Positions 1 to 64,000 of a DNA stretch of 64,000 nucleotides are shown piece by piece; positions within the stretch are counted from its first letter, which is position 1; each line of letters starts with the position of its first letter. This stretch comes from Mesonia aquimarina (lineage in GTDB: Bacteria > Bacteroidota > Bacteroidia > Flavobacteriales > Flavobacteriaceae), in NCBI RefSeq assembly GCF_003667275.1, contig NZ_RCNV01000006.1:124001-188000 (forward strand), written 5' to 3'. The notes under the pieces are model-generated. The model searched no databases and was not told where the DNA came from. It was given only the letters and a program-made list of their open reading frames with translations. The translations under genes were made by a program, and so were the position numbers.

Positions 1-69
1 TTGGCAGATTAAAACTCCTGCTACCAATAGTAAAGAATTATTTTTTTTATGTTTCATCTTTTATAAGCA

Positions 70-783
70 TTACATCTTTACATAAAAATCTTGAACAAGT
101 TTTTTATAGTCTTCTGTATAAATGTGACGATCTTTTTCAATAACTAAGTTGGTTTGTTCAAGACTAGATTTTTGTTTGGAGAAAGCTAATAAACTTCTTT
201 TGACTGGTGCTTTTTTATTGCCTTGAACATGCGTAACTTTATTAAGGTACAAATTTTCTGCAGTGGCAAGTTGACAAAATTCTTCTTCATTTTTATAAGG
301 AATGATTGCCGAAAAATTTCCTTGAGGTGATAATAATTTGCTGACTGCTTGTAAAAGCTCTTTAAAAGGAAGTGATTCTGTAAAACGAGCGGTATTTCTA
401 TCTTCTTCGGGCGACGTAAATGTATCTTCATAAAATGGTGGATTGCTAATAATGCAATCGTAGGTGTCGTCTATTTCTTCTGCAAATTCAGCTAAACTTG
501 CGTGATAGCAAAACAAGCGATCGTTCCACGGACTTTGTTCAAAATTTTCTACGCATTGCTCGTAAGCATTGGGTTCTATCTCTACAGCATCAATAAGCTC
601 TGCTGAAGAACGTTGGGCTAACATTAAGGCAATAACGCCGGTGCCTGCGCCAATATCTAAAACACTAAATGGATGATGGTTTATAGATGCCCAAGCTCCT
701 AATAAAACGCCATCAGTACCTATTTTCATCGCACAACGATCTTGCTGAACCGTAAATTCTTTAAATTGAAAAGGTGCTGCCAT
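70..783 (-). CDS. trmN6: tRNA1(Val) (adenine(37)-N6)-methyltransferase
   Basis: Probable S-adenosylmethionine-dependent methyltransferase of the TrmN6/YfiC family, which modifies A37 of tRNA-Val. The 237-residue protein shows the SAM-binding loop DIGAGTG at residues 43-49 and the N6-adenine methyltransferase motif NPPF at 114-117; length is normal for the family. The start MAAPFQF is the first Met of the frame. It lies 91 bases downstream of rimM on the same strand and may be the last gene of the rpsP-rimM group, which fits a role in RNA modification and translation. The NPPF motif is shared by other N6-adenine methyltransferases, so the exact substrate is inferred from overall family resemblance. 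Confidence 0.85.
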   Translation of the reverse strand: MAAPFQFKEFTVQQDRCAMKIGTDGVLLGAWASINHHPFSVLDIGAGTGVIALMLAQRSSAELIDAVEIEPNAYEQCVENFEQSPWNDRLFCYHASLAEFAEEIDDTYDCIISNPPFYEDTFTSPEEDRNTARFTESLPFKELLQAVSKLLSPQGNFSAIIPYKNEEEFCQLATAENLYLNKVTHVQGNKKAPVKRSLLAFSKQKSSLEQTNLVIEKDRHIYTEDYKKLVQDFYVKM

Positions 784-874
784 AAAATTATAATAAAAAG
801 AATTGATGAAATTTTTCCAGTATTTTTTGAAATAAAAGATTTTGATCTATTAGTCAATAAATCTTAGATAATAA

Positions 875-1399
875 TTAAAGATACATTTCAATAAGGCCTT
901 CAGGAACATCAACAAAAAGTTGCTTATTCTTTTTGTCTATAGATTGAATAAAATCATCATTCACCGGAATTAATACTTGTTTTCCTTGATGATCAATTTC
1001 AAATAAGGTCTGTGGAGAAGAATCGTTAACGCCGGTAATTTTACCCACCTTGCCAAAATTTTTATCAATAACCAAAAAGTCAATGATCTCGTGAAAGTAA
1101 AATTGATCATCTCTTAGTGGTGGAAGTTCAGATAACGGCAGATATACCTCACATTTTAAAAGATCGTCGGCATCATCTTCGTTTTCTACATCTTCAAATT
1201 GAACGCGTAATAATTGACTGCGTTGTAGTGAGCTTTTTTCAATAAAAAATGGAATCAAATTTTTGTTATATTCAACAAAAACTGATTCCATTTTTAAATA
1301 ATGTTCAGGATCGTCGGTATCTAATTTGATAAGCAACTCACCTTTAAAGCTAAATTTACTAACGATTTTACCAAGATAGAAACATTCTTCTTTGCGCAT
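875..1399 (-). CDS. rimM: 16S rRNA processing protein RimM
   Basis: RimM assists maturation of the 30S ribosomal subunit, binding S19 and helping fold the head of 16S rRNA. The 174-residue protein has the N-terminal RimM barrel (YLGKIVSKFSFKGELLIK near the start) and the PRC-like C-terminal half ending in a typical EGLIEMYL. It starts 14 bases after the rpsP stop, the conserved rpsP-rimM pairing, so the two are almost certainly co-transcribed. Nothing looks unusual. Confidence 0.93.
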   Translation of the reverse strand: MRKEECFYLGKIVSKFSFKGELLIKLDTDDPEHYLKMESVFVEYNKNLIPFFIEKSSLQRSQLLRVQFEDVENEDDADDLLKCEVYLPLSELPPLRDDQFYFHEIIDFLVIDKNFGKVGKITGVNDSSPQTLFEIDHQGKQVLIPVNDDFIQSIDKKNKQLFVDVPEGLIEMYL

Positions 1400-1413
1400 T
1401 CGTTAGTTTTTTT

Positions 1414-1989
1414 TTAGTTAGATTTAGACTCTTTTTCTTCTGCTTTAGCTTCCTCAGCAGTTTCGTTGTCTACTTCTTTTTCAGCATCAGCTTCTGGCTC
1501 ACCTTCTTCGGTTACTGCAGCTGCTTCAGCTTCTTGTTGTGCCGCTTTGTATTCTGCTTCACGTTTTTCGTTCACTTCTTTTTCAGCAGCTAAAGCTTTA
1601 GCTCTCGCTTCTTCTTCAGCTTTGGTAAGGTTTTCACGTTTAGAATCGATAGAAGATTCTTTTTCTTCTAACCAAGCGTTAAATTTCTTTTCAGCTTCCT
1701 CTTCTGTTAACGCTCCTTTACGAACACCTCCAGCCAAGTGATTTTTTAACAAAGCACCTTTGTAAGAAAGAATGTTACGAGCCGTATCTGTTGGCTGCGC
1801 TCCATTTTGTAACCACTTTACAGAACTATCTACATCTAATTGAATAGTTGCAGGATTAGTTGTTGGATTGTAGATTCCTAGTTTTTCTAAGAATTTACCA
1901 TCTCTTTTTGCGCGTGCATCTGCAGCAACAATCCAATAAAAAGGTTTACCTTTCTTTCCGTGTCTTTGTAATCTAATTTTTACAGGCAT
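1414..1989 (-). CDS. rpsP: 30S ribosomal protein S16 with acidic C-terminal extension
   Basis: Ribosomal protein S16 of the small subunit. The first ~90 residues are the classical S16 domain (MPVKIRLQRHGKKGKPFYWI, then RDGKFLEKLGIYNP). The protein is 191 residues, about twice the length of the E. coli protein, because of a C-terminal tail rich in Ala, Glu and Lys, predicted to be helical or disordered. Long tails of this kind are common on S16 in Bacteroidota. It is the first gene of an rpsP-rimM(-trmN6) unit with a good -7 box 48 bases upstream. Confidence 0.96.
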   Translation of the reverse strand: MPVKIRLQRHGKKGKPFYWIVAADARAKRDGKFLEKLGIYNPTTNPATIQLDVDSSVKWLQNGAQPTDTARNILSYKGALLKNHLAGGVRKGALTEEEAEKKFNAWLEEKESSIDSKRENLTKAEEEARAKALAAEKEVNEKREAEYKAAQQEAEAAAVTEEGEPEADAEKEVDNETAEEAKAEEKESKSN

Positions 1990-2004
1990 AATGAATTAAA
2001 TTTT

Positions 2005-2044
2005 GGGGTTCTCGACCCCGATTATTAATAAGTCTGCAAAGATA
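2005..2044 (-). promoter_or_regulatory. rpsP promoter -7 box and 5' UTR hairpin
   Basis: On the minus strand TATCTTTG (2037-2044) fits the Bacteroidota -7 consensus TAnnTTTG and would start transcription about 40 bases before rpsP. Between it and the start codon lies a small perfect hairpin, GGGGT/ACCCC (2005-2009 with 2015-2019). A role of the hairpin in translational control of S16 is possible but only inferred. Confidence 0.55.
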
Positions 2045-2090
2045 AGTTATATTTTTTTAACTATAATAAAAAGATTATTATTTTTTCTCT

Positions 2091-2098
2091 TACATTTG
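2091..2098 (+). promoter_or_regulatory. Predicted -7 promoter box of the lipoprotein gene
   Basis: TACATTTG fits TAnnTTTG exactly and lies 36 bases before the start codon of the lipoprotein gene. It is divergent from the rpsP promoter. Confidence 0.5.
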
Positions 2099-2134
2099 TA
2101 AAGGAAAAATTAGTTAATGAGACCCTAAAAACTT

Positions 2135-3154
2135 ATGAAAAAACTTTTTCTTTTAACCCTTATTGCCGTCTTAGGAGTAGTAAGTTGTAGTGATGAGATA
2201 GAAAGCAATACCCCAAGTATTCAAGGTGAAGCAAATGGAGAATTTTTTAGAGCAAGAAATTCTTCGGCCACTATTAATCAAGATGGATCGGTAACCATGG
2301 TAGGAACTTCTTCTGAAGAAACTATTAGTTTAACCACCGCTTCTATAGATTTAGGAACCTACGCTTTAGGTAACGGAAATATAAACGAAGCCACTTTTGA
2401 AAATGTAGAGGGTGATTTTTATACCACAGGATCTACTGGTTTCGGTCAGATAGAAATTACAAAAGTAGAAGCCGGTAAATTATCAGGAGAATTTTATTTT
2501 GATGCCAGAAAAGATGAAACCGGTGATACCTTAAACTTTAATAAAGGATTCTTTTTTGAAGTGCCATTGACAAACCCAGGAAGTGGAGGAGAAGTAGCAA
2601 TTACTTGTCAAGAAGCGCAAACTGCAACTGCACAAGCTTCTCAAGCTTTTGCAAATGGAGATCCTGACAATCAAGAAGAATACGAAACTTTATGTTTGGC
2701 TTATAAAGCAGCATTAGATCAACAAATAGAAGCCTGCGGCGATGAATCTGGAGATTTACAAACTGCTTTAGATGCGCTGCCTTGTGCAAATGAAAATAGT
2801 GTAGAAGGTGTTATTTCAGTGACGGCAGGAACACTTGAGATAGATTTTGATGAAGTAAGCATTGTAACAGAAGATGGGCTTGTAAAAGTAACCGGAGAAA
2901 CTTCTGCACAAAATGATTACAATATTTATTTTGAAGTTGCTGAAAACATTACAGGAGATGATATGATGCAAAATTTTGAAATCAGTTTAATTTCTGTTTA
3001 TTATCCTTCAACTTTGCCAGATCCAAATGACTTTAATAACAATGTATCTACAAATGCTGCAGGTACAATTATAGGAACATTTTCAGGCTTAGTACAAAAT
3101 GATGATGGTGGCGACTTAAGTTTAACCAGCGGAACATTTGATTTGAGTTATTAA
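2135..3154 (+). CDS. Hypothetical secreted lipoprotein
   Basis: 339-residue protein with a lipoprotein signal peptide: a charged MKK start, a hydrophobic stretch and a lipobox ending VVSC at about residue 18, so it should be lipidated and exported to the outer membrane or periplasm. The mature part looks like two beta-rich domains, one at each end, joined by an Ala/Gln/Glu/Cys-containing helical stretch (about residues 155-215). The N-terminal segment on insertion of GEANGEFFRA resembles the DUF6252-type lipoproteins of Flavobacteria, but I cannot confirm this. It stands alone, has its own promoter-like box and is followed by a terminator. Function unknown. Confidence 0.7.
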   Translation: MKKLFLLTLIAVLGVVSCSDEIESNTPSIQGEANGEFFRARNSSATINQDGSVTMVGTSSEETISLTTASIDLGTYALGNGNINEATFENVEGDFYTTGSTGFGQIEITKVEAGKLSGEFYFDARKDETGDTLNFNKGFFFEVPLTNPGSGGEVAITCQEAQTATAQASQAFANGDPDNQEEYETLCLAYKAALDQQIEACGDESGDLQTALDALPCANENSVEGVISVTAGTLEIDFDEVSIVTEDGLVKVTGETSAQNDYNIYFEVAENITGDDMMQNFEISLISVYYPSTLPDPNDFNNNVSTNAAGTIIGTFSGLVQNDDGGDLSLTSGTFDLSY

Positions 3155-3178
3155 AATATCTTCCAAAAGATTAACTTA

Positions 3179-3210
3179 AAAAACTTCAGCATTTTTGTTG
3201 AAGTTTTTTT
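3179..3210 (+). terminator. Rho-independent terminator after the lipoprotein gene
   Basis: Stem AAACTTCA/TGAAGTTT followed by a run of seven T, starting 24 bases after the stop codon. Confidence 0.75.
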
Positions 3211-3292
3211 GTGTTTAAAACAATAAGAAAAAAAAATGAACGTTTATTAATTTCTAAACACCTTGATTTTGCCCCAAATTCAAAATGTTTAT

Positions 3293-3328
3293 AAAACCAC
3301 TTGAGCAATTGATCAAGTGGTTTTTTTT
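3293..3328 (+). terminator. Orphan terminator-like hairpin upstream of dnaE
   Basis: Perfect 12-bp stem AAAACCACTTGA/TCAAGTGGTTTT followed by eight T. It is the second terminator in the 250-base gap between the lipoprotein gene and dnaE, and I see no leader ORF before it. It may end a small RNA or act as a back-up terminator. Confidence 0.7.
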
Positions 3329-3333
3329 GTTGA

Positions 3334-3341
3334 TAACTTTG
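3334..3341 (+). promoter_or_regulatory. Predicted -7 promoter box of dnaE
   Basis: TAACTTTG fits TAnnTTTG, lies directly after the orphan terminator and 63 bases before the dnaE start. Confidence 0.45.
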
Positions 3342-3404
3342 CTTTCCTAAACTATTATCTTTTTCTAATTTTAGATGTTCTATTCTTCAATAAAAAACTA
3401 GCCT

Positions 3405-6400
3405 ATGTATCTAATTTTTGACACCGAAACTACCGGACTTCCAAAGCGTTGGGACGCTCCAATTACTGATACAGAAAATTGGCCTCGTGCAATACAAATT
3501 GCTTGGCAATTGCACGATGAAATGGGACGACTTGTAGAGCATGAGGATTTTCTAATTAAGCCGGAAGGTTTTAATATTCCTTACGATGCAGAACGCATTC
3601 ACGGGATATCTACAGAATTGGCTCAGCAAGACGGAATTTCATTAGAAGAAGCTTTAGAGCGATTTAATGCTGCTTTAGCAAAAACAAAATTTATTGTAGG
3701 GCAAAATGTTGGCTTCGATGTTAACATTATGGGTGCCGAGTTTTTTAGGGGGGAAGTAGAAAATGAACTGACTAATTTACCGGTTTTAGATACATGTACA
3801 GAGGTTACCGCACAACTTTGTCAAATTCCCGGAGGTCGTGGAGGGAAGTTTAAATTACCAACACTAACCGAATTACACGAAAAATTATTTGGAGAACCAT
3901 TTGCCGAAGCGCATAATGCAACTGCAGATGTTGAGGCTACCACGCGTTGTTTTTTAGAGTTGATTCGCAAGCAAGTTTTTACTGCTGAAGAATTAGATGT
4001 TTCGCCTGATTACTTTGAAAATTTCTCTGAAGAGAATCCGCACCCCGTTCAATTAATAGGCTTAAAACACATTAATTTAAAAAAAGCTTCCGATGCTATT
4101 CGGAAGCAAATGGCAAAAAAAGCGCCTGAACAAGATATTTCTGATGAAGAGATTCAAGAAAATATTGAAGTTTTAGAAGAGCAAGATTTTGCACATTTAC
4201 ATAATCATAGTCAATTTTCCATTTTACAATCAACCATTAGTGTGCCCGATTTAGTGAAAGTTGCTGCCAAAGAAAATATGCCTGCAGTTGCTTTAACAGA
4301 TCATGCGAATATGATGGGCGCCTTTCATTTTGTAACAGAAGTTAGTAAACACAATAAGGGAGTTGCTGAGCGAAAAAAAGAGGCCGAAGAAAATGGAGAA
4401 ACCTTTCCAGAAAAACCAATTACTCCAATTGTAGGTTGCGAATTTTTTGTGTGCGAAAACCATACAGATAAAAGTAGAAAAGATAACGGCTATCAAATTG
4501 TATTGTTAGCTAAAAATAAAAAAGGCTATCATAATTTAGCCAAAATGTCTTCTATTGCTTATACAAAGGGTTTTTATTATGTGCCACGGATCGATAAGGA
4601 AGTCATCAAAAAGTATAAAGAAGATATTATTGTTTTAAGTGGAAACCTATACGGAGAAGTGCCAAGCAAGATTTTGAATATTGGTGAAAATCAAGCTGAA
4701 GAAGCACTATTGTGGTGGAAAGAAACTTTTAAAGATGACTTTTATATTGAATTGATGCGTCACGGGCAAGAAGATGAAGATCGTGTTAATGAAGCTTTAG
4801 TCCGATTGGCAAAAAAAAATGATGTTAAACTAATTGCAACCAATAACACCTATTACATTGCCAAAGAAAATGCTAATGCACATGATATTTTGCTTTGTAT
4901 CAAGGACGGTGAAAAGCAATCTACCCCAATAGGCAGAGGTAGAGGCTATCGTTATGGCTTACCCAATCAAGAATACTATTTTAAATCTGCCGATGAAATG
5001 AAAGGTCTATTTAAGGATCTTCCTGAGGCGATTACCAATATTCAAGAAATTGTTCAGAAAATTGAAGCATTTGAGTTAGCACGAGATGTCTTGCTTCCGG
5101 CTTTTGGTATTCCTGATAAATTTAAAGATCCAGAAGATGAAAATGATGGGGGGAAGCGCGGTGAAAATGCTTATTTAAAATATTTGACTTTTAAGGGTGC
5201 AGAAGAACGTTATGGAGAAATAACAGAAGCAATTGCTGAGCGCTTAAACTTTGAACTTTCTGTTATAGAAAATACCGGCTATCCGGGTTATTTCTTAATC
5301 GTGGAAGACTTTATTCGCGAGGCTAGAAAAATGAACGTATCAGTAGGGCCAGGTCGTGGCTCGGCCGCAGGAAGTGCTGTAGCTTATTGTTTGAAGATTA
5401 CCAATATAGACCCGATTAAATATGATTTGCTTTTTGAGCGTTTCTTAAATCCAGATCGTGTAAGTATGCCCGATATCGATATTGATTTTGATGATGAAGG
5501 GAGAAGTCGAGTGATGGATTATGTAATTGAAAAATATGGAGCTAATCAAGTTGCGCAAATTATTACCTACGGAACCATGGCTGCTAAATCTTCTATTCGT
5601 GATACTGCTCGAGTATTAGACTTGCCTTTAAGTGATGCAGATAGAATTGCAAAACTGATTCCGGACATGTCTAAATTGCATAAAATCTTTGCCTTAGATG
5701 AAAAAGGAATTAAAGCGAAATTTAGAAGTGAGGAAGTAGAGAAAGTTAACGAATTACTCAATCTTTCTGAAGGAGACGATTTAGAAGCAGAAACGGTAAA
5801 TCAGGCGAGGGTATTAGAAGGTTCGGTTAGAAACACGGGAATTCATGCTTGTGGTGTAATTATTACACCAAGCGATATTACAGAACACGTTCCTGTTTCC
5901 GTAGCAAAAGATTCTGATTTATATGTTACGCAATTTGATAATTCGGTGGTTGAAAATGCCGGTTTATTAAAAATGGATTTTTTAGGTTTAAAAACCTTAA
6001 CCTTAATAAAAGATACCGTAAAAATTGTTAAAGGACGTCATGATATAGATCTTGATCCGGAGAATTTTCCGCTTGATGATGAAAAAACCTACGAGCTTTT
6101 CCAACGAGGAGAAACAGTTGGTATTTTTCAATACGAATCTCCCGGAATGCAGAAACATATGCAAGCCTTAAAACCCACGGTTTTTGAAGACTTAATAGCA
6201 ATGAATGCACTCTACAGACCAGGACCAATGGAATATATTCCTAGTTTTATTGCTCGTAAACATGGTCGAGAAGAAATTTCATATGATTTAGATGATATGG
6301 AGGAGTATCTTCAAGAAACTTACGGAATTACGGTTTATCAGGAGCAAGTGATGTTGCTTTCGCAAAAATTAGCAGGCTTTTCTAAAGGTGAAGCAGATAT

Positions 6401-7793
6401 GTTACGTAAAGCAATGGGGAAAAAGATATTTGCTTTGCTTGAAACTTTAAAACCAAAATTTTTAAATGGTGGTGAACAACGAGGCCATAATCGAGAAACT
6501 TTAGAGAAAATTTGGAAAGATTGGGAAGCCTTTGCGAGTTACGCTTTCAACAAGTCGCATTCTACTTGTTACGCATGGATTGCTTATCAGACAGCTTATT
6601 TAAAAGCGCATTACCCTGCAGAATATATGGCAGCGGTGTTATCAAATAACATGAATAACATCAAAAATGTCACTTTTTTTATGGAAGAATGTAAGCGTAT
6701 GAAACTTCCTGTGCTTGGCCCTGATGTAAATGAATCCTATTATAAATTTTCGGTAAACAAAAATAATGCTGTTCGTTTTGGTATGGGAGCCATAAAAGGC
6801 GTAGGCGGCGGTGCCGTAAATACGATAGTAGAACATCGAAAAAAAGATGGTCATTATCGTTCAATTTTTGATATGGCAAAACGTATAGATTTGAGGGCTG
6901 CAAACAAAAAGGCTTTTGAAAACTTAGCCCTAGCCGGAGGCTTCGATAGTTTTAAACCAACGCATCGAGCGCAATATTTTCATGATGAAGGTGACGGAAT
7001 TAGTTTTTTAGAAAAAGTCATGAAGTTTGCATCTAAATTTCAAGAGAGTCAAAACTCTTCGCAAGTAAGTTTATTTGGGGAGGCTAGCGATGTTCAGATC
7101 CCTGAACCACAAGTTCCGCCTTGTGAAGAATGGGGGACTATGGAAAAACTTCGGAAAGAGCGTGAAGTTGTAGGGATTTATATTTCAGGACATCCTTTAG
7201 ATGATTTTAAAGCCGAAATGAAATATTTTTGTAATAGTACCTTAGCAGATTTTAGTCAGCTTGAAAATCATGTGAATAAAGAAATGTCTTTAGGCGGAGT
7301 GATAAGCGATGTGCAACATCGAGTGAGTAAAGCTGGAAAGGGCTGGGCTATTTTTACTGTAGAAGATTATTTTGAATCTTATGATTTTAAAATTTTTGGG
7401 GAAGAATATTTAAAATACCGACACTTTTTAATGCCCAATAATTTTATTCATTTAAAAGTTTTTGTAAAAGAAGGTTGGACAAATAAAGAAACCGGTAAAA
7501 AGAGTGATCCGCGTATTCAGTTTAATTCCTTTAAACAGCTGCAAGATGTCATGGAAACCTATGCCAAAAAGTTAACTATTCAGTTGGATATTGATGATTT
7601 AAAGGAAGAACACATCCAAAAGCTACAAGATTTATTTACGTATCATCCGGGAGATCACATGTTGAATTTCGTAGTTTATGAATTAAAGGATCGTATAAAA
7701 TTGCATATGCCGAGTAGAAGACAAAAGGTGAAAATCTCTCAAGAGTTATTAGATGAATTAGAAGGTCAACAATTGCATTATAAAGTGAGTTAA
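3405..7793 (+). CDS. dnaE: DNA polymerase III alpha subunit with N-terminal 3'-5' exonuclease domain
   Basis: Replicative polymerase catalytic subunit, 1462 residues. Domains in order: a DnaQ-like DEDDh exonuclease (FDTETTG at residues 5-11, HNATADVEAT near 170-180); a PHP domain (AHLHNHSQFS near 265, TDHANMMG near 298) that keeps several metal-binding His residues; the C-family polymerase core with GPGRGSAAGS near 648 and the catalytic PDIDIDF near 689; and a C-terminal OB-fold region (GGVISDVQHRVSKAGKGWAIF). The exonuclease fusion makes it ~300 residues longer than E. coli DnaE and puts proofreading in the same chain, as in other Flavobacteria. It has its own promoter and is not in an operon. 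Confidence 0.96.
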   Translation: MYLIFDTETTGLPKRWDAPITDTENWPRAIQIAWQLHDEMGRLVEHEDFLIKPEGFNIPYDAERIHGISTELAQQDGISLEEALERFNAALAKTKFIVGQNVGFDVNIMGAEFFRGEVENELTNLPVLDTCTEVTAQLCQIPGGRGGKFKLPTLTELHEKLFGEPFAEAHNATADVEATTRCFLELIRKQVFTAEELDVSPDYFENFSEENPHPVQLIGLKHINLKKASDAIRKQMAKKAPEQDISDEEIQENIEVLEEQDFAHLHNHSQFSILQSTISVPDLVKVAAKENMPAVALTDHANMMGAFHFVTEVSKHNKGVAERKKEAEENGETFPEKPITPIVGCEFFVCENHTDKSRKDNGYQIVLLAKNKKGYHNLAKMSSIAYTKGFYYVPRIDKEVIKKYKEDIIVLSGNLYGEVPSKILNIGENQAEEALLWWKETFKDDFYIELMRHGQEDEDRVNEALVRLAKKNDVKLIATNNTYYIAKENANAHDILLCIKDGEKQSTPIGRGRGYRYGLPNQEYYFKSADEMKGLFKDLPEAITNIQEIVQKIEAFELARDVLLPAFGIPDKFKDPEDENDGGKRGENAYLKYLTFKGAEERYGEITEAIAERLNFELSVIENTGYPGYFLIVEDFIREARKMNVSVGPGRGSAAGSAVAYCLKITNIDPIKYDLLFERFLNPDRVSMPDIDIDFDDEGRSRVMDYVIEKYGANQVAQIITYGTMAAKSSIRDTARVLDLPLSDADRIAKLIPDMSKLHKIFALDEKGIKAKFRSEEVEKVNELLNLSEGDDLEAETVNQARVLEGSVRNTGIHACGVIITPSDITEHVPVSVAKDSDLYVTQFDNSVVENAGLLKMDFLGLKTLTLIKDTVKIVKGRHDIDLDPENFPLDDEKTYELFQRGETVGIFQYESPGMQKHMQALKPTVFEDLIAMNALYRPGPMEYIPSFIARKHGREEISYDLDDMEEYLQETYGITVYQEQVMLLSQKLAGFSKGEADMLRKAMGKKIFALLETLKPKFLNGGEQRGHNRETLEKIWKDWEAFASYAFNKSHSTCYAWIAYQTAYLKAHYPAEYMAAVLSNNMNNIKNVTFFMEECKRMKLPVLGPDVNESYYKFSVNKNNAVRFGMGAIKGVGGGAVNTIVEHRKKDGHYRSIFDMAKRIDLRAANKKAFENLALAGGFDSFKPTHRAQYFHDEGDGISFLEKVMKFASKFQESQNSSQVSLFGEASDVQIPEPQVPPCEEWGTMEKLRKEREVVGIYISGHPLDDFKAEMKYFCNSTLADFSQLENHVNKEMSLGGVISDVQHRVSKAGKGWAIFTVEDYFESYDFKIFGEEYLKYRHFLMPNNFIHLKVFVKEGWTNKETGKKSDPRIQFNSFKQLQDVMETYAKKLTIQLDIDDLKEEHIQKLQDLFTYHPGDHMLNFVVYELKDRIKLHMPSRRQKVKISQELLDELEGQQLHYKVS

Positions 7794-7890
7794 TGTTGCG
7801 TTAGGGATAGTAGTGGTTAGCCTGCAGGACTGAAAGGACGAAGCCTAAAAACGAATAGCCCGCCCCGAAATGTAATGTAGGGAACGCCCA
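7794..7890 (+). repeat. GC-rich structured intergenic element
   Basis: About 95 bases directly after the dnaE stop are clearly more GC-rich than the flanking spacer. They begin GCGTTAGGGA and end GGGAACGCC, so that GCGTT (7798-7802) can pair with AACGC (7883-7887) as a closing stem; a CCTGCAGG palindrome lies inside. It resembles a dispersed intergenic sequence beginning GCGTTAGGGAT that I associate with Flavobacteriaceae genomes, but I cannot check this here. No ORF. Confidence 0.35.
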
Positions 7891-7960
7891 CATAAGACTT
7901 ATTGATTTTTGTATAGGGTAATGTAATTTAATACAATGCGTTCAACTCAAAATATTTGTC

Positions 7961-7968
7961 TATTTTTG
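7961..7968 (+). promoter_or_regulatory. Predicted -7 promoter box of trxA
   Basis: TATTTTTG fits TAnnTTTG and lies 21 bases before the trxA start codon. Confidence 0.5.
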
Positions 7969-7989
7969 TAGTAATAAAAAATTAAAATT

Positions 7990-8307
7990 ATGGCATTAGA
8001 AATAACAGACGCAACATTTGAAGAGCAAGTGTTAAATAGTGATAAACCGGTATTGGTAGATTTTTGGGCAGCTTGGTGTGGACCTTGTAGAATGGTTGGG
8101 CCAATTATCGATGAAATAAGTAAAGACTACGAAGGAAAAGCGGTAGTAGGAAAGTTAGATGTAGATGCAAATCAAGAATTTGCTGCAAAATATGGAGTAA
8201 GAAATATACCAACGGTTTTAGTTTTTAATAAAGGTGAATTGGTAGGTCGTCAAGTAGGTGTTTCTCCTAAAGATGCTTATACTAAAGCAATAGATGAATT
8301 GTTGTAG
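7990..8307 (+). CDS. trxA: Thioredoxin
   Basis: Cytoplasmic thiol-disulfide reductant, 105 residues, the normal length. The active site WCGPC is at residues 29-33 and the cis-proline segment NIPTVLVF follows near residue 75. No signal peptide, so this is the cytosolic form rather than a TlpA-type protein. Single gene with its own promoter box and terminator. Confidence 0.96.
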   Translation: MALEITDATFEEQVLNSDKPVLVDFWAAWCGPCRMVGPIIDEISKDYEGKAVVGKLDVDANQEFAAKYGVRNIPTVLVFNKGELVGRQVGVSPKDAYTKAIDELL

Positions 8308-8327
8308 TAATAAAATATATTTATAAA

Positions 8328-8362
8328 GGAAGGTTTGGCGTTTTTCGTCAAACCTTTTTTTA
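8328..8362 (+). terminator. trxA terminator
   Basis: Stem AAGGTTTG/CAAACCTT (8330-8337 with 8349-8356) followed by T-rich sequence. Confidence 0.8.
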
Positions 8363-8491
8363 TTTTAGTACCTTTAGGTTTATTGGCACTACCAAAAAGA
8401 GTTATGCCTAAAGTTTGACTGGAAATTGAAAATTTGTTTTCAATACATCGTAGGCTTACCTCAAAACAAGGTTATTTAATTAGAATTAAGT

Positions 8492-9424
8492 ATGATGAAG
8501 TTACGAGAAGAAGTACATAAAACCGATGGGTTTATAAATATAGAACACTTAGCAAAACAAGTTGTTGAAGGATTGATTTCGGGGCTGCATAAGAGTCCGT
8601 TTCACGGATTTTCTGCGGAGTTTGCTGAGCATAAAAGCTATAATAACGGAGAGAGTACCAAACATATCGATTGGAAACTTTTTGCAAAAACCGATAAGTT
8701 ATACACTAAACGCTATGAGGAAGAAACCAATTTACGTTGTCATTTAATTATAGACAATTCTTCATCAATGCATTATCCAGTCTTAAAAAAGCAATCGATT
8801 GATCAGTTAAATAAAATAGGGTTTTCAGCCTTAGCAGCAGCATCATTAATGCAGATTTTTAAAAAACAACGTGATGCAGTGGGGTTAAGTCTTTATAGTG
8901 ATAAATATGATTATTATGCTCCGGAAAAGGGAAGCGAGCGACATCATCAAATGTTATTAAATCAATTGGAACAGATGCTGAAAACACCCTCTAAAAATCG
9001 TTCTACAGAAACCTATAACTATCTACACCAAATAGCAGAAAAGATAAAAAGGCGTTCGTTAATTTTTCTATTTACTGACATGTTTCAGGCTTCAGAAGAG
9101 GAAGATCGCTTAATTGAAGCTTTGAGGCATTTGAAATATAATAAGCATGAAATGGTTCTTTTTCACACCTATGATAGTAAAAAAGAATTGACGTTCGATT
9201 TTGATAACACACCCACGCGTTTTGTAGATGTAGAAACAGGTGAACACGTAAATTTATATGCCGATAATATTAAAGAAAACTATCAAAAAGAAGTTCAGAA
9301 ATACTTTTCTCATTTGCATATGCGTTGTATGCAATATAAAATTAAATACGTGCCGGTAGATATTCATGAAAATTTCAATAAAATTTTGACTACTTATTTA
9401 ATTGAACGTCAAAAGTTTGTATGA
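8492..9424 (+). CDS. DUF58 domain protein with vWA-like fold
   Basis: 310-residue cytoplasmic protein of the DUF58 family. The conserved core ESTKHIDWKLFAKTDKLYTK (about residues 54-73) is the DUF58 signature, and DNSSSM at 88-93 is the metal-ion-dependent adhesion (MIDAS-like) motif of the von Willebrand A fold. In Bacteroidota such genes usually sit with a MoxR-family AAA ATPase and Bat proteins, but here no such partner is adjacent. The biochemical role of the family is unclear. Start MMKLREEV; the second Met is equally possible. Confidence 0.85.
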   Translation: MMKLREEVHKTDGFINIEHLAKQVVEGLISGLHKSPFHGFSAEFAEHKSYNNGESTKHIDWKLFAKTDKLYTKRYEEETNLRCHLIIDNSSSMHYPVLKKQSIDQLNKIGFSALAAASLMQIFKKQRDAVGLSLYSDKYDYYAPEKGSERHHQMLLNQLEQMLKTPSKNRSTETYNYLHQIAEKIKRRSLIFLFTDMFQASEEEDRLIEALRHLKYNKHEMVLFHTYDSKKELTFDFDNTPTRFVDVETGEHVNLYADNIKENYQKEVQKYFSHLHMRCMQYKIKYVPVDIHENFNKILTTYLIERQKFV

Positions 9425-9461
9425 ATTTGAAAAAATACGCTAAAAAAAAGTACAAAAAAAG

Positions 9462-9492
9462 TTTGTGAGAACTGTAAACTCTATTATATTTG
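9462..9492 (+). promoter_or_regulatory. tRNA-Asp promoter
   Basis: Textbook Bacteroidota promoter: TTTG (9462-9465), 19-base spacer, then TATATTTG (9485-9492), 18 bases before the tRNA. Confidence 0.75.
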
Positions 9493-9510
9493 CACTCGCA
9501 ATTATGCAAC

Positions 9511-9584
9511 GGTCTGGTAGTTCAGTTGGTTAGAATGCCTGCCTGTCACGCAGGAGGTCGCGAGTTCGAGTCTCGTCCAGACCG
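9511..9584 (+). tRNA. tRNA-Asp (GTC)
   Basis: 74-base cloverleaf: acceptor stem GGTCTGG/CCAGACC (9511-9517 with 9577-9583), discriminator G at 9584, anticodon stem CCTGC/GCAGG around the loop CTGTCAC with anticodon GTC (9545-9547), and the T-loop GAGTTCGAGTC. CCA is not encoded. Confidence 0.97.
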
Positions 9585-9593
9585 CAAAATAGA

Positions 9594-9627
9594 AAAGCTT
9601 CAATTGTAAAATTGAGGCTTTTTTTAC
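9594..9627 (+). terminator. tRNA-Asp terminator
   Basis: Stem AAGCTTCAAT/ATTGAGGCTT with one mismatch, followed by seven T, 10 bases after the tRNA. Confidence 0.8.
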
Positions 9628-9694
9628 GAAGTTGTGTTGTGAATATAAAGTTGAATTACTTTGTATTTAAGGTTTAAGTAGTGTTAAACCAGTG

Positions 9695-9730
9695 AAGAGC
9701 TTTTCCTGTAAGAGGGAGAGGCTTTTTTTG
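9695..9730 (+). terminator. Second terminator-like hairpin
   Basis: GAGCTTTTCCT can pair with AGGGAGAGGC using several G-U pairs, followed by a run of T. Weaker than the tRNA terminator 70 bases upstream. Confidence 0.4.
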
Positions 9731-9777
9731 TTTTTAGATGTATTTGTGAAAATAACAACAACTTTTTTTCGTTTCTG

Positions 9778-9953
9778 AGGTGTGCATTTAGGTGTGCATT
9801 TAGGTGTGCAATTCTAAAACGGATCAATCTCAAAAGGGATCAATCTCAAAAGTTGTGTGTGAATTGAAATATTAATTGGATTTTTGTTTTAAAAAACAAG
9901 AAGCATTGGGTTCATATATAGACCTACTCAAGATTTTGGATCAATCTCAAAAG
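9778..9953 (+). repeat. Two short tandem repeats downstream of tRNA-Asp
   Basis: AGGTGTGCATTT occurs three times head to tail (9778-9813, last copy AGGTGTGCAATT). It is followed by two tandem copies of GGATCAATCTCAAAAG (9821-9852) and a third exact copy at 9938-9953. No ORF spans them. The stretch 9628-10404 otherwise holds no gene I can support. The area downstream of a tRNA could be an old integration site, but no integrase is visible. Confidence 0.7.
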
Positions 9954-10404
9954 TTAAGGAGCTTAAACTTAAAAAACGTTGTATTAAAATTAATACTAAA
10001 GCTTCGTTACCTCCATCTGAGATCAGTATAATTTAAAGCCTTTATTGTTATTACTACGATTTATTCAGCACGGAATAAATTTATATACCGATAATGACAA
10101 GTGAACTGCGTTTGTATGTAGATTTAAACGATACAGAAATATCCTATATATAGAATAGCATCTTTGTACTTAAATTAGGTATGGGTGACCTTTGATAAAT
10201 AGGAATAAACCATTATCTTAGGAATGATTTTGCTATTCCTTAGTTTTATGAAAGTTATACTCCCTTTTTTCTTGATAATCCCATTTTTTATAAAGCTCCA
10301 AAGGGGTTATTTAAGTAAGAATTAAGCGATTGACTGATGAAGGAATATATTTAATTAAAATTATTGGTATTTAACATCATATAAAAGTAAACCACCCAAA
10401 AGCT

Positions 10405-12051
10405 ATGAAATATAAGCTACTATTATTTCTAATATTCTTCTTCTTCAGTTTCTGTTTCTACTCTCAGGATGAAAAAAAATTCTCTTCAAAAGAATGTCAA
10501 GAGTTACTTAACCAAGGGATTAAAGCATATGAAGATCACAATTATTCGGAAGCTTTAAAGAAATTAACCAAAGCAGAAGTCATTATACAAAATAAAAGTT
10601 GTGATCAAGAATTATGGTACGTTCAAAATTTTATTGGTAACGTCTACAAAATAAGCACAAACTATGCTGAAGGCTTAGAGTACTATTTAAAGGCACTGGA
10701 AAATTCTAGAAAAGAAGCGGAATTAAATGAAAATACGGCAACAGTATTAACTAACATTGGAGCCTTATATTATCAAACAAACGAAAAACTAAAAGCTTTA
10801 ATGTACTATGAGGAAGCTTATGAGTTAGCTAAGAAAATAGATTCAGATTACAATAAGGTCTTTGCAGGCTTAAATATAGCTGATATATATAATAAAAAAG
10901 GCGAGCTTGATAAAGCTTTAAAATATCTAAACGAAATAAAAAATTTAGATAAGAGTGATTTTTTTCAACGTATATGGGAGGTTAATTATGCTGACAATTT
11001 TTATTATAGGGGAGAAATTACGAATGCCAAACATATTGCCGAAAAATTATTAGAGAAAAATAAAGAAAAAGATGTATGTCACGTCTGTGTACTTGAGTTA
11101 TTGGCAAAAATTTCTGAAAAACAAAAAGACACTAAAAAAGCTATTGCCTATACAGAAGATGCTTTACAGTATACAGTAGAATGGAAGTCTAAAATTGAAA
11201 AATATAAATATTTAGCTGATTTGTATCAAGAAGAGGGAAGCTATTTAAAATCGCTGCAATACAAAGATTCCGCTATGCTTGCTAAAGATTCATTGGCTGC
11301 ACGCATTAATAAACAATTGTTTGCTGTAAATAAAGTGAAATTAGAAGTTCAGGAATATGAAAATGACTTGAAAACAAATCTTCAAAAACAAAAAGCTGAG
11401 CGGAAAATGTTTATTCTGCTCATTATTTTTATTGTGTTATTGGCCATTATCATAGGTTTTATTATTTATAAAGGCTTTAAAAATAAAATAGCTAAACAAA
11501 AACAAGCAAAAACTATTATTGAAAGCAAACAAAAAATAATAAAATTAGAACTCGAGAAAGAAAAAAGTGAGCATCAAGCCTTAAAAGATCAGTCACTCTT
11601 ACAGCAAGAACAATTGAAGAATAAAATTGGTCAAAAAAATAGAAAACTATCTGCTAAAGCGCTGTATTTGTCAGATCGTGATAAATTAATTGAAGGCATT
11701 ATTGATTCATTAACTCAAATTCCTGAAATCGTTAAAAATAAAGAGGTAAATGATGATATTCGCTCTCTTAAAGAGCATTTAAAAGCGGATGCAGAATGGG
11801 ATGAGTTTATAGAACATTTTGAAAAAGTAAATCCAGAATTCCTAAAAACTTTGAATCAAAAACATGCTAAACTTAGCGAAAATGATATTCGCTTTTTATG
11901 TTATATATATATGAATTTAGATGTTAAGGAAATTAGTCTTATTCTTAATATAACAATTGATGCCAGCCGAAAACGAAAACAGCGTATAGCAAAAAAGATG
12001 GGTATCAATGTAGATAAACTACATTATTATGTATTGAACATTCAGGAGTAA
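10405..12051 (+). CDS. Membrane-anchored TPR regulator with C-terminal HTH (paralogue 1)
   Basis: 548 residues. Order: signal sequence (to about residue 20), tetratricopeptide repeats (about 25-300) that should be periplasmic, one membrane helix near residues 332-356, a charged coiled coil, then a cytoplasmic helix-turn-helix of LuxR/GerE type at the end (NDIRFLCYIYMNLDVKEISL, then DASRKRKQRIAKKMG). Two paralogues lie at 48516-50195 and 50306-51937. The layout suggests a one-component regulator that senses something outside the inner membrane and contacts DNA directly. It stands just upstream of a T9SS surface-protein cluster, which it may control; this is inference. Confidence 0.8.
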   Translation: MKYKLLLFLIFFFFSFCFYSQDEKKFSSKECQELLNQGIKAYEDHNYSEALKKLTKAEVIIQNKSCDQELWYVQNFIGNVYKISTNYAEGLEYYLKALENSRKEAELNENTATVLTNIGALYYQTNEKLKALMYYEEAYELAKKIDSDYNKVFAGLNIADIYNKKGELDKALKYLNEIKNLDKSDFFQRIWEVNYADNFYYRGEITNAKHIAEKLLEKNKEKDVCHVCVLELLAKISEKQKDTKKAIAYTEDALQYTVEWKSKIEKYKYLADLYQEEGSYLKSLQYKDSAMLAKDSLAARINKQLFAVNKVKLEVQEYENDLKTNLQKQKAERKMFILLIIFIVLLAIIIGFIIYKGFKNKIAKQKQAKTIIESKQKIIKLELEKEKSEHQALKDQSLLQQEQLKNKIGQKNRKLSAKALYLSDRDKLIEGIIDSLTQIPEIVKNKEVNDDIRSLKEHLKADAEWDEFIEHFEKVNPEFLKTLNQKHAKLSENDIRFLCYIYMNLDVKEISLILNITIDASRKRKQRIAKKMGINVDKLHYYVLNIQE

Positions 12052-12432
12052 CGCTGGGGCTACAATCTTATGTATGCCTTTACGAAGTTTTTTTTACTCT
12101 TATGGTTTTACTAACATATTAAACCTTTTTTCTCCCCAAGTGTGGTTAATTGTATTTATTTTATTCTTACTTGATAGTTAGCCTATAATTTTATTTGCTT
12201 TTAGAGCAAAAAAGCAATATGTCCAAGTTTTTCTGTTAACTGTCCTATTTATTCGTGTCTAGAATTTTGATAAGACACCAGTTTTAATCAATATTTGTAA
12301 TCAGTTGTACAAAGATAAAGTAAAATCATTGCGATAATGATAAAATTTGTGGGTGTGTAATATTTTTATAAATCCACTTGTTATGATTTACTTTAATCTT
12401 ATTAGAAGTACGTTAACCTTAAAATAAAAAAT
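12052..12432. other. Spacer without recognisable gene
   Basis: About 380 AT-rich bases between the TPR regulator and the fibronectin-III protein. I see no ORF, no clear terminator hairpin and no exact -7 box. Confidence 0.5.
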
Positions 12433-14022
12433 ATGAAAAAAATTACCATACTTATTATTTCTTTAATCTGTAGTGTTTTTATGAATGCTCAAACAATAGG
12501 TGAAAACTGTAATAGTCCGATAGAAATTAACAATTTACCATTTACCACGTCAGATGATACGGCAAATTTTGGAAATAATTATAGTGGCAATGAAGAATTG
12601 TGGCTTACTGGAAATGATGTAATATACCATTATCAAGCTCCTTCAGATGGGGCAATATTCATCAAGCTCTCAAATATAAATAATGCAGGCGCTGGAATAT
12701 TTGTTTATGAGAATTGTAGTGAAATAGATGCTACTAGCCCATTAAAAGAGGAAACAAATGTTTTTGGGACAGATAATTTAAGTATTCCTATTACAGAAGT
12801 AAGTTTAGGGTCAGATTACTATATTGTTGTTTCATCTGTTAATGTAGCTCCAGTCTCTACTCAATCTATATCTTATACGTTAGAAATAGAGAATACAGAT
12901 CCTTGCTATTCAATAGAAAATATTCAAGTGTCAAATATTTTAATTGACGGAGCTGAAATTAGTTGGGATAATGATACTGCATTAAATTACGAGTGGTATG
13001 TTTTTTCAAGCGGAGCTATAGTTGATCCAAGCGATCCTTATGCAGATAGTCCTATTTTGCAAGGAAATACGATTTCAAATTCGATTGTTGTATCAGGATT
13101 GATTCCTGACACGTCATATGATGTTTATGTGGAATCAGAATGTTCAAATCCGGCAGGTAATATAAACAGTGAGTGGAGTGATCCGGTAACATTCGAAACA
13201 TTAGAATGTTTCTTACCTACAAATATTCAAATTACAAATGAAACTTATAATAGCGTAGAGATAAATTGGACAGAAAACGGAACAGCTAACGAATGGGAAG
13301 TATTATATGTAGAAACAGGTTATAGCCCATTTATTAGTGGCACGTATATAGTTGTTGATAATAATCCTGGATTAATAATAGATAATTTAATAGCAGGAAA
13401 GGGCTATGATATTTATTTAAGAAGTATATGTGGCGGTCATGAAGGAGATTGGACAGAACTAGTTACTTTTTATACACTTGAATGCTCCCCCCCTACAGAT
13501 ATAGTGGTTAGTAGTAATGAAACCGAAAATAGTGTCGAATTGAGTTGGGTTGAAAACGGAATAGCAACAGAGTGGGAAATTAAATATGGGAGCACGGGCT
13601 TTGACCCCTCTACCCAAGGAGAGTCCAAAATGGACACTGATGGAGTTTTAGGGGAAATATTGACCGGATTAACAAATAATGTAGAATACGAAGTTTACGT
13701 ACGCTCCGTTTGTACGACTAACCTTGTTAGTGAATGGTCAAGTCCTAAAAGCTTTCAGACAAATTTAGCAACGTCAAATCTAAACCGTATGAATGGTTTA
13801 TGTTACTATCCTAATCCTGTTAAAGATATACTGACAATAAATGCTCCTCAAACAATAAAAGAAATATCAATCTATAATATACAAGGAAAACTACTTATAA
13901 AAAAGAAGCTCAATGATACTTTGGGAAATATAGATTTATCCAGTTTTTCCTCTGGAATATATTTAATGCAAGTAATGGGTCACTCCAGAACTTTTTCTAC
14001 GCATAAAATTGTAAAAGAATAA
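12433..14022 (+). CDS. Secreted fibronectin type III protein with T9SS type A sorting domain
   Basis: 529 residues with a signal peptide ending in FMNAQ at about residue 20. An N-terminal beta domain (EELWLTGNDVIYHYQAPSDG) is followed by three fibronectin type III modules, each with an EISW/EINW/ELSW strand and a Y(D/E)VYVRS-like strand. The last ~75 residues form a Por secretion (type A) C-terminal domain: YYPNPVKDIL, then ISIYNIQGKLL and SSGIYLMQV. Such proteins cross the outer membrane through the type IX system and are attached to the surface or released. The adhesin gene starts 40 bases downstream, so the two may be co-transcribed. Ligand unknown. Confidence 0.85.
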   Translation: MKKITILIISLICSVFMNAQTIGENCNSPIEINNLPFTTSDDTANFGNNYSGNEELWLTGNDVIYHYQAPSDGAIFIKLSNINNAGAGIFVYENCSEIDATSPLKEETNVFGTDNLSIPITEVSLGSDYYIVVSSVNVAPVSTQSISYTLEIENTDPCYSIENIQVSNILIDGAEISWDNDTALNYEWYVFSSGAIVDPSDPYADSPILQGNTISNSIVVSGLIPDTSYDVYVESECSNPAGNINSEWSDPVTFETLECFLPTNIQITNETYNSVEINWTENGTANEWEVLYVETGYSPFISGTYIVVDNNPGLIIDNLIAGKGYDIYLRSICGGHEGDWTELVTFYTLECSPPTDIVVSSNETENSVELSWVENGIATEWEIKYGSTGFDPSTQGESKMDTDGVLGEILTGLTNNVEYEVYVRSVCTTNLVSEWSSPKSFQTNLATSNLNRMNGLCYYPNPVKDILTINAPQTIKEISIYNIQGKLLIKKKLNDTLGNIDLSSFSSGIYLMQVMGHSRTFSTHKIVKE

Positions 14023-14062
14023 CAGTGCTATGTGTTATCCAAATAATCTAAAATTTAAAAAA

Positions 14063-16729
14063 ATGAAAAAAAATTTACATTGTATAATGCTATTTATGTT
14101 ATTATGTATAGCATCAACAAGTTATGCTCAATTAGAAACAGCTCATTGGTTTTTTTATTACGGAGGTGTTGATTTTTCTTCAGGTGTTCCTGTAGCTAAA
14201 CCAGATTATCTTTGGAGTTATGACATCGATGGAGGTACGAGTGTATCTACTTCAAATGGAGATTTACTTTTTCATGGAGTAGGCTCTCCTGATTCAATGT
14301 CATTGATTAATGCTAATGGAGATGTCATGCAAAACGGGTCTAATATACGGAGAAGTCAGTCACTTCAACAATCTATTGCTATTCCCGATCCAGGAAATAC
14401 TGATCGGTATTATGTTTTTCGAGCTGCAGGTATACACTCTAATGGACCTAGTGTGAATGTTCCGTTGCTGTGTTCATTAGTAGATATGACCTTAGATGGT
14501 GGTTTAGGAGGGGTAGTTGATGGTGTAAAGAATATTCCTATAGATGGGGTCTGGCCATTGTCTTCAGATGGAGAAGGAGAAAATGAATACCATACTGTAA
14601 AGGTAACTGCTACTTACCATGCCAATAACCAAGATATATGGGTGCTAACACATCGAGGGGATTATGATTATGATAATTATTATACAGAGGGATTTGAAAA
14701 TGTCGAAGGACATTTTGCTGCATTTTTGGTAACGGCAAACGGTGTACAAACGACCCCCGTAGTATCCGATGAATTTCCTCTATTTGGCGGCCATTTTAGA
14801 ATATCTCCCAATGGTAGAAAAATAGCGGCCACTTATTATGATGAAAACGAGGATGCTGGTGTATTTGCATTGTTTGATTTTAATACCGCTACCGGAGAGA
14901 TTTCTAATCCTCAAAAATTAATGGCATTAGCTCCATATCAATTGCCAGCCACTCAAACTGGTAATGCAACTCAAGTATATGGTGTTGAGTTTTCTCCGGA
15001 TAGCAAACGCTTATACATTACCATGCCACATTCTTACGTGGAAAATAATGGGCAATGGGAAGCCGAAGGAGCTAAACTATTTCAGTACAACTTAGACGTA
15101 CCCGCTACGCAAGATATTATCAATTCAAAAACCTTACTTTGGCATTTAGATCAACTTCCTTATCGTCCTCTTGGAGGTTTACAATTGGCTGTAGATGGAA
15201 AAATATACATAGCTAGACATGGATCAGGTTATTTAAGTACAATAGAAGAGCCTAATAGATTAGGAGTGGCATGTGATTTTCAGTTAGATAGTTTTGACTT
15301 AAACTTAGGATCAACTCCTTTAGGGTTTCAAAAGGCTCAAGGTAATAACCTTCCTCAATTTATGCCAGGTAATTTTCAATATGAAATGAGGAGTAATTTT
15401 TATTGTCTGGGAGATCAAACCCAATTTCAAATAGAGAGTCATATAGGTATTAATGCAGTTACTTGGGATTTTGGAGATCCTGATAGTGGTTCGGAAAACA
15501 GTTCTACTGAATTAACACCCACGCATGTTTATACCCAACCCGGAACTTATACAGTAACCGCAGAGGTATATAATCAATTTGGAACCCTTATCCAGTTGGA
15601 AGATGAAATAATTGTTTTACAAGGCGCCGAGGCTACCACGCCCGATGCTTTTTTAAGCTGCGGCGGAACCACTACGGCGGTTTTCGATTTAACAAGTCTT
15701 AACGCAGATATTTTGGACGGACAAAATAGCAATACTTATACGGTAAGCTACCACGAAGATGAAAACGGTGCTGAGAATGATGTGTCGGTGATTAGCCCTG
15801 CCGATAGCTATGAATCTGCTACCGGGACGGTCTATGCCCGCGTTACCAATACAGATACGGGCTGTTATGCGGTCACGCCTGTTGCTTTGGAGACCACCCC
15901 GCAACCTGCAGCTCCGAGTGTCGCCCCGATTATTGCTTGCGATACCGAGGCTTTGGATGGGATTACAACAATCGATCTGACCCAACGCGCGACAGACTTG
16001 CAAGAAAACCAACCCAATACGGATTTAGCTTATTTTGAAAGCCAAGGAGATGCGGATAACAACACTAACGCAATCACCGACCCTACAGCATATACCAATA
16101 CCAGTAATCCACAAAGCCTTTATGTGCGCATCAGTAACAGCAGCTTACCGGACTGCTATGCAGTAGCTTTATTGGATATCGAGGTAGAAGCTGCAAACCT
16201 TACTGGAGCTAGTTTAGAGCTGATGGGCTGTTCTCCCTTTGATTTAACCGATATCGCAGCGGAAGTGGATAGTGATTTGAGTTTGGACTATTATGCCAGT
16301 GAAGCTGATGCGACGGCTAATACAAATGTATTAGAAGATCCAACTGCTTATGTTACTAGCGGGCAAGAAGAACGCGTGTATGTCCGTCTTACCGATAGCA
16401 ATGGCTGCGCGGGCGTAGTCGAGCTTATCCTAGTAACCGGAGATTGTAAGATTCCCGAAGGGATCTCTCCCAATGGTGATGGAGCGAACGATAGTTTTGA
16501 TTTAAGTTTTTTAACAGCAACCTATGGCGGAAAGCATATTTCGATTTTCAATAGAAACGGCCGTGTGGTTTATGAGACAAATAATTATAGTGACCAATGG
16601 TTTGGTCAGGATAACAACGGAAATAATTTACCGACGGGCACCTATTATTATGTACTGGAATTAGCTGAACCCCACCCGGAATATGGCGGAGCCATCAAGA
16701 AATGGGTGTATGTACAGCGGGAGCTTTAA
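14063..16729 (+). CDS. T9SS type B adhesin with PKD domain (copy A)
   Basis: 888 residues from the Met that starts the signal peptide (MKKNLHCIMLFM; the frame opens 33 bases earlier but that would bury the signal). The N-terminal ~440 residues resemble a beta-propeller, with repeated NGDLLF and D-x-L-x-YVF strands. Then come a PKD domain (VTWDFGDPDSG, GTYTVTAEV), repeats with YYASEADA- and YVRLTDS-like strands, and the gliding-motility-associated type B C-terminal domain (ISPNGDGANDSF, IFNRNGRVVYE, LPTGTYYYVLE). From about 15700 on it is near-identical to the gene at 60268, whereas the N-terminal part is not. Followed by sprF- and ompA-like genes, the usual partners of SprB-type adhesins. Confidence 0.87.
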   Translation: MKKNLHCIMLFMLLCIASTSYAQLETAHWFFYYGGVDFSSGVPVAKPDYLWSYDIDGGTSVSTSNGDLLFHGVGSPDSMSLINANGDVMQNGSNIRRSQSLQQSIAIPDPGNTDRYYVFRAAGIHSNGPSVNVPLLCSLVDMTLDGGLGGVVDGVKNIPIDGVWPLSSDGEGENEYHTVKVTATYHANNQDIWVLTHRGDYDYDNYYTEGFENVEGHFAAFLVTANGVQTTPVVSDEFPLFGGHFRISPNGRKIAATYYDENEDAGVFALFDFNTATGEISNPQKLMALAPYQLPATQTGNATQVYGVEFSPDSKRLYITMPHSYVENNGQWEAEGAKLFQYNLDVPATQDIINSKTLLWHLDQLPYRPLGGLQLAVDGKIYIARHGSGYLSTIEEPNRLGVACDFQLDSFDLNLGSTPLGFQKAQGNNLPQFMPGNFQYEMRSNFYCLGDQTQFQIESHIGINAVTWDFGDPDSGSENSSTELTPTHVYTQPGTYTVTAEVYNQFGTLIQLEDEIIVLQGAEATTPDAFLSCGGTTTAVFDLTSLNADILDGQNSNTYTVSYHEDENGAENDVSVISPADSYESATGTVYARVTNTDTGCYAVTPVALETTPQPAAPSVAPIIACDTEALDGITTIDLTQRATDLQENQPNTDLAYFESQGDADNNTNAITDPTAYTNTSNPQSLYVRISNSSLPDCYAVALLDIEVEAANLTGASLELMGCSPFDLTDIAAEVDSDLSLDYYASEADATANTNVLEDPTAYVTSGQEERVYVRLTDSNGCAGVVELILVTGDCKIPEGISPNGDGANDSFDLSFLTATYGGKHISIFNRNGRVVYETNNYSDQWFGQDNNGNNLPTGTYYYVLELAEPHPEYGGAIKKWVYVQREL

Positions 16730-16735
16730 ATAAAA

Positions 16736-16856
16736 AATACCTGTTCTCGGATAAAAAGGCGATTGGCCGTCATCTTGTTTTTTAGTTAAACAAAAGTACT
16801 TTTTCTTCATATGGTTTAAAAAAGAAGTACTCACAAGATGTTCCGAGACAGGTATT
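16736..16856 (+). repeat. Inverted-repeat structure 1 between adhesin A and sprF
   Basis: Nested stems: outer AATACCTGTTCTCGG (16736-16750) with CCGAGACAGGTATT (16843-16856); middle CATCTTGT (16771-16778) with ACAAGATG (16833-16840); inner AGTACTT (from 16795) with AAGTACT (to 16831). Total 121 bases. The sequence recurs in copy B at 62788-62908. Confidence 0.75.
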
Positions 16857-16878
16857 CTATAAAAAAGGACCCTAGTTA

Positions 16879-17002
16879 ACCTGTTCCCGGAACAAATGAA
16901 AGATAATTGTAATGATTTCCATAAGGTTTTTATAGTTAAGCTGATAACGTGCTTTTACCAATTAGGGGTAAGCGGTAGAAGTGTAACTGTTCCGGGGCAG
17001 GT
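16879..17002 (+). repeat. Inverted-repeat structure 2
   Basis: ACCTGTTCCCGGAACA (16879-16894) pairs with TGTTCCGGGGCAGGT (16988-17002) across 93 bases. The arm shares ACCTGTTCyCGGA with structure 1. Repeated in copy B at 62931-63054. Confidence 0.7.
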
Positions 17003-17011
17003 AAAATTAAC

Positions 17012-17108
17012 AAAGGCCTGTCTGTACGAACACCCTGTACTAGTTTCAATAATGTTTCATATAGGCAATTAAAAACACCCTACTAGTAAAGATGTACAGA
17101 CAGCCTTT
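17012..17108 (+). repeat. Inverted-repeat structure 3
   Basis: AAAGGCCTGTCTGTAC (17012-17027) pairs with GTACAGACAGCCTTT (17094-17108); inside, two TACTAGT segments can pair with each other. It ends 23 bases before the sprF-like start codon. Repeated in copy B at 63064-63162. Confidence 0.7.
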
Positions 17109-17131
17109 AAAATACAATAAAATTTTAAACG

Positions 17132-18067
17132 ATGAAAAATTCATATAAAAAATACAGGATGAAGAACCTATACCTATTCATATTTGCACTATTCCTGTTG
17201 GGCAGTAGTTATCAAGTTTGGGCACAACAAGATCCACAATACACACAGTATATGTATAATATGAGCGTAGTTAATCCGGCTTATGCAGGCTCTAAGGAGA
17301 GTTTGTCTATCGGTTTGCTTTATCGTGATCAATGGTCGGGCTTTGAAGGCGCTCCTCGGAGCTATACATTTTTTGCTCACTCTCCAATTGGGGAGAAGAC
17401 CGGTTTAGGTCTTTCGGCTATATCTGATGAGAATGGTCCTGTAAAAGAGACCAATGTGTATGGTGATTTTTCTTATACTTTGTCTTTAGGAGGGGATCAT
17501 AAATTAGCCTTTGGAGTAAAAGCCGGAGCAACCTTTCACGATGTAGGTTTAATACCTTTAAGTCTTCAGAATGAGTTTGATGTAGCTTTTAGCGAGAATA
17601 TTAATGAAACCTATTTAAATTTTGGTGCCGGTTTTTTGTATTATACTGATAAATATTACATCGGCGTATCGGTTCCTAACTTTTTAAATTCCAAACATTT
17701 AGATGTAGATGGGAGAGAATTTGGAACAGAAGAGCAACACTATTTTGCTACTGCAGGATATGTGTTTGAATTGAGTGAGAATTTAAAATTTAAGCCTTCG
17801 ACTTTGGTAAAGGCATCTTTTGAGTCCCCTATGTCTTTTGATGTAAATGCTAACTTTTTGTTTTACGAGCGATTTGAGATCGGCGCTTCTTATCGTTTAG
17901 ATGATGCGGTAAGTGGTTTAGTGAGTGTTCGAGCGACAGACTGGTTGCAGTTAGGTTTTGCATATGATTACACGATATCAGATATAGAGGAACCTTCTTA
18001 TGAAGCTTTTGTATTGTTTGATGTGTTCTTTAGTAAGAAGTCTTATCGTTCACCAAGATATTTCTAA
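17132..18067 (+). CDS. PorP/SprF-family outer membrane protein (copy A)
   Basis: 311-residue member of the PorP/SprF family, beta-barrel-like outer membrane proteins needed for surface delivery of a cognate T9SS adhesin. The diagnostic N-terminal sequence of the mature protein is present (QQDPQYTQYMYNMSVVNPAYAGS), followed by SIGLLYRDQWSGFEGAP and alternating amphipathic strands to the end. A signal peptide begins at the internal Met at 17159 (MKNLYLFIFALFLLG). The nine residues before it are also kept in copy B, so either start is possible. It sits between its presumed adhesin partner and an ompA-like gene. Confidence 0.92.
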   Translation: MKNSYKKYRMKNLYLFIFALFLLGSSYQVWAQQDPQYTQYMYNMSVVNPAYAGSKESLSIGLLYRDQWSGFEGAPRSYTFFAHSPIGEKTGLGLSAISDENGPVKETNVYGDFSYTLSLGGDHKLAFGVKAGATFHDVGLIPLSLQNEFDVAFSENINETYLNFGAGFLYYTDKYYIGVSVPNFLNSKHLDVDGREFGTEEQHYFATAGYVFELSENLKFKPSTLVKASFESPMSFDVNANFLFYERFEIGASYRLDDAVSGLVSVRATDWLQLGFAYDYTISDIEEPSYEAFVLFDVFFSKKSYRSPRYF

Positions 18068-18096
18068 ACCAAATCTAATTTTAAGAGAAAATAATT

Positions 18097-20004
18097 ATGA
18101 AAAGATATTATATAATAGCCTTATTAGCATTTTTGGGTAGCAGTAGTGTTTTTGCCCAAAGCAATGCTACCAAGAAAGCCGATAAATACTTCGATCGTAT
18201 GGAGTATGTAAAATCGGCAGAAGAATATAAAGAAATTGTAGAAGATGGTGATGCGACTCCTTATGTTTATCATCGCTTGGCAGATTCTTATTACAATTTG
18301 TATAACAGCAAAGAGGCAGCACGTTATTATTCGATGTATATAGATGGAGCTTCAGATGCTTCCGGAGAGGCTTATTATCGTTATGCTCAGATGTTGAAAG
18401 CTAATGGTAATTATGAGGAGTCTGATGCAGCGATGCAAGCGTTTGCTTCTCGTTCACCACAGGATCAGCGAGCCAAAGCCTTTAAATCTAATCAAAATTA
18501 CTTATCAGATATTTTAAATGAACAGGCAAAATTTAGCGTAGAGCGTTTATCGTTAAATACAGATTTTATTGATTTTGGAGGTTATGAAAAAGATGGTAAG
18601 CTTTATTTTGTATCTGCTCGAAACAAATCAAGAAGGAATTATGGATGGAATGATCAACCCACTTTAGATGTTTATGTATCAACTAGAGAGGGAGAAGGAT
18701 TTTCTTCACCGGAGCTTTTAGAAGGAGAGGTAAATACAAAGTTTAATGAAGGAACGGTAGCGATCACCCCAGATGGAAACACGATGTATTTTACTCGTAA
18801 TGATTACTTAGATGGGGATTATGAAGAGGATGAACAAGGAGTTGGTCAGTTAAAATTATTCCGTGCAACATTAGTTAATGGAGAGTGGGATGATATTCAA
18901 TCTGTTCCGTTTAACAGTTCAGCGTACTCTACCGGACATCCGGCCTTAAGTGCTGATGGAAAGACGCTTTATTTCTCTAGTGATATGCCGGGAGGAATGG
19001 GACAGTCTGATTTGTATAAAGTGTCTGTGTCTGAAGACGGTTCTTTAGGAGAGCCTCAAAATCTTGGAGCAGGAATAAACACGGAAGGAAGAGATAGTTT
19101 TCCTTATATAGATGAAGAGGGAACGCTTTACTTTTCTAGTGATGGCCAATTAGGCATAGGCGGATTAGATGTTTTTTATGCGAAGGCTGAGGGGAGTAGC
19201 TTTGGAGAGGTTAACAATATAGGACAACCTATTAATAGTAATGGCGATGATTTTGCTTTCACTTTTAGTACATCAGCAAAGAAAGGTTATGTAAGTTCCA
19301 ATCGAGGTGGTTTAGCAGAAGATGCACAAACGGCCAATGACAATATTTACCGTGTAGTCCAATTACAACCTATCGAGGAGCTAGATATTATGGTTAAGGT
19401 AATCAATGCAGAGACCGGAGCGCCAATCACACAGGCAGAAGTACTGAATTATAATGAAAACAAATCTCAACTAGGGAAGAAACAAACCGATGCGTCAGGA
19501 CAAGCCGCTTTTCAAGGATTAAGAGTAGATAAGGCTTATAGTTTACAAGCCAATGCTACAGGATATAAAAGTGGTTTAGTCCAAGTAAGTCCGGAAGAAC
19601 GCGGAGAAGTAGGCGTGACGATAGAATTAACCCCAATAAAGCCAATTGTTGAAGAAGAAGAGATTGTCTTAAACCCAATTCTGTTTGATTATGATAAGGC
19701 AGATATAAGACCTAAAGCGGCATTAGAACTTGATCGTTTGGTCGGTGTAATGAAAAAACACCCGGAGATGGTTATTAAAGTTGAAGCACATACCGATAAG
19801 CGAGGTTCAGCGAGTTATAACCAACAACTATCAGAGCGAAGAGCAAAGAGTACAGTTGATTATGTGATTTCTCAAGGAATTGATAAATCAAGAATAAGCT
19901 GGGAGGCTTTTGGTGAATCCAAACCAAAAATAGAATGCGACAACTGTAGCGAAGAGCAATACCAAGAGAATAGACGTTCGGTGTTTAAGATAATAAAAAA
20001 GTAA
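18097..20004 (+). CDS. OmpA-family protein with PD40-like propeller
   Basis: 635 residues with a signal peptide (cleavage after SSSVFAQ). Order: N-terminal TPR-like helices (about 25-135, KKADKYFDRMEYVKSAEEY); a WD40/PD40-type beta-propeller (about 140-420, repeats such as GNTMYFTRN and GTLYFSSDG); a carboxypeptidase-regulatory-like beta domain (about 430-510); and a C-terminal OmpA peptidoglycan-binding domain (FDYDKADIRP, KVEAHTDKRGS, LSERRAKSTVDYV). The same composition is seen in OmpA proteins encoded next to sprF in gliding Bacteroidota and in PorE. It probably anchors the secretion or adhesin complex to the cell wall. Starts 29 bases after sprF, so same operon. Confidence 0.9.
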   Translation: MKRYYIIALLAFLGSSSVFAQSNATKKADKYFDRMEYVKSAEEYKEIVEDGDATPYVYHRLADSYYNLYNSKEAARYYSMYIDGASDASGEAYYRYAQMLKANGNYEESDAAMQAFASRSPQDQRAKAFKSNQNYLSDILNEQAKFSVERLSLNTDFIDFGGYEKDGKLYFVSARNKSRRNYGWNDQPTLDVYVSTREGEGFSSPELLEGEVNTKFNEGTVAITPDGNTMYFTRNDYLDGDYEEDEQGVGQLKLFRATLVNGEWDDIQSVPFNSSAYSTGHPALSADGKTLYFSSDMPGGMGQSDLYKVSVSEDGSLGEPQNLGAGINTEGRDSFPYIDEEGTLYFSSDGQLGIGGLDVFYAKAEGSSFGEVNNIGQPINSNGDDFAFTFSTSAKKGYVSSNRGGLAEDAQTANDNIYRVVQLQPIEELDIMVKVINAETGAPITQAEVLNYNENKSQLGKKQTDASGQAAFQGLRVDKAYSLQANATGYKSGLVQVSPEERGEVGVTIELTPIKPIVEEEEIVLNPILFDYDKADIRPKAALELDRLVGVMKKHPEMVIKVEAHTDKRGSASYNQQLSERRAKSTVDYVISQGIDKSRISWEAFGESKPKIECDNCSEEQYQENRRSVFKIIKK

Positions 20005-20108
20005 AAATGTTAGGTAGTAAAGTAAATGTTCAATATAAGAAATCATATTTATTTTATAATGAACATGCTTTTCCTTTCCAATTTTTCAAAACGGGGATAT
20101 AAAGTGTA

Positions 20109-23100
20109 ATGGCATCGAAGTTTAGTCAAAATATTTACCTAATCATAATTGTGCTACTTAACGTAAATGGTTTACGAGCACAAAACATATATATGGGAAC
20201 AGGTGATATTCATTATCAGTGTTCCGGAAATTTTTATGATAATGGAGGGGAAAATGGATATAGTGAACAAGATGCAATCATTACACTATGTCCAGAAAAC
20301 TCGGAACAAACTATACAAGTTGATTTTTCTGATTTCCAATTTTTATTAGCACAAGGAGATTTTTTAAAAATCTATGATGGTAATTCTACAAATTCTGCTT
20401 TAATAGGACAATATACAACAAATCAAAACCCTGAATTAATTTTAGCCACTATAGAGAACACTTCTGGATGTCTAACATTTGAATTTATTTCTGATGGACA
20501 AGTATCTGTTTTACCTGGATGGGAAGCGTCAATAAGCTGTCAAGATTGTCCAACTTTGGAAATTAACACCACTATATCGCCTTCAGAAAGTATAGATGAT
20601 TTTTATAGGGTAGAAAAAGGCATAGAAATAAATTTCGAAACGAATATTGAAAATGCTATTCACCATTGGGACTTTGGAGATGGCTTTACTGCATCTGGTC
20701 AAAACGTAACGCATGTTTATAACCCTAATCCTCAAGAAGCACAAGGAGGAATATTCGGAACTTATTATGTGAAATTAATCATAACCACATCTACTGGTTG
20801 TAACTATAGCCTCTTATATACAATACAGGTGACAAATTATAGAGTGATTGTAAATGACACATATACAGTCGAAGAGCTAATTGAAGATATTTTTGTTACC
20901 GGGGAATGTGGAAATGTGTCCAATATTCACTCACCTTCCAATGGGCTTAATGGAGAGTGGTCTATGAATAGTTTAGGGTTTTTTGAACGCGCTTTTTCTG
21001 ATTTTAATTTTGAAAAAGGAATTGTTCTTACTACCGGGTTTGTTGAATATGTCCCCGAAGGGCCAAACAGTGGAGGCGGTTGGGAAGGAGATATAGATTT
21101 GGACGCCATAGCCTCTCCTTCCTACGATGCGACTAGCATAATATTTGAATTTACCCCTTATATAAGTGAAATAAGTTTTGAATATATTTTTACTTCATAT
21201 GAATACCCTCAATATGTATGTAGTTTTGCTGATACATTTGCCTTTATTTTAAGTGGCCCGGGAATTGATGATGTAAACGCTTATAATCACGATGCTAACC
21301 CTAATACTCCTGATGTAAATTTAGATTTAGGAGGCTTAAACATCGCATTAATTCCAGAAACCAATACCCCTGTAAGTGTAACCAATATTCATCATCAAAC
21401 TAATTGTAGCGTAAATTCTTTAGGAGAATTTTATACTGATGTATATTATGATTATGCTGCAGATGGCAACGGAACTTCTGGTATAGATTTTTACGGGCAA
21501 ACTGTTCCGTTAACTGCTACTGCCCAAGTAATTCCTGGCGAGACCTATACAATAAAGCTAGTTGTTGGAGATTACGGTGATCGCAGGTATCAGTCGGCCG
21601 TATTTTTAAAAGGCGAAAGTTTTACATTAGGGCCTGATTTAGGAGAAGATATTGTTAGTACTAATGAAAACATAGCTATTCCTTGTGAAGGGGAATCAAT
21701 TATACTTAATCCTTTTGAGAATGTTCAAACTATAGCTGGATTAATCTATAAATGGTATAAAAATGGTGTTTTATTAGAAAATGAAACAGAGGAAACATTG
21801 GAAATCACAGAAACGGGTGTTTACAGTGTGTATGCATATTATGATGAAAATTGTGCAGGTACAGATGAAATAATTGTTGAGTTTTTGCCAAAACCATCTT
21901 TAAAAGAAAATTTAAAAATAAAAGCTTGCAATGATGGTCCTGGAGAAAATAGGTTTGATTTATTGAGTGTTAAAAATAATTTATTACTGGAAGGAAATGT
22001 AGAAAACTTTTACTTTTCTTTTTATACGACAGAAGAAGATGCCATAAATAATATTGAAGAAAATGAAATTCAAAGCCCTAATGATTACCCTAGCGAAGGC
22101 GATATTATTTGGATTCGTGTAGTAAATGAAGAAGGCTGTTATTCAGTTACTTCAATAGAATTAATACTTCACGAACGCCCTTCAATAGCTCCCACAGATA
22201 TTGATGAGTATTTTTGTTTATATACTGAAAATGGCTCTACAACAATCGATTTAACCCAGTACGATGCAACAATTAATCCAGAATCACCTACCAATACAGC
22301 AGTAGTTTACTACGCCGATGACAATGCCTATCAACATGGGGATATTATAGACAACCCCAGTAATTATACTACTTATAGCTCTTCACAAACGATTATAGCC
22401 GAAGTAATCAATATAAATACTTTATGTGAGTCTATAGAGGTAGCTACCATTACAATATATACTTTGGAATATCCTACGGTAAATATTAACATGTATGATG
22501 GCATGGTAATATGTATAGATAGTAATCCGCAAACCCCTGTAGAGGGAGGAAATTTTGAGTCAATTTTTATTGATACAGCATTACCTAATAATGGTAATTA
22601 TAGTTTTAATTGGACTTTAGATGGTGTGCCTCTAGTCAATGATACCCCTATACTTGAAGCTGTCATTGCAGGAGTATATGAAGTAGAGGTAATACATTTA
22701 GCAAGTGGCTGTATTAGTAATAGTAGTGCGAGGCTAATTCAAAGTAATCCACCAGAATTTATTGTAGCTCCTTTCACTTCAGCCTTTGACGAAGAGCATA
22801 TTATTAAGGTTTATAATATTAGTGGTAGTGGAAATTATGAATTTAAGGTTGACAATGGTCCCTGGATTAGCTTAGATAATCAACAAAGTTTGTGGTTTAA
22901 AGATATTACTGCTGGAGATCATATGGTATATGGTAGAGATAAAAATGGTTGTGGAGTAACAAAGCATAACATTTCATTTATCGATTATCCAAAGTTTTTC
23001 ACTCCTAATGAAGATGGAGTTAATGATTACTGGAGTCTTATATCTATACATAATAATTCCCCTTCAATTAAGATAAATCAAACATATATTTTTGATCGTT

Positions 23101-23270
23101 ATGGAAAATTATTAACTATCCTTTCTCCTCGAGGAAGCTGGGATGGTACATATAATGGCAAACAAATGCCCTCTAATGATTATTGGTTTAGGGTAGAGTA
23201 TACTGAAACCTTACCAAATGGCTCTTTTCAAGAAAGAGTATTTAAAGCAAATTTCACTTTAAAAAGATAA
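20109..23270 (+). CDS. T9SS type B surface protein with CUB-like, PKD and anchor-L-like domains
   Basis: 1053 residues, signal peptide ending near residue 25. Order: a CUB-like domain (DFLKIYDGNS, PGWEASISC) at about 35-145; a PKD domain (HHWDFGDGF, THVYNP) near 190-240; a domain resembling choice-of-anchor L (VEELIEDIFVTGECGNVSNI, then FEKGIVLTTGFVEY) to about 515; immunoglobulin-like and adhesin-repeat modules; and a type B C-terminal sorting domain (FFTPNEDGVNDYW, FDRYGKLL, PSNDYWFRVEY). The last ~350 residues are closely related to the end of the 2372-residue adhesin at 23605. Likely a calcium-dependent or glycan-binding surface adhesin; the ligand cannot be told. Confidence 0.85.
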   Translation: MASKFSQNIYLIIIVLLNVNGLRAQNIYMGTGDIHYQCSGNFYDNGGENGYSEQDAIITLCPENSEQTIQVDFSDFQFLLAQGDFLKIYDGNSTNSALIGQYTTNQNPELILATIENTSGCLTFEFISDGQVSVLPGWEASISCQDCPTLEINTTISPSESIDDFYRVEKGIEINFETNIENAIHHWDFGDGFTASGQNVTHVYNPNPQEAQGGIFGTYYVKLIITTSTGCNYSLLYTIQVTNYRVIVNDTYTVEELIEDIFVTGECGNVSNIHSPSNGLNGEWSMNSLGFFERAFSDFNFEKGIVLTTGFVEYVPEGPNSGGGWEGDIDLDAIASPSYDATSIIFEFTPYISEISFEYIFTSYEYPQYVCSFADTFAFILSGPGIDDVNAYNHDANPNTPDVNLDLGGLNIALIPETNTPVSVTNIHHQTNCSVNSLGEFYTDVYYDYAADGNGTSGIDFYGQTVPLTATAQVIPGETYTIKLVVGDYGDRRYQSAVFLKGESFTLGPDLGEDIVSTNENIAIPCEGESIILNPFENVQTIAGLIYKWYKNGVLLENETEETLEITETGVYSVYAYYDENCAGTDEIIVEFLPKPSLKENLKIKACNDGPGENRFDLLSVKNNLLLEGNVENFYFSFYTTEEDAINNIEENEIQSPNDYPSEGDIIWIRVVNEEGCYSVTSIELILHERPSIAPTDIDEYFCLYTENGSTTIDLTQYDATINPESPTNTAVVYYADDNAYQHGDIIDNPSNYTTYSSSQTIIAEVININTLCESIEVATITIYTLEYPTVNINMYDGMVICIDSNPQTPVEGGNFESIFIDTALPNNGNYSFNWTLDGVPLVNDTPILEAVIAGVYEVEVIHLASGCISNSSARLIQSNPPEFIVAPFTSAFDEEHIIKVYNISGSGNYEFKVDNGPWISLDNQQSLWFKDITAGDHMVYGRDKNGCGVTKHNISFIDYPKFFTPNEDGVNDYWSLISIHNNSPSIKINQTYIFDRYGKLLTILSPRGSWDGTYNGKQMPSNDYWFRVEYTETLPNGSFQERVFKANFTLKR

Positions 23271-23285
23271 CTTAAAAGAATAATT

Positions 23286-23591
23286 ATGAAATATGCTATT
23301 TTCCATCCAATGTCAGAACCCCCAATGCCTGATAAAAATGATGAAAGCTTTAGTGAAACTGTATTGGTTTATAGTGAAAATACTGAATTTATTGAATTAG
23401 GATACTTTGATTTTGAAGATGAATGTTGGTATCATTTTGGCTCGGATTCATTTTTACTGAAGTGCTGGTGCTATATTCCTAACCCTGTGGAATGTTTAGG
23501 AGACCACCAAGAATGGCCCTTAGCCAAGCATAAAGATTATGATGAAAATGATTTATCTGATAGGATAATTTTGAATTTTTTTAAGAAGTAG
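23286..23591 (+). CDS. Small acidic protein resembling DUF551
   Basis: 101 residues, no signal peptide or membrane segment, rich in Asp, Glu and Trp. The order MSEPPMPDKNDESF, then ETVLVYSEN, then CWYHFG and CWCYIPNPVE follows the pattern of DUF551 proteins (W...P...VLVY...W...W..LP.P), often found in phages and mobile DNA. It lies 15 bases after one large adhesin gene and 13 bases before the next on the same strand, so it is probably translated from the same mRNA. Function unknown; a cytosolic protein between two secreted giants is unexpected. Confidence 0.6.
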   Translation: MKYAIFHPMSEPPMPDKNDESFSETVLVYSENTEFIELGYFDFEDECWYHFGSDSFLLKCWCYIPNPVECLGDHQEWPLAKHKDYDENDLSDRIILNFFKK

Positions 23592-23604
23592 TAACTATAA
23601 AATT

Positions 23605-26600
23605 ATGATAAACCGATTGACCAGTAATATCCTTTTTTTACGTTCCTCCATAGATCTAACTCGTCTTTTTTGTACACTATGCTTTATTTTGTTGAGTTTT
23701 ACAGTTCACTCTCAAAAGGAAGCCGCTAACTGGTATTTTGGTAACCGGGCAAGTGTAAATTTTGATACCGGAACTACTGTAGCTCAATATGATGGTCAAC
23801 TTAATACGAGAGAAGGATGTGCTACGGTATCAGATAGTAATGGGAATTTATTATTTTATACCGATGGGTCCATTGTCTATAATGCCAATCATCAAATACT
23901 TCAAAATGGGACAGGCTTATTAGGACATTTTAGTAGCAGTCAGTCAGCAATAATCGTTCCTGACCCTGGAAATAATAATAAGTATTATTTATTTACTGTA
24001 GATTATCAAGGGAATAATGGAGGACTAGCTTATTCTGTTATAGACATGAATTTGGATGGAGGGTTAGGAGGGATAATTTCTAATCAAAAAAATATAATAC
24101 TAGAAGGGTCAGTTTCTGAAAAATTAACAGCTGTTAATCATCAGAATGGACAAGATGTATGGGTGATTAGTCATAAGTTAGATTCAAATGAATTTGTTGC
24201 TTACTTAGTGACATCTTCAGGTGTGAATATTAATCCAGTTATTAGCCCTGTTGGAGATGTTCATAATAGTGGGTCTAACGATATGAATGGTTGGGGGGCT
24301 ATAGGTTATTTAAAAGCATCCCCAAATGGCTTAAGGTTAGCATGTGCAAAAAGTTATATAAATCAGGGATTGGAGTTGTTTGATTTTAATAATGCGAATG
24401 GAACAGTATTTAATCAAATGAAATTAAGCACAGAAGGAACTTATGGAATCGAGTTTTCTACAGATAGTCAACTTTTATATGCTACAACCATATCATTACC
24501 TTTTGATACTAGTTTCGTCCCCAAAATACTTCAATATGATCTTACTCAAACAAGTTTAATAGATGTTCAAAATTCTGAACAGACTATAACCACAGGGTAC
24601 TCCTCAGCTTTACAGTTAGGTATTGATGGAAAGATTTATGTGGCTAATTTCGAAAGCTCTTATTTAAGTGTAATTAATTCTCCGAATCAATTAGGTACAT
24701 CATGTGATTTTAATGCAGATGTAGTTTATTTAAAAGATCCTTTGGCTCCTGCTTGGATAGATTATTTTAAAAGTTTAATAGGTCTTCCTCCTTTTATTGC
24801 AAGTTATTTTCAATACGAAATAGAAATAGAACAATTTTGTGAAGGTGATGAAACAAAATTTAGTATTCTTACTCAAGCTGATTTAACAGTAACAGATTGG
24901 AACTTCGGAGATCCTGTTAGTGGAACAGCTAATACTTCAAATTTAGAAAGTCCAATACATGTATTCAGTTCCCCAGGAACCTACACGGTTACATTATCAC
25001 TTGGAACAGATCTAGGATATGAAATGAACTTAACTAAAGAAGTGACTATTTATGAAACACCTCAGGCAGTCCCTGTAGATGATTTATGGTTCTGTGATGA
25101 AGAAAATGATGGAGAATCTATAGATTTAACAGAAAGTAATTCAAATGTTTTAGGAAATCAAACGAATCCACATTTTTCAATCACCTATTATGAATCTCAA
25201 TCAGATGCTGAACAAGGTGTAAATAAAATTACCACTCCTGAAAATTTTACTCTTCAATCTGATTGCACTACTTTGTATGTTCGAATAGAAAACAGTTTAA
25301 ATGAGGATTGTTTTGATGTATCGCCTTTTCAAGTTTGTCTGTCTACTGTTTCGGTTATTTCCGTATCCAACCTGGAAGAATGCGATTCGGATAATAATGG
25401 GAGTGCTATTTTTGATTTAACGGTAAACGATACAGCAGTTTTAGGCGCAGATCAGCCTGCTTCTGATTATAGTGTAAGCTATTATGAAGACGAGGCTTCA
25501 GCCGAGGCAGGCACTCCATCGATAGGCACCCCAACAGCTTATGAGAATAGTTCAAGTCCTCAGACGATCTGGGTACGTATAGAGAGCAATACGTTAAACA
25601 GCTGTTATGCCGTAGATAGTTTTACGATTACCAGTTATGAAAGCGGAATCGCAAATCCTGTTCCGGATTTAAGCTATTGTGATACCGACACCAATGGCGA
25701 TGCAGTATATGATTTAACACAAAATACGCCTATTTTATTAGGCGCACAAGATGCGAATGATTTCACGGTAAGTTATTATGAGACCATAGCGGAAGCTAAT
25801 GTACCGACCAATGCGATAGCAGACCCTGCTAACTATACAGCCGGTAGTAATAGCCAGACCATTTATGTACGTATAGAAAACGCGATCAATGGGGACTGTT
25901 ATAATGTAACCGACTTTACTTTAGAGACGACTCCGGTTACGGTGGGAGTGGTTAGTGATAAATTTGAGTGTGATGGCGGTACTACCGGGACAGCAACTTT
26001 TGACTTAACCGATAGTGACCAAGAAGCTTTATCGGGACAAAGTCCCCAAGATTATAGTGTAAGTTACTATGCCAGTCAAACAGACTTAGATAATGACAAT
26101 GCCATAGCAGTGCCAACAGCTTATGAGAATACGAGCAATCCCCAAGAGATTTTTGTACGGGTAAGTGCCGATGATTTAGGAAGTTGTTTTTCAGAGACCA
26201 GCTTTATGATAGAAGCAACGCCTTCGGCTCCTATCGCAGATCCAAGTCCTTTAATAGCTTGTGATACGGACAACGATGGTTTTTACACCTTATTTGATTT
26301 AGAGAGCAAGACCGATGAGATTACTTTAGGCAATGCAGATTTAGAAGTAAGTTATCACTTGACCTCTAGTGATGCCAATTTAGGAGTGTCGGCAGTGAGC
26401 TCTCCTTACTCGAATACTACAGCTTATAACGATGTAATTTATGTACGTGTAGAAGATGCGGTTAATGGCTGTGTTTTACAGACCGAATTGGCTTTAGAGG
26501 TTTATGATCGTCCAGTGATATCGACTCCTACGGGATTATCTCAATGTGATGATGATGCAGATGGCTTTGCCATTTTTGATTTAACCCAAGTAGAAGCGGA

Positions 26601-29600
26601 AGTATTAGACGGTCAAGACCCGGCTCCATTTTCGATTACCTATCATACTGATGAGCAAGAAGCCGAAGACGGAGTAAATGCGATCACTAATCCGGGGAGT
26701 TATGAAAACCAGACCAATCCTGAAAGCATTTGGATTCGAGTAACCGATACCACGACCCCTACAGGATGTTATAGTGTAGTTGAGCTAATCTTAGCGGTAA
26801 ATCCATTACCGGTTATCAACCAGCCTGAACCTTTAGCGGTTTGTGATGATCTAGCCAGTGGCAGTGATACCGATGAGTTAAGCGTATTTGATTTAACAAG
26901 TAAAGAACAAGAAATTACGGGAGGAGACAGTAGTTATAGCATTAATTGGTATGCCACTGATAGCTTTGGAGAAGTAGGACCGGCTACTTTAATTATGAGC
27001 CCGGGAAGTTATGCAAACGCAGGCAATGAAGAAAATGTGATTGCAGAAGTAAGCAATCAATACAATTGTAGCCGTCTTATTACCTTAACCTTAGTAGTTA
27101 ATCCACTTCCTTCACCGACTCCTACTTCGGAGCTTGATCCTTATATTGTGTGCGATGATGATAATGATGGCTTTGCAGAATTTGATTTAAGCACCCAAGA
27201 TGATTTAATAGCTAATGAAGAAGCCGATGTAGAGATCAGTTACTATGCGACTGCCGAAGATGCTGAAGAAGGTTTTACATCAGATCAATTGCCTAGTTTA
27301 TATGGAAATACCACCGCCTTTAGTCAAGTAATCTATGCGCGTTCTACCAATACCGAGACAGGATGTTATCGTTATGTAGAGTTAAGCTTAGAGGTGCGTA
27401 GTTTACCTAACTTTGCAGGAGAATTAGAAGATTTATTTTCTTGTGATGGGGTAGATGCAGATGGTACGGCTATATTTGATTTGACCGAAAATGAATCAAC
27501 TATTTATGGAGATGTAGATCCATCGCTTTACACACTATCTTATTACACCAGTGAAGCCGATGCTCTTACATCGACAGATCCAATAGGAGTACCCACCGCG
27601 TATTCTAACCAAGGGGTAAGTCCTTTAACGGTTTGGGTACGTTATGCAAATGTGGATAGTGGTTGTGTGCGCATAGGAAGCTTTGAATTGCGTGTAGGCG
27701 AATCTCCGGCGATTACCAACCCAAGTCCATTGAGCGCTTGTGATGATAGTGCAGGAGCAATAGATGATGAAGTAGGATTATTTGATTTAACCAGTAAGAC
27801 TCCTGAGATTACCGGAGGCGATAACAGTTTATCAGTAAGCTATTATGAGAGTCAGGAAGACTTAGATAATGACCAAGCAATCGCTTCAGCAGAAGCTTAT
27901 GAGAATATTGCTAATGAACAAACGGTTCAAGTAAAAGTAAGCAATGCTTCGGGTTGTGAGTCTTTTACCAGTTTAACCCTGGTGGTAACTCCTAACCCAA
28001 GTATAGCAGAAGAATTAGCAGCTTTGGAGGTGTGTGATATAGATAATGATGGCTTTGAGGAGTTTGATTTGGAATCTTACAAATCTGTTATTTTAGACGG
28101 AGAGCCCAATGTGAGTGTAAGTTACCACTTAACCGAAGATGCAGCCGATTTAGGAGTGAATCCTATAGATACCAGCACCCCTTATGGCACGAGTAATTTA
28201 GCTCAGACGATTTGGGTAAGAGTAACCAATACGGGTCCTTCAGGAGATAATGGTACCGGATGTTATGTAGTTCGTAGTTTAGAACTCATTGTAGTGCCAA
28301 GTCCAGAGATATCAGAAGAATTAGAGGATCTTTATGTATGTGATGATGGCACTGCGAGCGGTATAGCGGTATTTGATTTAACCGAGAATACGGACAATGT
28401 ATTAGGTAACCAAGATCCTTCAGAGCTAACCATTACCTATCACGAGAGTCAAGCTGATGCCGAATCAGGCGATGCTCCTATAGCGGTTCCAAGTCAATAT
28501 ACCAATTTAACAAACGGTCAATTGATTTATGTACGTATTGAAGATGAATCTACCGGTTGTATAGATAGCTTTGATTTTACCGATGACAATAGTTTCAGCT
28601 TGAATGTAGAGTCAACACCTGCGCTTACCCAACCAGAACCTTTACAGCTTTGTGCAGCAGATTATGATAATGATCCTTTTGCTCAAGCTGAGTTTGATTT
28701 AACGGTAAAAGAAGGCGAGATCGCCGATGAGGATCCAGCCCCTAATAGCTATGTGTTTACCTATTATGCAAGTCAATCCGATTTAGAGGCGGATCAAGCT
28801 ATAGCGGACCCTACTGCTTATCAAAACATAGCCAACCCTCAGACGGTTTATGTAGCGGTAACCAATAGTCTTACCGAAAACAACTGTAGTACTGTCATTA
28901 GTCTAACCATAGAGGTATTACCACTGCCAAGTCCAAGTGAGACTGATTTAGAAGCACTGCGTCTTCAAGGCTGTGATGATGATAATGATGGAGTAGCTGT
29001 AGATCCTTTTAATCTAATCCAGAGCGGTCAATTGATAGCCGGAGGAGAAAATGTAGAGATCAGTTATTATAAAACTGAATTAGCAGCAGAAGAGGGCGAT
29101 GAAACAGTAGCCGAGTTTATAGCCAATCCGACAGCTTATGTGAATGAGCCAAGTTTTAATGAGCAAAATGAAGAAGGATTAAGCGTACAGGTTATTTATG
29201 CTCGTGTCGATAGCGGTATCAATGGTAACTTCTGCTATGTGATTGTTCCTTTTGAGTTGCAAGTTATTGGAGCCCCAGTGCTGAATCCTGCCGGCGATCC
29301 TAATTTTGGGTATACCCTGTGTGAGGATGGAACCAGTGGCGAGGTAGCGGTTAATTTTGATGATATTACCGAAAACCTTTATGATCCTGTAGATGGAGAT
29401 CCATCCACGATTATTCCATTATTGGATCCGGCCACCGATCAAGATCAGAATATTGATAATTATACGGTGACTTACTATGCGTTTGAAGAAGATGCAGAGG
29501 ATGGTGTAAATGCCTTGAATAATGGAGAGTTAGCTACAGATGGCACCCTGTATTATATTCGCGTGGAGTATGCTGATACGGGTTGTTTTAACACCGATGC

Positions 29601-30723
29601 CATTGGAGTAGTAGAAATTACAGTAGAGGAGCGTCCATCGATTGTAGATCAACCCATAGCAGAAGAGTTCTGTTCAGATGAGCCTGGCGGAGACAGTGTA
29701 AGTCTTGATTTAACACAGTATGATGAGCAAGTAAACCCAGGCAGTCCTCAAGGAACCGCAGTGGTTTATTATGCCGATCAAACGGCTTATGAAAATGGAG
29801 AAGCCATCCAAGAGCCTAGTTTTTATACTACTGTAAGTAATCCACAGACGGTGATTGTAGAGACGATCAACACCACAACTTTATGTGAATCACCAAGTGT
29901 AGCGGAGATCACCATTAGTGTGAATGACCGTCCATTGGTAGACATTAGCGATTATGACGGTTTATATATCTGTGAAGACAGTAATCTACAAACCCCTGTA
30001 GAAGGCGGAAATTATGATCCTATTATAATAGATACTGGCTTAAATGAATCTGATTATAACTTTGTATGGACCTTAGAGGGGTCAACATTAAACGAGACGG
30101 GATCTAGTTTATCAGCAAACCAATCGGGAACCTATCAAGTGACAGTAAGCGATCAAGATGGAAATATAGTTTGTAGCACGAGCAGTAGTGCAACTATAGA
30201 AGAGGCTAACCCTCCGGAGTTTGAGTTGAGTCCATTAACACTTTCTTTTGAAGAAGAGCATGGTATTATGGTAAGTATGATCAGTGGTGATGGAGACTAT
30301 GAATTCCGTTTAGACAATGGGCCTTGGCAAACAGCTCAGGCGGATGGCACCTTAACTTTTGAAGGTGTGGATCCGGGAGAACATATCGTTTACGGACGAG
30401 ATCTTAACGGATGTGGAACGACGATAAAAACCATCTCTTTTATCGATTATCCTGAATTTTTCACTCCTAATGAAGACGGGTATAACGATACTTGGAACAT
30501 CATTGGCTTACAAGATCAGCCACAGGCAAAGGTGTTTATCTTTGATCGCTATGGAAAACTTCTTAAACAGTTAAGTCCGAGTGGTCCGGGATGGGATGGT
30601 ACCTATAACGGTAACCCTGTGCCTTCTAATGACTACTGGTTCAGCGTAGAGTATATCGAAACCTTACCTGATGGTAGTCAACAACCAAGAACGTTTAAAG
30701 CGAACTTTACACTAAAAAGATAA
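23605..30723 (+). CDS. Giant repeat adhesin with T9SS type B sorting domain
   Basis: 2372 residues. A signal-anchor region (to about residue 37) is followed by a propeller-like N-terminal domain like those of the genes at 14063 and 60268 (EAANWYFGNRASVNFDTG), then a PKD domain near 429-466. About 16 repeats of roughly 95-110 residues follow, from about 488 to 2109. Each has C-D-x-D-x-D-G-x-A-x-F-D-L-T, then SVSYYES..DA, then a Y-x-N-x-x-x-PQTIWVR segment and a conserved Cys. The DxDxDG loops look like calcium sites and the Cys pair may form a disulfide. The end is a gliding-motility-type CTD (FFTPNEDGYNDTW, FDRYGKLL). Probably a SprB-like filamentous adhesin. The repeats are more GC-rich than the N-terminal part. 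Confidence 0.9.
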   Translation: MINRLTSNILFLRSSIDLTRLFCTLCFILLSFTVHSQKEAANWYFGNRASVNFDTGTTVAQYDGQLNTREGCATVSDSNGNLLFYTDGSIVYNANHQILQNGTGLLGHFSSSQSAIIVPDPGNNNKYYLFTVDYQGNNGGLAYSVIDMNLDGGLGGIISNQKNIILEGSVSEKLTAVNHQNGQDVWVISHKLDSNEFVAYLVTSSGVNINPVISPVGDVHNSGSNDMNGWGAIGYLKASPNGLRLACAKSYINQGLELFDFNNANGTVFNQMKLSTEGTYGIEFSTDSQLLYATTISLPFDTSFVPKILQYDLTQTSLIDVQNSEQTITTGYSSALQLGIDGKIYVANFESSYLSVINSPNQLGTSCDFNADVVYLKDPLAPAWIDYFKSLIGLPPFIASYFQYEIEIEQFCEGDETKFSILTQADLTVTDWNFGDPVSGTANTSNLESPIHVFSSPGTYTVTLSLGTDLGYEMNLTKEVTIYETPQAVPVDDLWFCDEENDGESIDLTESNSNVLGNQTNPHFSITYYESQSDAEQGVNKITTPENFTLQSDCTTLYVRIENSLNEDCFDVSPFQVCLSTVSVISVSNLEECDSDNNGSAIFDLTVNDTAVLGADQPASDYSVSYYEDEASAEAGTPSIGTPTAYENSSSPQTIWVRIESNTLNSCYAVDSFTITSYESGIANPVPDLSYCDTDTNGDAVYDLTQNTPILLGAQDANDFTVSYYETIAEANVPTNAIADPANYTAGSNSQTIYVRIENAINGDCYNVTDFTLETTPVTVGVVSDKFECDGGTTGTATFDLTDSDQEALSGQSPQDYSVSYYASQTDLDNDNAIAVPTAYENTSNPQEIFVRVSADDLGSCFSETSFMIEATPSAPIADPSPLIACDTDNDGFYTLFDLESKTDEITLGNADLEVSYHLTSSDANLGVSAVSSPYSNTTAYNDVIYVRVEDAVNGCVLQTELALEVYDRPVISTPTGLSQCDDDADGFAIFDLTQVEAEVLDGQDPAPFSITYHTDEQEAEDGVNAITNPGSYENQTNPESIWIRVTDTTTPTGCYSVVELILAVNPLPVINQPEPLAVCDDLASGSDTDELSVFDLTSKEQEITGGDSSYSINWYATDSFGEVGPATLIMSPGSYANAGNEENVIAEVSNQYNCSRLITLTLVVNPLPSPTPTSELDPYIVCDDDNDGFAEFDLSTQDDLIANEEADVEISYYATAEDAEEGFTSDQLPSLYGNTTAFSQVIYARSTNTETGCYRYVELSLEVRSLPNFAGELEDLFSCDGVDADGTAIFDLTENESTIYGDVDPSLYTLSYYTSEADALTSTDPIGVPTAYSNQGVSPLTVWVRYANVDSGCVRIGSFELRVGESPAITNPSPLSACDDSAGAIDDEVGLFDLTSKTPEITGGDNSLSVSYYESQEDLDNDQAIASAEAYENIANEQTVQVKVSNASGCESFTSLTLVVTPNPSIAEELAALEVCDIDNDGFEEFDLESYKSVILDGEPNVSVSYHLTEDAADLGVNPIDTSTPYGTSNLAQTIWVRVTNTGPSGDNGTGCYVVRSLELIVVPSPEISEELEDLYVCDDGTASGIAVFDLTENTDNVLGNQDPSELTITYHESQADAESGDAPIAVPSQYTNLTNGQLIYVRIEDESTGCIDSFDFTDDNSFSLNVESTPALTQPEPLQLCAADYDNDPFAQAEFDLTVKEGEIADEDPAPNSYVFTYYASQSDLEADQAIADPTAYQNIANPQTVYVAVTNSLTENNCSTVISLTIEVLPLPSPSETDLEALRLQGCDDDNDGVAVDPFNLIQSGQLIAGGENVEISYYKTELAAEEGDETVAEFIANPTAYVNEPSFNEQNEEGLSVQVIYARVDSGINGNFCYVIVPFELQVIGAPVLNPAGDPNFGYTLCEDGTSGEVAVNFDDITENLYDPVDGDPSTIIPLLDPATDQDQNIDNYTVTYYAFEEDAEDGVNALNNGELATDGTLYYIRVEYADTGCFNTDAIGVVEITVEERPSIVDQPIAEEFCSDEPGGDSVSLDLTQYDEQVNPGSPQGTAVVYYADQTAYENGEAIQEPSFYTTVSNPQTVIVETINTTTLCESPSVAEITISVNDRPLVDISDYDGLYICEDSNLQTPVEGGNYDPIIIDTGLNESDYNFVWTLEGSTLNETGSSLSANQSGTYQVTVSDQDGNIVCSTSSSATIEEANPPEFELSPLTLSFEEEHGIMVSMISGDGDYEFRLDNGPWQTAQADGTLTFEGVDPGEHIVYGRDLNGCGTTIKTISFIDYPEFFTPNEDGYNDTWNIIGLQDQPQAKVFIFDRYGKLLKQLSPSGPGWDGTYNGNPVPSNDYWFSVEYIETLPDGSQQPRTFKANFTLKR

Positions 30724-30761
30724 AAAACAATAAAATTTTAGGATCAGTTTAAAATGTTTTA

Positions 30762-30769
30762 TATATTTG
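30762..30769 (+). promoter_or_regulatory. Predicted -7 promoter box of the methionine operon
   Basis: TATATTTG matches TAnnTTTG exactly and lies 22 bases before the first Met-rich leader ORF. No strong -33 element is visible. Confidence 0.5.
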
Positions 30770-30791
30770 GCTCTGGAATAGAATAAAAATT

Positions 30792-30860
30792 ATGAAAAAA
30801 ATAATGTACATAATGCTAATGATGATGCCTTGGGTTTCCCCAGCGGTTAGCTTTGTATAA
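30792..30860 (+). CDS. Methionine leader peptide 1 (attenuator)
   Basis: 22-codon ORF beginning MKKIMYIMLMMMPWV, with six Met codons of which three are consecutive (30819-30827). It follows a promoter-like box and precedes a strong terminator, upstream of the methionine operon. The last codons contain CAGCGG (30841-30846), which can pair with CCGCTG (30885-30890) in the 5' arm of the terminator. A ribosome stalled at the Met codons would leave this arm free to form the antiterminator. This is the layout of classical leader-peptide attenuators such as those of his and trp. The coding potential and pairing are seen in the sequence; regulation by charged tRNA-Met is inferred. Confidence 0.8.
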   Translation: MKKIMYIMLMMMPWVSPAVSFV

Positions 30861-30880
30861 ATTTAAATGTATAAATTTGA

Positions 30881-30917
30881 AGAGCCGCTGTTAGAAAACA
30901 GCGGCTCTTTTTTTTTT
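30881..30917 (+). terminator. Attenuator terminator 1 of the methionine operon
   Basis: Perfect 12-bp stem AGAGCCGCTGTT/AACAGCGGCTCT with an AGAA loop and ten T. It begins 20 bases after leader ORF 1. It could also stop read-through from the upstream adhesin gene, but the promoter box and leader ORF before it favour attenuation. Confidence 0.85.
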
Positions 30918-30962
30918 ACTATAAAATAAAAATTTTTGATACAACACTTTTGTAATAACGTA

Positions 30963-31025
30963 ATGATGATGAACTCTATGATGACCATGATGATGGGACA
31001 TCTAATACGCTATTGCCGGAAGTGA
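30963..31025 (+). CDS. Methionine leader peptide 2 (attenuator)
   Basis: 20-codon ORF beginning MMMNSMMTMMM: eight of the first eleven codons are ATG. It lies between terminator 1 and terminator 2, so the two attenuators are in series. The 3' end of the ORF, around CCGGAAGTGAGCT (31016-31028), can pair imperfectly with AGCCCCTTTGG in the 5' arm of terminator 2 (one mismatch, small bulges), a weaker antiterminator than in the other leaders of this window. I see no exact -7 box between the two leaders, so one transcript probably carries both. Function inferred from codon content and position. Confidence 0.78.
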   Translation: MMMNSMMTMMMGHLIRYCRK

Positions 31026-31044
31026 GCTAAATAATAATTTAATT

Positions 31045-31086
31045 AAAAAGCCCCTTTGGTAATAGTTTCCAAAGGGGCTTTTTTTT
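31045..31086 (+). terminator. Attenuator terminator 2 of the methionine operon
   Basis: 15-base arm AAAAAGCCCCTTTGG (31045-31059) pairs with CCAAAGGGGCTTTTT, followed by more T, ending 25 bases before the metY start. Its position directly in front of the first gene argues that it controls entry into the operon. Confidence 0.88.
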
Positions 31087-31111
31087 GTTTACTAATTTAA
31101 AAATATCAATT

Positions 31112-32392
31112 ATGAGTGGATTACAATTTTCGACTAAGGCATTACACGCTGGACATCAAGTACAGGAAAATGGGGGAACAAGGGCAGTACCTTTGTATCA
31201 ATCTAGTTCTTATGTTTTTAAGAATACTGATCATGCGGCTAATTTATTCAAGCTTTCTGAACCCGGTTTTATTTATGGGCGTCTAAATAATCCAACCAAT
31301 GCAGTTTTAGAGCAACGTCTAACCGAGTTAGAGGATGGGGTTGGAGCTGTTGTAACCGCTTCAGGAACTGCAGCTATTCATACTTGTTTGCTGAGTTTAT
31401 TAAAAACAGGAGATCACATAGTAGCTTCTAGTAGTTTATATGGCGGAACCTATAATTTATTGAATGTAACTTTAAAGCGTTTAGGTATTGAAACTAGTTT
31501 TGTAGATCCAAGAGAACCCGAAAACGTTAAAAAAGCTATTCAGGAAAATACTCGTGCAATTTTTATAGAATCGTTAGGAAATCCGAAATTAGATATTCCT
31601 GATCTTTCCGTCATCGGCAAGTATGCTCAGCAAGCACAAGTTCCTTTTATTGTTGATAACACAATAGCAACACCTTACCTCCTTCGACCTATAGATTACG
31701 GGGCTAATATAGTTATCCATTCGTTAACAAAATATATCAATGGTAATGGTACAGCCTTAGGGGGTGCTATAATTGATGCAGGTAATTTTAATTGGGCAAA
31801 TGGTAAATTTCCTGAATTTACCGAACCTTCTCCAGGGTATCATGGCTTATGCTATTACGAAACTTTTCGAGAAGCAGCTTTTATAATAAAAGCACGAGTA
31901 GAAGGTCTTCGAGATTATGGAGCTGCGTTAAGTCCATTTAATGCTTTTCAAATTTTACAAGGATTAGAAACTTTACCTCTTCGGATTATAAAGCATTCAG
32001 AGCAGGCACTTTCTTTAGCAAAATGGTTACAACAACAACCACAAGTTGCTTGGGTGAATTATCCAGGTCTGTCTAATAGTCCCTATTATTCATTGAGTAA
32101 AAAGTACTTGCCTAAAGGTCAAAGTGGAATTGTAACCTTTGGAGTAAAAGGAGGGTACGAAGCGGCAAAAAAACTTGTAGATGCTACTAAATTGTTTTCT
32201 CTTCTTGCAAATATAGGGGATACCAAATCCTTGATTCTACATCCGGCTAGTACTGCTCATCAACAATTAACAGATGAACAACAAGAGGAAGCAGGAGTGA
32301 CCAAAGATTTAATTCGTTTAAGTGTCGGGTTAGAGAATTTGGTGGATTTAAAGAAAGATTTACAACAGGCCTTAACTCAAATTAGCATTTAG
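31112..32392 (+). CDS. metY: O-acetylhomoserine sulfhydrylase
   Basis: PLP enzyme that makes homocysteine from O-acetylhomoserine and sulfide. 426 residues from the Met at 31112 (MSGLQFSTKALHAGHQ); the longer frame begins with a TTG inside the terminator and is not used. Family marks: GGTRAVPLYQSSSYVF, the loop around SLYGGTYNLL, and the PLP-lysine segment VIHSLTKYINGNGTALGG, where the extra GNGT is typical of MetY rather than MetB/MetC. First gene of the methionine operon, under the two Met-leader attenuators. A second, shorter sulfhydrylase-like gene lies at 34475. Confidence 0.93.
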   Translation: MSGLQFSTKALHAGHQVQENGGTRAVPLYQSSSYVFKNTDHAANLFKLSEPGFIYGRLNNPTNAVLEQRLTELEDGVGAVVTASGTAAIHTCLLSLLKTGDHIVASSSLYGGTYNLLNVTLKRLGIETSFVDPREPENVKKAIQENTRAIFIESLGNPKLDIPDLSVIGKYAQQAQVPFIVDNTIATPYLLRPIDYGANIVIHSLTKYINGNGTALGGAIIDAGNFNWANGKFPEFTEPSPGYHGLCYYETFREAAFIIKARVEGLRDYGAALSPFNAFQILQGLETLPLRIIKHSEQALSLAKWLQQQPQVAWVNYPGLSNSPYYSLSKKYLPKGQSGIVTFGVKGGYEAAKKLVDATKLFSLLANIGDTKSLILHPASTAHQQLTDEQQEEAGVTKDLIRLSVGLENLVDLKKDLQQALTQISI

Positions 32393-32414
32393 AAACTCAT
32401 AAACGACTCTGATT

Positions 32415-33428
32415 ATGAAACTTGTGGAAAGCTTATTTGTAGAGAATATAGAAACTCAGCATGGAGAAAAACGTGATTTTACGGTGTATTATCAGCTTTT
32501 TGGACCTCCTTTGGGAGAGGCTCCTATTGTATTGATAAATCATCCCCTTACCGGAAATTCTGAAGTTACTGGATCGCAAGGTTGGTGGAAAGAAATTGTA
32601 GGGAAAGAAAAGGTTATTGATATAGAAAAATATACTGTTTTAGCTTTGAACATCCCCGGTAATGGATACCCTTACAATGAATTTTCCTCAATCGTTTATA
32701 CTCATCTATCACTTTTTGATATAGCTCAAGTTTTTATAAAAAGCTTAGAAAAATTAAATATTGACCATTTGTATGCTATTATAGGAGGTTCTATAGGAGG
32801 AGCGCTGGCCTGGCAAATTGCAGCTTTACGTCCTTATTTAACTGAATATCTAATTCCCATTGCTACAGATTATAAGGCGACAGACTGGCTTTTAGGAATT
32901 TGTGAGGTACAAAGAGCAATTTTATCGAATTCTAAGTGTGCTGTGGAGGATGCTCGTAAACATGCAATGTTATGCTATAGAACTCCTACATCCCTTCATC
33001 ATAAATTTAATAGAGAAAAAGTAAAAGATAGTCAAGAATATCAAATTTGTTCTTGGTTAAATTATCATGGCAATTCTTTAAAAAAGCGCTATCAGCTTCA
33101 AGCCTATAAATTAATGAATCACCTTTTAAGTAGTCTTGATATTTCTCAAGGACAAAACAATTTTTTAGAAATAGCAGCAGGTATTTCTGCTAAAATACTA
33201 ATGATAACTATCCCTAATGATGGCCTTTTTTTAGCTGATGAAAATTGGGAAACTTATGTAAACTTAAAACCATTAAAGCCTGACATTACTATTAAGGAAT
33301 TAAAATCTATACACGGGCATGATGCCTTTTTACTGGAATATAAACAACTTGAACAATTATTAAAACCAATCTTTAAAACAGAAAAAAATCATGAAACGAA
33401 TTCACATCATCTTGTTCGGAATTGGTAA
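32415..33428 (+). CDS. metX: Homoserine O-acetyltransferase
   Basis: Alpha/beta-hydrolase fold enzyme that activates homoserine with acetyl-CoA. 337 residues; nucleophile elbow GGSIGG with Ser126 (canonical GGSMGG) and a C-terminal catalytic His in HGHDAFLLE near residue 300, the usual MetX ending. The early motif INHPLTGNSEV corresponds to the oxyanion strand. It supplies the substrate of the metY and metZ products beside it. The last 38 bases overlap the next gene in another frame, suggesting translational coupling. The native acyl donor (acetyl or succinyl) cannot be read with certainty. Confidence 0.9.
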   Translation: MKLVESLFVENIETQHGEKRDFTVYYQLFGPPLGEAPIVLINHPLTGNSEVTGSQGWWKEIVGKEKVIDIEKYTVLALNIPGNGYPYNEFSSIVYTHLSLFDIAQVFIKSLEKLNIDHLYAIIGGSIGGALAWQIAALRPYLTEYLIPIATDYKATDWLLGICEVQRAILSNSKCAVEDARKHAMLCYRTPTSLHHKFNREKVKDSQEYQICSWLNYHGNSLKKRYQLQAYKLMNHLLSSLDISQGQNNFLEIAAGISAKILMITIPNDGLFLADENWETYVNLKPLKPDITIKELKSIHGHDAFLLEYKQLEQLLKPIFKTEKNHETNSHHLVRNW

Positions 33429-34464
33429 TGTAGGAAGTGCATTACTAGATCAATTAATAGAAACTCAACTAAAGTTGAAAGCTGAGTACGGAGTAGAAAT
33501 AGAGATTCCAATTATTTTAAATTCAAGTACAGCCTATTTTCCTACAGAAGGGTTATCTACAAATTGGAGAGAGGAATTTAAAAAATCAGGAACTCCTTAT
33601 CGCTTGTCTGATATTATAGCATATACCCATGCAAAGAATTTTAAAAATTTAATTGCTATAGACGCCACAGCTTCTTCAGATTTTGTATTGGAATATGAGT
33701 ATCTTATTGAAAATGGCTTTCATTTGATTGCAGCGAATAAAGTAGCGAATACGAAAGAACAGTCTTTTTATGATAATTTACGAAAACAACTTAGCATACA
33801 TGCGAAGAAATTTTATTATGAAACTAATGTAGGGGCTGGACTACCGGTTGTAGAAACCTTGAGCCTATTACATCATTCCGGAGAGAAAATCAACAAAGTA
33901 AGAGGGGTTTTTTCGGGATCTTTGAGTTACCTGTTTAACGTTTTTTCCATTGAAAATAAATGCTTTAGTGAAGTATTGGAGCAAGCTGAAAAAAAAGGAT
34001 ATACCGAACCTGATCCAAGAGTAGATCTTTCCGGTACAGATGTAGCGCGTAAACTTTTAATTTTAGCCAGAGAACTACAGCTTCGTGTAAATTTAGAAGA
34101 TGTAGCGGTAGAAAGCTTAGTTCCTTCTTCTTTAAATGGAAAAACCTCTTTACAAAGTTTTCAACAAAGAATAACTTCCTTAGATGATACTTTTTATGGA
34201 TTGAAGCAATCTTTAGCTTCAGATGAAGTATTACGTTATATAGGAGAATTAGATGTAAGTGCAAACAGTTTACAAGTAAAACTCGTTAAGGCTAAAAAAG
34301 ATAGTCCTTTAGGAGCTTTAAAGGGAGCAGATTCTTTATTTGAGATTTATACGGAATCTTATGGCGAGTTACCTCTAGTAATACAAGGAGCCGGAGCCGG
34401 AGCACAAGTTACCGCTCGCGGAATATATACTGATTTATTAAAACTTTCAGGACACTTGAATTAA
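33391..34464 (+). CDS. hom: Homoserine dehydrogenase
   Basis: Reduces aspartate semialdehyde to homoserine with NAD(P)H. 357 residues, monofunctional: an N-terminal nucleotide-binding loop (FGIGNVGSALLD), ATASSDFVLEYEYLI and AANKVANT in the dinucleotide domain, GVFSGSLSYLFN, and the family signature KKGYTEPDPRVDLSGTDVARK. No aspartokinase domain and no C-terminal ACT domain, so no built-in allosteric site is visible. It overlaps metX by 38 bases. Its place inside the met operon suggests homoserine made here is meant for methionine. Confidence 0.93.
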   Translation: MKRIHIILFGIGNVGSALLDQLIETQLKLKAEYGVEIEIPIILNSSTAYFPTEGLSTNWREEFKKSGTPYRLSDIIAYTHAKNFKNLIAIDATASSDFVLEYEYLIENGFHLIAANKVANTKEQSFYDNLRKQLSIHAKKFYYETNVGAGLPVVETLSLLHHSGEKINKVRGVFSGSLSYLFNVFSIENKCFSEVLEQAEKKGYTEPDPRVDLSGTDVARKLLILARELQLRVNLEDVAVESLVPSSLNGKTSLQSFQQRITSLDDTFYGLKQSLASDEVLRYIGELDVSANSLQVKLVKAKKDSPLGALKGADSLFEIYTESYGELPLVIQGAGAGAQVTARGIYTDLLKLSGHLN

Positions 34465-34474
34465 CATCTAATTT

Positions 34475-35644
34475 ATGAAAGATCATATTGAAACTCAAGC
34501 GATACGAACACAATTAGAGCGAACGCAGTATCAAGAACATTCTAGTCCACTTTATTTAACTTCCAGCTATGTTTTTGAAGATGCTGAAGACATGCGTGCA
34601 TCTTTCGCGGAAGAAAAGGAGCGTAATATTTACAGCCGTTTTTCCAATCCTAATACTACTGAGTTTATCAATAAAGTAGCCCGTATGGAAGGCGCAGAAG
34701 ATGGCTACGCTTTTGCATCCGGAATGGCTGCTGTGTTTTCTACACTGGCAGCTTTATTGGATAGTGAAGATCATGTACTTGCCGCCAGATCATTATTTGG
34801 TTCTACGCATAGTCTTTTTACAAAGTTTTTTCCAAAATGGAATATTCATCATAATTATTTCTCGAGTACTGCTGATCCGAATGAAATAGAAAAGATGATT
34901 ACCTCGAAAACAAAAGTGCTTTTTGTGGAAACCCCCACCAATCCGGGCTTGGAAGTTTTGGATTTATCTGCTTTAGGACAATTAGCAAAAAAGCATCAGT
35001 TAATCTTTATTGTCGATAATTGTTTTGCTACTCCTTATTTACAACAGCCTATAGCTTTTGGAGCAGATTTGGTTATTCATTCCGCTACAAAGTTAATTGA
35101 CGGACAAGGAAGAGTCTTAGGAGGAGTTTGTGTAGGAAGAAAAGATCTTATTCGTGAAATTTACTTGTTTTCAAGAAACACCGGACCTGCTATGTCTCCA
35201 TTTAATGCTTGGGTTTTATCAAAAAGTATGGAAACCTTATCGGTACGTGTAGAAAAGCATTGTGAGAATGCATTAAAAATAGCGCATTTTTTACAAAAAC
35301 ATCAAAAAGTAACGCAGGTACGTTATCCTTTTTTGAATTCACATCCCAATTATCAGCTAGCAAAAAAGCAAATGAAACTTGGAGGATGTGTCGTTTCCTT
35401 TGAAATAAGAGGAGGCATAAAAGCAGGACGTCGGTTTGTAAATGCATTGAAGCTATGTTCTCGAAGTGCCAACTTAGGTGATACGCGAACAATAGTTACC
35501 CACCCTGCTTCAACCACCCATAGTAAACTTTCAGAAGAAGAACGTCAAGATGCCGGAATTACTCCCGGTTTAATCAGGGTCTCCGTAGGTTTAGAATATA
35601 TTAATGATATAAAAGAGGACTTATTACAAGCGTTAAATACTTAA
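34475..35644 (+). CDS. metZ: O-succinylhomoserine sulfhydrylase-like / cystathionine gamma-synthase family enzyme
   Basis: 389-residue PLP enzyme of the Cys/Met metabolism family. Marks: SSPLYLTSSYVFEDAEDM, YSRFSNPNT, FASGMAAVFSTLAALL and the PLP-lysine segment LVIHSATKLIDGQGRVLGG. The sequence is closer to MetZ than to MetY (shorter, no GNGT insert). With MetX upstream the real substrate is probably O-acetylhomoserine. It may duplicate the MetY step or use another sulfur donor; whether it makes homocysteine or cystathionine cannot be decided from sequence alone. Confidence 0.85.
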   Translation: MKDHIETQAIRTQLERTQYQEHSSPLYLTSSYVFEDAEDMRASFAEEKERNIYSRFSNPNTTEFINKVARMEGAEDGYAFASGMAAVFSTLAALLDSEDHVLAARSLFGSTHSLFTKFFPKWNIHHNYFSSTADPNEIEKMITSKTKVLFVETPTNPGLEVLDLSALGQLAKKHQLIFIVDNCFATPYLQQPIAFGADLVIHSATKLIDGQGRVLGGVCVGRKDLIREIYLFSRNTGPAMSPFNAWVLSKSMETLSVRVEKHCENALKIAHFLQKHQKVTQVRYPFLNSHPNYQLAKKQMKLGGCVVSFEIRGGIKAGRRFVNALKLCSRSANLGDTRTIVTHPASTTHSKLSEEERQDAGITPGLIRVSVGLEYINDIKEDLLQALNT

Positions 35645-35655
35645 TACAAGCCATT

Positions 35656-36093
35656 ATGCAAATTATATTAAAGAAATCGATAAAAGAGGGATACTTTAAA
35701 ACACTTGATGAATATGGAAATGAGGTATGGGTTTCTAATAACCGTGAAGTAGAAGAGAAGCAGTCTAGCCCAATGGGTCTTTTTTTAAGAGGAATTGCCG
35801 GGTGCTGTGCGATTGATATTACCTCTATTCTTCATAAACAACGTTATGAGGTAGATGACTTGGAAATGCATGTCAAAGGAATGCGTAGTTCTCCATCAAT
35901 TCCAAATGTATTTACTTCAATTCATTTGTTAATCTTAGTCAAAGGGGATATCCCCCTTATAAAAGTTAAAAGAGCAATAGAATTATCGTTGTCTCGCTAC
36001 TGTTCAGCGGCAGCTATATTAAAAAAAACAGCGAAAATTTATTATTCGCTTGAATTAAATGAGATAAAAGAAGTAGAGCAAAAACCAATTTAA
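35656..36093 (+). CDS. OsmC-family protein in the methionine operon
   Basis: 145 residues with the two conserved cysteines of the OsmC/Ohr fold, in AGCCAIDI near residue 52 and SRYCSAAAIL near 115. Members of this family reduce organic peroxides through this thiol pair, while many have no known role. It sits 11 bases after metZ and 14 bases before metH within the operon. A role in protecting thiol intermediates or in sulfur transfer is possible but only inferred. No signal peptide. Confidence 0.85.
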   Translation: MQIILKKSIKEGYFKTLDEYGNEVWVSNNREVEEKQSSPMGLFLRGIAGCCAIDITSILHKQRYEVDDLEMHVKGMRSSPSIPNVFTSIHLLILVKGDIPLIKVKRAIELSLSRYCSAAAILKKTAKIYYSLELNEIKEVEQKPI

Positions 36094-36107
36094 TAAAAAA
36101 TTAAAAA

Positions 36108-37127
36108 ATGCAGACTATTCACAAGGAATTATCAAAACGTATTTTGGTACTAGATGGAGCAATGGGAACGATGCTTCAGGACTATAAGTTTACAGAAGAA
36201 AACTTTAGAGGTGAACGTTTTAAGAATTGGGAAACAGCTTTACAAGGTAATAATGATGTGTTAAGCCTAACGCAACCCCAAGCCATTTCCGCGATTCATG
36301 CAAAATATTTTGAAGCAGGAGCTGATATTGTAGAGACCAATACCTTTAGCAGCACTACGATAGCTATGGCTGATTATGCTATGGAAGAATTGGTTTATGA
36401 ATTAAATTATGCATCAGCTAAGATTGCAAAAAAAGTAGCGCTTGAATTTACAAAGGAGAACCCCAATAAACCACGTTTTGTTGCGGGGGCTATGGGGCCT
36501 ACTAATAAAACCGCGAGCATGTCTCCCGATGTTAATGATCCTGGTTACCGCGCTATTAATTTCGAAGAGTTACGTATAGCATATAAACAACAAGCCGAAG
36601 CATTGTTAGATGGCGGGGTTGATATATTATTGGTAGAAACAATTTTTGATACGCTTAATGCTAAAGCTGCATTATTCGCTATTGATGAAATTAGAGAAGA
36701 ACGTAATATAACTGTTCCCGTAATGGTAAGCGGAACAATTACAGATGCATCCGGTCGAACACTTTCCGGGCAAACTGCCGAAGCTTTTTTAATATCGATT
36801 TCTCATATTCCATTGCTCTCAGTTGGTTTTAATTGTGCTTTAGGCGCGGATCAGTTGACACCCCATTTGGAAGCCATATCAGCAAAATCTGAATTTGCGA
36901 TTTCTGCATATCCAAACGCAGGCTTACCCAATGCGTTTGGAGAATATGATGAAAGTCCTGAAAAAATGGCAACACAAATTAAAACTTATTTAGATAAAAG
37001 TCTAATCAATATTATAGGAGGTTGTTGTGGTACTACGCCTGAACATATTAAAGCTATAGCCACACTTGTAGAAAAATATGAACCTAGAAAGTATTCCACT
37101 CCTTTAGCAAAAGGAACAAGCGTATAA
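36108..37127 (+). CDS. metH: Methionine synthase, homocysteine-binding module (split MetH, part 1)
   Basis: 339 residues equal to the N-terminal homocysteine methyltransferase module of B12-dependent methionine synthase. It starts LSKRILVLDGAMGTMLQ and keeps the zinc-binding cysteines in SVGFNCALG and GGCCGTTPEH. It ends after this module, and a separate ORF starting 9 bases later carries the rest. Both ORFs are intact with good starts, so this is a stable split rather than a frameshift. The two products must associate to form a working enzyme. Confidence 0.92.
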   Translation: MQTIHKELSKRILVLDGAMGTMLQDYKFTEENFRGERFKNWETALQGNNDVLSLTQPQAISAIHAKYFEAGADIVETNTFSSTTIAMADYAMEELVYELNYASAKIAKKVALEFTKENPNKPRFVAGAMGPTNKTASMSPDVNDPGYRAINFEELRIAYKQQAEALLDGGVDILLVETIFDTLNAKAALFAIDEIREERNITVPVMVSGTITDASGRTLSGQTAEAFLISISHIPLLSVGFNCALGADQLTPHLEAISAKSEFAISAYPNAGLPNAFGEYDESPEKMATQIKTYLDKSLINIIGGCCGTTPEHIKAIATLVEKYEPRKYSTPLAKGTSV

Positions 37128-37136
37128 TATATTATT

Positions 37137-39821
37137 ATGAATGAAAGTAAAGTTTTAAAAATTAGTGGTTTAGAGCCTTTAGTTATTACTCCTGAAAGTA
37201 ATTTTATTAATGTAGGTGAACGAACAAATGTAGCGGGTTCTCGAAAGTTTTTGCGATTAATTAATGAAGAGAAATTTGATGAAGCGCTAAGTATTGCTCG
37301 AGATCAGGTTGAAGGAGGAGCACAAGTGATTGATATCAATATGGATGATGGTCTTATTGATGGAAAAAAGGCAATGGTGACTTTTTTAAATCTTATAGCT
37401 GCAGAGCCTGATATTGCTCGAGTGCCTATTATGATAGATAGTTCTAAATGGGAGATTATAGAAGCAGGCTTACAGGTTGTTCAAGGTAAATCTGTGGTAA
37501 ATTCGATCAGTTTAAAAGATGGAGAGGAAAAATTTATAAGGCACGCAAAGAAAATAAAGCGTTATGGAGCCGCAGTAATTGTCATGGCTTTTGATGAAGT
37601 TGGACAAGCTGATAATTACGATCGTAGAATTGAAATAGCTCAACGTAGTTATGATATTCTACTCAATAAAGTCAATTTTCCTCCGGAAGATATCATTTTT
37701 GATTTGAATATTTTCCCTGTCGCAACCGGAATGGAAGAACATCGACGAAATGCTTTAGATTTTATACAAGCTACCACCTGGGTAAAAGAAAACTTACCTC
37801 ATGTTAGTATTAGTGGAGGGGTTAGTAATGTCTCTTTTAGTTTTAGAGGGAATAATACTGTTCGAGAAGCGATGCATTCTGTTTTTCTATATTATGCGAT
37901 TAAAGCCGGAATGAATATTGGAATTGTTAATCCAAGTTTACTTGAAGTCTACGATGATATTCCTAAGGAACTACTGGATCATGTAGAGGATGTAATTTTG
38001 GATAGAAGGGATGATGCAACCGAACGCCTATTGAGTTTTGCGGAGAATGTAAAGACATCCTCTAAAGAAAGAAAAGTAGATTTGTCTTGGCGAGAAGAAC
38101 CCTTACAAGATCGAATAACACGAGCTTTAGTAAAAGGAATAGATGGTTATATTCTTGAAGATATAGAAGAGGCTCGTCTTTCAGCCGAAAAACCACTTGA
38201 AGTTATTGAAGGACCTTTAATGACAGGCATGAATGTGGTTGGCGATCTATTTGGCAGTGGAAAAATGTTCTTGCCTCAAGTGGTGAAATCGGCACGTGTA
38301 ATGAAAAAAGCAGTGGCTTATTTACTCCCTTATATAGAAGAAGAAAAGTTGAAAAACCCTCCTCCTGCTTCTGAAAAAGCTAAAAGCAACCTTGTACTTA
38401 TGGCTACGGTAAAAGGAGATGTTCATGATATAGGAAAGAATATTGTAAGTGTAGTGCTAGCCTGTAATAATTATGAGATTATAGATTTGGGAGTGATGGT
38501 GCCTCCTGAAAAAATAATCGCAACGGCAATAGAACGTGAAGTTGATATTATTGGTTTGAGCGGACTTATTACGCCTTCTCTTGATGAGATGGTGTTTTTA
38601 GCCAAAGAAATGAAACGGCAAAATTTTAGTGTCCCCTTACTTATCGGAGGAGCTACCACTAGTAAGGCGCATACAGCAGTAAAAATTGCACCGGAATATC
38701 ACGAGACCGTAGTTCACGTAAATGATGCATCTCGTGCTGTTACGGTAGTAGGTGATTTATTAAACCCTACTTCTGCTTCTGCTTATAAGGAGAAAATCAG
38801 AATCGACTATACACACTTTAGAGATCGCTTTTTAACCCGAGGTAAAAAGCGTGAGTTTCTAACAATTGATCAAGCACGTGAGAATAGGTGGAAATTAGAC
38901 TGGGATAAAGCTGAAATTTCTATACCTAATGCATTAGGAGTGCAGGTTATTGAAGATTTTGATCTTCATCAACTTTTAGATTATATAGATTGGTCACCAT
39001 TTTTTAGAAGTTGGGATCTACATGGAAAATATCCAACTATTTTAGAAGATGATGTTGTGGGAGCACAAGCTAAAGAACTTTTTGCTGATGCAAAGATTGT
39101 TTTAAATAAAATTCTTGACGAAAAGTTATTAAAAGCTAAAGCCGTTTTTGGCTTGTTTAAGGCAAATACAATTAATGATGATGATATTGAAGTATTTTCT
39201 GAACAGGGTGATCGATTTGTGTTTAGGACTTTACGTCAACAAAGCAAAAAGGCATCGGGAAAACCAAATATTGCTTTAGCAGATTTTATTGCTCCAAAAG
39301 AAACAGGAAGACAGGATTATATAGGCTGCTTTTGTGTGAGTACCGGTTTTGGAACCCAAGCGTTGGCGGAGGAATACGAAAAAGTACATGATGATTATAA
39401 CAGCATTATGGTTAAAGCTTTGGCCGATCGGTTTGCAGAAGCTTTTGCGGAATATTTGCATGAGCGTATTCGTAAAAAAGACTGGGGCTATGCTAGCGAT
39501 GAATTTTTAACTAATAATGAATTAATCAAAGAACAATATAAAGGCATTCGTCCGGCTCCGGGATACCCTGCTTGTCCTGATCACTTAGAAAAATTAACGA
39601 TTTGGGAGATACTCGGTGTAAAAGAAAAAATTGGAGTAGAACTTACAGATAGTCTTGCTATGTGGCCTGCAGCATCTGTAAGTGGCTATTATTTTGCAAA
39701 TAAAGATTCTCGGTATTTCGGCTTAGGGAAAATAAAAGAAGATCAAGTAATCGATTTTGCGAAACGAAGAAGAATTTCTATCGATGAAGCCAGAAAATGG
39801 CTTAGTCCTTTAATATCATAA
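37137..39821 (+). CDS. metH: Methionine synthase, folate/B12/activation modules (split MetH, part 2)
   Basis: 894 residues. Order: pterin-binding module ([17 protein letters not shown] near residue 22, [13 protein letters not shown] near 61); B12 cap; cobalamin-binding Rossmann module with the DxHxxG site ([11 protein letters not shown] near residue 430) and [12 protein letters not shown]; and the C-terminal SAM-binding reactivation domain ([15 protein letters not shown]). It transfers the methyl of methyl-tetrahydrofolate, made by MetF next door, via cobalamin to homocysteine held by part 1. All key motifs are present. Confidence 0.94.
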
Positions 39822-39837
39822 AAATTAAAAAAAGCTT

Positions 39838-40794
39838 ATGAAAGTTATAGAGCATATCAAAAAAGCTAAGAATACTAGCTTGTTTTCCTTTGAAATTTTA
39901 CCCCCTTTAAAAGGGCAAAGTATACAGTCAACGTTTGATCATATTGATCCGTTAATGGATTTTGCACCTCCTTTTATTGATGTAACGTATCATCGGGAAG
40001 AATATATTTATAAGGAACAACCTGGGGGCTTACTTCAAAAGAAAATTGTACGCAAACGTCCGGGAACGGTTGGAATATGTGCGGCAATCCAAAATCGCTA
40101 TCGCGTTGATGCTATCCCGCATATTCTTTGTGGTGGTTTTACCAAGGAAGACACTGAAAATTTTTTAATCGATTTAAATTTTCTTGAAATTGATAATGTC
40201 CTTGCTTTAAGGGGGGATGCGGTGAAAAATGAAATTTATTTTAATCCTGAAAAAGAAGGACATCATTACGCCAAAGAATTGGTAAATCAAATTGTCGGAA
40301 TGAATGCAGGAGAATATCTTGATGAAGATTTAAAAAACAACTGTTCAACTGATTTCTGTATTGGAGTAGCCGGTTATCCCGAAAAGCACATGGAAGCACC
40401 TAGCTTAATGCAGGATATTCAGCAATTAAAGAAAAAAATAGCAGCAGGAGCTTCTTATGTGGTGACTCAAATGTTTTTTGATAATCAAAAATATTTTCAA
40501 TTTGTAGAACAGTGTAGGGAAGAGGGGATTAATGTACCCATTATTCCTGGGCTTAAACCACTTGCCTCTCAGCGTCAATTATCGGTGCTACCACATCGCT
40601 TTCATGTAGACTTGCCGGATGAATTAACCCAAGAGGTTTTAAAATGTAAGTCTAAAGCTGCAATACGTGAAGTAGGGGTTGAATGGTGTATAAAACAGAG
40701 TAAAGAACTTATTCAATACGGAGCTCCAGTATTACATTATTACTCGATGGGAAAAAGTGATAATATTCAAAAAATAGCTTCTGCGGTTTTTTAA
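39838..40794 (+). CDS. metF: 5,10-methylenetetrahydrofolate reductase
   Basis: 318-residue flavoprotein that makes the methyl donor for methionine synthase. Marks: FSFEILPPLKG near residue 15 with the catalytic Glu, FIDVTYHREEY, DNVLALRGD, VTQMFFDN and IPIIPGLKPL-like strand near 240. Last gene of the methionine operon, 16 bases after metH part 2, and followed by a long-stem terminator. Confidence 0.94.
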   Translation: MKVIEHIKKAKNTSLFSFEILPPLKGQSIQSTFDHIDPLMDFAPPFIDVTYHREEYIYKEQPGGLLQKKIVRKRPGTVGICAAIQNRYRVDAIPHILCGGFTKEDTENFLIDLNFLEIDNVLALRGDAVKNEIYFNPEKEGHHYAKELVNQIVGMNAGEYLDEDLKNNCSTDFCIGVAGYPEKHMEAPSLMQDIQQLKKKIAAGASYVVTQMFFDNQKYFQFVEQCREEGINVPIIPGLKPLASQRQLSVLPHRFHVDLPDELTQEVLKCKSKAAIREVGVEWCIKQSKELIQYGAPVLHYYSMGKSDNIQKIASAVF

Positions 40795-40803
40795 ATAAAA
40801 TTT

Positions 40804-40872
40804 GGGCTAGCACAAGGAGTTGTGTTGTTATAAATAATAAAATACTTTTATTTATAAGTGCTAGCCTTTTTT
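40804..40872 (+). terminator. Terminator of the methionine operon
   Basis: GGCTAGCAC (40805-40813) pairs with GTGCTAGCC (40858-40866) around an inner AT-rich hairpin (TTATAAATAA with TTATTTATAA), followed by six T. It lies between the converging met and his operons and may act for both. Confidence 0.8.
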
Positions 40873-40923
40873 AGCTTATCCGATTAAAAGCTAGAAGAAA
40901 GTAATTGAATAGATGTAATCTAT

Positions 40924-41547
40924 TTAGCTTTGTGTATGTCGTTGTTTTAAAACATTTATAACGTCTTGAAACCTAACTTCTTTAGCTTCCAATAAAATCA
41001 TCAAATGAAAAAATAAATCAGCAACTTCATTTTTAAATAATTCTATATCATCATCTTTTGCTTCAATAACCACTTCAACAGCTTCTTCGCCAAGTTTTTG
41101 AGCGATTTTATTTATTCCCTTTTGAAACAATCCACTTACATAAGAGTTTACAGCATAGCTTTCTTTACGATTGTAAATAATTTTTTCGATGGTGTTAATA
41201 AAATTGAAATCGTCTTTTGCTTTATTTTGTTCTCCCCAACACGTATCGGTTCCCTTATGGCAAACAGGACCAGTTGGATTTACTGTAAGCAATAAAGCAT
41301 CATTATCGCAATCCACTTTTATAGTATCCAGGATAAGAAAATTACCACTATCTTCTCCTTTTGTCCATAGTCTTTTTTTGCTTCGGCTATAGAAACATAC
41401 ACGTTTTGTCGTTAACGTCTTTTGATAAGCTTCTTTATTCATGTAGCCGAGCATTAATACATTTTTTGTAGTTTTATCCTGAATAATTGCAGGAATTAAA
41501 CATTCTTTATTTTTATTGAAGTTTATATTCATAACGGAAGCGTTCAT
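40924..41547 (-). CDS. hisIE: Bifunctional phosphoribosyl-AMP cyclohydrolase / phosphoribosyl-ATP pyrophosphatase
   Basis: 207 residues carrying steps 2 and 3 of histidine synthesis. The N-terminal HisI domain has MLGYMNKEAY, SRSKKRLWTKGEDSGN and the metal cysteines in DCDNDALLL and CHKGTDTC. The C-terminal HisE domain has KIAQKLGEEAVEVVIEAK. Last gene of the his operon, 5 bases after hisF. The start at 41547 gives a few extra residues; an in-frame Met five residues further in is also possible. Confidence 0.95.
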   Translation of the reverse strand: MNASVMNINFNKNKECLIPAIIQDKTTKNVLMLGYMNKEAYQKTLTTKRVCFYSRSKKRLWTKGEDSGNFLILDTIKVDCDNDALLLTVNPTGPVCHKGTDTCWGEQNKAKDDFNFINTIEKIIYNRKESYAVNSYVSGLFQKGINKIAQKLGEEAVEVVIEAKDDDIELFKNEVADLFFHLMILLEAKEVRFQDVINVLKQRHTQS

Positions 41548-41552
41548 GGTTT

Positions 41553-42305
41553 TTATCTGATTGTTATCTTATTTTCTTGTAAATATGATTTTAGATTGGG
41601 TAAATCAATTTCTTTAAAATGGAAAACACTAGCAGCTAAAGCTGCGTCAGCTTTTCCATTTTGAAATACCTCTAAAAAATGTTCACGAGTACCGGCCCCT
41701 CCTGAGGCAATAACCGGGATACTAACTTTTTTTGATAATTGCTGTAGAGCTTCATTTGCAAACCCATTTTTGGTGCCATCATGGTTCATGGAGGTGAACA
41801 GGATTTCTCCGGCTCCTAGTTGTTGAACTTGTTGAGCCCATTTATATAAATTTAAGCTCGTTTTGATTTTTCCCCCTAATGAATAAACCCACCATTCTCC
41901 ATTAATTTGTTTAGCATCAATGGCAACTACAATGCATTGACTACCAAATTTATCAGCCAAGTGTTTTATGAGTTCAGGGTTTTGAATAGCCGCGGAATTA
42001 ATAGATACTTTATCAGCGCCGTTCTTTAATAAACTTTGTACATCTTGTATACTAGAAATACCACCTCCTACTGTAAATGGAATATTAATAGCGGCTGCTA
42101 TTTGTTCTACAAGCGAAGCTAGTGTAGCTCGTTTTTCCTCACTAGCACTAATATCTAAGAATACTAATTCATCAGCTCCATTTTTTGTATAAAACTCAGC
42201 TAACTCTATAGGATCTCCTGCATCCCTTAATTCTTGAAAACGAACGCCTTTAACCGTCCTTCCGTTTTTTATATCTAAACAAGGTATAATACGTTTGCTA
42301 AGCAT
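41553..42305 (-). CDS. hisF: Imidazole glycerol phosphate synthase, cyclase subunit
   Basis: 250-residue TIM barrel. Catalytic Asp11 in [12 protein letters not shown], phosphate-binding loops FTVGGGISS and [11 protein letters not shown]. Works with HisH (glutaminase) encoded two genes upstream. Overlaps the end of hisA by 8 bases. Confidence 0.97.
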
Positions 42306-43032
42306 TGTTTTGTAGTTGAAATTCTTTTAATTCTTTTAAAGTGATGTGTTGCTCATAGATTGCCTTCCCTACGATAGCTCCTGCACAACCTATTTTTTTT
42401 AATGTGTTAAGATCTGCGATGGTTGAAATTCCACCGGAAGCTAATAAATTTACGGGCTTGCTAAACGTATTTAGTATTTCTTTGTATATAGAAACAGAAG
42501 GTCCTTTTAACATGCCATCCTTAGCAATATCTGTGCATAGAATGGTATGGATGCCCTTTTTTATATAGCTTTTTATAAAATTCAGCAATTCCTGTTCCGC
42601 TTGATTTTGCCATCCACTGGTAGCAATTTTTCCATTTTTCGTATCAGCAGCTAGAATGATTTTTTCCGAACCATATTTTGTTATCCAATCTTGTACTTTT
42701 TTAGGTTTAGTTACTGCCATACTGCCTATTATCAGTTGTTTTGCTCCTGCATTCATAGCACTTTCCAGATCGCTATCAGAGCTTAAACCTCCGCCAAACT
42801 CTATAGAAAGATTGGTTTGTGTAGCTATTTTTTCTAAAAGAGCAATGTTTTTTACACTACCGCTTTTTGCTCCGTCTAAGTCTACTAAATGCAAATGCGT
42901 CAAACCGCAGTCTTCTATTTTTTTAGCAAAATCTACAGGGTTTTCGTTATATGTTTTAATGCTTGAGAAATCTCCTTGGGAAAGCCGTATGCATTTGCCC
43001 GCTATAATATCAATTGCTGGAATTATTTTCAT
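42298..43032 (-). CDS. hisA: ProFAR isomerase (phosphoribosylformimino-AICAR-P isomerase)
   Basis: 244-residue TIM barrel paralogous to HisF. Catalytic Asp8 in [18 protein letters not shown], the second catalytic Asp in [13 protein letters not shown], and phosphate loops IEFGGGLSS and LASGGISTI. Starts 5 bases after hisH. Confidence 0.97.
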
Positions 43033-43037
43033 ATCTA

Positions 43038-43625
43038 TTATTTATTAAGGTTTAAGAAATTACTAAGAATGCGTTCTCCGGGGCTACTACTTTTTTCCGG
43101 ATGAAATTGAGTAGCTAAAAAATTTCCTTTTTGTAAGGCGGCTGAAAAAGGAATAATATATTCTGTTTGTGCTATGGTAAAATCAGAAATAGGAGCATAA
43201 AAACTGTGTACAAAATATGTATATTCTTTTTCTTGAATACTATTAAACAAGGGTGACCGAAGTTTCTCTATAGTATTCCATCCGGTATGAGGAATTTTAC
43301 TTTTCTGGGGAAATCGGTACACTGAAATAGGAAATATACCCAACCCATCTACAGCTCCTTCCTCGGTATACTTACACATGAGCTGCATACCTAAACAGAT
43401 ACCTAAAACCGGTTGAGTTAAGTTTGGTATGATCTGGTCTAGTTTACTGTCTTTTAATTTTTTCATGGCACTATTGGCGTGCCCTACACCGGGGAAAATC
43501 ACTTTATCTGCTTGTTGAATAAGGCTTGTGTTATTGCTTAATATCGCATTATAGCCTAAACGTCTGATAGCAAATTGAATACTTTTAATATTTCCGGCTC
43601 CATAATCTATAATTACAATGTTCAT
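43038..43625 (-). CDS. hisH: Imidazole glycerol phosphate synthase, glutaminase subunit
   Basis: 195-residue class I glutamine amidotransferase. Catalytic Cys77 in GICLGMQLM and the His-x-Glu pair in TQFHPEKSS near the end. It feeds ammonia to HisF. Located between hisB and hisA as in other Bacteroidota his operons. Confidence 0.97.
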   Translation of the reverse strand: MNIVIIDYGAGNIKSIQFAIRRLGYNAILSNNTSLIQQADKVIFPGVGHANSAMKKLKDSKLDQIIPNLTQPVLGICLGMQLMCKYTEEGAVDGLGIFPISVYRFPQKSKIPHTGWNTIEKLRSPLFNSIQEKEYTYFVHSFYAPISDFTIAQTEYIIPFSAALQKGNFLATQFHPEKSSSPGERILSNFLNLNK

Positions 43626-43636
43626 TTGTTTTTATG

Positions 43637-44761
43637 TTATAACATTCCTTTGGTAGAAGGAAGTATCATGTTTTCAGAATCTCGACGGATGGCACTTTTT
43701 ATAGCTCTGGCAAAGGCTTTAAATATGCTTTCAATTTTATGGTGTTCGTTTGTACCTTCTGCTTTAATGTGAATAGTAGCTTTAGCAGCGTCTGCAAATG
43801 ATTTAAAAAAGTGAGAAAACATCTCTGTAGGCATGCCTCCGATCATCTCTCGATTAAACACAGCTTTCCAAACAAAATCACTTCGTCCTCCTAAATCAAT
43901 GGCTACTTGTGCTAAGCATTCGTCCATGGGGAGCATAAATCCATAACGTTCCAAGCCAATTTTGTTACCTAAAGCTTTCTGAAATGCTTCTCCTAATCCT
44001 ATTGCCGTGTCTTCAATGGTATGGTGTTCATCGACATGTAAATCACCACAAACGTCAATCTTTAAATCAATTTGTGCATGGCGCGCTAATTGTTCCAACA
44101 TATGGTCAAAAAAGGAGATCCCCGTGTGGATGTCAGCTTTACCTTTTCCGTCTAAGTTTATCGTTATTAAAACTTTAGTTTCGTGAGTAGTGCGGGATAT
44201 ACTGGCCTCTCTAAATTTTTTACAAAGCTTTTCATAGATCGCTCTCCAAGAGCTGGTTTTTAGTATAATATTCGGATCAAGCTTAGTCTTATTTGATTGA
44301 TTTTTAGTCCAACGCCCATCTAGTAAAATTCCTTTGGCACCTATGTTTCCCGCTAATTCCATATCACTTAAGCGATCTCCAATAACAAAGGAATTTTTGA
44401 GATCATATTCAGAATTATTTAAATATTCGGTAAGCATTCCGGTATTGGGTTTACGAGTCATTTTATTATCTTTGGGAAAAGAGCTGTCAATAAGAATATC
44501 CCTAAACGTGATTCCTTCGTTTTTAAAGCATTCAACAATAAAATTCTGTATAGGCCAAAAATCATTTTCAGGAAAAGACGTTGTACCTAAACCATCTTGG
44601 TTCGTAACCATAACGAGTTCATAATCCATTTCTGAAACTATTTTTGCCAAATAAGTCATCACAAAAGGATAGAAGGAGAGTTTATTAAAATGATCTACTT
44701 GATAATCTTTCGGTTCTTTAATCAAGGTTCCGTCACGATCTATAAATAATATCTTTTTCAT
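43637..44761 (-). CDS. hisB: Bifunctional histidinol-phosphatase / imidazoleglycerol-phosphate dehydratase
   Basis: 374 residues with two enzymes fused. The N-terminal HAD-type phosphatase (FIDRDGTLIKEP, Asp8 and Asp10) does the phosphatase step. The C-terminal IGPD domain carries the metal-binding HxxE-type motifs DIHTGISFFDHMLEQLARH, DEHHTIEDTAIGLG and EGTNEHHKIESIFKA. Start overlaps the hisC stop by 4 bases (ATGA-type coupling). Confidence 0.96.
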   Translation of the reverse strand: MKKILFIDRDGTLIKEPKDYQVDHFNKLSFYPFVMTYLAKIVSEMDYELVMVTNQDGLGTTSFPENDFWPIQNFIVECFKNEGITFRDILIDSSFPKDNKMTRKPNTGMLTEYLNNSEYDLKNSFVIGDRLSDMELAGNIGAKGILLDGRWTKNQSNKTKLDPNIILKTSSWRAIYEKLCKKFREASISRTTHETKVLITINLDGKGKADIHTGISFFDHMLEQLARHAQIDLKIDVCGDLHVDEHHTIEDTAIGLGEAFQKALGNKIGLERYGFMLPMDECLAQVAIDLGGRSDFVWKAVFNREMIGGMPTEMFSHFFKSFADAAKATIHIKAEGTNEHHKIESIFKAFARAIKSAIRRDSENMILPSTKGML

Positions 44762-45813
44762 AATTGTTCCTGCAAATTTTTTAAAATACTTAGGAGGTAT
44801 GCATTTTCTTTAGGGGTTCCAATACTTACTCGTAAACAGTTGTTACAATGTTTTTCTTTACTTCGATCGCGAACTACAATACCGTACTTAATAAGTTGCT
44901 GGTATCGCAAGACAGCATTGTCTACTCTTACAAGTAAAAAATTGGTATCTGATGGATAGATATGATCCACAAATGAGATTGCTTTTAATCGGTCAATCAT
45001 TTGTTGCTTTTCAGTTGTGAGTAAATAGATTTCTTTTTTTAATTTATGTTGTGCTATAATTTTTTTCTGGGCTTTTTTTTGAGTTAAGCTATTTACATTG
45101 TATGGAGGCTTAATTTTTTGTAAGACTGCAATAATTTGTGGTGAAGCGTACGCAATCCCTAACCTGATTCCGGCCATACCATAAGCTTTTGATAAGGTTT
45201 GAATGATAATTAAGTTAGGAAAATCATTTAATTTTGTTAACCAACTTTCTTTATCAGAAAAATCGATATAGGCCTCATCGATGATGAGTAATCCCTTTTG
45301 TTGTTGTAAGAGTATTTCAATATCATCTTTAGCTAGGGTATTTCCTGTAGGATTATTAGGGGAACATAAAATGGTTAATTTTGTTTGATGAGTTGCAGCT
45401 TGTATTATTTTTTCTGTTTTTAACTTAAAAGATGAGTTTAGGGGTACTTCTTTTACAAAAACGTTATTGATTCGTGCTAAAACTTCATACATTCCATAGG
45501 TAGGAGGTGTAATGATGAGGTTATCTTGCTGGGGTTCACAAAAAGCTCTAATGATTAGATCCAATAATTCATCACTGCCATTTCCTAAGAGAATTTGATC
45601 GGTACAGACTCCTTTTAGACGGGAAAGTTTATTTTTTAGCTTAGTTTGATTAGGGTCCGGATATCGATTAAAAGCAGTTTCAAAGGGATTTTCATTGGCA
45701 TCCAAAAAAAGCGTACTGTTGGAGGTTGATTGATATTCATTTCTAGCAGCTGAATAAGGAGTCAGTTCCTGAATATTTTTCCGAACTAATTGTTGAAGAT
45801 TGATAGAAGACAT
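44758..45813 (-). CDS. hisC: Histidinol-phosphate aminotransferase
   Basis: 351-residue fold-type I PLP aminotransferase. LFLDANENPFE near the N-terminus, LGNGSDELLDLI, CSPNNPTGN, LIIDEAYIDFS and the PLP-lysine in TLSKAYGMAGIRLG. Lies 4 bases after hisD and overlaps hisB. Confidence 0.96.
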   Translation of the reverse strand: MSSINLQQLVRKNIQELTPYSAARNEYQSTSNSTLFLDANENPFETAFNRYPDPNQTKLKNKLSRLKGVCTDQILLGNGSDELLDLIIRAFCEPQQDNLIITPPTYGMYEVLARINNVFVKEVPLNSSFKLKTEKIIQAATHQTKLTILCSPNNPTGNTLAKDDIEILLQQQKGLLIIDEAYIDFSDKESWLTKLNDFPNLIIIQTLSKAYGMAGIRLGIAYASPQIIAVLQKIKPPYNVNSLTQKKAQKKIIAQHKLKKEIYLLTTEKQQMIDRLKAISFVDHIYPSDTNFLLVRVDNAVLRYQQLIKYGIVVRDRSKEKHCNNCLRVSIGTPKENAYLLSILKNLQEQL

Positions 45814-45817
45814 ATAT

Positions 45818-47104
45818 TTAGGATTTTAATTTGTTAAGACGGATACTTACAGCATTTTTATGTGCTTCAAGTCCTTCTGCTTGCGCCATTAGCTCTACTG
45901 TATTACCAATGTTTTGAAGTCCTTCAGAACTGAGTTCTTGAAAGCTTGTACTTTTTAAAAAACTATCTAAACAAACTCCGCTATATTGTTTCGCAAAACC
46001 ATTGGTTGGTAAGGTATGATTAGTTCCGGTAGCGTAATCACCTACACTTTCCGGACTGTAGTTTCCTAAGAAAACCGATCCGGCATTTTGTACTCCCTCT
46101 TTGAAAAACGCCTTATCTTTTCTTGCAATAATGAGGTGCTCAGGCGCATAGACATTAATAAGGTTTAAACTTGCTTGAGGGCTCTCTAGGTAAATGAACT
46201 TTGTATGCTGTAATGCTTTTCTAATAATATTTGTTCGGTTTAAGGAGGCTAACTGTCGGTTAATTTCATTTTTTACTTCCTGAATAAAATCGTTAGAATT
46301 ACTTACCAATAAGGTTTGGCTATCAGGACCATGTTCTGCTTGAGACAATAGATCTGCCGCTACAAAACTGGAATTAGCTGTGTTGTCGGCTACAATCATA
46401 AGTTCTGATGGACCTGCAGGCATATCGATTGCAATACCATTTTGAAATGCTTTTAGTTTTGCTTGGGTCACAAATTGATTTCCGGGACCAAAAATTTTAT
46501 ATACCTTCGGAATAGTTTCTGTTCCAAATGTTAAGGCTGCAATTGCTTGAATTCCTCCTACTTTAACAATTCGTGTTATACCGCATAATTTGGCGGCAAA
46601 CTGTATAGCCGGATGTATTGATTTATTTTGGTTAGGAGGTGTACATAATACAATTTCTTGACAACCTGCTAATTGTGCGGGCACTCCCAACATTAATACG
46701 GTAGAAAACAAGGGTGCTGATCCTCCAGGAATATAAAGACCTACTTTTGCGATAGGCTTTTTTTCTAACCAACATGTAATTCCCGGTTGTGTTTCAACCT
46801 CAAACGGTTTTGCTTCTTGTGCTTTATGAAATTTATAAATATTAGTATAGGCTTGTAGAATAGCTTTTTTGAGCTCAGGCGATAGTTTTGTAGAAAGTTC
46901 ATCAGCTTCTTGTAAGCTAAGGTCTAAACGGTCTAATTTTACTTTATCAAAAAAAGAAGTGTATTTTTTAACCGCAATATCCCCTTTGTGCTGTACTTCA
47001 TTAAAAATTATTTGTACATTGTTCTCTATCTCAGTAGTTGTGGTATAAGGCCGTCTTAAAAGCTCTTCCCATTTTTCCGGTTTTGGATTTATGAATATTT
47101 TCAT
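45818..47104 (-). CDS. hisD: Histidinol dehydrogenase
   Basis: 428 residues from the Met at 47104 (MKIFINPKPEKWEELL). The frame opens 36 bases further upstream, but that start would overlap hisG and add an unlikely N-terminus. Signature QLAGCQEIVLCTPPN, FGPGNQFVTQAK, AGPSELMIVAD, DLLSQAEHGPDSQ (zinc and catalytic residues) and YAPEHL. Catalyses the last two oxidations to histidine. Confidence 0.95.
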   Translation of the reverse strand: MKIFINPKPEKWEELLRRPYTTTTEIENNVQIIFNEVQHKGDIAVKKYTSFFDKVKLDRLDLSLQEADELSTKLSPELKKAILQAYTNIYKFHKAQEAKPFEVETQPGITCWLEKKPIAKVGLYIPGGSAPLFSTVLMLGVPAQLAGCQEIVLCTPPNQNKSIHPAIQFAAKLCGITRIVKVGGIQAIAALTFGTETIPKVYKIFGPGNQFVTQAKLKAFQNGIAIDMPAGPSELMIVADNTANSSFVAADLLSQAEHGPDSQTLLVSNSNDFIQEVKNEINRQLASLNRTNIIRKALQHTKFIYLESPQASLNLINVYAPEHLIIARKDKAFFKEGVQNAGSVFLGNYSPESVGDYATGTNHTLPTNGFAKQYSGVCLDSFLKSTSFQELSSEGLQNIGNTVELMAQAEGLEAHKNAVSIRLNKLKS

Positions 47105-47120
47105 TGTTATCGTGTTTAGT

Positions 47121-47978
47121 TTATAAAACCATTTTTTCAATAGGACAAATTAGAATTCCTTCTGCACCTTTCTTTTTAAGTTGATCGATTACCTCCCAAA
47201 AAGTTTCTTCGTGAATGACCGAATGAATGGAGCTCCATCCTTTTTCAGCAAGTGGTAATACAGTAGGACTTTTCATTCCGGGTAAGTCATTTATAATAAG
47301 CGGAACTTTATCATTGGGAGCATTTAACAGAATGTATTTTGTATTTTTAGCTTGTAAGACTGCTCGTAATCTAAAAAGAAGTTTTTCTACTATATCTTGA
47401 AGTTTTGGAGATAGTTTTGGCGAAATACTTAATACAGCTTCACTGGTTAAAACTTGCTCTACTTCTTTTAAATTATTTTTAAATAAAGTATTTCCTGTCG
47501 ATACAATATCTACAATTGCATCTGCCATACCCATGTTGGGAGCAATCTCTACCGAGCCATTGAGTTGGTGCAATTCAGCTTTGATGTTTTTTTGAGTTAA
47601 AAAATTGTGAACCGTTTTTGGATAGGAGGTCGCGATTTTTTTCCCTTCAAGGCTTTTGATTCCATTATATGTTAGCTCGTTAGGGATCGCTATCGATAAT
47701 CTACATTTAGAGAAATTTAAACGTTGAACAATACTTTGTTGTAGATCTTGTTCAATGAGGACATTTTCACCGATAATGGCTGCATCAATAGTTCCGTCTG
47801 CTAAATAATGCGGAATATCGCCATTGCGTAAATAAAGAATTTCAATAGGAAAATTTTTAACGGCAACTTTTAGGCGATCATTTCCGTTGTCTACTCTGAT
47901 TCCTGCTTTAGCAAGCATTTGTAAGGAAGCTTCATGCAACCTTCCTGATTTTTGAATTGCAATTTTTAATCGTTTCAT
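47121..47978 (-). CDS. hisG: ATP phosphoribosyltransferase
   Basis: First enzyme of histidine synthesis, 285 residues from the Met at 47978 (MKRLKIAIQKSGRLHEAS). The longer frame to 48044 runs back into the attenuator terminator and is unlikely. Long-form HisG with the catalytic domains (GIRVDNGNDRLKV, ADAIVDIVSTGNTL) and the C-terminal ACT-like domain near residues 210-285 that binds histidine for feedback inhibition. First gene after the His-leader attenuator. Confidence 0.95.
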   Translation of the reverse strand: MKRLKIAIQKSGRLHEASLQMLAKAGIRVDNGNDRLKVAVKNFPIEILYLRNGDIPHYLADGTIDAAIIGENVLIEQDLQQSIVQRLNFSKCRLSIAIPNELTYNGIKSLEGKKIATSYPKTVHNFLTQKNIKAELHQLNGSVEIAPNMGMADAIVDIVSTGNTLFKNNLKEVEQVLTSEAVLSISPKLSPKLQDIVEKLLFRLRAVLQAKNTKYILLNAPNDKVPLIINDLPGMKSPTVLPLAEKGWSSIHSVIHEETFWEVIDQLKKKGAEGILICPIEKMVL

Positions 47979-48020
47979 TAATCGTTGATTAAATGTTTGA
48001 GCAATCCAAAAGGGGGCAAC

Positions 48021-48052
48021 AAAAAACCCGTTTGAATTACTCAAACGGGTTT
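48021..48052 (-). terminator. Attenuator terminator of the his operon
   Basis: On the minus strand AACCCGTTTGA pairs with TCAAACGGGTT and is followed by a T run, between the His leader and hisG. Its 5' arm CGTTTGAGT (48039-48047) can instead pair with ACTCAAGCG in the leader. Confidence 0.88.
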
Positions 48053-48083
48053 GTATCTGATATTAAGTTACGTCATAACATCT

Positions 48084-48137
48084 TCACCTCGCTTGAGTGC
48101 AAGTATGAAAATGATGATGTAAATTTTTTTGTGTCAT
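48084..48137 (-). CDS. hisL: Histidine leader peptide (attenuator)
   Basis: 17-codon ORF encoding MTQKNLHHHFHTCTQAR, with four His codons in five positions. ACTCAAGCG at codons 14-16 (48090-48098) can pair over nine bases (one G-U) with the 5' arm of the following terminator. Ribosome stalling at the His codons would therefore favour antitermination and expression of hisG onwards. This is the same logic as the enterobacterial his attenuator, with an unrelated sequence. The -7 box ends only 7 bases before the ATG, so the leader mRNA may have almost no 5' UTR. Confidence 0.88.
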   Translation of the reverse strand: MTQKNLHHHFHTCTQAR

Positions 48138-48144
48138 AGTGAGA

Positions 48145-48152
48145 CAAACATA
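48145..48152 (-). promoter_or_regulatory. Predicted -7 promoter box of the his operon
   Basis: TATGTTTG on the minus strand fits TAnnTTTG. The -33 region is weak. Confidence 0.5.
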
Positions 48153-48227
48153 AGCATATTTTTTACAATACTATAATTATTTATAAATTTTTTTATTGAA
48201 TATGCGTAATGAATCATAATGAAGTCT

Positions 48228-48340
48228 CGTCACCCTGAACTTGATTAACTCCGTTGAATCTTCGATTTTAAGGTCTCATCTCAAGATTTTGTTTTTCAAT
48301 GTAATATGAGATTCCGGATTAAGTCCGGAATGACGATAAT
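48228..48340. repeat. Dispersed palindromic intergenic repeat
   Basis: Begins TCGTCACCCTGAACTTGATT and ends with the palindrome ATTCCGGATTAAGTCCGGAAT (48311-48331) plus GACG. Sequences of this kind (CGTCA...TGACG ends, palindromic core) recur at several other gene-free places in this window. No ORF between 48153 and 48515. Confidence 0.6.
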
Positions 48341-48515
48341 AACAATTATTACAAATTACGGATAATCAAATTTTTTTAAGTATAAAAAGTGGATGGTCCT
48401 ATGTATGATTAAATGTATAAATAGTACTTGAACCTTTTTAAATCTAGTACTACAATTTATTTATACAAGTATTTTTGTTACTTTTAGCTTATTGAATTTC
48501 ACACAAGGTGTTTTT

Positions 48516-50195
48516 ATGCTTCACATTTATAGATGTTTATTATTCTTTTTTTTAATAGCTTGTTCTCTTTCTGTGGTGGCACAAGAAAAGGAAGAGTTAA
48601 CAGCCGATAAAAAGTGTATGGCACTTATTAAAAAAGGCATGCAAGCAAAGGCAGATCAAGATTATGCCCAAGCCTTAGAAATCTATACACAAGCAGCGCT
48701 TATTGCAGAAGAAGAAAATTTACCTGATAAATTATGGTATCTTAAAAACGGGATTGGATTAATTTACGCCAGTTTATCCAACTACGGAGAAGCATTAACA
48801 AAGTACCGGGAAGCTTTGGAAATAATTACAGCATCAGATAATGAAGAAATAGCCAAAAATACTGCTGTGGTATTGAGTAATATTGGTTTATTGCATAATA
48901 AAAATGGTGATCATGTACAGGCACTTGAGTTTTATAAACGAGCGTACGATGCTGCACAAGCGTCTCAGGTTTATTCCTTTCAAAAAGCAATTGGTACTAA
49001 TATCGCCGATTTATATTTAGAAGAACAAAATATTAAAGCAGCAAGAGCTATTCTAAAAGAAGTAAAAGAAAAATGTGATCAGGAGCGTATTAATCAAACG
49101 TGGGAAATTACCTATGCGGAAAGTTATCTGATTGAAGGCAAAATTCAAAAGGCTAAAACCTTGGCAGAAGCCATTTTTGTACATACCGACAAGAATGGCG
49201 GGAATGAATGTTATGGATGTATCGTAGAGCTTTTAGCAGATATATATACCGCTCAAGGTGATATTGAACAAGCTATTTATTATGCCAAATTACAATTAGA
49301 AGCAAATGCAGAACTTGATAATAAGATTGAGACCTATCAAAAGCTATCTCGATTATATGCAAAAAAGAGAGATTACAATATTTCCTTAGCCTATAAGGAC
49401 TCTGTAATAAATACAAAAGATTCTTTAAGTAAATTGATGAATGCTCGCTTATTTGAAGTAAACAAAATTAAATTTGAAATTCAAGAATATCAAAATGATT
49501 TAAAAGTTAGCAAGCAAGCTCAGGCAGGAGAACGCCGTTTGTTTATTACCATTATTATTGCCGGTTTAATATTGTTTTTCTTTTTATATCGATGGCAAAA
49601 AAATAGAATTGCCAAACAAAAGCAAGCACGGGAAATTATTGAAAATAAACAAAAAATTATTAACCTTGAATTGGATAAAGAAAAAAATGAACATCTTTTG
49701 TTGGAAAAGCAACTTGTTGCTCTACAAAATAAGTCAAAATTAAAGCAAGAACGGTTAAAAAATAAGATCGCGGAAAAAAACAGAAAGCTTTCCGCTAAAG
49801 CCTTGTATTTATCCGGACGGAACGAATTAATTGAGGATGTTATAAAATCACTTATTAATATTCCGGAGGTTTCAAAAAATACAGCTGTTTCCGATCAAAT
49901 TAAACGCTTAAAAGAACATTTAAAAATCGATGAAGAATGGGATGAATTTATCCGGCATTTTGAAAAAGTTAATCCGGGTTTTGTAAAAACATTAAAAAGA
50001 AAGCACCCTAAATTAACCAATAAAGATATCCGTTTTATCTGTTATGTCTACATGAATTTAAATACAAAAGAAATCTGTGCTATTTTTAACATTACTCCCG
50101 AGGCGTGTAGAAAAAGAAAACAACGTTTGTTAAAGAAGATGAAAGTTGACAAAGAGGAAATTACCTTGTATGAATATGTAATCAGCCTAAGTTAA
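48516..50195 (+). CDS. Membrane-anchored TPR regulator with C-terminal HTH (paralogue 2)
   Basis: 559 residues from the ATG at 48516 (MLHIYRCLLFFFLIACSL); the frame opens at a TTG 24 bases earlier. Signal sequence, TPR repeats about residues 30-310, one membrane helix near 345-365 (LFITIIIAGLILFFFLYRW), coiled coil, then the HTH (KDIRFICYVYMNLNTKEICA, EACRKRKQRLLKKM). Same domain order as the genes at 10405 and 50306. The next paralogue begins 110 bases downstream. Target genes unknown. Confidence 0.82.
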   Translation: MLHIYRCLLFFFLIACSLSVVAQEKEELTADKKCMALIKKGMQAKADQDYAQALEIYTQAALIAEEENLPDKLWYLKNGIGLIYASLSNYGEALTKYREALEIITASDNEEIAKNTAVVLSNIGLLHNKNGDHVQALEFYKRAYDAAQASQVYSFQKAIGTNIADLYLEEQNIKAARAILKEVKEKCDQERINQTWEITYAESYLIEGKIQKAKTLAEAIFVHTDKNGGNECYGCIVELLADIYTAQGDIEQAIYYAKLQLEANAELDNKIETYQKLSRLYAKKRDYNISLAYKDSVINTKDSLSKLMNARLFEVNKIKFEIQEYQNDLKVSKQAQAGERRLFITIIIAGLILFFFLYRWQKNRIAKQKQAREIIENKQKIINLELDKEKNEHLLLEKQLVALQNKSKLKQERLKNKIAEKNRKLSAKALYLSGRNELIEDVIKSLINIPEVSKNTAVSDQIKRLKEHLKIDEEWDEFIRHFEKVNPGFVKTLKRKHPKLTNKDIRFICYVYMNLNTKEICAIFNITPEACRKRKQRLLKKMKVDKEEITLYEYVISLS

Positions 50196-50203
50196 TATCA
50201 GAG

Positions 50204-50239
50204 GTCACATTTATTAGGGGGAAATGTCACGCTTATTCC
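50204..50239 (+). promoter_or_regulatory. Candidate operator: GTCAC direct repeat, 22-bp period
   Basis: GTCAC at 50204 and again at 50226, the second within TGTCACGCTTATTCC. The same 15-mer with a GTCAC exactly 22 bases before it recurs at 59138-59173. Both sites lie upstream of a gene start (67 and 134 bases). Two helical turns between repeats fits a dimeric regulator, for example of LytTR type; this is inferred. Confidence 0.45.
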
Positions 50240-50305
50240 GAGCTAAATTTAGCTAATTAGATTAAGGATATCTATTTTAGAGTTTATGCTCAAAACGTTC
50301 ACTTT

Positions 50306-51937
50306 ATGAAATTTCTCTGTGTCTATTTTTTGTCAATTTTTAATTTGTTTACCCAAGAGTCTTCAAGTATAGAAAATTATCAACAGCTTATTGATCAAGG
50401 AGCGATTTGTGCTCAAGAACATAATTATACCTCCGCTATCGCTTATTATACAGAAGCAGAATGGATTGCTGATGAAAACCAATGGCGAGAAAAACAATGT
50501 ATCGTCAAAAATAATATCGGGAATATATATAGCGATATTTCAAATTATGGAGAAGCTTTAAGCTATTACCAACAAGCCTTAAAGATTGCAGAAACTTATT
50601 CATTTTTAAAACCTAAACAAGGGGTGATGCTTAATAATATTGGCTTGCTTTATAATAAAAAAGAGAATATTGAAAAAGCGATCGCCTATTATCAAAAAGG
50701 CTATCAGCTTAAAGTTAATGATGCTTACGCGCGAACGCTTTTAGGGATCAATTTGGCTGCGGCATACCATAAAAAAAAAGAATTACATAGGGCTCGTCAG
50801 TACTTAGAAGAAATAAGAGAACTCGATAAATCCAAAAGATTAGCACAAGCTTGGACGATTAACTTGGCAGAGAACTATTTTTTAAATGATAGCCTTAAAA
50901 AGGCTCAAGAATTGCTAGAACCTTTATTACGACCGCAAGCAGGGGCTCCCGATCCAGATTGCTTTGTATGCATTAGCGAATTATTAACCAACATATATTT
51001 TCAACAGCAAAATTATGATCAATCGGAATTTTATGCGCATCAAGGATTAGTAGCAACTAAGCAGAAAGAAAAGAAACAGGTGTTTTTTGATTTGTTAGCT
51101 AAGGTCAGTCGTGAAAAAAAAGAATTAAAAAAAGCGATTGCTTATAAAGACTCTGCCATAGCTATTAAAGATCAAATCACAAAACATGCAAATATGCAAT
51201 TGTTCGAAACTAATCGAGTAAAAATGGATATGCAAGAGATCAAAAATAAAATCTCTTTTCAGAAAGAACAACAATTTCAAGTTCGTTTATTATTTGGGGT
51301 TATTGGGCTTTTTATTCTTATTCTTGCTTTTTTTATATATAAAAGCAGTCAACAAAAATGGATTAAAAATAGACAAGCTCACGCTTTGGCATTGACTAAA
51401 CAAGAACTTTCCAAATTAGAATTAAAAAAAGAAAAAGATGAACAATTGTTATTGGAAGAAGAGTTAAACGCTTTGGCGAATCATTCCAGTTTAACATTAG
51501 AAAAGCTTAAACAAAAAGTAAATCAAAAAAACGAAAAATTGTCGGCGAAGGCGATTGCACTTTCCGCTCGCAATCGTTTAATTGAAGAGGTGATTAGTAA
51601 TTTAACAAAAGGATCCCAAAATGAACATCGGGAGATTAATCAACACATTCGTTCGTTGAAGAATCATTTAAAAACAGATACGCGTTGGTATGAGTTTACG
51701 CGTCATTTTGAAGAGGTAAACCCCGGTTTTATGAAAGCTGTTCAAGATCGATATGCAAATTTAAGTACAAAAGATATTCGTTTTCTATGTTATGTATACA
51801 TGGGGCTTAGTCTTGAAGAAATAGCTGCTTTATTTCATATTACAATAGAAGCCTGCCGTAAACGAAAACAACGCTTATGCAATAAAATGGAAATTCCCAT
51901 AGAAGATTTATATCAGTTGGTCTTAAATATTTCGTAA
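50306..51937 (+). CDS. Membrane-anchored TPR regulator with C-terminal HTH (paralogue 3)
   Basis: 543 residues. Short N-terminal signal sequence (MKFLCVYFLSIFNLFTQ), TPR units about 22-300 (AICAQEHNYTSAIAYYTEAE), a membrane helix near 332-350 (LLFGVIGLFILILAFFIY), coiled coil and a C-terminal HTH (KDIRFLCYVYMGLSLEEIAA, EACRKRKQRLCNKM). Closest to the paralogue directly upstream, consistent with a tandem duplication. The candidate operator at 50204-50239 lies in the gap between them. Confidence 0.82.
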   Translation: MKFLCVYFLSIFNLFTQESSSIENYQQLIDQGAICAQEHNYTSAIAYYTEAEWIADENQWREKQCIVKNNIGNIYSDISNYGEALSYYQQALKIAETYSFLKPKQGVMLNNIGLLYNKKENIEKAIAYYQKGYQLKVNDAYARTLLGINLAAAYHKKKELHRARQYLEEIRELDKSKRLAQAWTINLAENYFLNDSLKKAQELLEPLLRPQAGAPDPDCFVCISELLTNIYFQQQNYDQSEFYAHQGLVATKQKEKKQVFFDLLAKVSREKKELKKAIAYKDSAIAIKDQITKHANMQLFETNRVKMDMQEIKNKISFQKEQQFQVRLLFGVIGLFILILAFFIYKSSQQKWIKNRQAHALALTKQELSKLELKKEKDEQLLLEEELNALANHSSLTLEKLKQKVNQKNEKLSAKAIALSARNRLIEEVISNLTKGSQNEHREINQHIRSLKNHLKTDTRWYEFTRHFEEVNPGFMKAVQDRYANLSTKDIRFLCYVYMGLSLEEIAALFHITIEACRKRKQRLCNKMEIPIEDLYQLVLNIS

Positions 51938-52210
51938 TCAATAGTTCACAATGTATTAAAGATAAGCGCAGTTTATCACTTAATAAATTATTCACAATTT
52001 AGAAGATCTACTATAAAAATCTAGTTTTTGTTTTTTTGGTGAAAACCTCGCTAGACTTGACTTTGGTATAGCTGCTCTTGGAGCTCTTTTAAAAGTTGTA
52101 AACAATTTTAACAGGATGTAGAAATTGCTTATGCTTGTTTTATGCGCTATTTATTTGGGTCTTATGCACTCAAATTATATATTTACCTACATAAAACTTA
52201 CCCGAAAATA

Positions 52211-52261
52211 GGGGGTTTCTACATTAATTACAGCTCAAAAAAAGAAATCGTGGTGCTAGCC
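52211..52261. repeat. Second copy of the HU-gene 3' flank
   Basis: GGGGTTTCTAC, ATTACA and AATCGTGGTGCTAGCC occur here in the same order as at 52681-52720, which is the stop codon and downstream flank of the HU-like gene. The HU reading frame itself is not present. It may be a relic of a lost HU copy or of a local duplication. Confidence 0.55.
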
Positions 52262-52285
52262 TTTAGTATTTTTTTGAGCTTTTTT
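52232..52285 (+). terminator. Probable terminator downstream of TPR regulator 3
   Basis: AGCTCAAAAAAA (52232-52243) pairs with TTTTTTTGAGCT (52269-52280), followed by more T. It lies 295 bases after the stop. Apart from this and the HU-flank copy I see nothing in 51938-52650. Confidence 0.5.
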
Positions 52286-52654
52286 ATGCATTTTAATCAG
52301 TCACACCCCCTTAAAAACTAGAACAATCTACTTTTAAATAAGAGAACTTAACTGGTATTTTAATTGATTGATAAATAATTTTTTAAGCTAAAAAACTATT
52401 TACTTTTATAAATTATAAGCATTATTTTGTAATAACTCTTTTGCGTATATGAGCCTTGTTCTTTTTAACCTTATGCGATTAATTCCTTTAAAATTGAGGA
52501 GATTTATATAGAAATACGATAAAAAATAAATGCTGCTAGGGCAAATTTTAAGGCTTACTGTGCATGTATAAAAACAAACGTGGCGTATAGAAGTATGCCG
52601 CGCGGCAATAAAAATAGCTTGCGGCAGGAAAAATACGGATATTCGGTAAAAAAC

Positions 52655-52685
52655 ATAAAAAACCCCAAGCAACTTGCTCGGGGTT
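52655..52685 (-). terminator. Terminator of the HU-like gene
   Basis: On the minus strand AACCCCGAGC pairs with GCTTGGGGTT (one mismatch) and is followed by six T, 30 bases after the stop codon. Confidence 0.85.
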
Positions 52686-52714
52686 TCTACAAAAATTACA
52701 AATTAATCGTGGTG

Positions 52715-53098
52715 CTAGCCGTTAACCAATTGGTAATCTAAGGTGTCTAACATTTTTCGAATCGGTTTTCCGGGACGAAAATTCATATGAGCGCTTTTAA
52801 CGTTTTGGACGCTTACCTCATCTTCCAAATCACTCGGTAAGGAGCGCACTCCTACTTGAAAATTCCCCAGATTACCTAGCTGTACGACTTTCCCATTGCG
52901 TAGTTCATCAATAATATTGTGCTGTAAGGCACGCAATACCGCAACACAATCGGCTTCACGAACAGTAGATTGGTTAGACACTAAATAGGCTAATCGTTCC
53001 AGATCAACCAGCCCCACCGCTTTGGTGTGAGCGTAAAATCGAATAGGGGCTTCCACATCTTGTGGGTTTATTTTCCCTACTTTTGTTAATTGTACCAT
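52715..53098 (-). CDS. HU-family DNA-binding protein (Bacteroidota type)
   Basis: 127 residues of the HU/IHF-like class found in Bacteroidota, longer than classical HU. Recognisable parts are VVQLGNLGNFQVGVRS (beta arm entry) and the C-terminal FRPGKPIRKML. It should bind and bend DNA as a nucleoid-associated protein. Transcribed alone with its own terminator. Which of several HU paralogues this represents cannot be judged here. Confidence 0.85.
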   Translation of the reverse strand: MVQLTKVGKINPQDVEAPIRFYAHTKAVGLVDLERLAYLVSNQSTVREADCVAVLRALQHNIIDELRNGKVVQLGNLGNFQVGVRSLPSDLEDEVSVQNVKSAHMNFRPGKPIRKMLDTLDYQLVNG

Positions 53099-53818
53099 AA
53101 TGGTAACTTATTTAAAGACAGCCTTTTTCTCGGCCGGTAAACCATAGTATCACGGCTTACAAGTATAAAATTACTGAAAGTAAAAGAGTTCCTTTATAAA
53201 AGTGCAGATAGCTTTTCAACAAGTTTTTAACAGGGCGTATAAAGGCTTATATATGTTGAGGTCATCTTTTAATAAGTGTTGAAAGTTGAATGTTTAAAGT
53301 TTTAATGAATCACCAAATTCTTCCCTGCTGTTAGATTTAACGATTCAATAGATACTTTTTATATAGGAGATGCTGAATTACTTCAAGCTTGTTCTCATAA
53401 AGAAGTTTAGGAAATACATAGCTGTGTTATACAATTGTAGTCTGGGTTATCTGTTATTTATAATAATGGCTTTAGTTTACTATAGCTACTATTTCTGTGT
53501 GGGGTTGTCATTCCGACGCAGGAGGAATCTTTTGTTTAAAAAATAGAGATTCTTCTCTTCGCAAGCTCCGTTCTGAATGACGTCTCAAAAATAACACCAA
53601 CGCTTCTATAAACCACAGCCATAATAATTTAATTGTGATTGATGTCATTCCTTGCTTGACATGGAATCTTATATCAGTACTAAAAATTAAAATTTAAAAG
53701 CGAAACCCTGTCGCGATAGCTGTCGAGGACAGGGTCAAGATGATAATACTCTTCTGTAATAGATTGCGGACAATCATTATAGTTTTTTAATAGTCAAAGA
53801 GATATAAAGCTCCATTCA
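53099..53818. other. Gene-free spacer with dispersed repeats
   Basis: About 720 bases without a supported ORF. It holds two dispersed repeats: 53507-53582 (GTCATTCCGACGCAGGAGGA ... TCTGAATGACG) and 53645-53752 (ATGTCATTCC ... GAAACCCTGTCGCGATAGC, then a matching CTGTCGAGGACAGGGT), both of the CGTCAT/ATGACG-ended intergenic type. Confidence 0.55.
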
Positions 53819-54520
53819 TTAATACTCAAATGCACTTAAAGAATTAAATAATTCTTTAAAAGAGGAGATCACAAAGTATTCTTCCTGAAGCCGGTCCGTA
53901 TGGAAATCGGTGTTGATTATTTTTTGGACATTGAACGGATGAAAAACACCCTCTTGTCGATGGATTCTATTCGTTTCTTCAATAGAGGATAGTATTCCGG
54001 CACCATAAGGCTTAAGGATCTCGTTTTCTTGAATAACTCCAAATTCAATGGTAAACCAGTACAATCGTTGCAGTTGGATCAGCTTCTTTTTATGAGCTAG
54101 GTTTTTAACGCCAATTTTTCCAAATTTAGATAGGTATGCAGAAAACACGGGGTTTGCCAATAAGGGAATATGTCCAAAAATATCGTGGAACATATCGGGT
54201 TCTTCCAAATAATCTAATTGATTCGCATTTCTTAGCCATGTAGAGCTACAAAACTTTTTTTCGGCCAATAAACTAAAAAATTCCTCCGGAGGTATAAGTC
54301 CGGGCACTGTTTTTATAGACCAACCTGTATAATTTTTAAACCAGTGCGTTATTTTTTTAAATTCAGGTATTTCCTGACGATTGAGTACGGTTTTCATCTG
54401 TTGTAGACAGTTTAAGTAGGTTGTTGCTGCTTTATTAGGAATATTATTCATTTGTGTAGTTGCTAACAACTGCCATATTTTATGGTCGTCTTTCGTGTAG
54501 TCTTTCATCGTTTGTTTCAT
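53819..54520 (-). CDS. phhA: Phenylalanine 4-monooxygenase
   Basis: Pterin- and iron-dependent hydroxylase that turns phenylalanine into tyrosine. 233 residues, a bacterial single-domain form. The iron ligands are His112 and His117 in FHDIFGHIPLL and Glu159 in YWFTIEFG; GLIPPEEFFSLLA and PYGAGILSS are further family marks. It is preceded by a leader ORF rich in Tyr and Phe codons and a strong terminator, so its expression probably rises when tRNA-Tyr (or tRNA-Phe) is poorly charged. That points to a role in making tyrosine rather than only degrading phenylalanine. Confidence 0.94.
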   Translation of the reverse strand: MKQTMKDYTKDDHKIWQLLATTQMNNIPNKAATTYLNCLQQMKTVLNRQEIPEFKKITHWFKNYTGWSIKTVPGLIPPEEFFSLLAEKKFCSSTWLRNANQLDYLEEPDMFHDIFGHIPLLANPVFSAYLSKFGKIGVKNLAHKKKLIQLQRLYWFTIEFGVIQENEILKPYGAGILSSIEETNRIHRQEGVFHPFNVQKIINTDFHTDRLQEEYFVISSFKELFNSLSAFEY

Positions 54521-54544
54521 AGTAGCATAAATAAATAGTTTGCA

Positions 54545-54579
54545 TAAAAAAACCCGGTTCTCAAAAAGAACCGGGTTTT
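54545..54579 (-). terminator. Attenuator terminator of phhA
   Basis: On the minus strand AAACCCGGTTCT pairs with AGAACCGGGTTT, then seven T, ending 25 bases before phhA. The 5' arm plus loop (CGGTTCTTTTT, 54563-54573) can instead pair with the end of the leader ORF. Confidence 0.9.
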
Positions 54580-54615
54580 AGTTTGTTATTATATGGCATT
54601 ACAGCATATTACACA

Positions 54616-54675
54616 TCAGTTCTTTTTTTGGTGAATGAAGAAATAGTAATAATATGATGTTGCAATAAAGTTCAT
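54616..54675 (-). CDS. Tyr/Phe leader peptide of phhA (attenuator)
   Basis: 19-codon ORF encoding MNFIATSYYYYFFIHQKKN: four Tyr codons followed directly by two Phe codons, plus Phe3. AAAAAGAACTG at the last codons and stop (54617-54627) can pair over 11 bases (one G-U) with CGGTTCTTTTT in the terminator 5' arm. A ribosome held at the Tyr/Phe run would leave this segment free and block terminator formation. An exact -7 box lies 38 bases upstream. The ORF, pairing and terminator are seen; tyrosine sensing is inferred. Confidence 0.88.
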   Translation of the reverse strand: MNFIATSYYYYFFIHQKKN

Positions 54676-54712
54676 GCGGTAGTCTGCTTGTAATTTAAAG
54701 TATTTCAGTTCA

Positions 54713-54720
54713 CAAATATA
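54713..54720 (-). promoter_or_regulatory. Predicted -7 promoter box of phhA
   Basis: TATATTTG on the minus strand, an exact TAnnTTTG, 38 bases before the leader ATG and just after the end of the sterol-desaturase gene. Confidence 0.6.
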
Positions 54721-54737
54721 GAATCTCTTTATAGAAA

Positions 54738-55502
54738 TTAAAATCTTTTTTCTTGGATTTTATCATATTTTTTTACATAATGAGGTGATTCCGTTCCCAT
54801 GATTTTATCCCAAAAACGAAAATACAAGCCATAGTTCACATTGCTGTGTCGGTGATGCATATTGTGGTGTACAGAACTATTAATATAATTAAATAAAAAA
54901 GATTTTCTAAACCATTTTGGTGCAATTTCGTAGCCTAAATGGCCATAAGCATTGATAGTAAAAGCACTCATACTGAAGAGTAGTAAGCTAATTTCATGCA
55001 TGGGTAGTATAAAGGCCAAGATCGGAATTATCAAGCTTTCGGTAAAAGCTTCCCCTATATGGAATGAATAGGAGGCCCAAGGCGAGGGGTTGGAAGATCG
55101 ATGATGAATTAAATGAAAACGAGAAAATAAAGAAGGCTGATGTAATAATCGATGCATCCAATAAAAATAGGTATCGTGAATAAAGAGGGCAATGATTACA
55201 GAAGGAAGTATCCATAACCCACTTAATAAAGTAATTTCATCATATAATAAAGTGTAATTTCTTAGTGGAGTAGCGACTACCATAACCCACATAAAACTTA
55301 ACATCAAAATGGTGACTAAGGAATATTTGATTTCTCTTAAGAAATCATTCTTTTTCTGTTTTCGATTTTGAATTTTATTTCTTTTAAAGGTCTGTCGGAA
55401 ACCGATATAGAAAATAACAAATAAAATTCCGGCAATAATAAGGTATTCTAAAAGGTGAAAAATAAGGGTGATATAGCTTTGATCAAATAGTTTTTGTAAC
55501 AT
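54738..55502 (-). CDS. Sterol desaturase / fatty acid hydroxylase family membrane protein
   Basis: 254-residue integral membrane di-iron enzyme. The three histidine clusters are present: HDTYFYWMHRLLH near 109-121, FHLIHHRS near 129-136 and HHNMHHRHSN near 213-222. Four or so hydrophobic helices surround them. The family hydroxylates or desaturates lipids, sterols or carotenoids; the substrate cannot be predicted. It lies upstream of phhA on the same strand, but phhA has its own promoter and attenuator. Confidence 0.9.
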   Translation of the reverse strand: MLQKLFDQSYITLIFHLLEYLIIAGILFVIFYIGFRQTFKRNKIQNRKQKKNDFLREIKYSLVTILMLSFMWVMVVATPLRNYTLLYDEITLLSGLWILPSVIIALFIHDTYFYWMHRLLHQPSLFSRFHLIHHRSSNPSPWASYSFHIGEAFTESLIIPILAFILPMHEISLLLFSMSAFTINAYGHLGYEIAPKWFRKSFLFNYINSSVHHNMHHRHSNVNYGLYFRFWDKIMGTESPHYVKKYDKIQEKRF

Positions 55503-56106
55503 AAGTTATCGTTTTTTACAAAATTATAGGATCATTCGCTGGTCTAGATTAACAAAAGATAAGAATTGTATGAGGTAGTCGGCTATGGTGTTTAAAAAAA
55601 CTCTTTGAATTGTTTTTATTTTAGTATTCGCTAGGATCAGCTTAGACTTAATGAATCGTTGAACAAGGTCTAAGCTAAAGCAAATGTATCTTTTATGAAT
55701 AAACTATTAATAATTTCTGTCGTAGATAATAAGGAAGTGGGGTAGCGATAAGCTTAATAGAGCAGCAAAGGTTTCAAATCAGATTATATGATGATTTTGG
55801 TACCATATATGTTATTTTTATTGAAAATTAAATAATTATGAGAACCTGAATCAAGTTCAGGTTGACAAAAGTAGATTTTTTAGACAGTCTCATTTGTTTA
55901 TCCCTTTCAATTCCATAAGGGGATTTTTAATTATAAAACGTCATGCTGAACTTGATTCAGCATCGCATTCAAAGGGGCATGAGTCCCTGAATCAAGTTTA
56001 GTGTGACGAACCTAAAAGAAATTCAGCTAAATATTATTCACTTATTATTTTGAAAAGTTTACGGCTAACTATCAAATATATTCAATACAGAGGAGTGAAA
56101 ATTAGC
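55503..56106. other. Gene-free spacer with dispersed palindromic repeats
   Basis: About 600 bases without a supported ORF. From about 55845 to 56011 it holds the CCTGAATCAAGTTCAGG palindrome, a CGTCATGCTGAACTTGATTC segment and a matching GAATCAAGTTTAGTGTGACG, all of the dispersed intergenic repeat type seen elsewhere in the window. Confidence 0.55.
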
Positions 56107-56354
56107 TTAATCGTTTTCATAATGTATCAGTATAAGCTCATCAACTTTTTGAAATTCAATATCAGAAGTAATCAAGGGAAGGTCTAAATATAGTGCAGTT
56201 GCAATAATTATACTATCCGGTAGTTTTGTATTATAGGTTTTACGAACCCTTATTGTTTCCTGTTTTACAGCACTATTAATCGTTATGGTCTTGCACTGTT
56301 CAATAAACTGAATAATCACATTTTCTTCTTTTCTCGTAATTCCTTTATAAGCTA
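56107..56354 (-). pseudogene. 3' part of PIN-domain toxin interrupted by IS30
   Basis: Encodes the C-terminal half of a VapC-like PIN ribonuclease: AYKGITRKEENVI to the PIN motif KLPDSIIIATALYLDLPLIT and SDIEF, which carries the downstream acidic active-site residues. Its open frame continues a few codons into the insertion sequence, so a naive call starts at an IS-derived Met. Joining it to the 5' part at 57470-57603 across the insertion restores one frame reading ...ELELLAYKGITRK. Confidence 0.88.
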
Positions 56355-57476
56355 GGTGCATTCAAGGTTCTAACGCAACAAGCGTTGCTATTTTTGGTTT
56401 TGTACAATTTAGTATAATTTATAAAAATTAAGCAGCATTTAGTTTAAAAATTTCGTTTGGTGTTTTATAGTTGATAATTTTCCTAGGTCTGTTATTGAGT
56501 TTGTCCTGTATATACTTCATTTGTTTGGCTGTAACTTTATTAAAATCAGTTCCTTTAGGGAAGTATCTTCTGATAAGTCCGTTCGTGTTTTCATTGGTAC
56601 CTCTTTGCCAAGAAGCGTATGGATCTGCAAAATAAACTTTGATGCCTGTTTGTTTGGTAAATTCTTTATGTTTAGCCATTTCCACGCCATTATCGTAGGT
56701 CATTGTTTTAATTAAATTTTGATTGAAGCCTTTTAATATTTTAGCGAACTGTTTGGTTACGGTTGCTGATTTTCTGTTTTTTAGCTTGATAATGCAGACG
56801 TATCTGGACTTTCTTTCAACGATAGTTCCTATTGCACTTTTTTGCCCTTTACCAATTACAAGGTCTCCTTCCCAGTAGCCTATTTCCTGCCTATTTTCAA
56901 TGTGCTTGGGTCTTTCTTTGATATTAATGATATCTTTTATCTTAGTACCTCTTTTTGTTTTGACATTGGCCCTTCTACGCTGTGATTTTTGGTATGGTAG
57001 CAGTTTGATCAGTTTTTTGTTCAAACTAGCCTGTCTGTGCCTGTAAATATGCATATAGATAGCTTCGTAAGAGATAGACATTACCGGATCATTAGGATAT
57101 TTATCTCTTAACCTTCCGGATATTTGATCTGGTGACCATCCTTTCAACAGACCTTTGTAAACAAAGAACTTGAGTCTTTTGTAGGTACTTATTTTATCAA
57201 GGTTTCTTTTATTGAGATAATCATCCTTAGCTAACCAATTGGCAAGGGTTGCATCATATTTATCATCAGGATCGACCACCCACTTATTGATCTCTCGGGT
57301 AATGGTAGATCTGGACCTTTTCAGTTTTTTAGCGATGAAAGCTTTGGATTTACTTTCATCGATTAAAGTTTGAATAATGACCCTTTCTTTGAAAGTTAAT
57401 CGTTTGTATTTTTTAGTCTTCATTTGAACAAATCTAAGATTTTGATTTGTTACGTTGAGTTATTGAATCTAAGCTA
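56348..57476 (-). mobile_element. IS30-family insertion sequence with 7-bp target repeats
   Basis: The element occupies about 56355-57469 (1115 bases), flanked by TAAGCTA at 56348-56354 and 57470-57476. Read inward, the ends are ATTCAAGGTTCTAACGCAAC and ATTCAATAACTCAACGTAAC (about 14 of 20 identical), the probable terminal inverted repeats. The exact tip is uncertain by a few bases because the left end has GGTGC and the right end only one base between target repeat and ATTCAA. It splits a PIN-toxin gene. Confidence 0.82.
56428..57423 (-). CDS. IS30-family transposase
   Basis: 331 residues. N-terminal helix-turn-helix (RLTFKERVIIQTLI, KKLKRSRSTITREI) that binds the ends, and the C-terminal DDE integrase core with the acidic residues in YWEGDLVIGKG, MTYDNGVEM and GTNENTNGLIRRYF. 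Full-length with no frameshift, so the element may still be active. Confidence 0.96.
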   Translation of the reverse strand: MKTKKYKRLTFKERVIIQTLIDESKSKAFIAKKLKRSRSTITREINKWVVDPDDKYDATLANWLAKDDYLNKRNLDKISTYKRLKFFVYKGLLKGWSPDQISGRLRDKYPNDPVMSISYEAIYMHIYRHRQASLNKKLIKLLPYQKSQRRRANVKTKRGTKIKDIINIKERPKHIENRQEIGYWEGDLVIGKGQKSAIGTIVERKSRYVCIIKLKNRKSATVTKQFAKILKGFNQNLIKTMTYDNGVEMAKHKEFTKQTGIKVYFADPYASWQRGTNENTNGLIRRYFPKGTDFNKVTAKQMKYIQDKLNNRPRKIINYKTPNEIFKLNAA

Positions 57477-57603
57477 ATAATTCTAATTCAGTTATGACGG
57501 AAATATATAATTGTTTTCCGTTTAAAAATTCAGCCAAGGTTTCATCACCATTTAACAAATCAAGGATAATATTCGTATCTAAAAATAGCTTATTCCCATT
57601 CAT
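57470..57603 (-). pseudogene. 5' part of PIN-domain toxin (VapC-like) interrupted by IS30
   Basis: Starts MNGNKLFLDTNIILDLLNGD, the first PIN active-site motif (LDTNIILDLL), and runs to VITELELLA, where the reading frame hits a stop at the IS end (57469-57471). Overlaps the antitoxin ORF by 14 bases, the usual coupling of VapBC pairs. The rest is at 56107-56354. With the halves separated the toxin is presumably inactive. Confidence 0.88.
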
Positions 57604-57763
57604 TGCGGAGATCTCTTTGGATTTTCATAGCATCCTTTTTTAAATTTATTTTACCTACATATGCATAAACATCAACACCCTTGGACTTTAACTCTTTGGC
57701 TAAGACTTCTGATATTCTTTTGATATTTTTTTTAGTAGCGCCTTGTTTTAATGTTGCTATCAT
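57590..57763 (-). CDS. Putative antitoxin of the VapBC-like pair
   Basis: 57-residue ORF starting MIATLKQGATKKNIKRISEV and ending RDLRNEWE, basic N-terminal half, directly upstream of and overlapping the PIN-toxin start by 14 bases. Size and position are those of the short antitoxins paired with PIN toxins in Bacteroidota. The DNA-binding fold is not certain from sequence alone. It is intact although its toxin is split. Confidence 0.7.
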   Translation of the reverse strand: MIATLKQGATKKNIKRISEVLAKELKSKGVDVYAYVGKINLKKDAMKIQRDLRNEWE

Positions 57764-58315
57764 AAGAATTCTATTTTACTTTCTGTAAAAATACAATATT
57801 TGTTTCATAATCTTAAATAATTGAGAGGTGTCATTTTGAGTACTCAATAATACATTTGAAGGATTTTTTCCTTTTAATTAAGAATGTCATTGGTTAGACT
57901 GAAACACGACCTATGCTTTAGAATGTATTGATCTGAGTACTTTATGGTGTAGCACGTAGCCATAAGCTATAATCCAACATTCTTAATTTTAGGAATTCTT
58001 CCGCTATTCATCGAGTAAGCAGCTTAAAATTTAACTTAATCTTTTACTCTGTTTTTTGCCTTTTTTCTGCAATGGAAAAGGAGAAGGAATTATGTTGATC
58101 GTTTGAATAACAGCTAAATAGATTCTTCACTCCGCTTTACTACGTTCTGAATGACAAATCTCATAAAAGCAAATACCTAACTTGACTTATTAAAAAAACT
58201 AAAATCAGGGAAACAGCAGAACCTATGCAAACCTGTTTGAGCCTTATCAAAAGAAAGGTTGAGTTACTTTTATTCGTGAATCTCTAAATTACTCCCTGAG
58301 CTGACTGTGGAAAAA
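57764..58315. other. Gene-free spacer
   Basis: About 550 bases without a supported ORF. Contains weak copies of the dispersed repeat type (GGTGTCATTTTGAGTACTC near 57828 and AGATTCTTCACTCCGC ... TCTGAATGACA near 58120-58155). Confidence 0.45.
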
Positions 58316-58900
58316 CTACTTTTTAGTTAAACGTTTTTTTAACCGGCTTAACGAAACCGGCGTAATGCCTAGGTAAGTTGCAATATGTTTATCAGCTACT
58401 CGTTGCATAATTGAAGGTTGTTGTTGGAGTAGAGCTAAATAGCGTTCTTCTGCACTCATCAATAAAAAGGAATCGCGGTGCTTTACGACATCCCCTAAAA
58501 TTTCAAAAATAAAATAATCTCTTGCTTGACTATATTGTGGTTTTTGATGCAAGGTATTCATGAATTTATCATAGTCTACTTCTAATAGCAGACTATCTTC
58601 CATCGCTACATAGGTAAAACGGGAAGTTTGGTTAAATAAAATAGGATCATAAGCGGTTAAAAACTGATCTTCCCAACGCAACCAGACGCTTACTTCCTCG
58701 CCATTTTCTTTTATGCCATAAGCTCTAATCAGTCCTTTTTGAATATAGGCCAATTTTCGCGTGTTAGAGCCGACTTCAATATAGGTTTCTCCGGCTTTTA
58801 ATTTTTTTATGCTAGCCATATCAATCAATAAGAGGATGTCTTTTAGATTTAAATCCTTAAATTTTTTGACATAGTCGCGTATTTTTTTTTCTGTTAACAT
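58316..58900 (-). CDS. Crp/Fnr-family transcriptional regulator
   Basis: 194 residues. An N-terminal cyclic-nucleotide-binding-like beta barrel (LKAGETYIEVGSNTRKLAYI, KGLIRAYGIKENGEEVSVW) and a short C-terminal helix-turn-helix (ADKHIATYLGITPVSLSRLK). No Fe-S cysteines of the Fnr type. Proteins of this type are abundant in Flavobacteria, mostly with unknown ligand. It stands alone, with converging spacer downstream and the surface-protein cluster divergently upstream. Confidence 0.88.
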   Translation of the reverse strand: MLTEKKIRDYVKKFKDLNLKDILLLIDMASIKKLKAGETYIEVGSNTRKLAYIQKGLIRAYGIKENGEEVSVWLRWEDQFLTAYDPILFNQTSRFTYVAMEDSLLLEVDYDKFMNTLHQKPQYSQARDYFIFEILGDVVKHRDSFLLMSAEERYLALLQQQPSIMQRVADKHIATYLGITPVSLSRLKKRLTKK

Positions 58901-59137
58901 AAGGCATATTTTTATGATCTATTATATTATTTTTTCAATAAGTATTTGTTTAGGCTACTTTTTAAATTTCAAAGTGTTGATTAAGTTCCCTATCCCAATA
59001 ATAGAGTACTTTTTATTTTTTTGTGCTTAGTCTGATGATAAAATATGCTTATATGGATTAATATTATCATTCTTTTAAAAGAAATAATACAATCCTTAAG
59101 TGTTAAAATAAGGTCTTTTTCCTTTAAAAATGAAGGT

Positions 59138-59173
59138 GTCACGTTTTTTCTTAGCAGTTGTCACGCTTATTCC
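59138..59173 (+). promoter_or_regulatory. Candidate operator: GTCACG direct repeat, 22-bp period
   Basis: GTCACG at 59138 and 59160, the second within TGTCACGCTTATTCC, identical to the block at 50225-50239 and with the same 22-base period. 134 bases before the T9SS protein at 59307. Regulator unknown. Confidence 0.45.
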
Positions 59174-59306
59174 AGCCTATAATTCGTTGCAAACAAAGAT
59201 ATTAATCATATTTGTTGTGAAATCATTAATAAATCAACACATAAATTAATGAAGTGTTATGTTTTTGATTCAATTAATTCAAATAATGATAAATTTAAGA
59301 AAGCTT

Positions 59307-60233
59307 ATGAAAAAAACTACCTTAATTTTTACCGCTATTATTTTTTGGAGTATATTATCCCTTCAAGCGCAGAATACTTTATCTTTTGAATCCTCTGAAG
59401 GCTACAATTTGGGTGAAGTCCATGGCCAGCAAGGCTGGGAAGCAGAAAATGCCTTTACTTCACTGTTTGTAATTAGTGATGAGCGTTCCAGTGATGGAGT
59501 CTATGCTCTAAGAGGACAAGTAGATGCAGCGGTTAGCGTGGGAGGAAATGAGCTTCCCGGTATTATAAATAATACTTTAGCTATAGGATCGGGAAACCTA
59601 AGCATTAGTCTGGATCTTTATTTGGAAACTCCCAATCAAACCGGGGCTATGGATTTGTTTGCCAGCGCGATTGATGATAGTTCGGCCTCCCCTCGTTTAG
59701 CTTTTGTAAATGGTTTTATCGTTGTGATCGATATCGACCCGCAAAACCCAACTGACTATGACTTTGATCAAGTGGGGTTATTTCAATACAATACCTGGTT
59801 AAGCTATCGAGCGGAATATGATTTTACAGCAGGGCAAGTTGCTTACTACGTAAATGATGAATTATTGTATACCGGAGCAATTAACAATCTTTCTCAATTT
59901 AATAAATTGTGTTTCTTTTTTCTAAACCAAGGCGATTTTTATGTAGATAATGTAAGTTTAGAAAAAAGTAGCCTTTCCATAGAAAATATTAATACGCAAG
60001 ACTTCACGTATCATTTGTCCAATAGTAATGCTGTGTTAACCCTATCGTCCAATAATAGACAGATTACCAGTGTGGAGATTTTTAATATCCTAGGGCAAGA
60101 AGTTAAACATAGCCGTGGAAACAATTCAAAACAAGTATTAGTAGATATGGCTTCTTATAAAGAAGGCGTATATATTGTTAGAACAAGCTTTGCTTCAGGC
60201 GAACAAAGCAGTTTTAAAATACTAAAAGATTAG
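59307..60233 (+). CDS. Secreted protein with T9SS type A sorting domain
   Basis: 308 residues from the Met that starts a clear signal peptide (MKKTTLIFTAIIFWSILSLQ); the frame opens 48 bases earlier. The middle looks like a lectin/LamG-type beta sandwich (LSFESSEGYNLGEVHGQQGW, NLSISLDLYLET, FYVDNVSLE). The last ~80 residues are a type A C-terminal sorting domain (TSVEIFNILGQEVKH, MASYKEGVYIVRT). Directly upstream of adhesin copy B (34-base gap), so probably co-transcribed. Confidence 0.82.
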   Translation: MKKTTLIFTAIIFWSILSLQAQNTLSFESSEGYNLGEVHGQQGWEAENAFTSLFVISDERSSDGVYALRGQVDAAVSVGGNELPGIINNTLAIGSGNLSISLDLYLETPNQTGAMDLFASAIDDSSASPRLAFVNGFIVVIDIDPQNPTDYDFDQVGLFQYNTWLSYRAEYDFTAGQVAYYVNDELLYTGAINNLSQFNKLCFFFLNQGDFYVDNVSLEKSSLSIENINTQDFTYHLSNSNAVLTLSSNNRQITSVEIFNILGQEVKHSRGNNSKQVLVDMASYKEGVYIVRTSFASGEQSSFKILKD

Positions 60234-60267
60234 ATAGAAAAAATTATTAACCTAAAAACCTATATTT

Positions 60268-62781
60268 ATGAAAAATAAACTACTTGATACACCTTGGCTG
60301 TTGTGTATGCTATTGATAATGTGTGTCCAGATGAGTTATGCCCAATGGCAAAACGGCTTATGGACGGAAAAACAGGCCTATAACTGGTATTTTTATGATG
60401 AAGCAGGACTAAACTTTGAAACATCGCCTCCTACTGCTTTAACTGATGGAGTGACTGAACTTATATTCGAGTCTGAGGCTGTTGGAACTATTTCAGACTC
60501 GGAAGGAAATCTGTTGTTTTATACAAATAATGAAACTATATGGAATAAAGACCATGAAATAATGACAAATGGGACAGGCTTAGTTGGTGATCCTAATAGT
60601 ACCCAAGGGGGTCTTATAATCCCTGCTCCCGGCAATTCCGATTTATATTACGTCTTTACTGTTGCAGGCCAAAATAATTCCCAAATGACATATTCAGAAG
60701 TCGATATGACTTTAGATAATGGACTCGGCGCTGTTACAGCAAATAAAAATATTCAGCTAGCTACAGCAATAGGAGAAAAAATAACAGCTACTTATCATTC
60801 TGACAATGAAAGTATATGGGTTATAGCTCACGAAGGAGGTTTTGGTGCGAGCTCAAATAGTTACTTAGCTTTTTTGATTACAGCTGATGGGATAGAAACA
60901 ACTCCTATTGTTAGTTCAATAGGATCAAATATAGACTGGAGTTATGGGCAAATGAAAGTCTCTCCAAATGGTAATAAAATAGCTTTAATTAATGGTATTT
61001 TTGGAATGTTTCGCAAGTTAGAAATTTGTGATTTTGATAAATCTACTGGTCAAATCTCAAACCCTATTGATTTAAGTTCTATAATTAACTTTCTTGGTTA
61101 TGGTCTAGAGTTTTCTCCAAATAGTAAAATACTCTATGTCACTCAACCGGGTACTGATGGGCTAGATTTTGCAAAATTACATCAATTTAACCTTGAAGCA
61201 GGAGATGAGTCAGATATATTAAATTCAGAGATATTATTAGAGGAATCTACCGATATAGAGTTTTTTTCGCTACAACTAGGACCTGATGGAAAGATATATA
61301 TGGCGAATCGCGGATCAAATGAACTAAGCGTAATAAACTATCCTAATAATATAACATCTGTTGGGGTGGAAATGGAGGCTATTAATCTTGATGATAAAGA
61401 ATGCGGTGCAGGCTTGCCGGGCTTTATCCAAAGCTACTTCAAATCGGGTATACTCCATGAAGGCGAATGTCCCGGGGAAGAAATAGCCTTTAGTACGATC
61501 CGTATTCCGGGGATTGATGCAATAACTTGGGATTATGGCGACGGCGACACCGGCACCGGCATTACCCCGACCCATACTTACGCACAAGCGGGCACCTATA
61601 CGGTAACGGCCACGATCACCAGTAATGGTGCCCAGCAGACGGCTGAGACGGAGGTCACGATTTTAGAAGGCGCCGAGGCTAGAACGCCCGATGATCCTTT
61701 ATTGGCTTGCGGGGGAACGAACAACAATGGAGAATTTGATTTAACCAGCCTTAACGATACCATTTTGGACGGTCAAAATAGCAATACTTATACGGTAAGC
61801 TACCACGAAGATGAAAACGGTGCTGAGAATGATGTGTCGGTGATTAGCCCTGCCGATAGCTATGAATCTGCTACCGGGACGGTCTATGCCCGCGTTACCA
61901 ATACCGATACAGGCTGTTATGCGGTCACGCCTGTTGCTTTGGAGACCACCCCGCAACCTACAGCTCCGAGTGTTGCTCCGATTACCGCCTGTGATACGGA
62001 AGCTTTGGATGGGATTACAACAATCGATTTAAGTCAACGCGCAGCGGACTTTCAAGAAAACCAACCCGATACGGATTTAGCTTATTTTGAAAGCCAAGCC
62101 GATGCAGATAATAACACCAACGCAATCACCGACCCTACAGCATATACCAATACCAGTAATCCGCAAGTTATCTATGTACGCATTAGTCGAATCAACCTAC
62201 CGGATTGCTATGCAGTAGCTTTATTGGATATCGAGGTAGAAGCTGCAAATCTTACTGGAGCTAGTTTAGAGCTGATGGGCTGTTCACCCTTTGATTTAAC
62301 AGACATCGCAGTGGATGTGGACAGTGATTTAAGTTTGGAGTATTATGCCAGTGAAGCTGACGCGGAGGCTGATACCAATACGATAGAAGATCCAACTGCT
62401 TATGTTACCACTAGCCAAGAAGAACAGGTGTATGTACGCCTTACCGATAGCAATGGCTGTGCGGGCGTAGCCGAGCTTAGCCTAGTAACCGGAGATTGTA
62501 AGATTCCAGAAGGGATCTCTCCCAATGGAGATGGAGCGAATGATAGCTTTGATTTAAGCTTTTTAACAGCGACCTATGGCGGAAAACATATTTCGATTTT
62601 CAATAGAAACGGCCGTGTGGTTTATGAGACAAATAATTATAGTGACCAATGGTTTGGTCAGGATAACAACGGAAATAATTTACCGACGGGCACCTATTAT
62701 TATGTACTGGAATTAGCCGAACCCCACCCGGAATATGGCGGAGCCATCAAGAAATGGGTGTATGTACAGCGGGAGCTTTAA
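60268..62781 (+). CDS. T9SS type B adhesin with PKD domain (copy B)
   Basis: 837 residues with a signal peptide ending near MSYAQW. Same plan as the gene at 14063: a propeller-like N-terminal domain (NLLFYTNNETIWNKDHEI), a PKD domain (ITWDYGDGDTG, GTYTVTATI), adhesin repeats and the gliding-associated CTD. From about 61770 to the stop the DNA is almost the same as 15718-16729, while the N-terminal two thirds differ strongly. The DNA becomes visibly more GC-rich near 61390. Followed by a duplicate of the inverted-repeat spacer and a second sprF-like gene. Confidence 0.87.
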   Translation: MKNKLLDTPWLLCMLLIMCVQMSYAQWQNGLWTEKQAYNWYFYDEAGLNFETSPPTALTDGVTELIFESEAVGTISDSEGNLLFYTNNETIWNKDHEIMTNGTGLVGDPNSTQGGLIIPAPGNSDLYYVFTVAGQNNSQMTYSEVDMTLDNGLGAVTANKNIQLATAIGEKITATYHSDNESIWVIAHEGGFGASSNSYLAFLITADGIETTPIVSSIGSNIDWSYGQMKVSPNGNKIALINGIFGMFRKLEICDFDKSTGQISNPIDLSSIINFLGYGLEFSPNSKILYVTQPGTDGLDFAKLHQFNLEAGDESDILNSEILLEESTDIEFFSLQLGPDGKIYMANRGSNELSVINYPNNITSVGVEMEAINLDDKECGAGLPGFIQSYFKSGILHEGECPGEEIAFSTIRIPGIDAITWDYGDGDTGTGITPTHTYAQAGTYTVTATITSNGAQQTAETEVTILEGAEARTPDDPLLACGGTNNNGEFDLTSLNDTILDGQNSNTYTVSYHEDENGAENDVSVISPADSYESATGTVYARVTNTDTGCYAVTPVALETTPQPTAPSVAPITACDTEALDGITTIDLSQRAADFQENQPDTDLAYFESQADADNNTNAITDPTAYTNTSNPQVIYVRISRINLPDCYAVALLDIEVEAANLTGASLELMGCSPFDLTDIAVDVDSDLSLEYYASEADAEADTNTIEDPTAYVTTSQEEQVYVRLTDSNGCAGVAELSLVTGDCKIPEGISPNGDGANDSFDLSFLTATYGGKHISIFNRNGRVVYETNNYSDQWFGQDNNGNNLPTGTYYYVLELAEPHPEYGGAIKKWVYVQREL

Positions 62782-62787
62782 ATAAAA

Positions 62788-63162
62788 AATACCTGTTCTC
62801 GGATAAAAAGGCGATTGGCCGTCATCTTGTTTTTTAGTTAAACAAAAGTACTTTTTCTTCATATGGTTTAAAAAAGAAGTACTCACAAGATGTTCCGAGA
62901 CAGGTATTCTATAAAAAAGGACCCTAGTTAACCTGTTCCCGGAACAAATGAAAGATAATTGTAATGATTTTCATAAGGTTTTTATAGTTAAGCTGATAAC
63001 GTGCTTTTACCAATTAGGGGTAAGCGGTAGAAGTGTAACTGTTCCGGGGCAGGTAAAATTAACAAAGGCCTGTCTGTACGAACACCCTGTACTAGTTTCA
63101 ATAATGTTTCATATAGGCAATTAAAAACACCCTACTAGTAGTAAGACGTACAGACAGCCTTT
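62788..63162 (+). repeat. Second copy of the triple inverted-repeat spacer
   Basis: Near-identical to 16736-17108: structure 1 at 62788-62908, structure 2 at 62931-63054 and structure 3 at 63064-63162 (two bases longer inside). The differences do not break the paired arms. Ends 23 bases before the second sprF-like gene. Confidence 0.75.
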
Positions 63163-63185
63163 AGATTACAATAAAATATAAAACG

Positions 63186-64000
63186 ATGAAAAAATCATAT
63201 AAAAAACACAGGATGAAGAACCTATACCTATTCATATTCGCGCTATTTCTATTGGGCAGTAGTTATCAAGTTTGGGCACAACAAGATCCACAATACACAC
63301 AGTATATGTATAATATGAGCGTAGTTAATCCGGCTTATGCAGGCTCTAAGGAGAGTTTGTCTATCGGTTTGCTTTATCGTGATCAATGGTCAGGATTTGA
63401 AGGCGCTCCTCGGACCTATACATTTTTTGCTCATTCTTCTGTAGGAGAGAAGACTGGTTTAGGTCTTTCGGCTATATCTGATGAGAATGGTCCTGTAAAA
63501 GAGACCAATGTGTATGGTGATTTTTCTTATACTTTGTCTTTAGGAGGGGATCATAAATTAGCCTTTGGAGTAAAAGCCGGAGCAACCTTTCACGATGTAG
63601 GTTTAATACCTTTAAGTCTTCAGAATGAGTTTGATGTAGCTTTTAGCGAGAATATTAATGAAACCTATTTAAATTTTGGTGCCGGTTTTTTGTATTATAC
63701 GGATAACTATTACATCGGCGTATCGGTTCCTAACTTTTTAAATTCTAAACATTTAGATGTAGATGGGAGAGAATTTGGAACAGAAGAGCAACACTACTTT
63801 GCTACTGCAGGATATGTGTTTGAATTGAGTGAGAATTTAAAATTTAAGCCTTCGACTTTGGTAAAGGCATCTTTTGAGTCCCCTATGTCTTTTGATGTAA
63901 ATGCTAACTTTTTGTTTTACGAGCGATTTGAGATCGGAGCATCTTATCGTTTAGATGATGCGGTAAGTGGACTGGTGAGTGTTCGAGCGACGGACTGGTT
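63186..64000 (+). CDS. PorP/SprF-family outer membrane protein (copy B, runs off the window)
   Basis: Open frame from ATG at 63186 to the window end, 271 complete codons, no stop reached. Starts MKKSYKKHRMKNLYLFIFAL and continues QQDPQYTQYMYN as in copy A. Only scattered substitutions (for example RTYTFFAHSSVGEK for RSYTFFAHSPIGEK). As in copy A, the internal Met at 63213 may be the true start of the signal peptide. An ompA-like gene would be expected just beyond the window. Confidence 0.9.
   Translation, partial: MKKSYKKHRMKNLYLFIFALFLLGSSYQVWAQQDPQYTQYMYNMSVVNPAYAGSKESLSIGLLYRDQWSGFEGAPRTYTFFAHSSVGEKTGLGLSAISDENGPVKETNVYGDFSYTLSLGGDHKLAFGVKAGATFHDVGLIPLSLQNEFDVAFSENINETYLNFGAGFLYYTDNYYIGVSVPNFLNSKHLDVDGREFGTEEQHYFATAGYVFELSENLKFKPSTLVKASFESPMSFDVNANFLFYERFEIGASYRLDDAVSGLVSVRATDW

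Follow-up and report, generated by a model that had tools for sequence, protein, structure and literature searches.

A Tyrosine-Codon Leader and Putative Transcription Attenuator Upstream of the Phenylalanine Hydroxylase Gene phhA in Bacteroidota

Introduction

Leader-peptide transcription attenuators of amino acid operons are known in trp, his, phe, thr, and ilv types. The phenylalanine hydroxylase gene phhA is known as a gene under PhhR/sigma-54 control. The element considered here lies upstream of phhA in a 64,000-nucleotide stretch of Mesonia aquimarina DNA (the window). It resembles the trp, his, phe, thr, and ilv attenuators in having a short ORF rich in codons for the product, an antiterminator, a terminator, a promoter just upstream, and a product-forming gene downstream; unlike them, the window leader would sense Tyr and control a pterin-dependent hydroxylase, not an enzyme of the chorismate branch. 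The enzyme family is the same as that of PhhR/sigma-54-controlled phhA, but induction there is by a regulator protein, whereas RNA-level product feedback is predicted in the window.

For Flavobacterium psychrophilum, leader-peptide attenuation before amino acid biosynthesis operons is mentioned in general terms (PMC9723704); the available part of this source, which concerns the same phylum and the same proposed mechanism, names no Tyr leader or phhA. Leader-like sORFs in Bacteroides are described in PMC7366714. PAH has been proposed as a Tyr route, including one Bacteroidota species with fitness data (PMC7311316); the portion of that work at hand has nothing on regulation, whereas in the Mesonia window the control region would mark biosynthetic use. 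The main text of PMC2965389 has no mention of Bacteroid-, Flavobacter-, tyrosine, phenylalanine, or hydroxylase, and PMC4833913 gives general coverage. Titles and abstract beginnings (supplements and subscription papers being outside the scope, and absence from print unproven) contained no description of a Tyr leader before phhA. The proposed type of mechanism, leader-peptide attenuation, is already known. The phhA leader would extend the range of amino acids that leader peptides sense to Tyr, and would give a concrete, conserved Bacteroidota case of a control that the sources, as far as available, have so far mentioned there in general terms.

The phhA Locus of the Window

A sequence-only reading of this DNA had placed a Tyr-rich leader and a terminator in front of phhA. 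That observation is confirmed; leader, terminator, and antiterminator are all present on the minus strand, as follows.

54713 to 54720, minus strand: promoter -7 box TATATTTG of the TAnnTTTG type, assigned from its sequence and its position 45 nt upstream of the ATG
About 54708, minus strand: predicted transcription start, which from the position of the box would leave a 5' UTR of about 33 nt before the leader
54616 to 54675, minus strand: leader ORF MNFIATSYYYYFFIHQKKN, 19 codons, ATG to TGA (sequence and conservation)
54643 to 54654, minus strand: four Tyr codons TAT TAT TAC TAT, the putative control codons (sequence and frequency of Tyr clusters in relatives)
54642 to 54637, minus strand: Phe codons directly after the Tyr run (sequence)
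54617 to 54627, minus strand: 5' strand of the antiterminator, AAAAAGAACUG, which overlaps the stop codon of the leader (predicted to pair over 11 bp with the 5' arm and loop of the terminator)
54605 to 54612, minus strand: candidate protector strand GUAAUAUG, able to pair with CAUAUUAU in the Tyr codons (54656 to 54649; duplex prediction)
54549 to 54579, minus strand: intrinsic terminator stem-loop, then Us (sequence, folding, and covariation in relatives)
54573 to 54563, minus strand: antiterminator partner CGGUUCUUUUU within the terminator (duplex prediction)
53819 to 54520, minus strand: phhA, phenylalanine 4-monooxygenase, 233 aa (PF00351, NF008877)

The terminator had been described as 12 bp long; its presence stands, while its stem measures 13-14 bp, depending on the choice of loop, and the region folds with a z of -5.2. 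The alternative pairing of 11 bp was found as proposed: AAAAAGAACUG pairs with CGGUUCUUUUU at -12.7 kcal/mol (z -4.1 against mononucleotide shuffles), and this pairing and the terminator are mutually exclusive.

Four Tyr codons in a row (TAYTAYTAYTAY) have 30 matches in the genome to which the window belongs, four of which sit in ORFs that are at most 60 codons long and have an ATG in frame ahead of the run. The phhA leader is the only one of these four short ORFs with a terminator within 150 nt past its stop codon, and a four-Tyr leader before phhA therefore exceeds chance. Another Tyr leader in this genome was considered and rejected, the three remaining short ORFs having no terminator within that distance.

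The downstream protein matches PF00351 (E 4.2e-43) and passes the curated cut-off of NF008877 (250.2 bits against 247), while it misses that of TIGR01267 (245.1 against 264.75). By annotation, the gene is a pterin-dependent phenylalanine 4-monooxygenase, so its product would make the amino acid that the leader is predicted to sense. A genome search gave one copy of phhA. No close match turned up in the 15 other genomes of the genus, five of which have a distant, larger hydroxylase and ten no match at all. Tyr leaders before the larger aromatic hydroxylase (~585 aa) were rejected as candidates in the genus and family: of 34 loci, 16 had a readable gene start and none of these 16 had a Tyr run, several of the 34 showing one gene twice and the scan covering Tyr runs and ORFs rather than terminators. 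A few ORFs with scattered Tyr and Phe codons before this gene were flagged (for example, MARNFYEQHFNLN).

Conservation of the Leader Across phhA Loci

The comparison covered 86 phhA upstream regions, which comprised the best 80 of 583 confirmed stretches for close relatives (flanks of up to 3 kb), five phhA loci of the same family, and the window. A terminator had to lie in the last 200 nt before the gene and to consist of a perfect stem of 7 bp or more, four or more of them G-C pairs, with a U-run; a leader had to be an ORF of 8-45 codons that ends before the terminator and has at least three Tyr in five codons. Under this fixed rule, the 86 regions (window included; best 80 of 583) divide into 48 with a Tyr leader, seven with a terminator only, 30 with no terminator, and one that is too short. 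Three rows were dropped before further counts: L065 (no or short upstream sequence), L012 (upstream sequence the same as that of L043), and L014 (the same as that of L106, identity checked). Among the matches listed, 47 of the 83 distinct evaluable regions carry a Tyr leader and terminator, or 54 of 83 when seven rows whose Tyr leader is looser or whose terminator is imperfect are added by eye (L016, L055, L062, L069, L086, L100, and L107); the sequence-only reading had suggested looking at related phhA upstream regions for such leaders and for a covarying stem, and both are found. The start codon is ATG in 46 of the 47 rule-positive leaders and GTG in one.

The same scan made for all 20 amino acids over the 86 regions returned Tyr 48 times, Leu 16, Asn seven, and Ile six, with fewer for the rest. 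Applied to 328 genes other than phhA from the window and the 80 named loci, 13 of which have a terminator, the rule used for phhA found no Tyr leader with terminator. By record titles, leader bearers belong to the Flavobacteriaceae, Crocinitomicaceae, Vicingaceae, Saprospiraceae, and Lewinellaceae. In a PhhA tree the window groups with Psychroflexus (support 98/89), and the attenuator is present in eight of the nine rows concerned; over the whole tree the attenuator label changes 12 times, against a mean of 24 in shuffles. One row titled Glaciecola amylolytica (Pseudomonadota; L090) has a Tyr-leader phhA that groups with Fluviicola, and the record may be misnamed.

The sequence-only reading had also suggested, with a hedge, that the Phe codons after the Tyr run provide a second input, such that the leader senses both amino acids. 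In the window, FF directly follows YYYY, and, judging by the coordinates, most of the antiterminator strand would stay uncovered with a ribosome on the Phe codons. Phe is absent, however, from 25 of the 47 leaders and stands within two codons after Tyr in 11 of 47, and there would be no use in switching PhhA on during a shortage of Phe, its substrate. Phe as a co-signal is rejected as a property of the family, and dual sensing is considered unlikely.

Structure of the Leader RNA

In the alignment of the 47 leaders the terminator covaries, with 94% of cells paired and two-sided changes in nine of 11 pairs; none of 500 shuffles scored as high. The antiterminator duplex is better than the mean of shuffled leader ends in all 47 (mean z -2.5, or -2.4 with dinucleotide shuffles), and mononucleotide shuffles put its z below -1.5 in 38 of 47 leaders, dinucleotide shuffles in 33 of 47. 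Pairings of leader ends with their own terminator arms average -12.0 kcal/mol, against -9.3 kcal/mol with the arms of other species, and none of 5000 permutations was as low; individually, the own pairing is in the best tenth of swaps for 17 of 47 leaders.

These results bear on a rival explanation, in which the hairpin is a plain terminator of the upstream gene on the same strand and the Tyr ORF arose by chance in AT-rich DNA. A gene of the fatty-acid-hydroxylase family (55502-54738, minus strand) does end about 158 nt before the hairpin, and the leader region is AT-rich; but the leader and terminator recur at phhA loci whose surroundings differ, a TAnnTTTG box separates the upstream gene from the leader, none of the 328 other genes has the combination, and leader ends pair best, on average, with their own terminator arms. 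A chance ORF before a plain terminator is accordingly very unlikely.

In the 47 leaders, the distance from the first base of the last Tyr codon to the start of the antiterminator strand is 10-24 nt; measured from the stop codon, that start ranges from -28 to +5. Peptide ends (RIG, ELDR, PGTE, KKN, and others) and stop positions differ. The spacing from the Tyr codons is kept and the peptide sequence is not, which fits the requirements of a stalled ribosome. On a MAFFT alignment, the antiterminator has 72% of cells paired (one of 500 shuffles as high) and a covariation score reached by two of 500 shuffles, while its two-sided pair changes are not above shuffles (400 of 500 as high). Poor alignment of this segment is perhaps the cause of the mixed column counts; because column covariation is mixed, the argument rests on the duplex and permutation tests.

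The window RNA that would be freed by a ribosome on the Tyr codons, before the terminator 3' arm is made, folds into the antiterminator at -8.6 kcal/mol (z -1.5; 14 of 200 shuffles as good), and that freed by a ribosome at the stop codon folds into the terminator at -19.9 kcal/mol (z -5.2). The complete stalled transcript folds to the terminator. Since the terminator greatly exceeds the antiterminator intermediate in stability, antitermination would have to be kinetic. Protector pairing between the Tyr codons and the stretch after the stop codon is weakly predicted (window z -0.32; family mean z -0.71, with 32 of 47 below 0 and 12 of 47 below -1.5).

Proposed Mechanism

The window element is very likely a ribosome-mediated transcription attenuator that senses charged Tyr-tRNA upstream of a biosynthetic phhA. 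The sequence-only reading had proposed Tyr-responsive leader-peptide attenuation, a proposal strongly supported, at the level of sequence, by the conserved Tyr codons, terminator, antiterminator, and spacing.

Transcription would start about 33 nt before the leader ORF, with a ribosome trailing the polymerase. When Tyr-tRNA is ample, the ribosome at the stop codon would cover the antiterminator strand (54627-54617), so that the terminator forms and phhA is off. When Tyr-tRNA is scarce, the ribosome would stall at the Tyr codons (54654-54643) and leave the antiterminator strand free; this strand would pair with the emerging 5' arm of the terminator, no terminator would form, and phhA would be transcribed. 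PhhA converts Phe to Tyr, which would close a product-feedback loop. Sequence and comparison show the parts themselves, how they are ordered and spaced, their conservation, the mutually exclusive pairings, and the lack of a match to either prephenate enzyme in the genome; ribosome stalling, read-through, and this physiological role are what we infer.

Promoter Box and Predicted Leaderless mRNAs

An exact TAnnTTTG lies 8-60 nt upstream of the leader in 33 of 47 cases, where dinucleotide shuffles predict 3.8. The distance from the beginning of the box to the start codon is 11-19 nt in 25 of the 47 Tyr leaders (L041-L120), and exactly 12 nt in eight. In F. psychrophilum, PMC9723704 places the TAnnTTTG box at -12 to -5. 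With this placement and such close spacing, about half of the leaders are predicted to lie on leaderless mRNAs or on mRNAs whose 5' UTR spans just a few bases; in the eight leaders with the box exactly 12 nt upstream, transcription would begin at the start codon itself.

Tyrosine and Phenylalanine Supply in Bearer Genomes

In the genome of the window (99.99% complete), neither prephenate/arogenate dehydrogenase (PF02153) nor prephenate dehydratase (PF00800) has a match, with 14 of 14 control genomes positive for each; the sequence-only reading had named the absence of prephenate dehydrogenase as a point to check. Chorismate synthase is present. This combination suggests that PhhA is probably the sole source of Tyr, fed by imported Phe, unless an unrelated dehydratase exists.

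Of the 54 attenuator-bearing genomes, 41 were tested: 27 have no dehydratase match over the cut-off, seven have the dehydratase only, and seven have both enzymes, many bearer genomes being metagenome assemblies of unstated completeness, and one of the prephenate-enzyme searches in relatives having missed one of 14 control genomes. None of the 27 genomes lacking a dehydratase match has a TyrA match over the cut-off, and five have a weaker match to one or the other enzyme. The dehydratase was found in all eight attenuator-less genomes tested (8 of 29). Among the matches listed, TyrA occurs in eight of 54 attenuator genomes (seven Psychroflexus and Flavobacterium gelidilacus), and in 12 of 29 attenuator-less genomes, or 18 of 29 when weak matches over the Pfam cut-off are counted. 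Fisher p values for leader against TyrA are 0.12 (strict leader, strict TyrA), 0.014 (adding the seven leaders found by eye), and 1.7e-5 (adding weak TyrA); the rows are related, so these are not true probabilities and are given little weight.

The neighbourhood of phhA also differs. Tyr-catabolic genes (fumarylacetoacetase, homogentisate dioxygenase, or hydroxyphenylpyruvate-dioxygenase-like; Pfam and tblastn) are found at none of 53 phhA loci with the attenuator and at eight of 29 without it among the matches listed, the window being outside the count, flank lengths differing, and rows being related. Pterin-carbinolamine dehydratase is found at 25 of 53 loci with the attenuator and at none of 29 without it (window outside the count; among the matches listed). 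Relatives with phhA and no leader were to count against the sequence-only reading. This was borne out in part, the leader being missing from 29 of 83 regions among the matches listed, including one Psychroflexus (L050); but eight of these 29 are the loci with Tyr-catabolic genes, and 12 of the 29 genomes have a full prephenate dehydrogenase (TyrA) match. At one leaderless locus (Marinoscillum assembly, L114:3001-5866), phhA is followed by genes with amidotransferase and His_biosynth domains.

There is perhaps an even chance that many Bacteroidota treat aromatic amino acids as animals do, having neither prephenate enzyme, depending on external Phe, and making Tyr only via PhhA under a Tyr-tRNA-sensing leader that is leaderless or nearly so in about half of the species, the leader marking biosynthetic as opposed to catabolic PhhA. 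Many genomes have no match to either prephenate enzyme, yet the formation of Tyr from Phe is seemingly tightly controlled; and a product-sensing attenuator that occurs in several Bacteroidota families and is absent at catabolic phhA loci would provide a sequence-based test of biosynthetic versus catabolic PhhA.

Related Leaders in the Class and in the Window

The window element reaches the gathering score of no Rfam family (Thr_leader RF00506, 24.3 against 55; Trp_leader RF00513, 16.7 against 41), and has no match to the Rfam T-box riboswitch model; the sub-threshold matches are to unrelated terminator-bearing models and are taken as chance. A covariance model of the 47 leaders has matches in 66 of 395 genomes of the class at E of 0.01 or below. 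Thirty matched loci, which include that of the window and some repeats of training sequences, comprise phhA with Tyr-containing leaders (17), hisG with His leaders (four), aspartokinase with Thr/Ile leaders (three), prephenate dehydratase with mixed Tyr/Phe leaders (two, one of them with a GTG start recognised by eye), ilvD, leuA-like, and aminotransferase genes with Ile-rich leaders (three), and one with no readable gene. Pfam, run on ten of the 17 phhA products and eight of the 12 others, agreed with the gene calls. As the model also finds His, Thr/Ile, Tyr/Phe, and Ile leaders, the phhA switch appears to be a member of a wider set of attenuators in the class.

The terminator might instead be controlled by a ligand-binding RNA or an RNA-binding protein, with the conserved arms CCGGUUC/GAAUCGG as the site. 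These arms are similar in sequence over wide distances in the alignment of 47 leaders, and by reading there is no Shine-Dalgarno sequence before the window leader. Against this stand the lack of an Rfam family at gathering score for the window element; the nature of the conserved features, which are in-frame Tyr codons and an antiterminator at a near-fixed distance from them; and the codons found by the leader model, which match the pathway (His before hisG, Thr/Ile before aspartokinase) as sensing by a ribosome predicts. Control by a ligand or protein is thus highly improbable, and ribosome-mediated attenuation is the preferred reading.

Other leaders of this kind were observed. The mixed Tyr/Phe leaders before prephenate dehydratase (for example, MKLFNTYYFGYFYYFSKSRG) lie at about base 1500 of the match strand in L171 and L180, from other Bacteroidia. 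In the window, a His leader MTQKNLHHHFHTCTQAR (48137-48024, minus strand) precedes hisG with a terminator and antiterminator (z -4.1) and a model E of 1.1e-4; its TAnnTTTG box is 15 nt before the ATG, which predicts an almost leaderless leader mRNA. On the plus strand of the window (30792-31081), tandem ORFs rich in Met codons, MKKIMYIMLMMMPWVSPAVSFV (30792-30860) and MMMNSMMTMMMGHLIRYCRK (30963-31025), precede a gene at 31112 for a Cys/Met-metabolism PLP enzyme (PF01053). Each ORF has a terminator of its own behind it, together with a plausible antiterminator (z -2.5 and -3.8), and the Tyr-leader model scores the two weakly (E 0.24 and 0.38); Rfam has no SAM riboswitch there at gathering score, and the pair is possibly a double methionine attenuator. 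The window also contains an Rfam match to the S16-Flavobacteria ribosomal protein leader at 1995-2029 on the minus strand.
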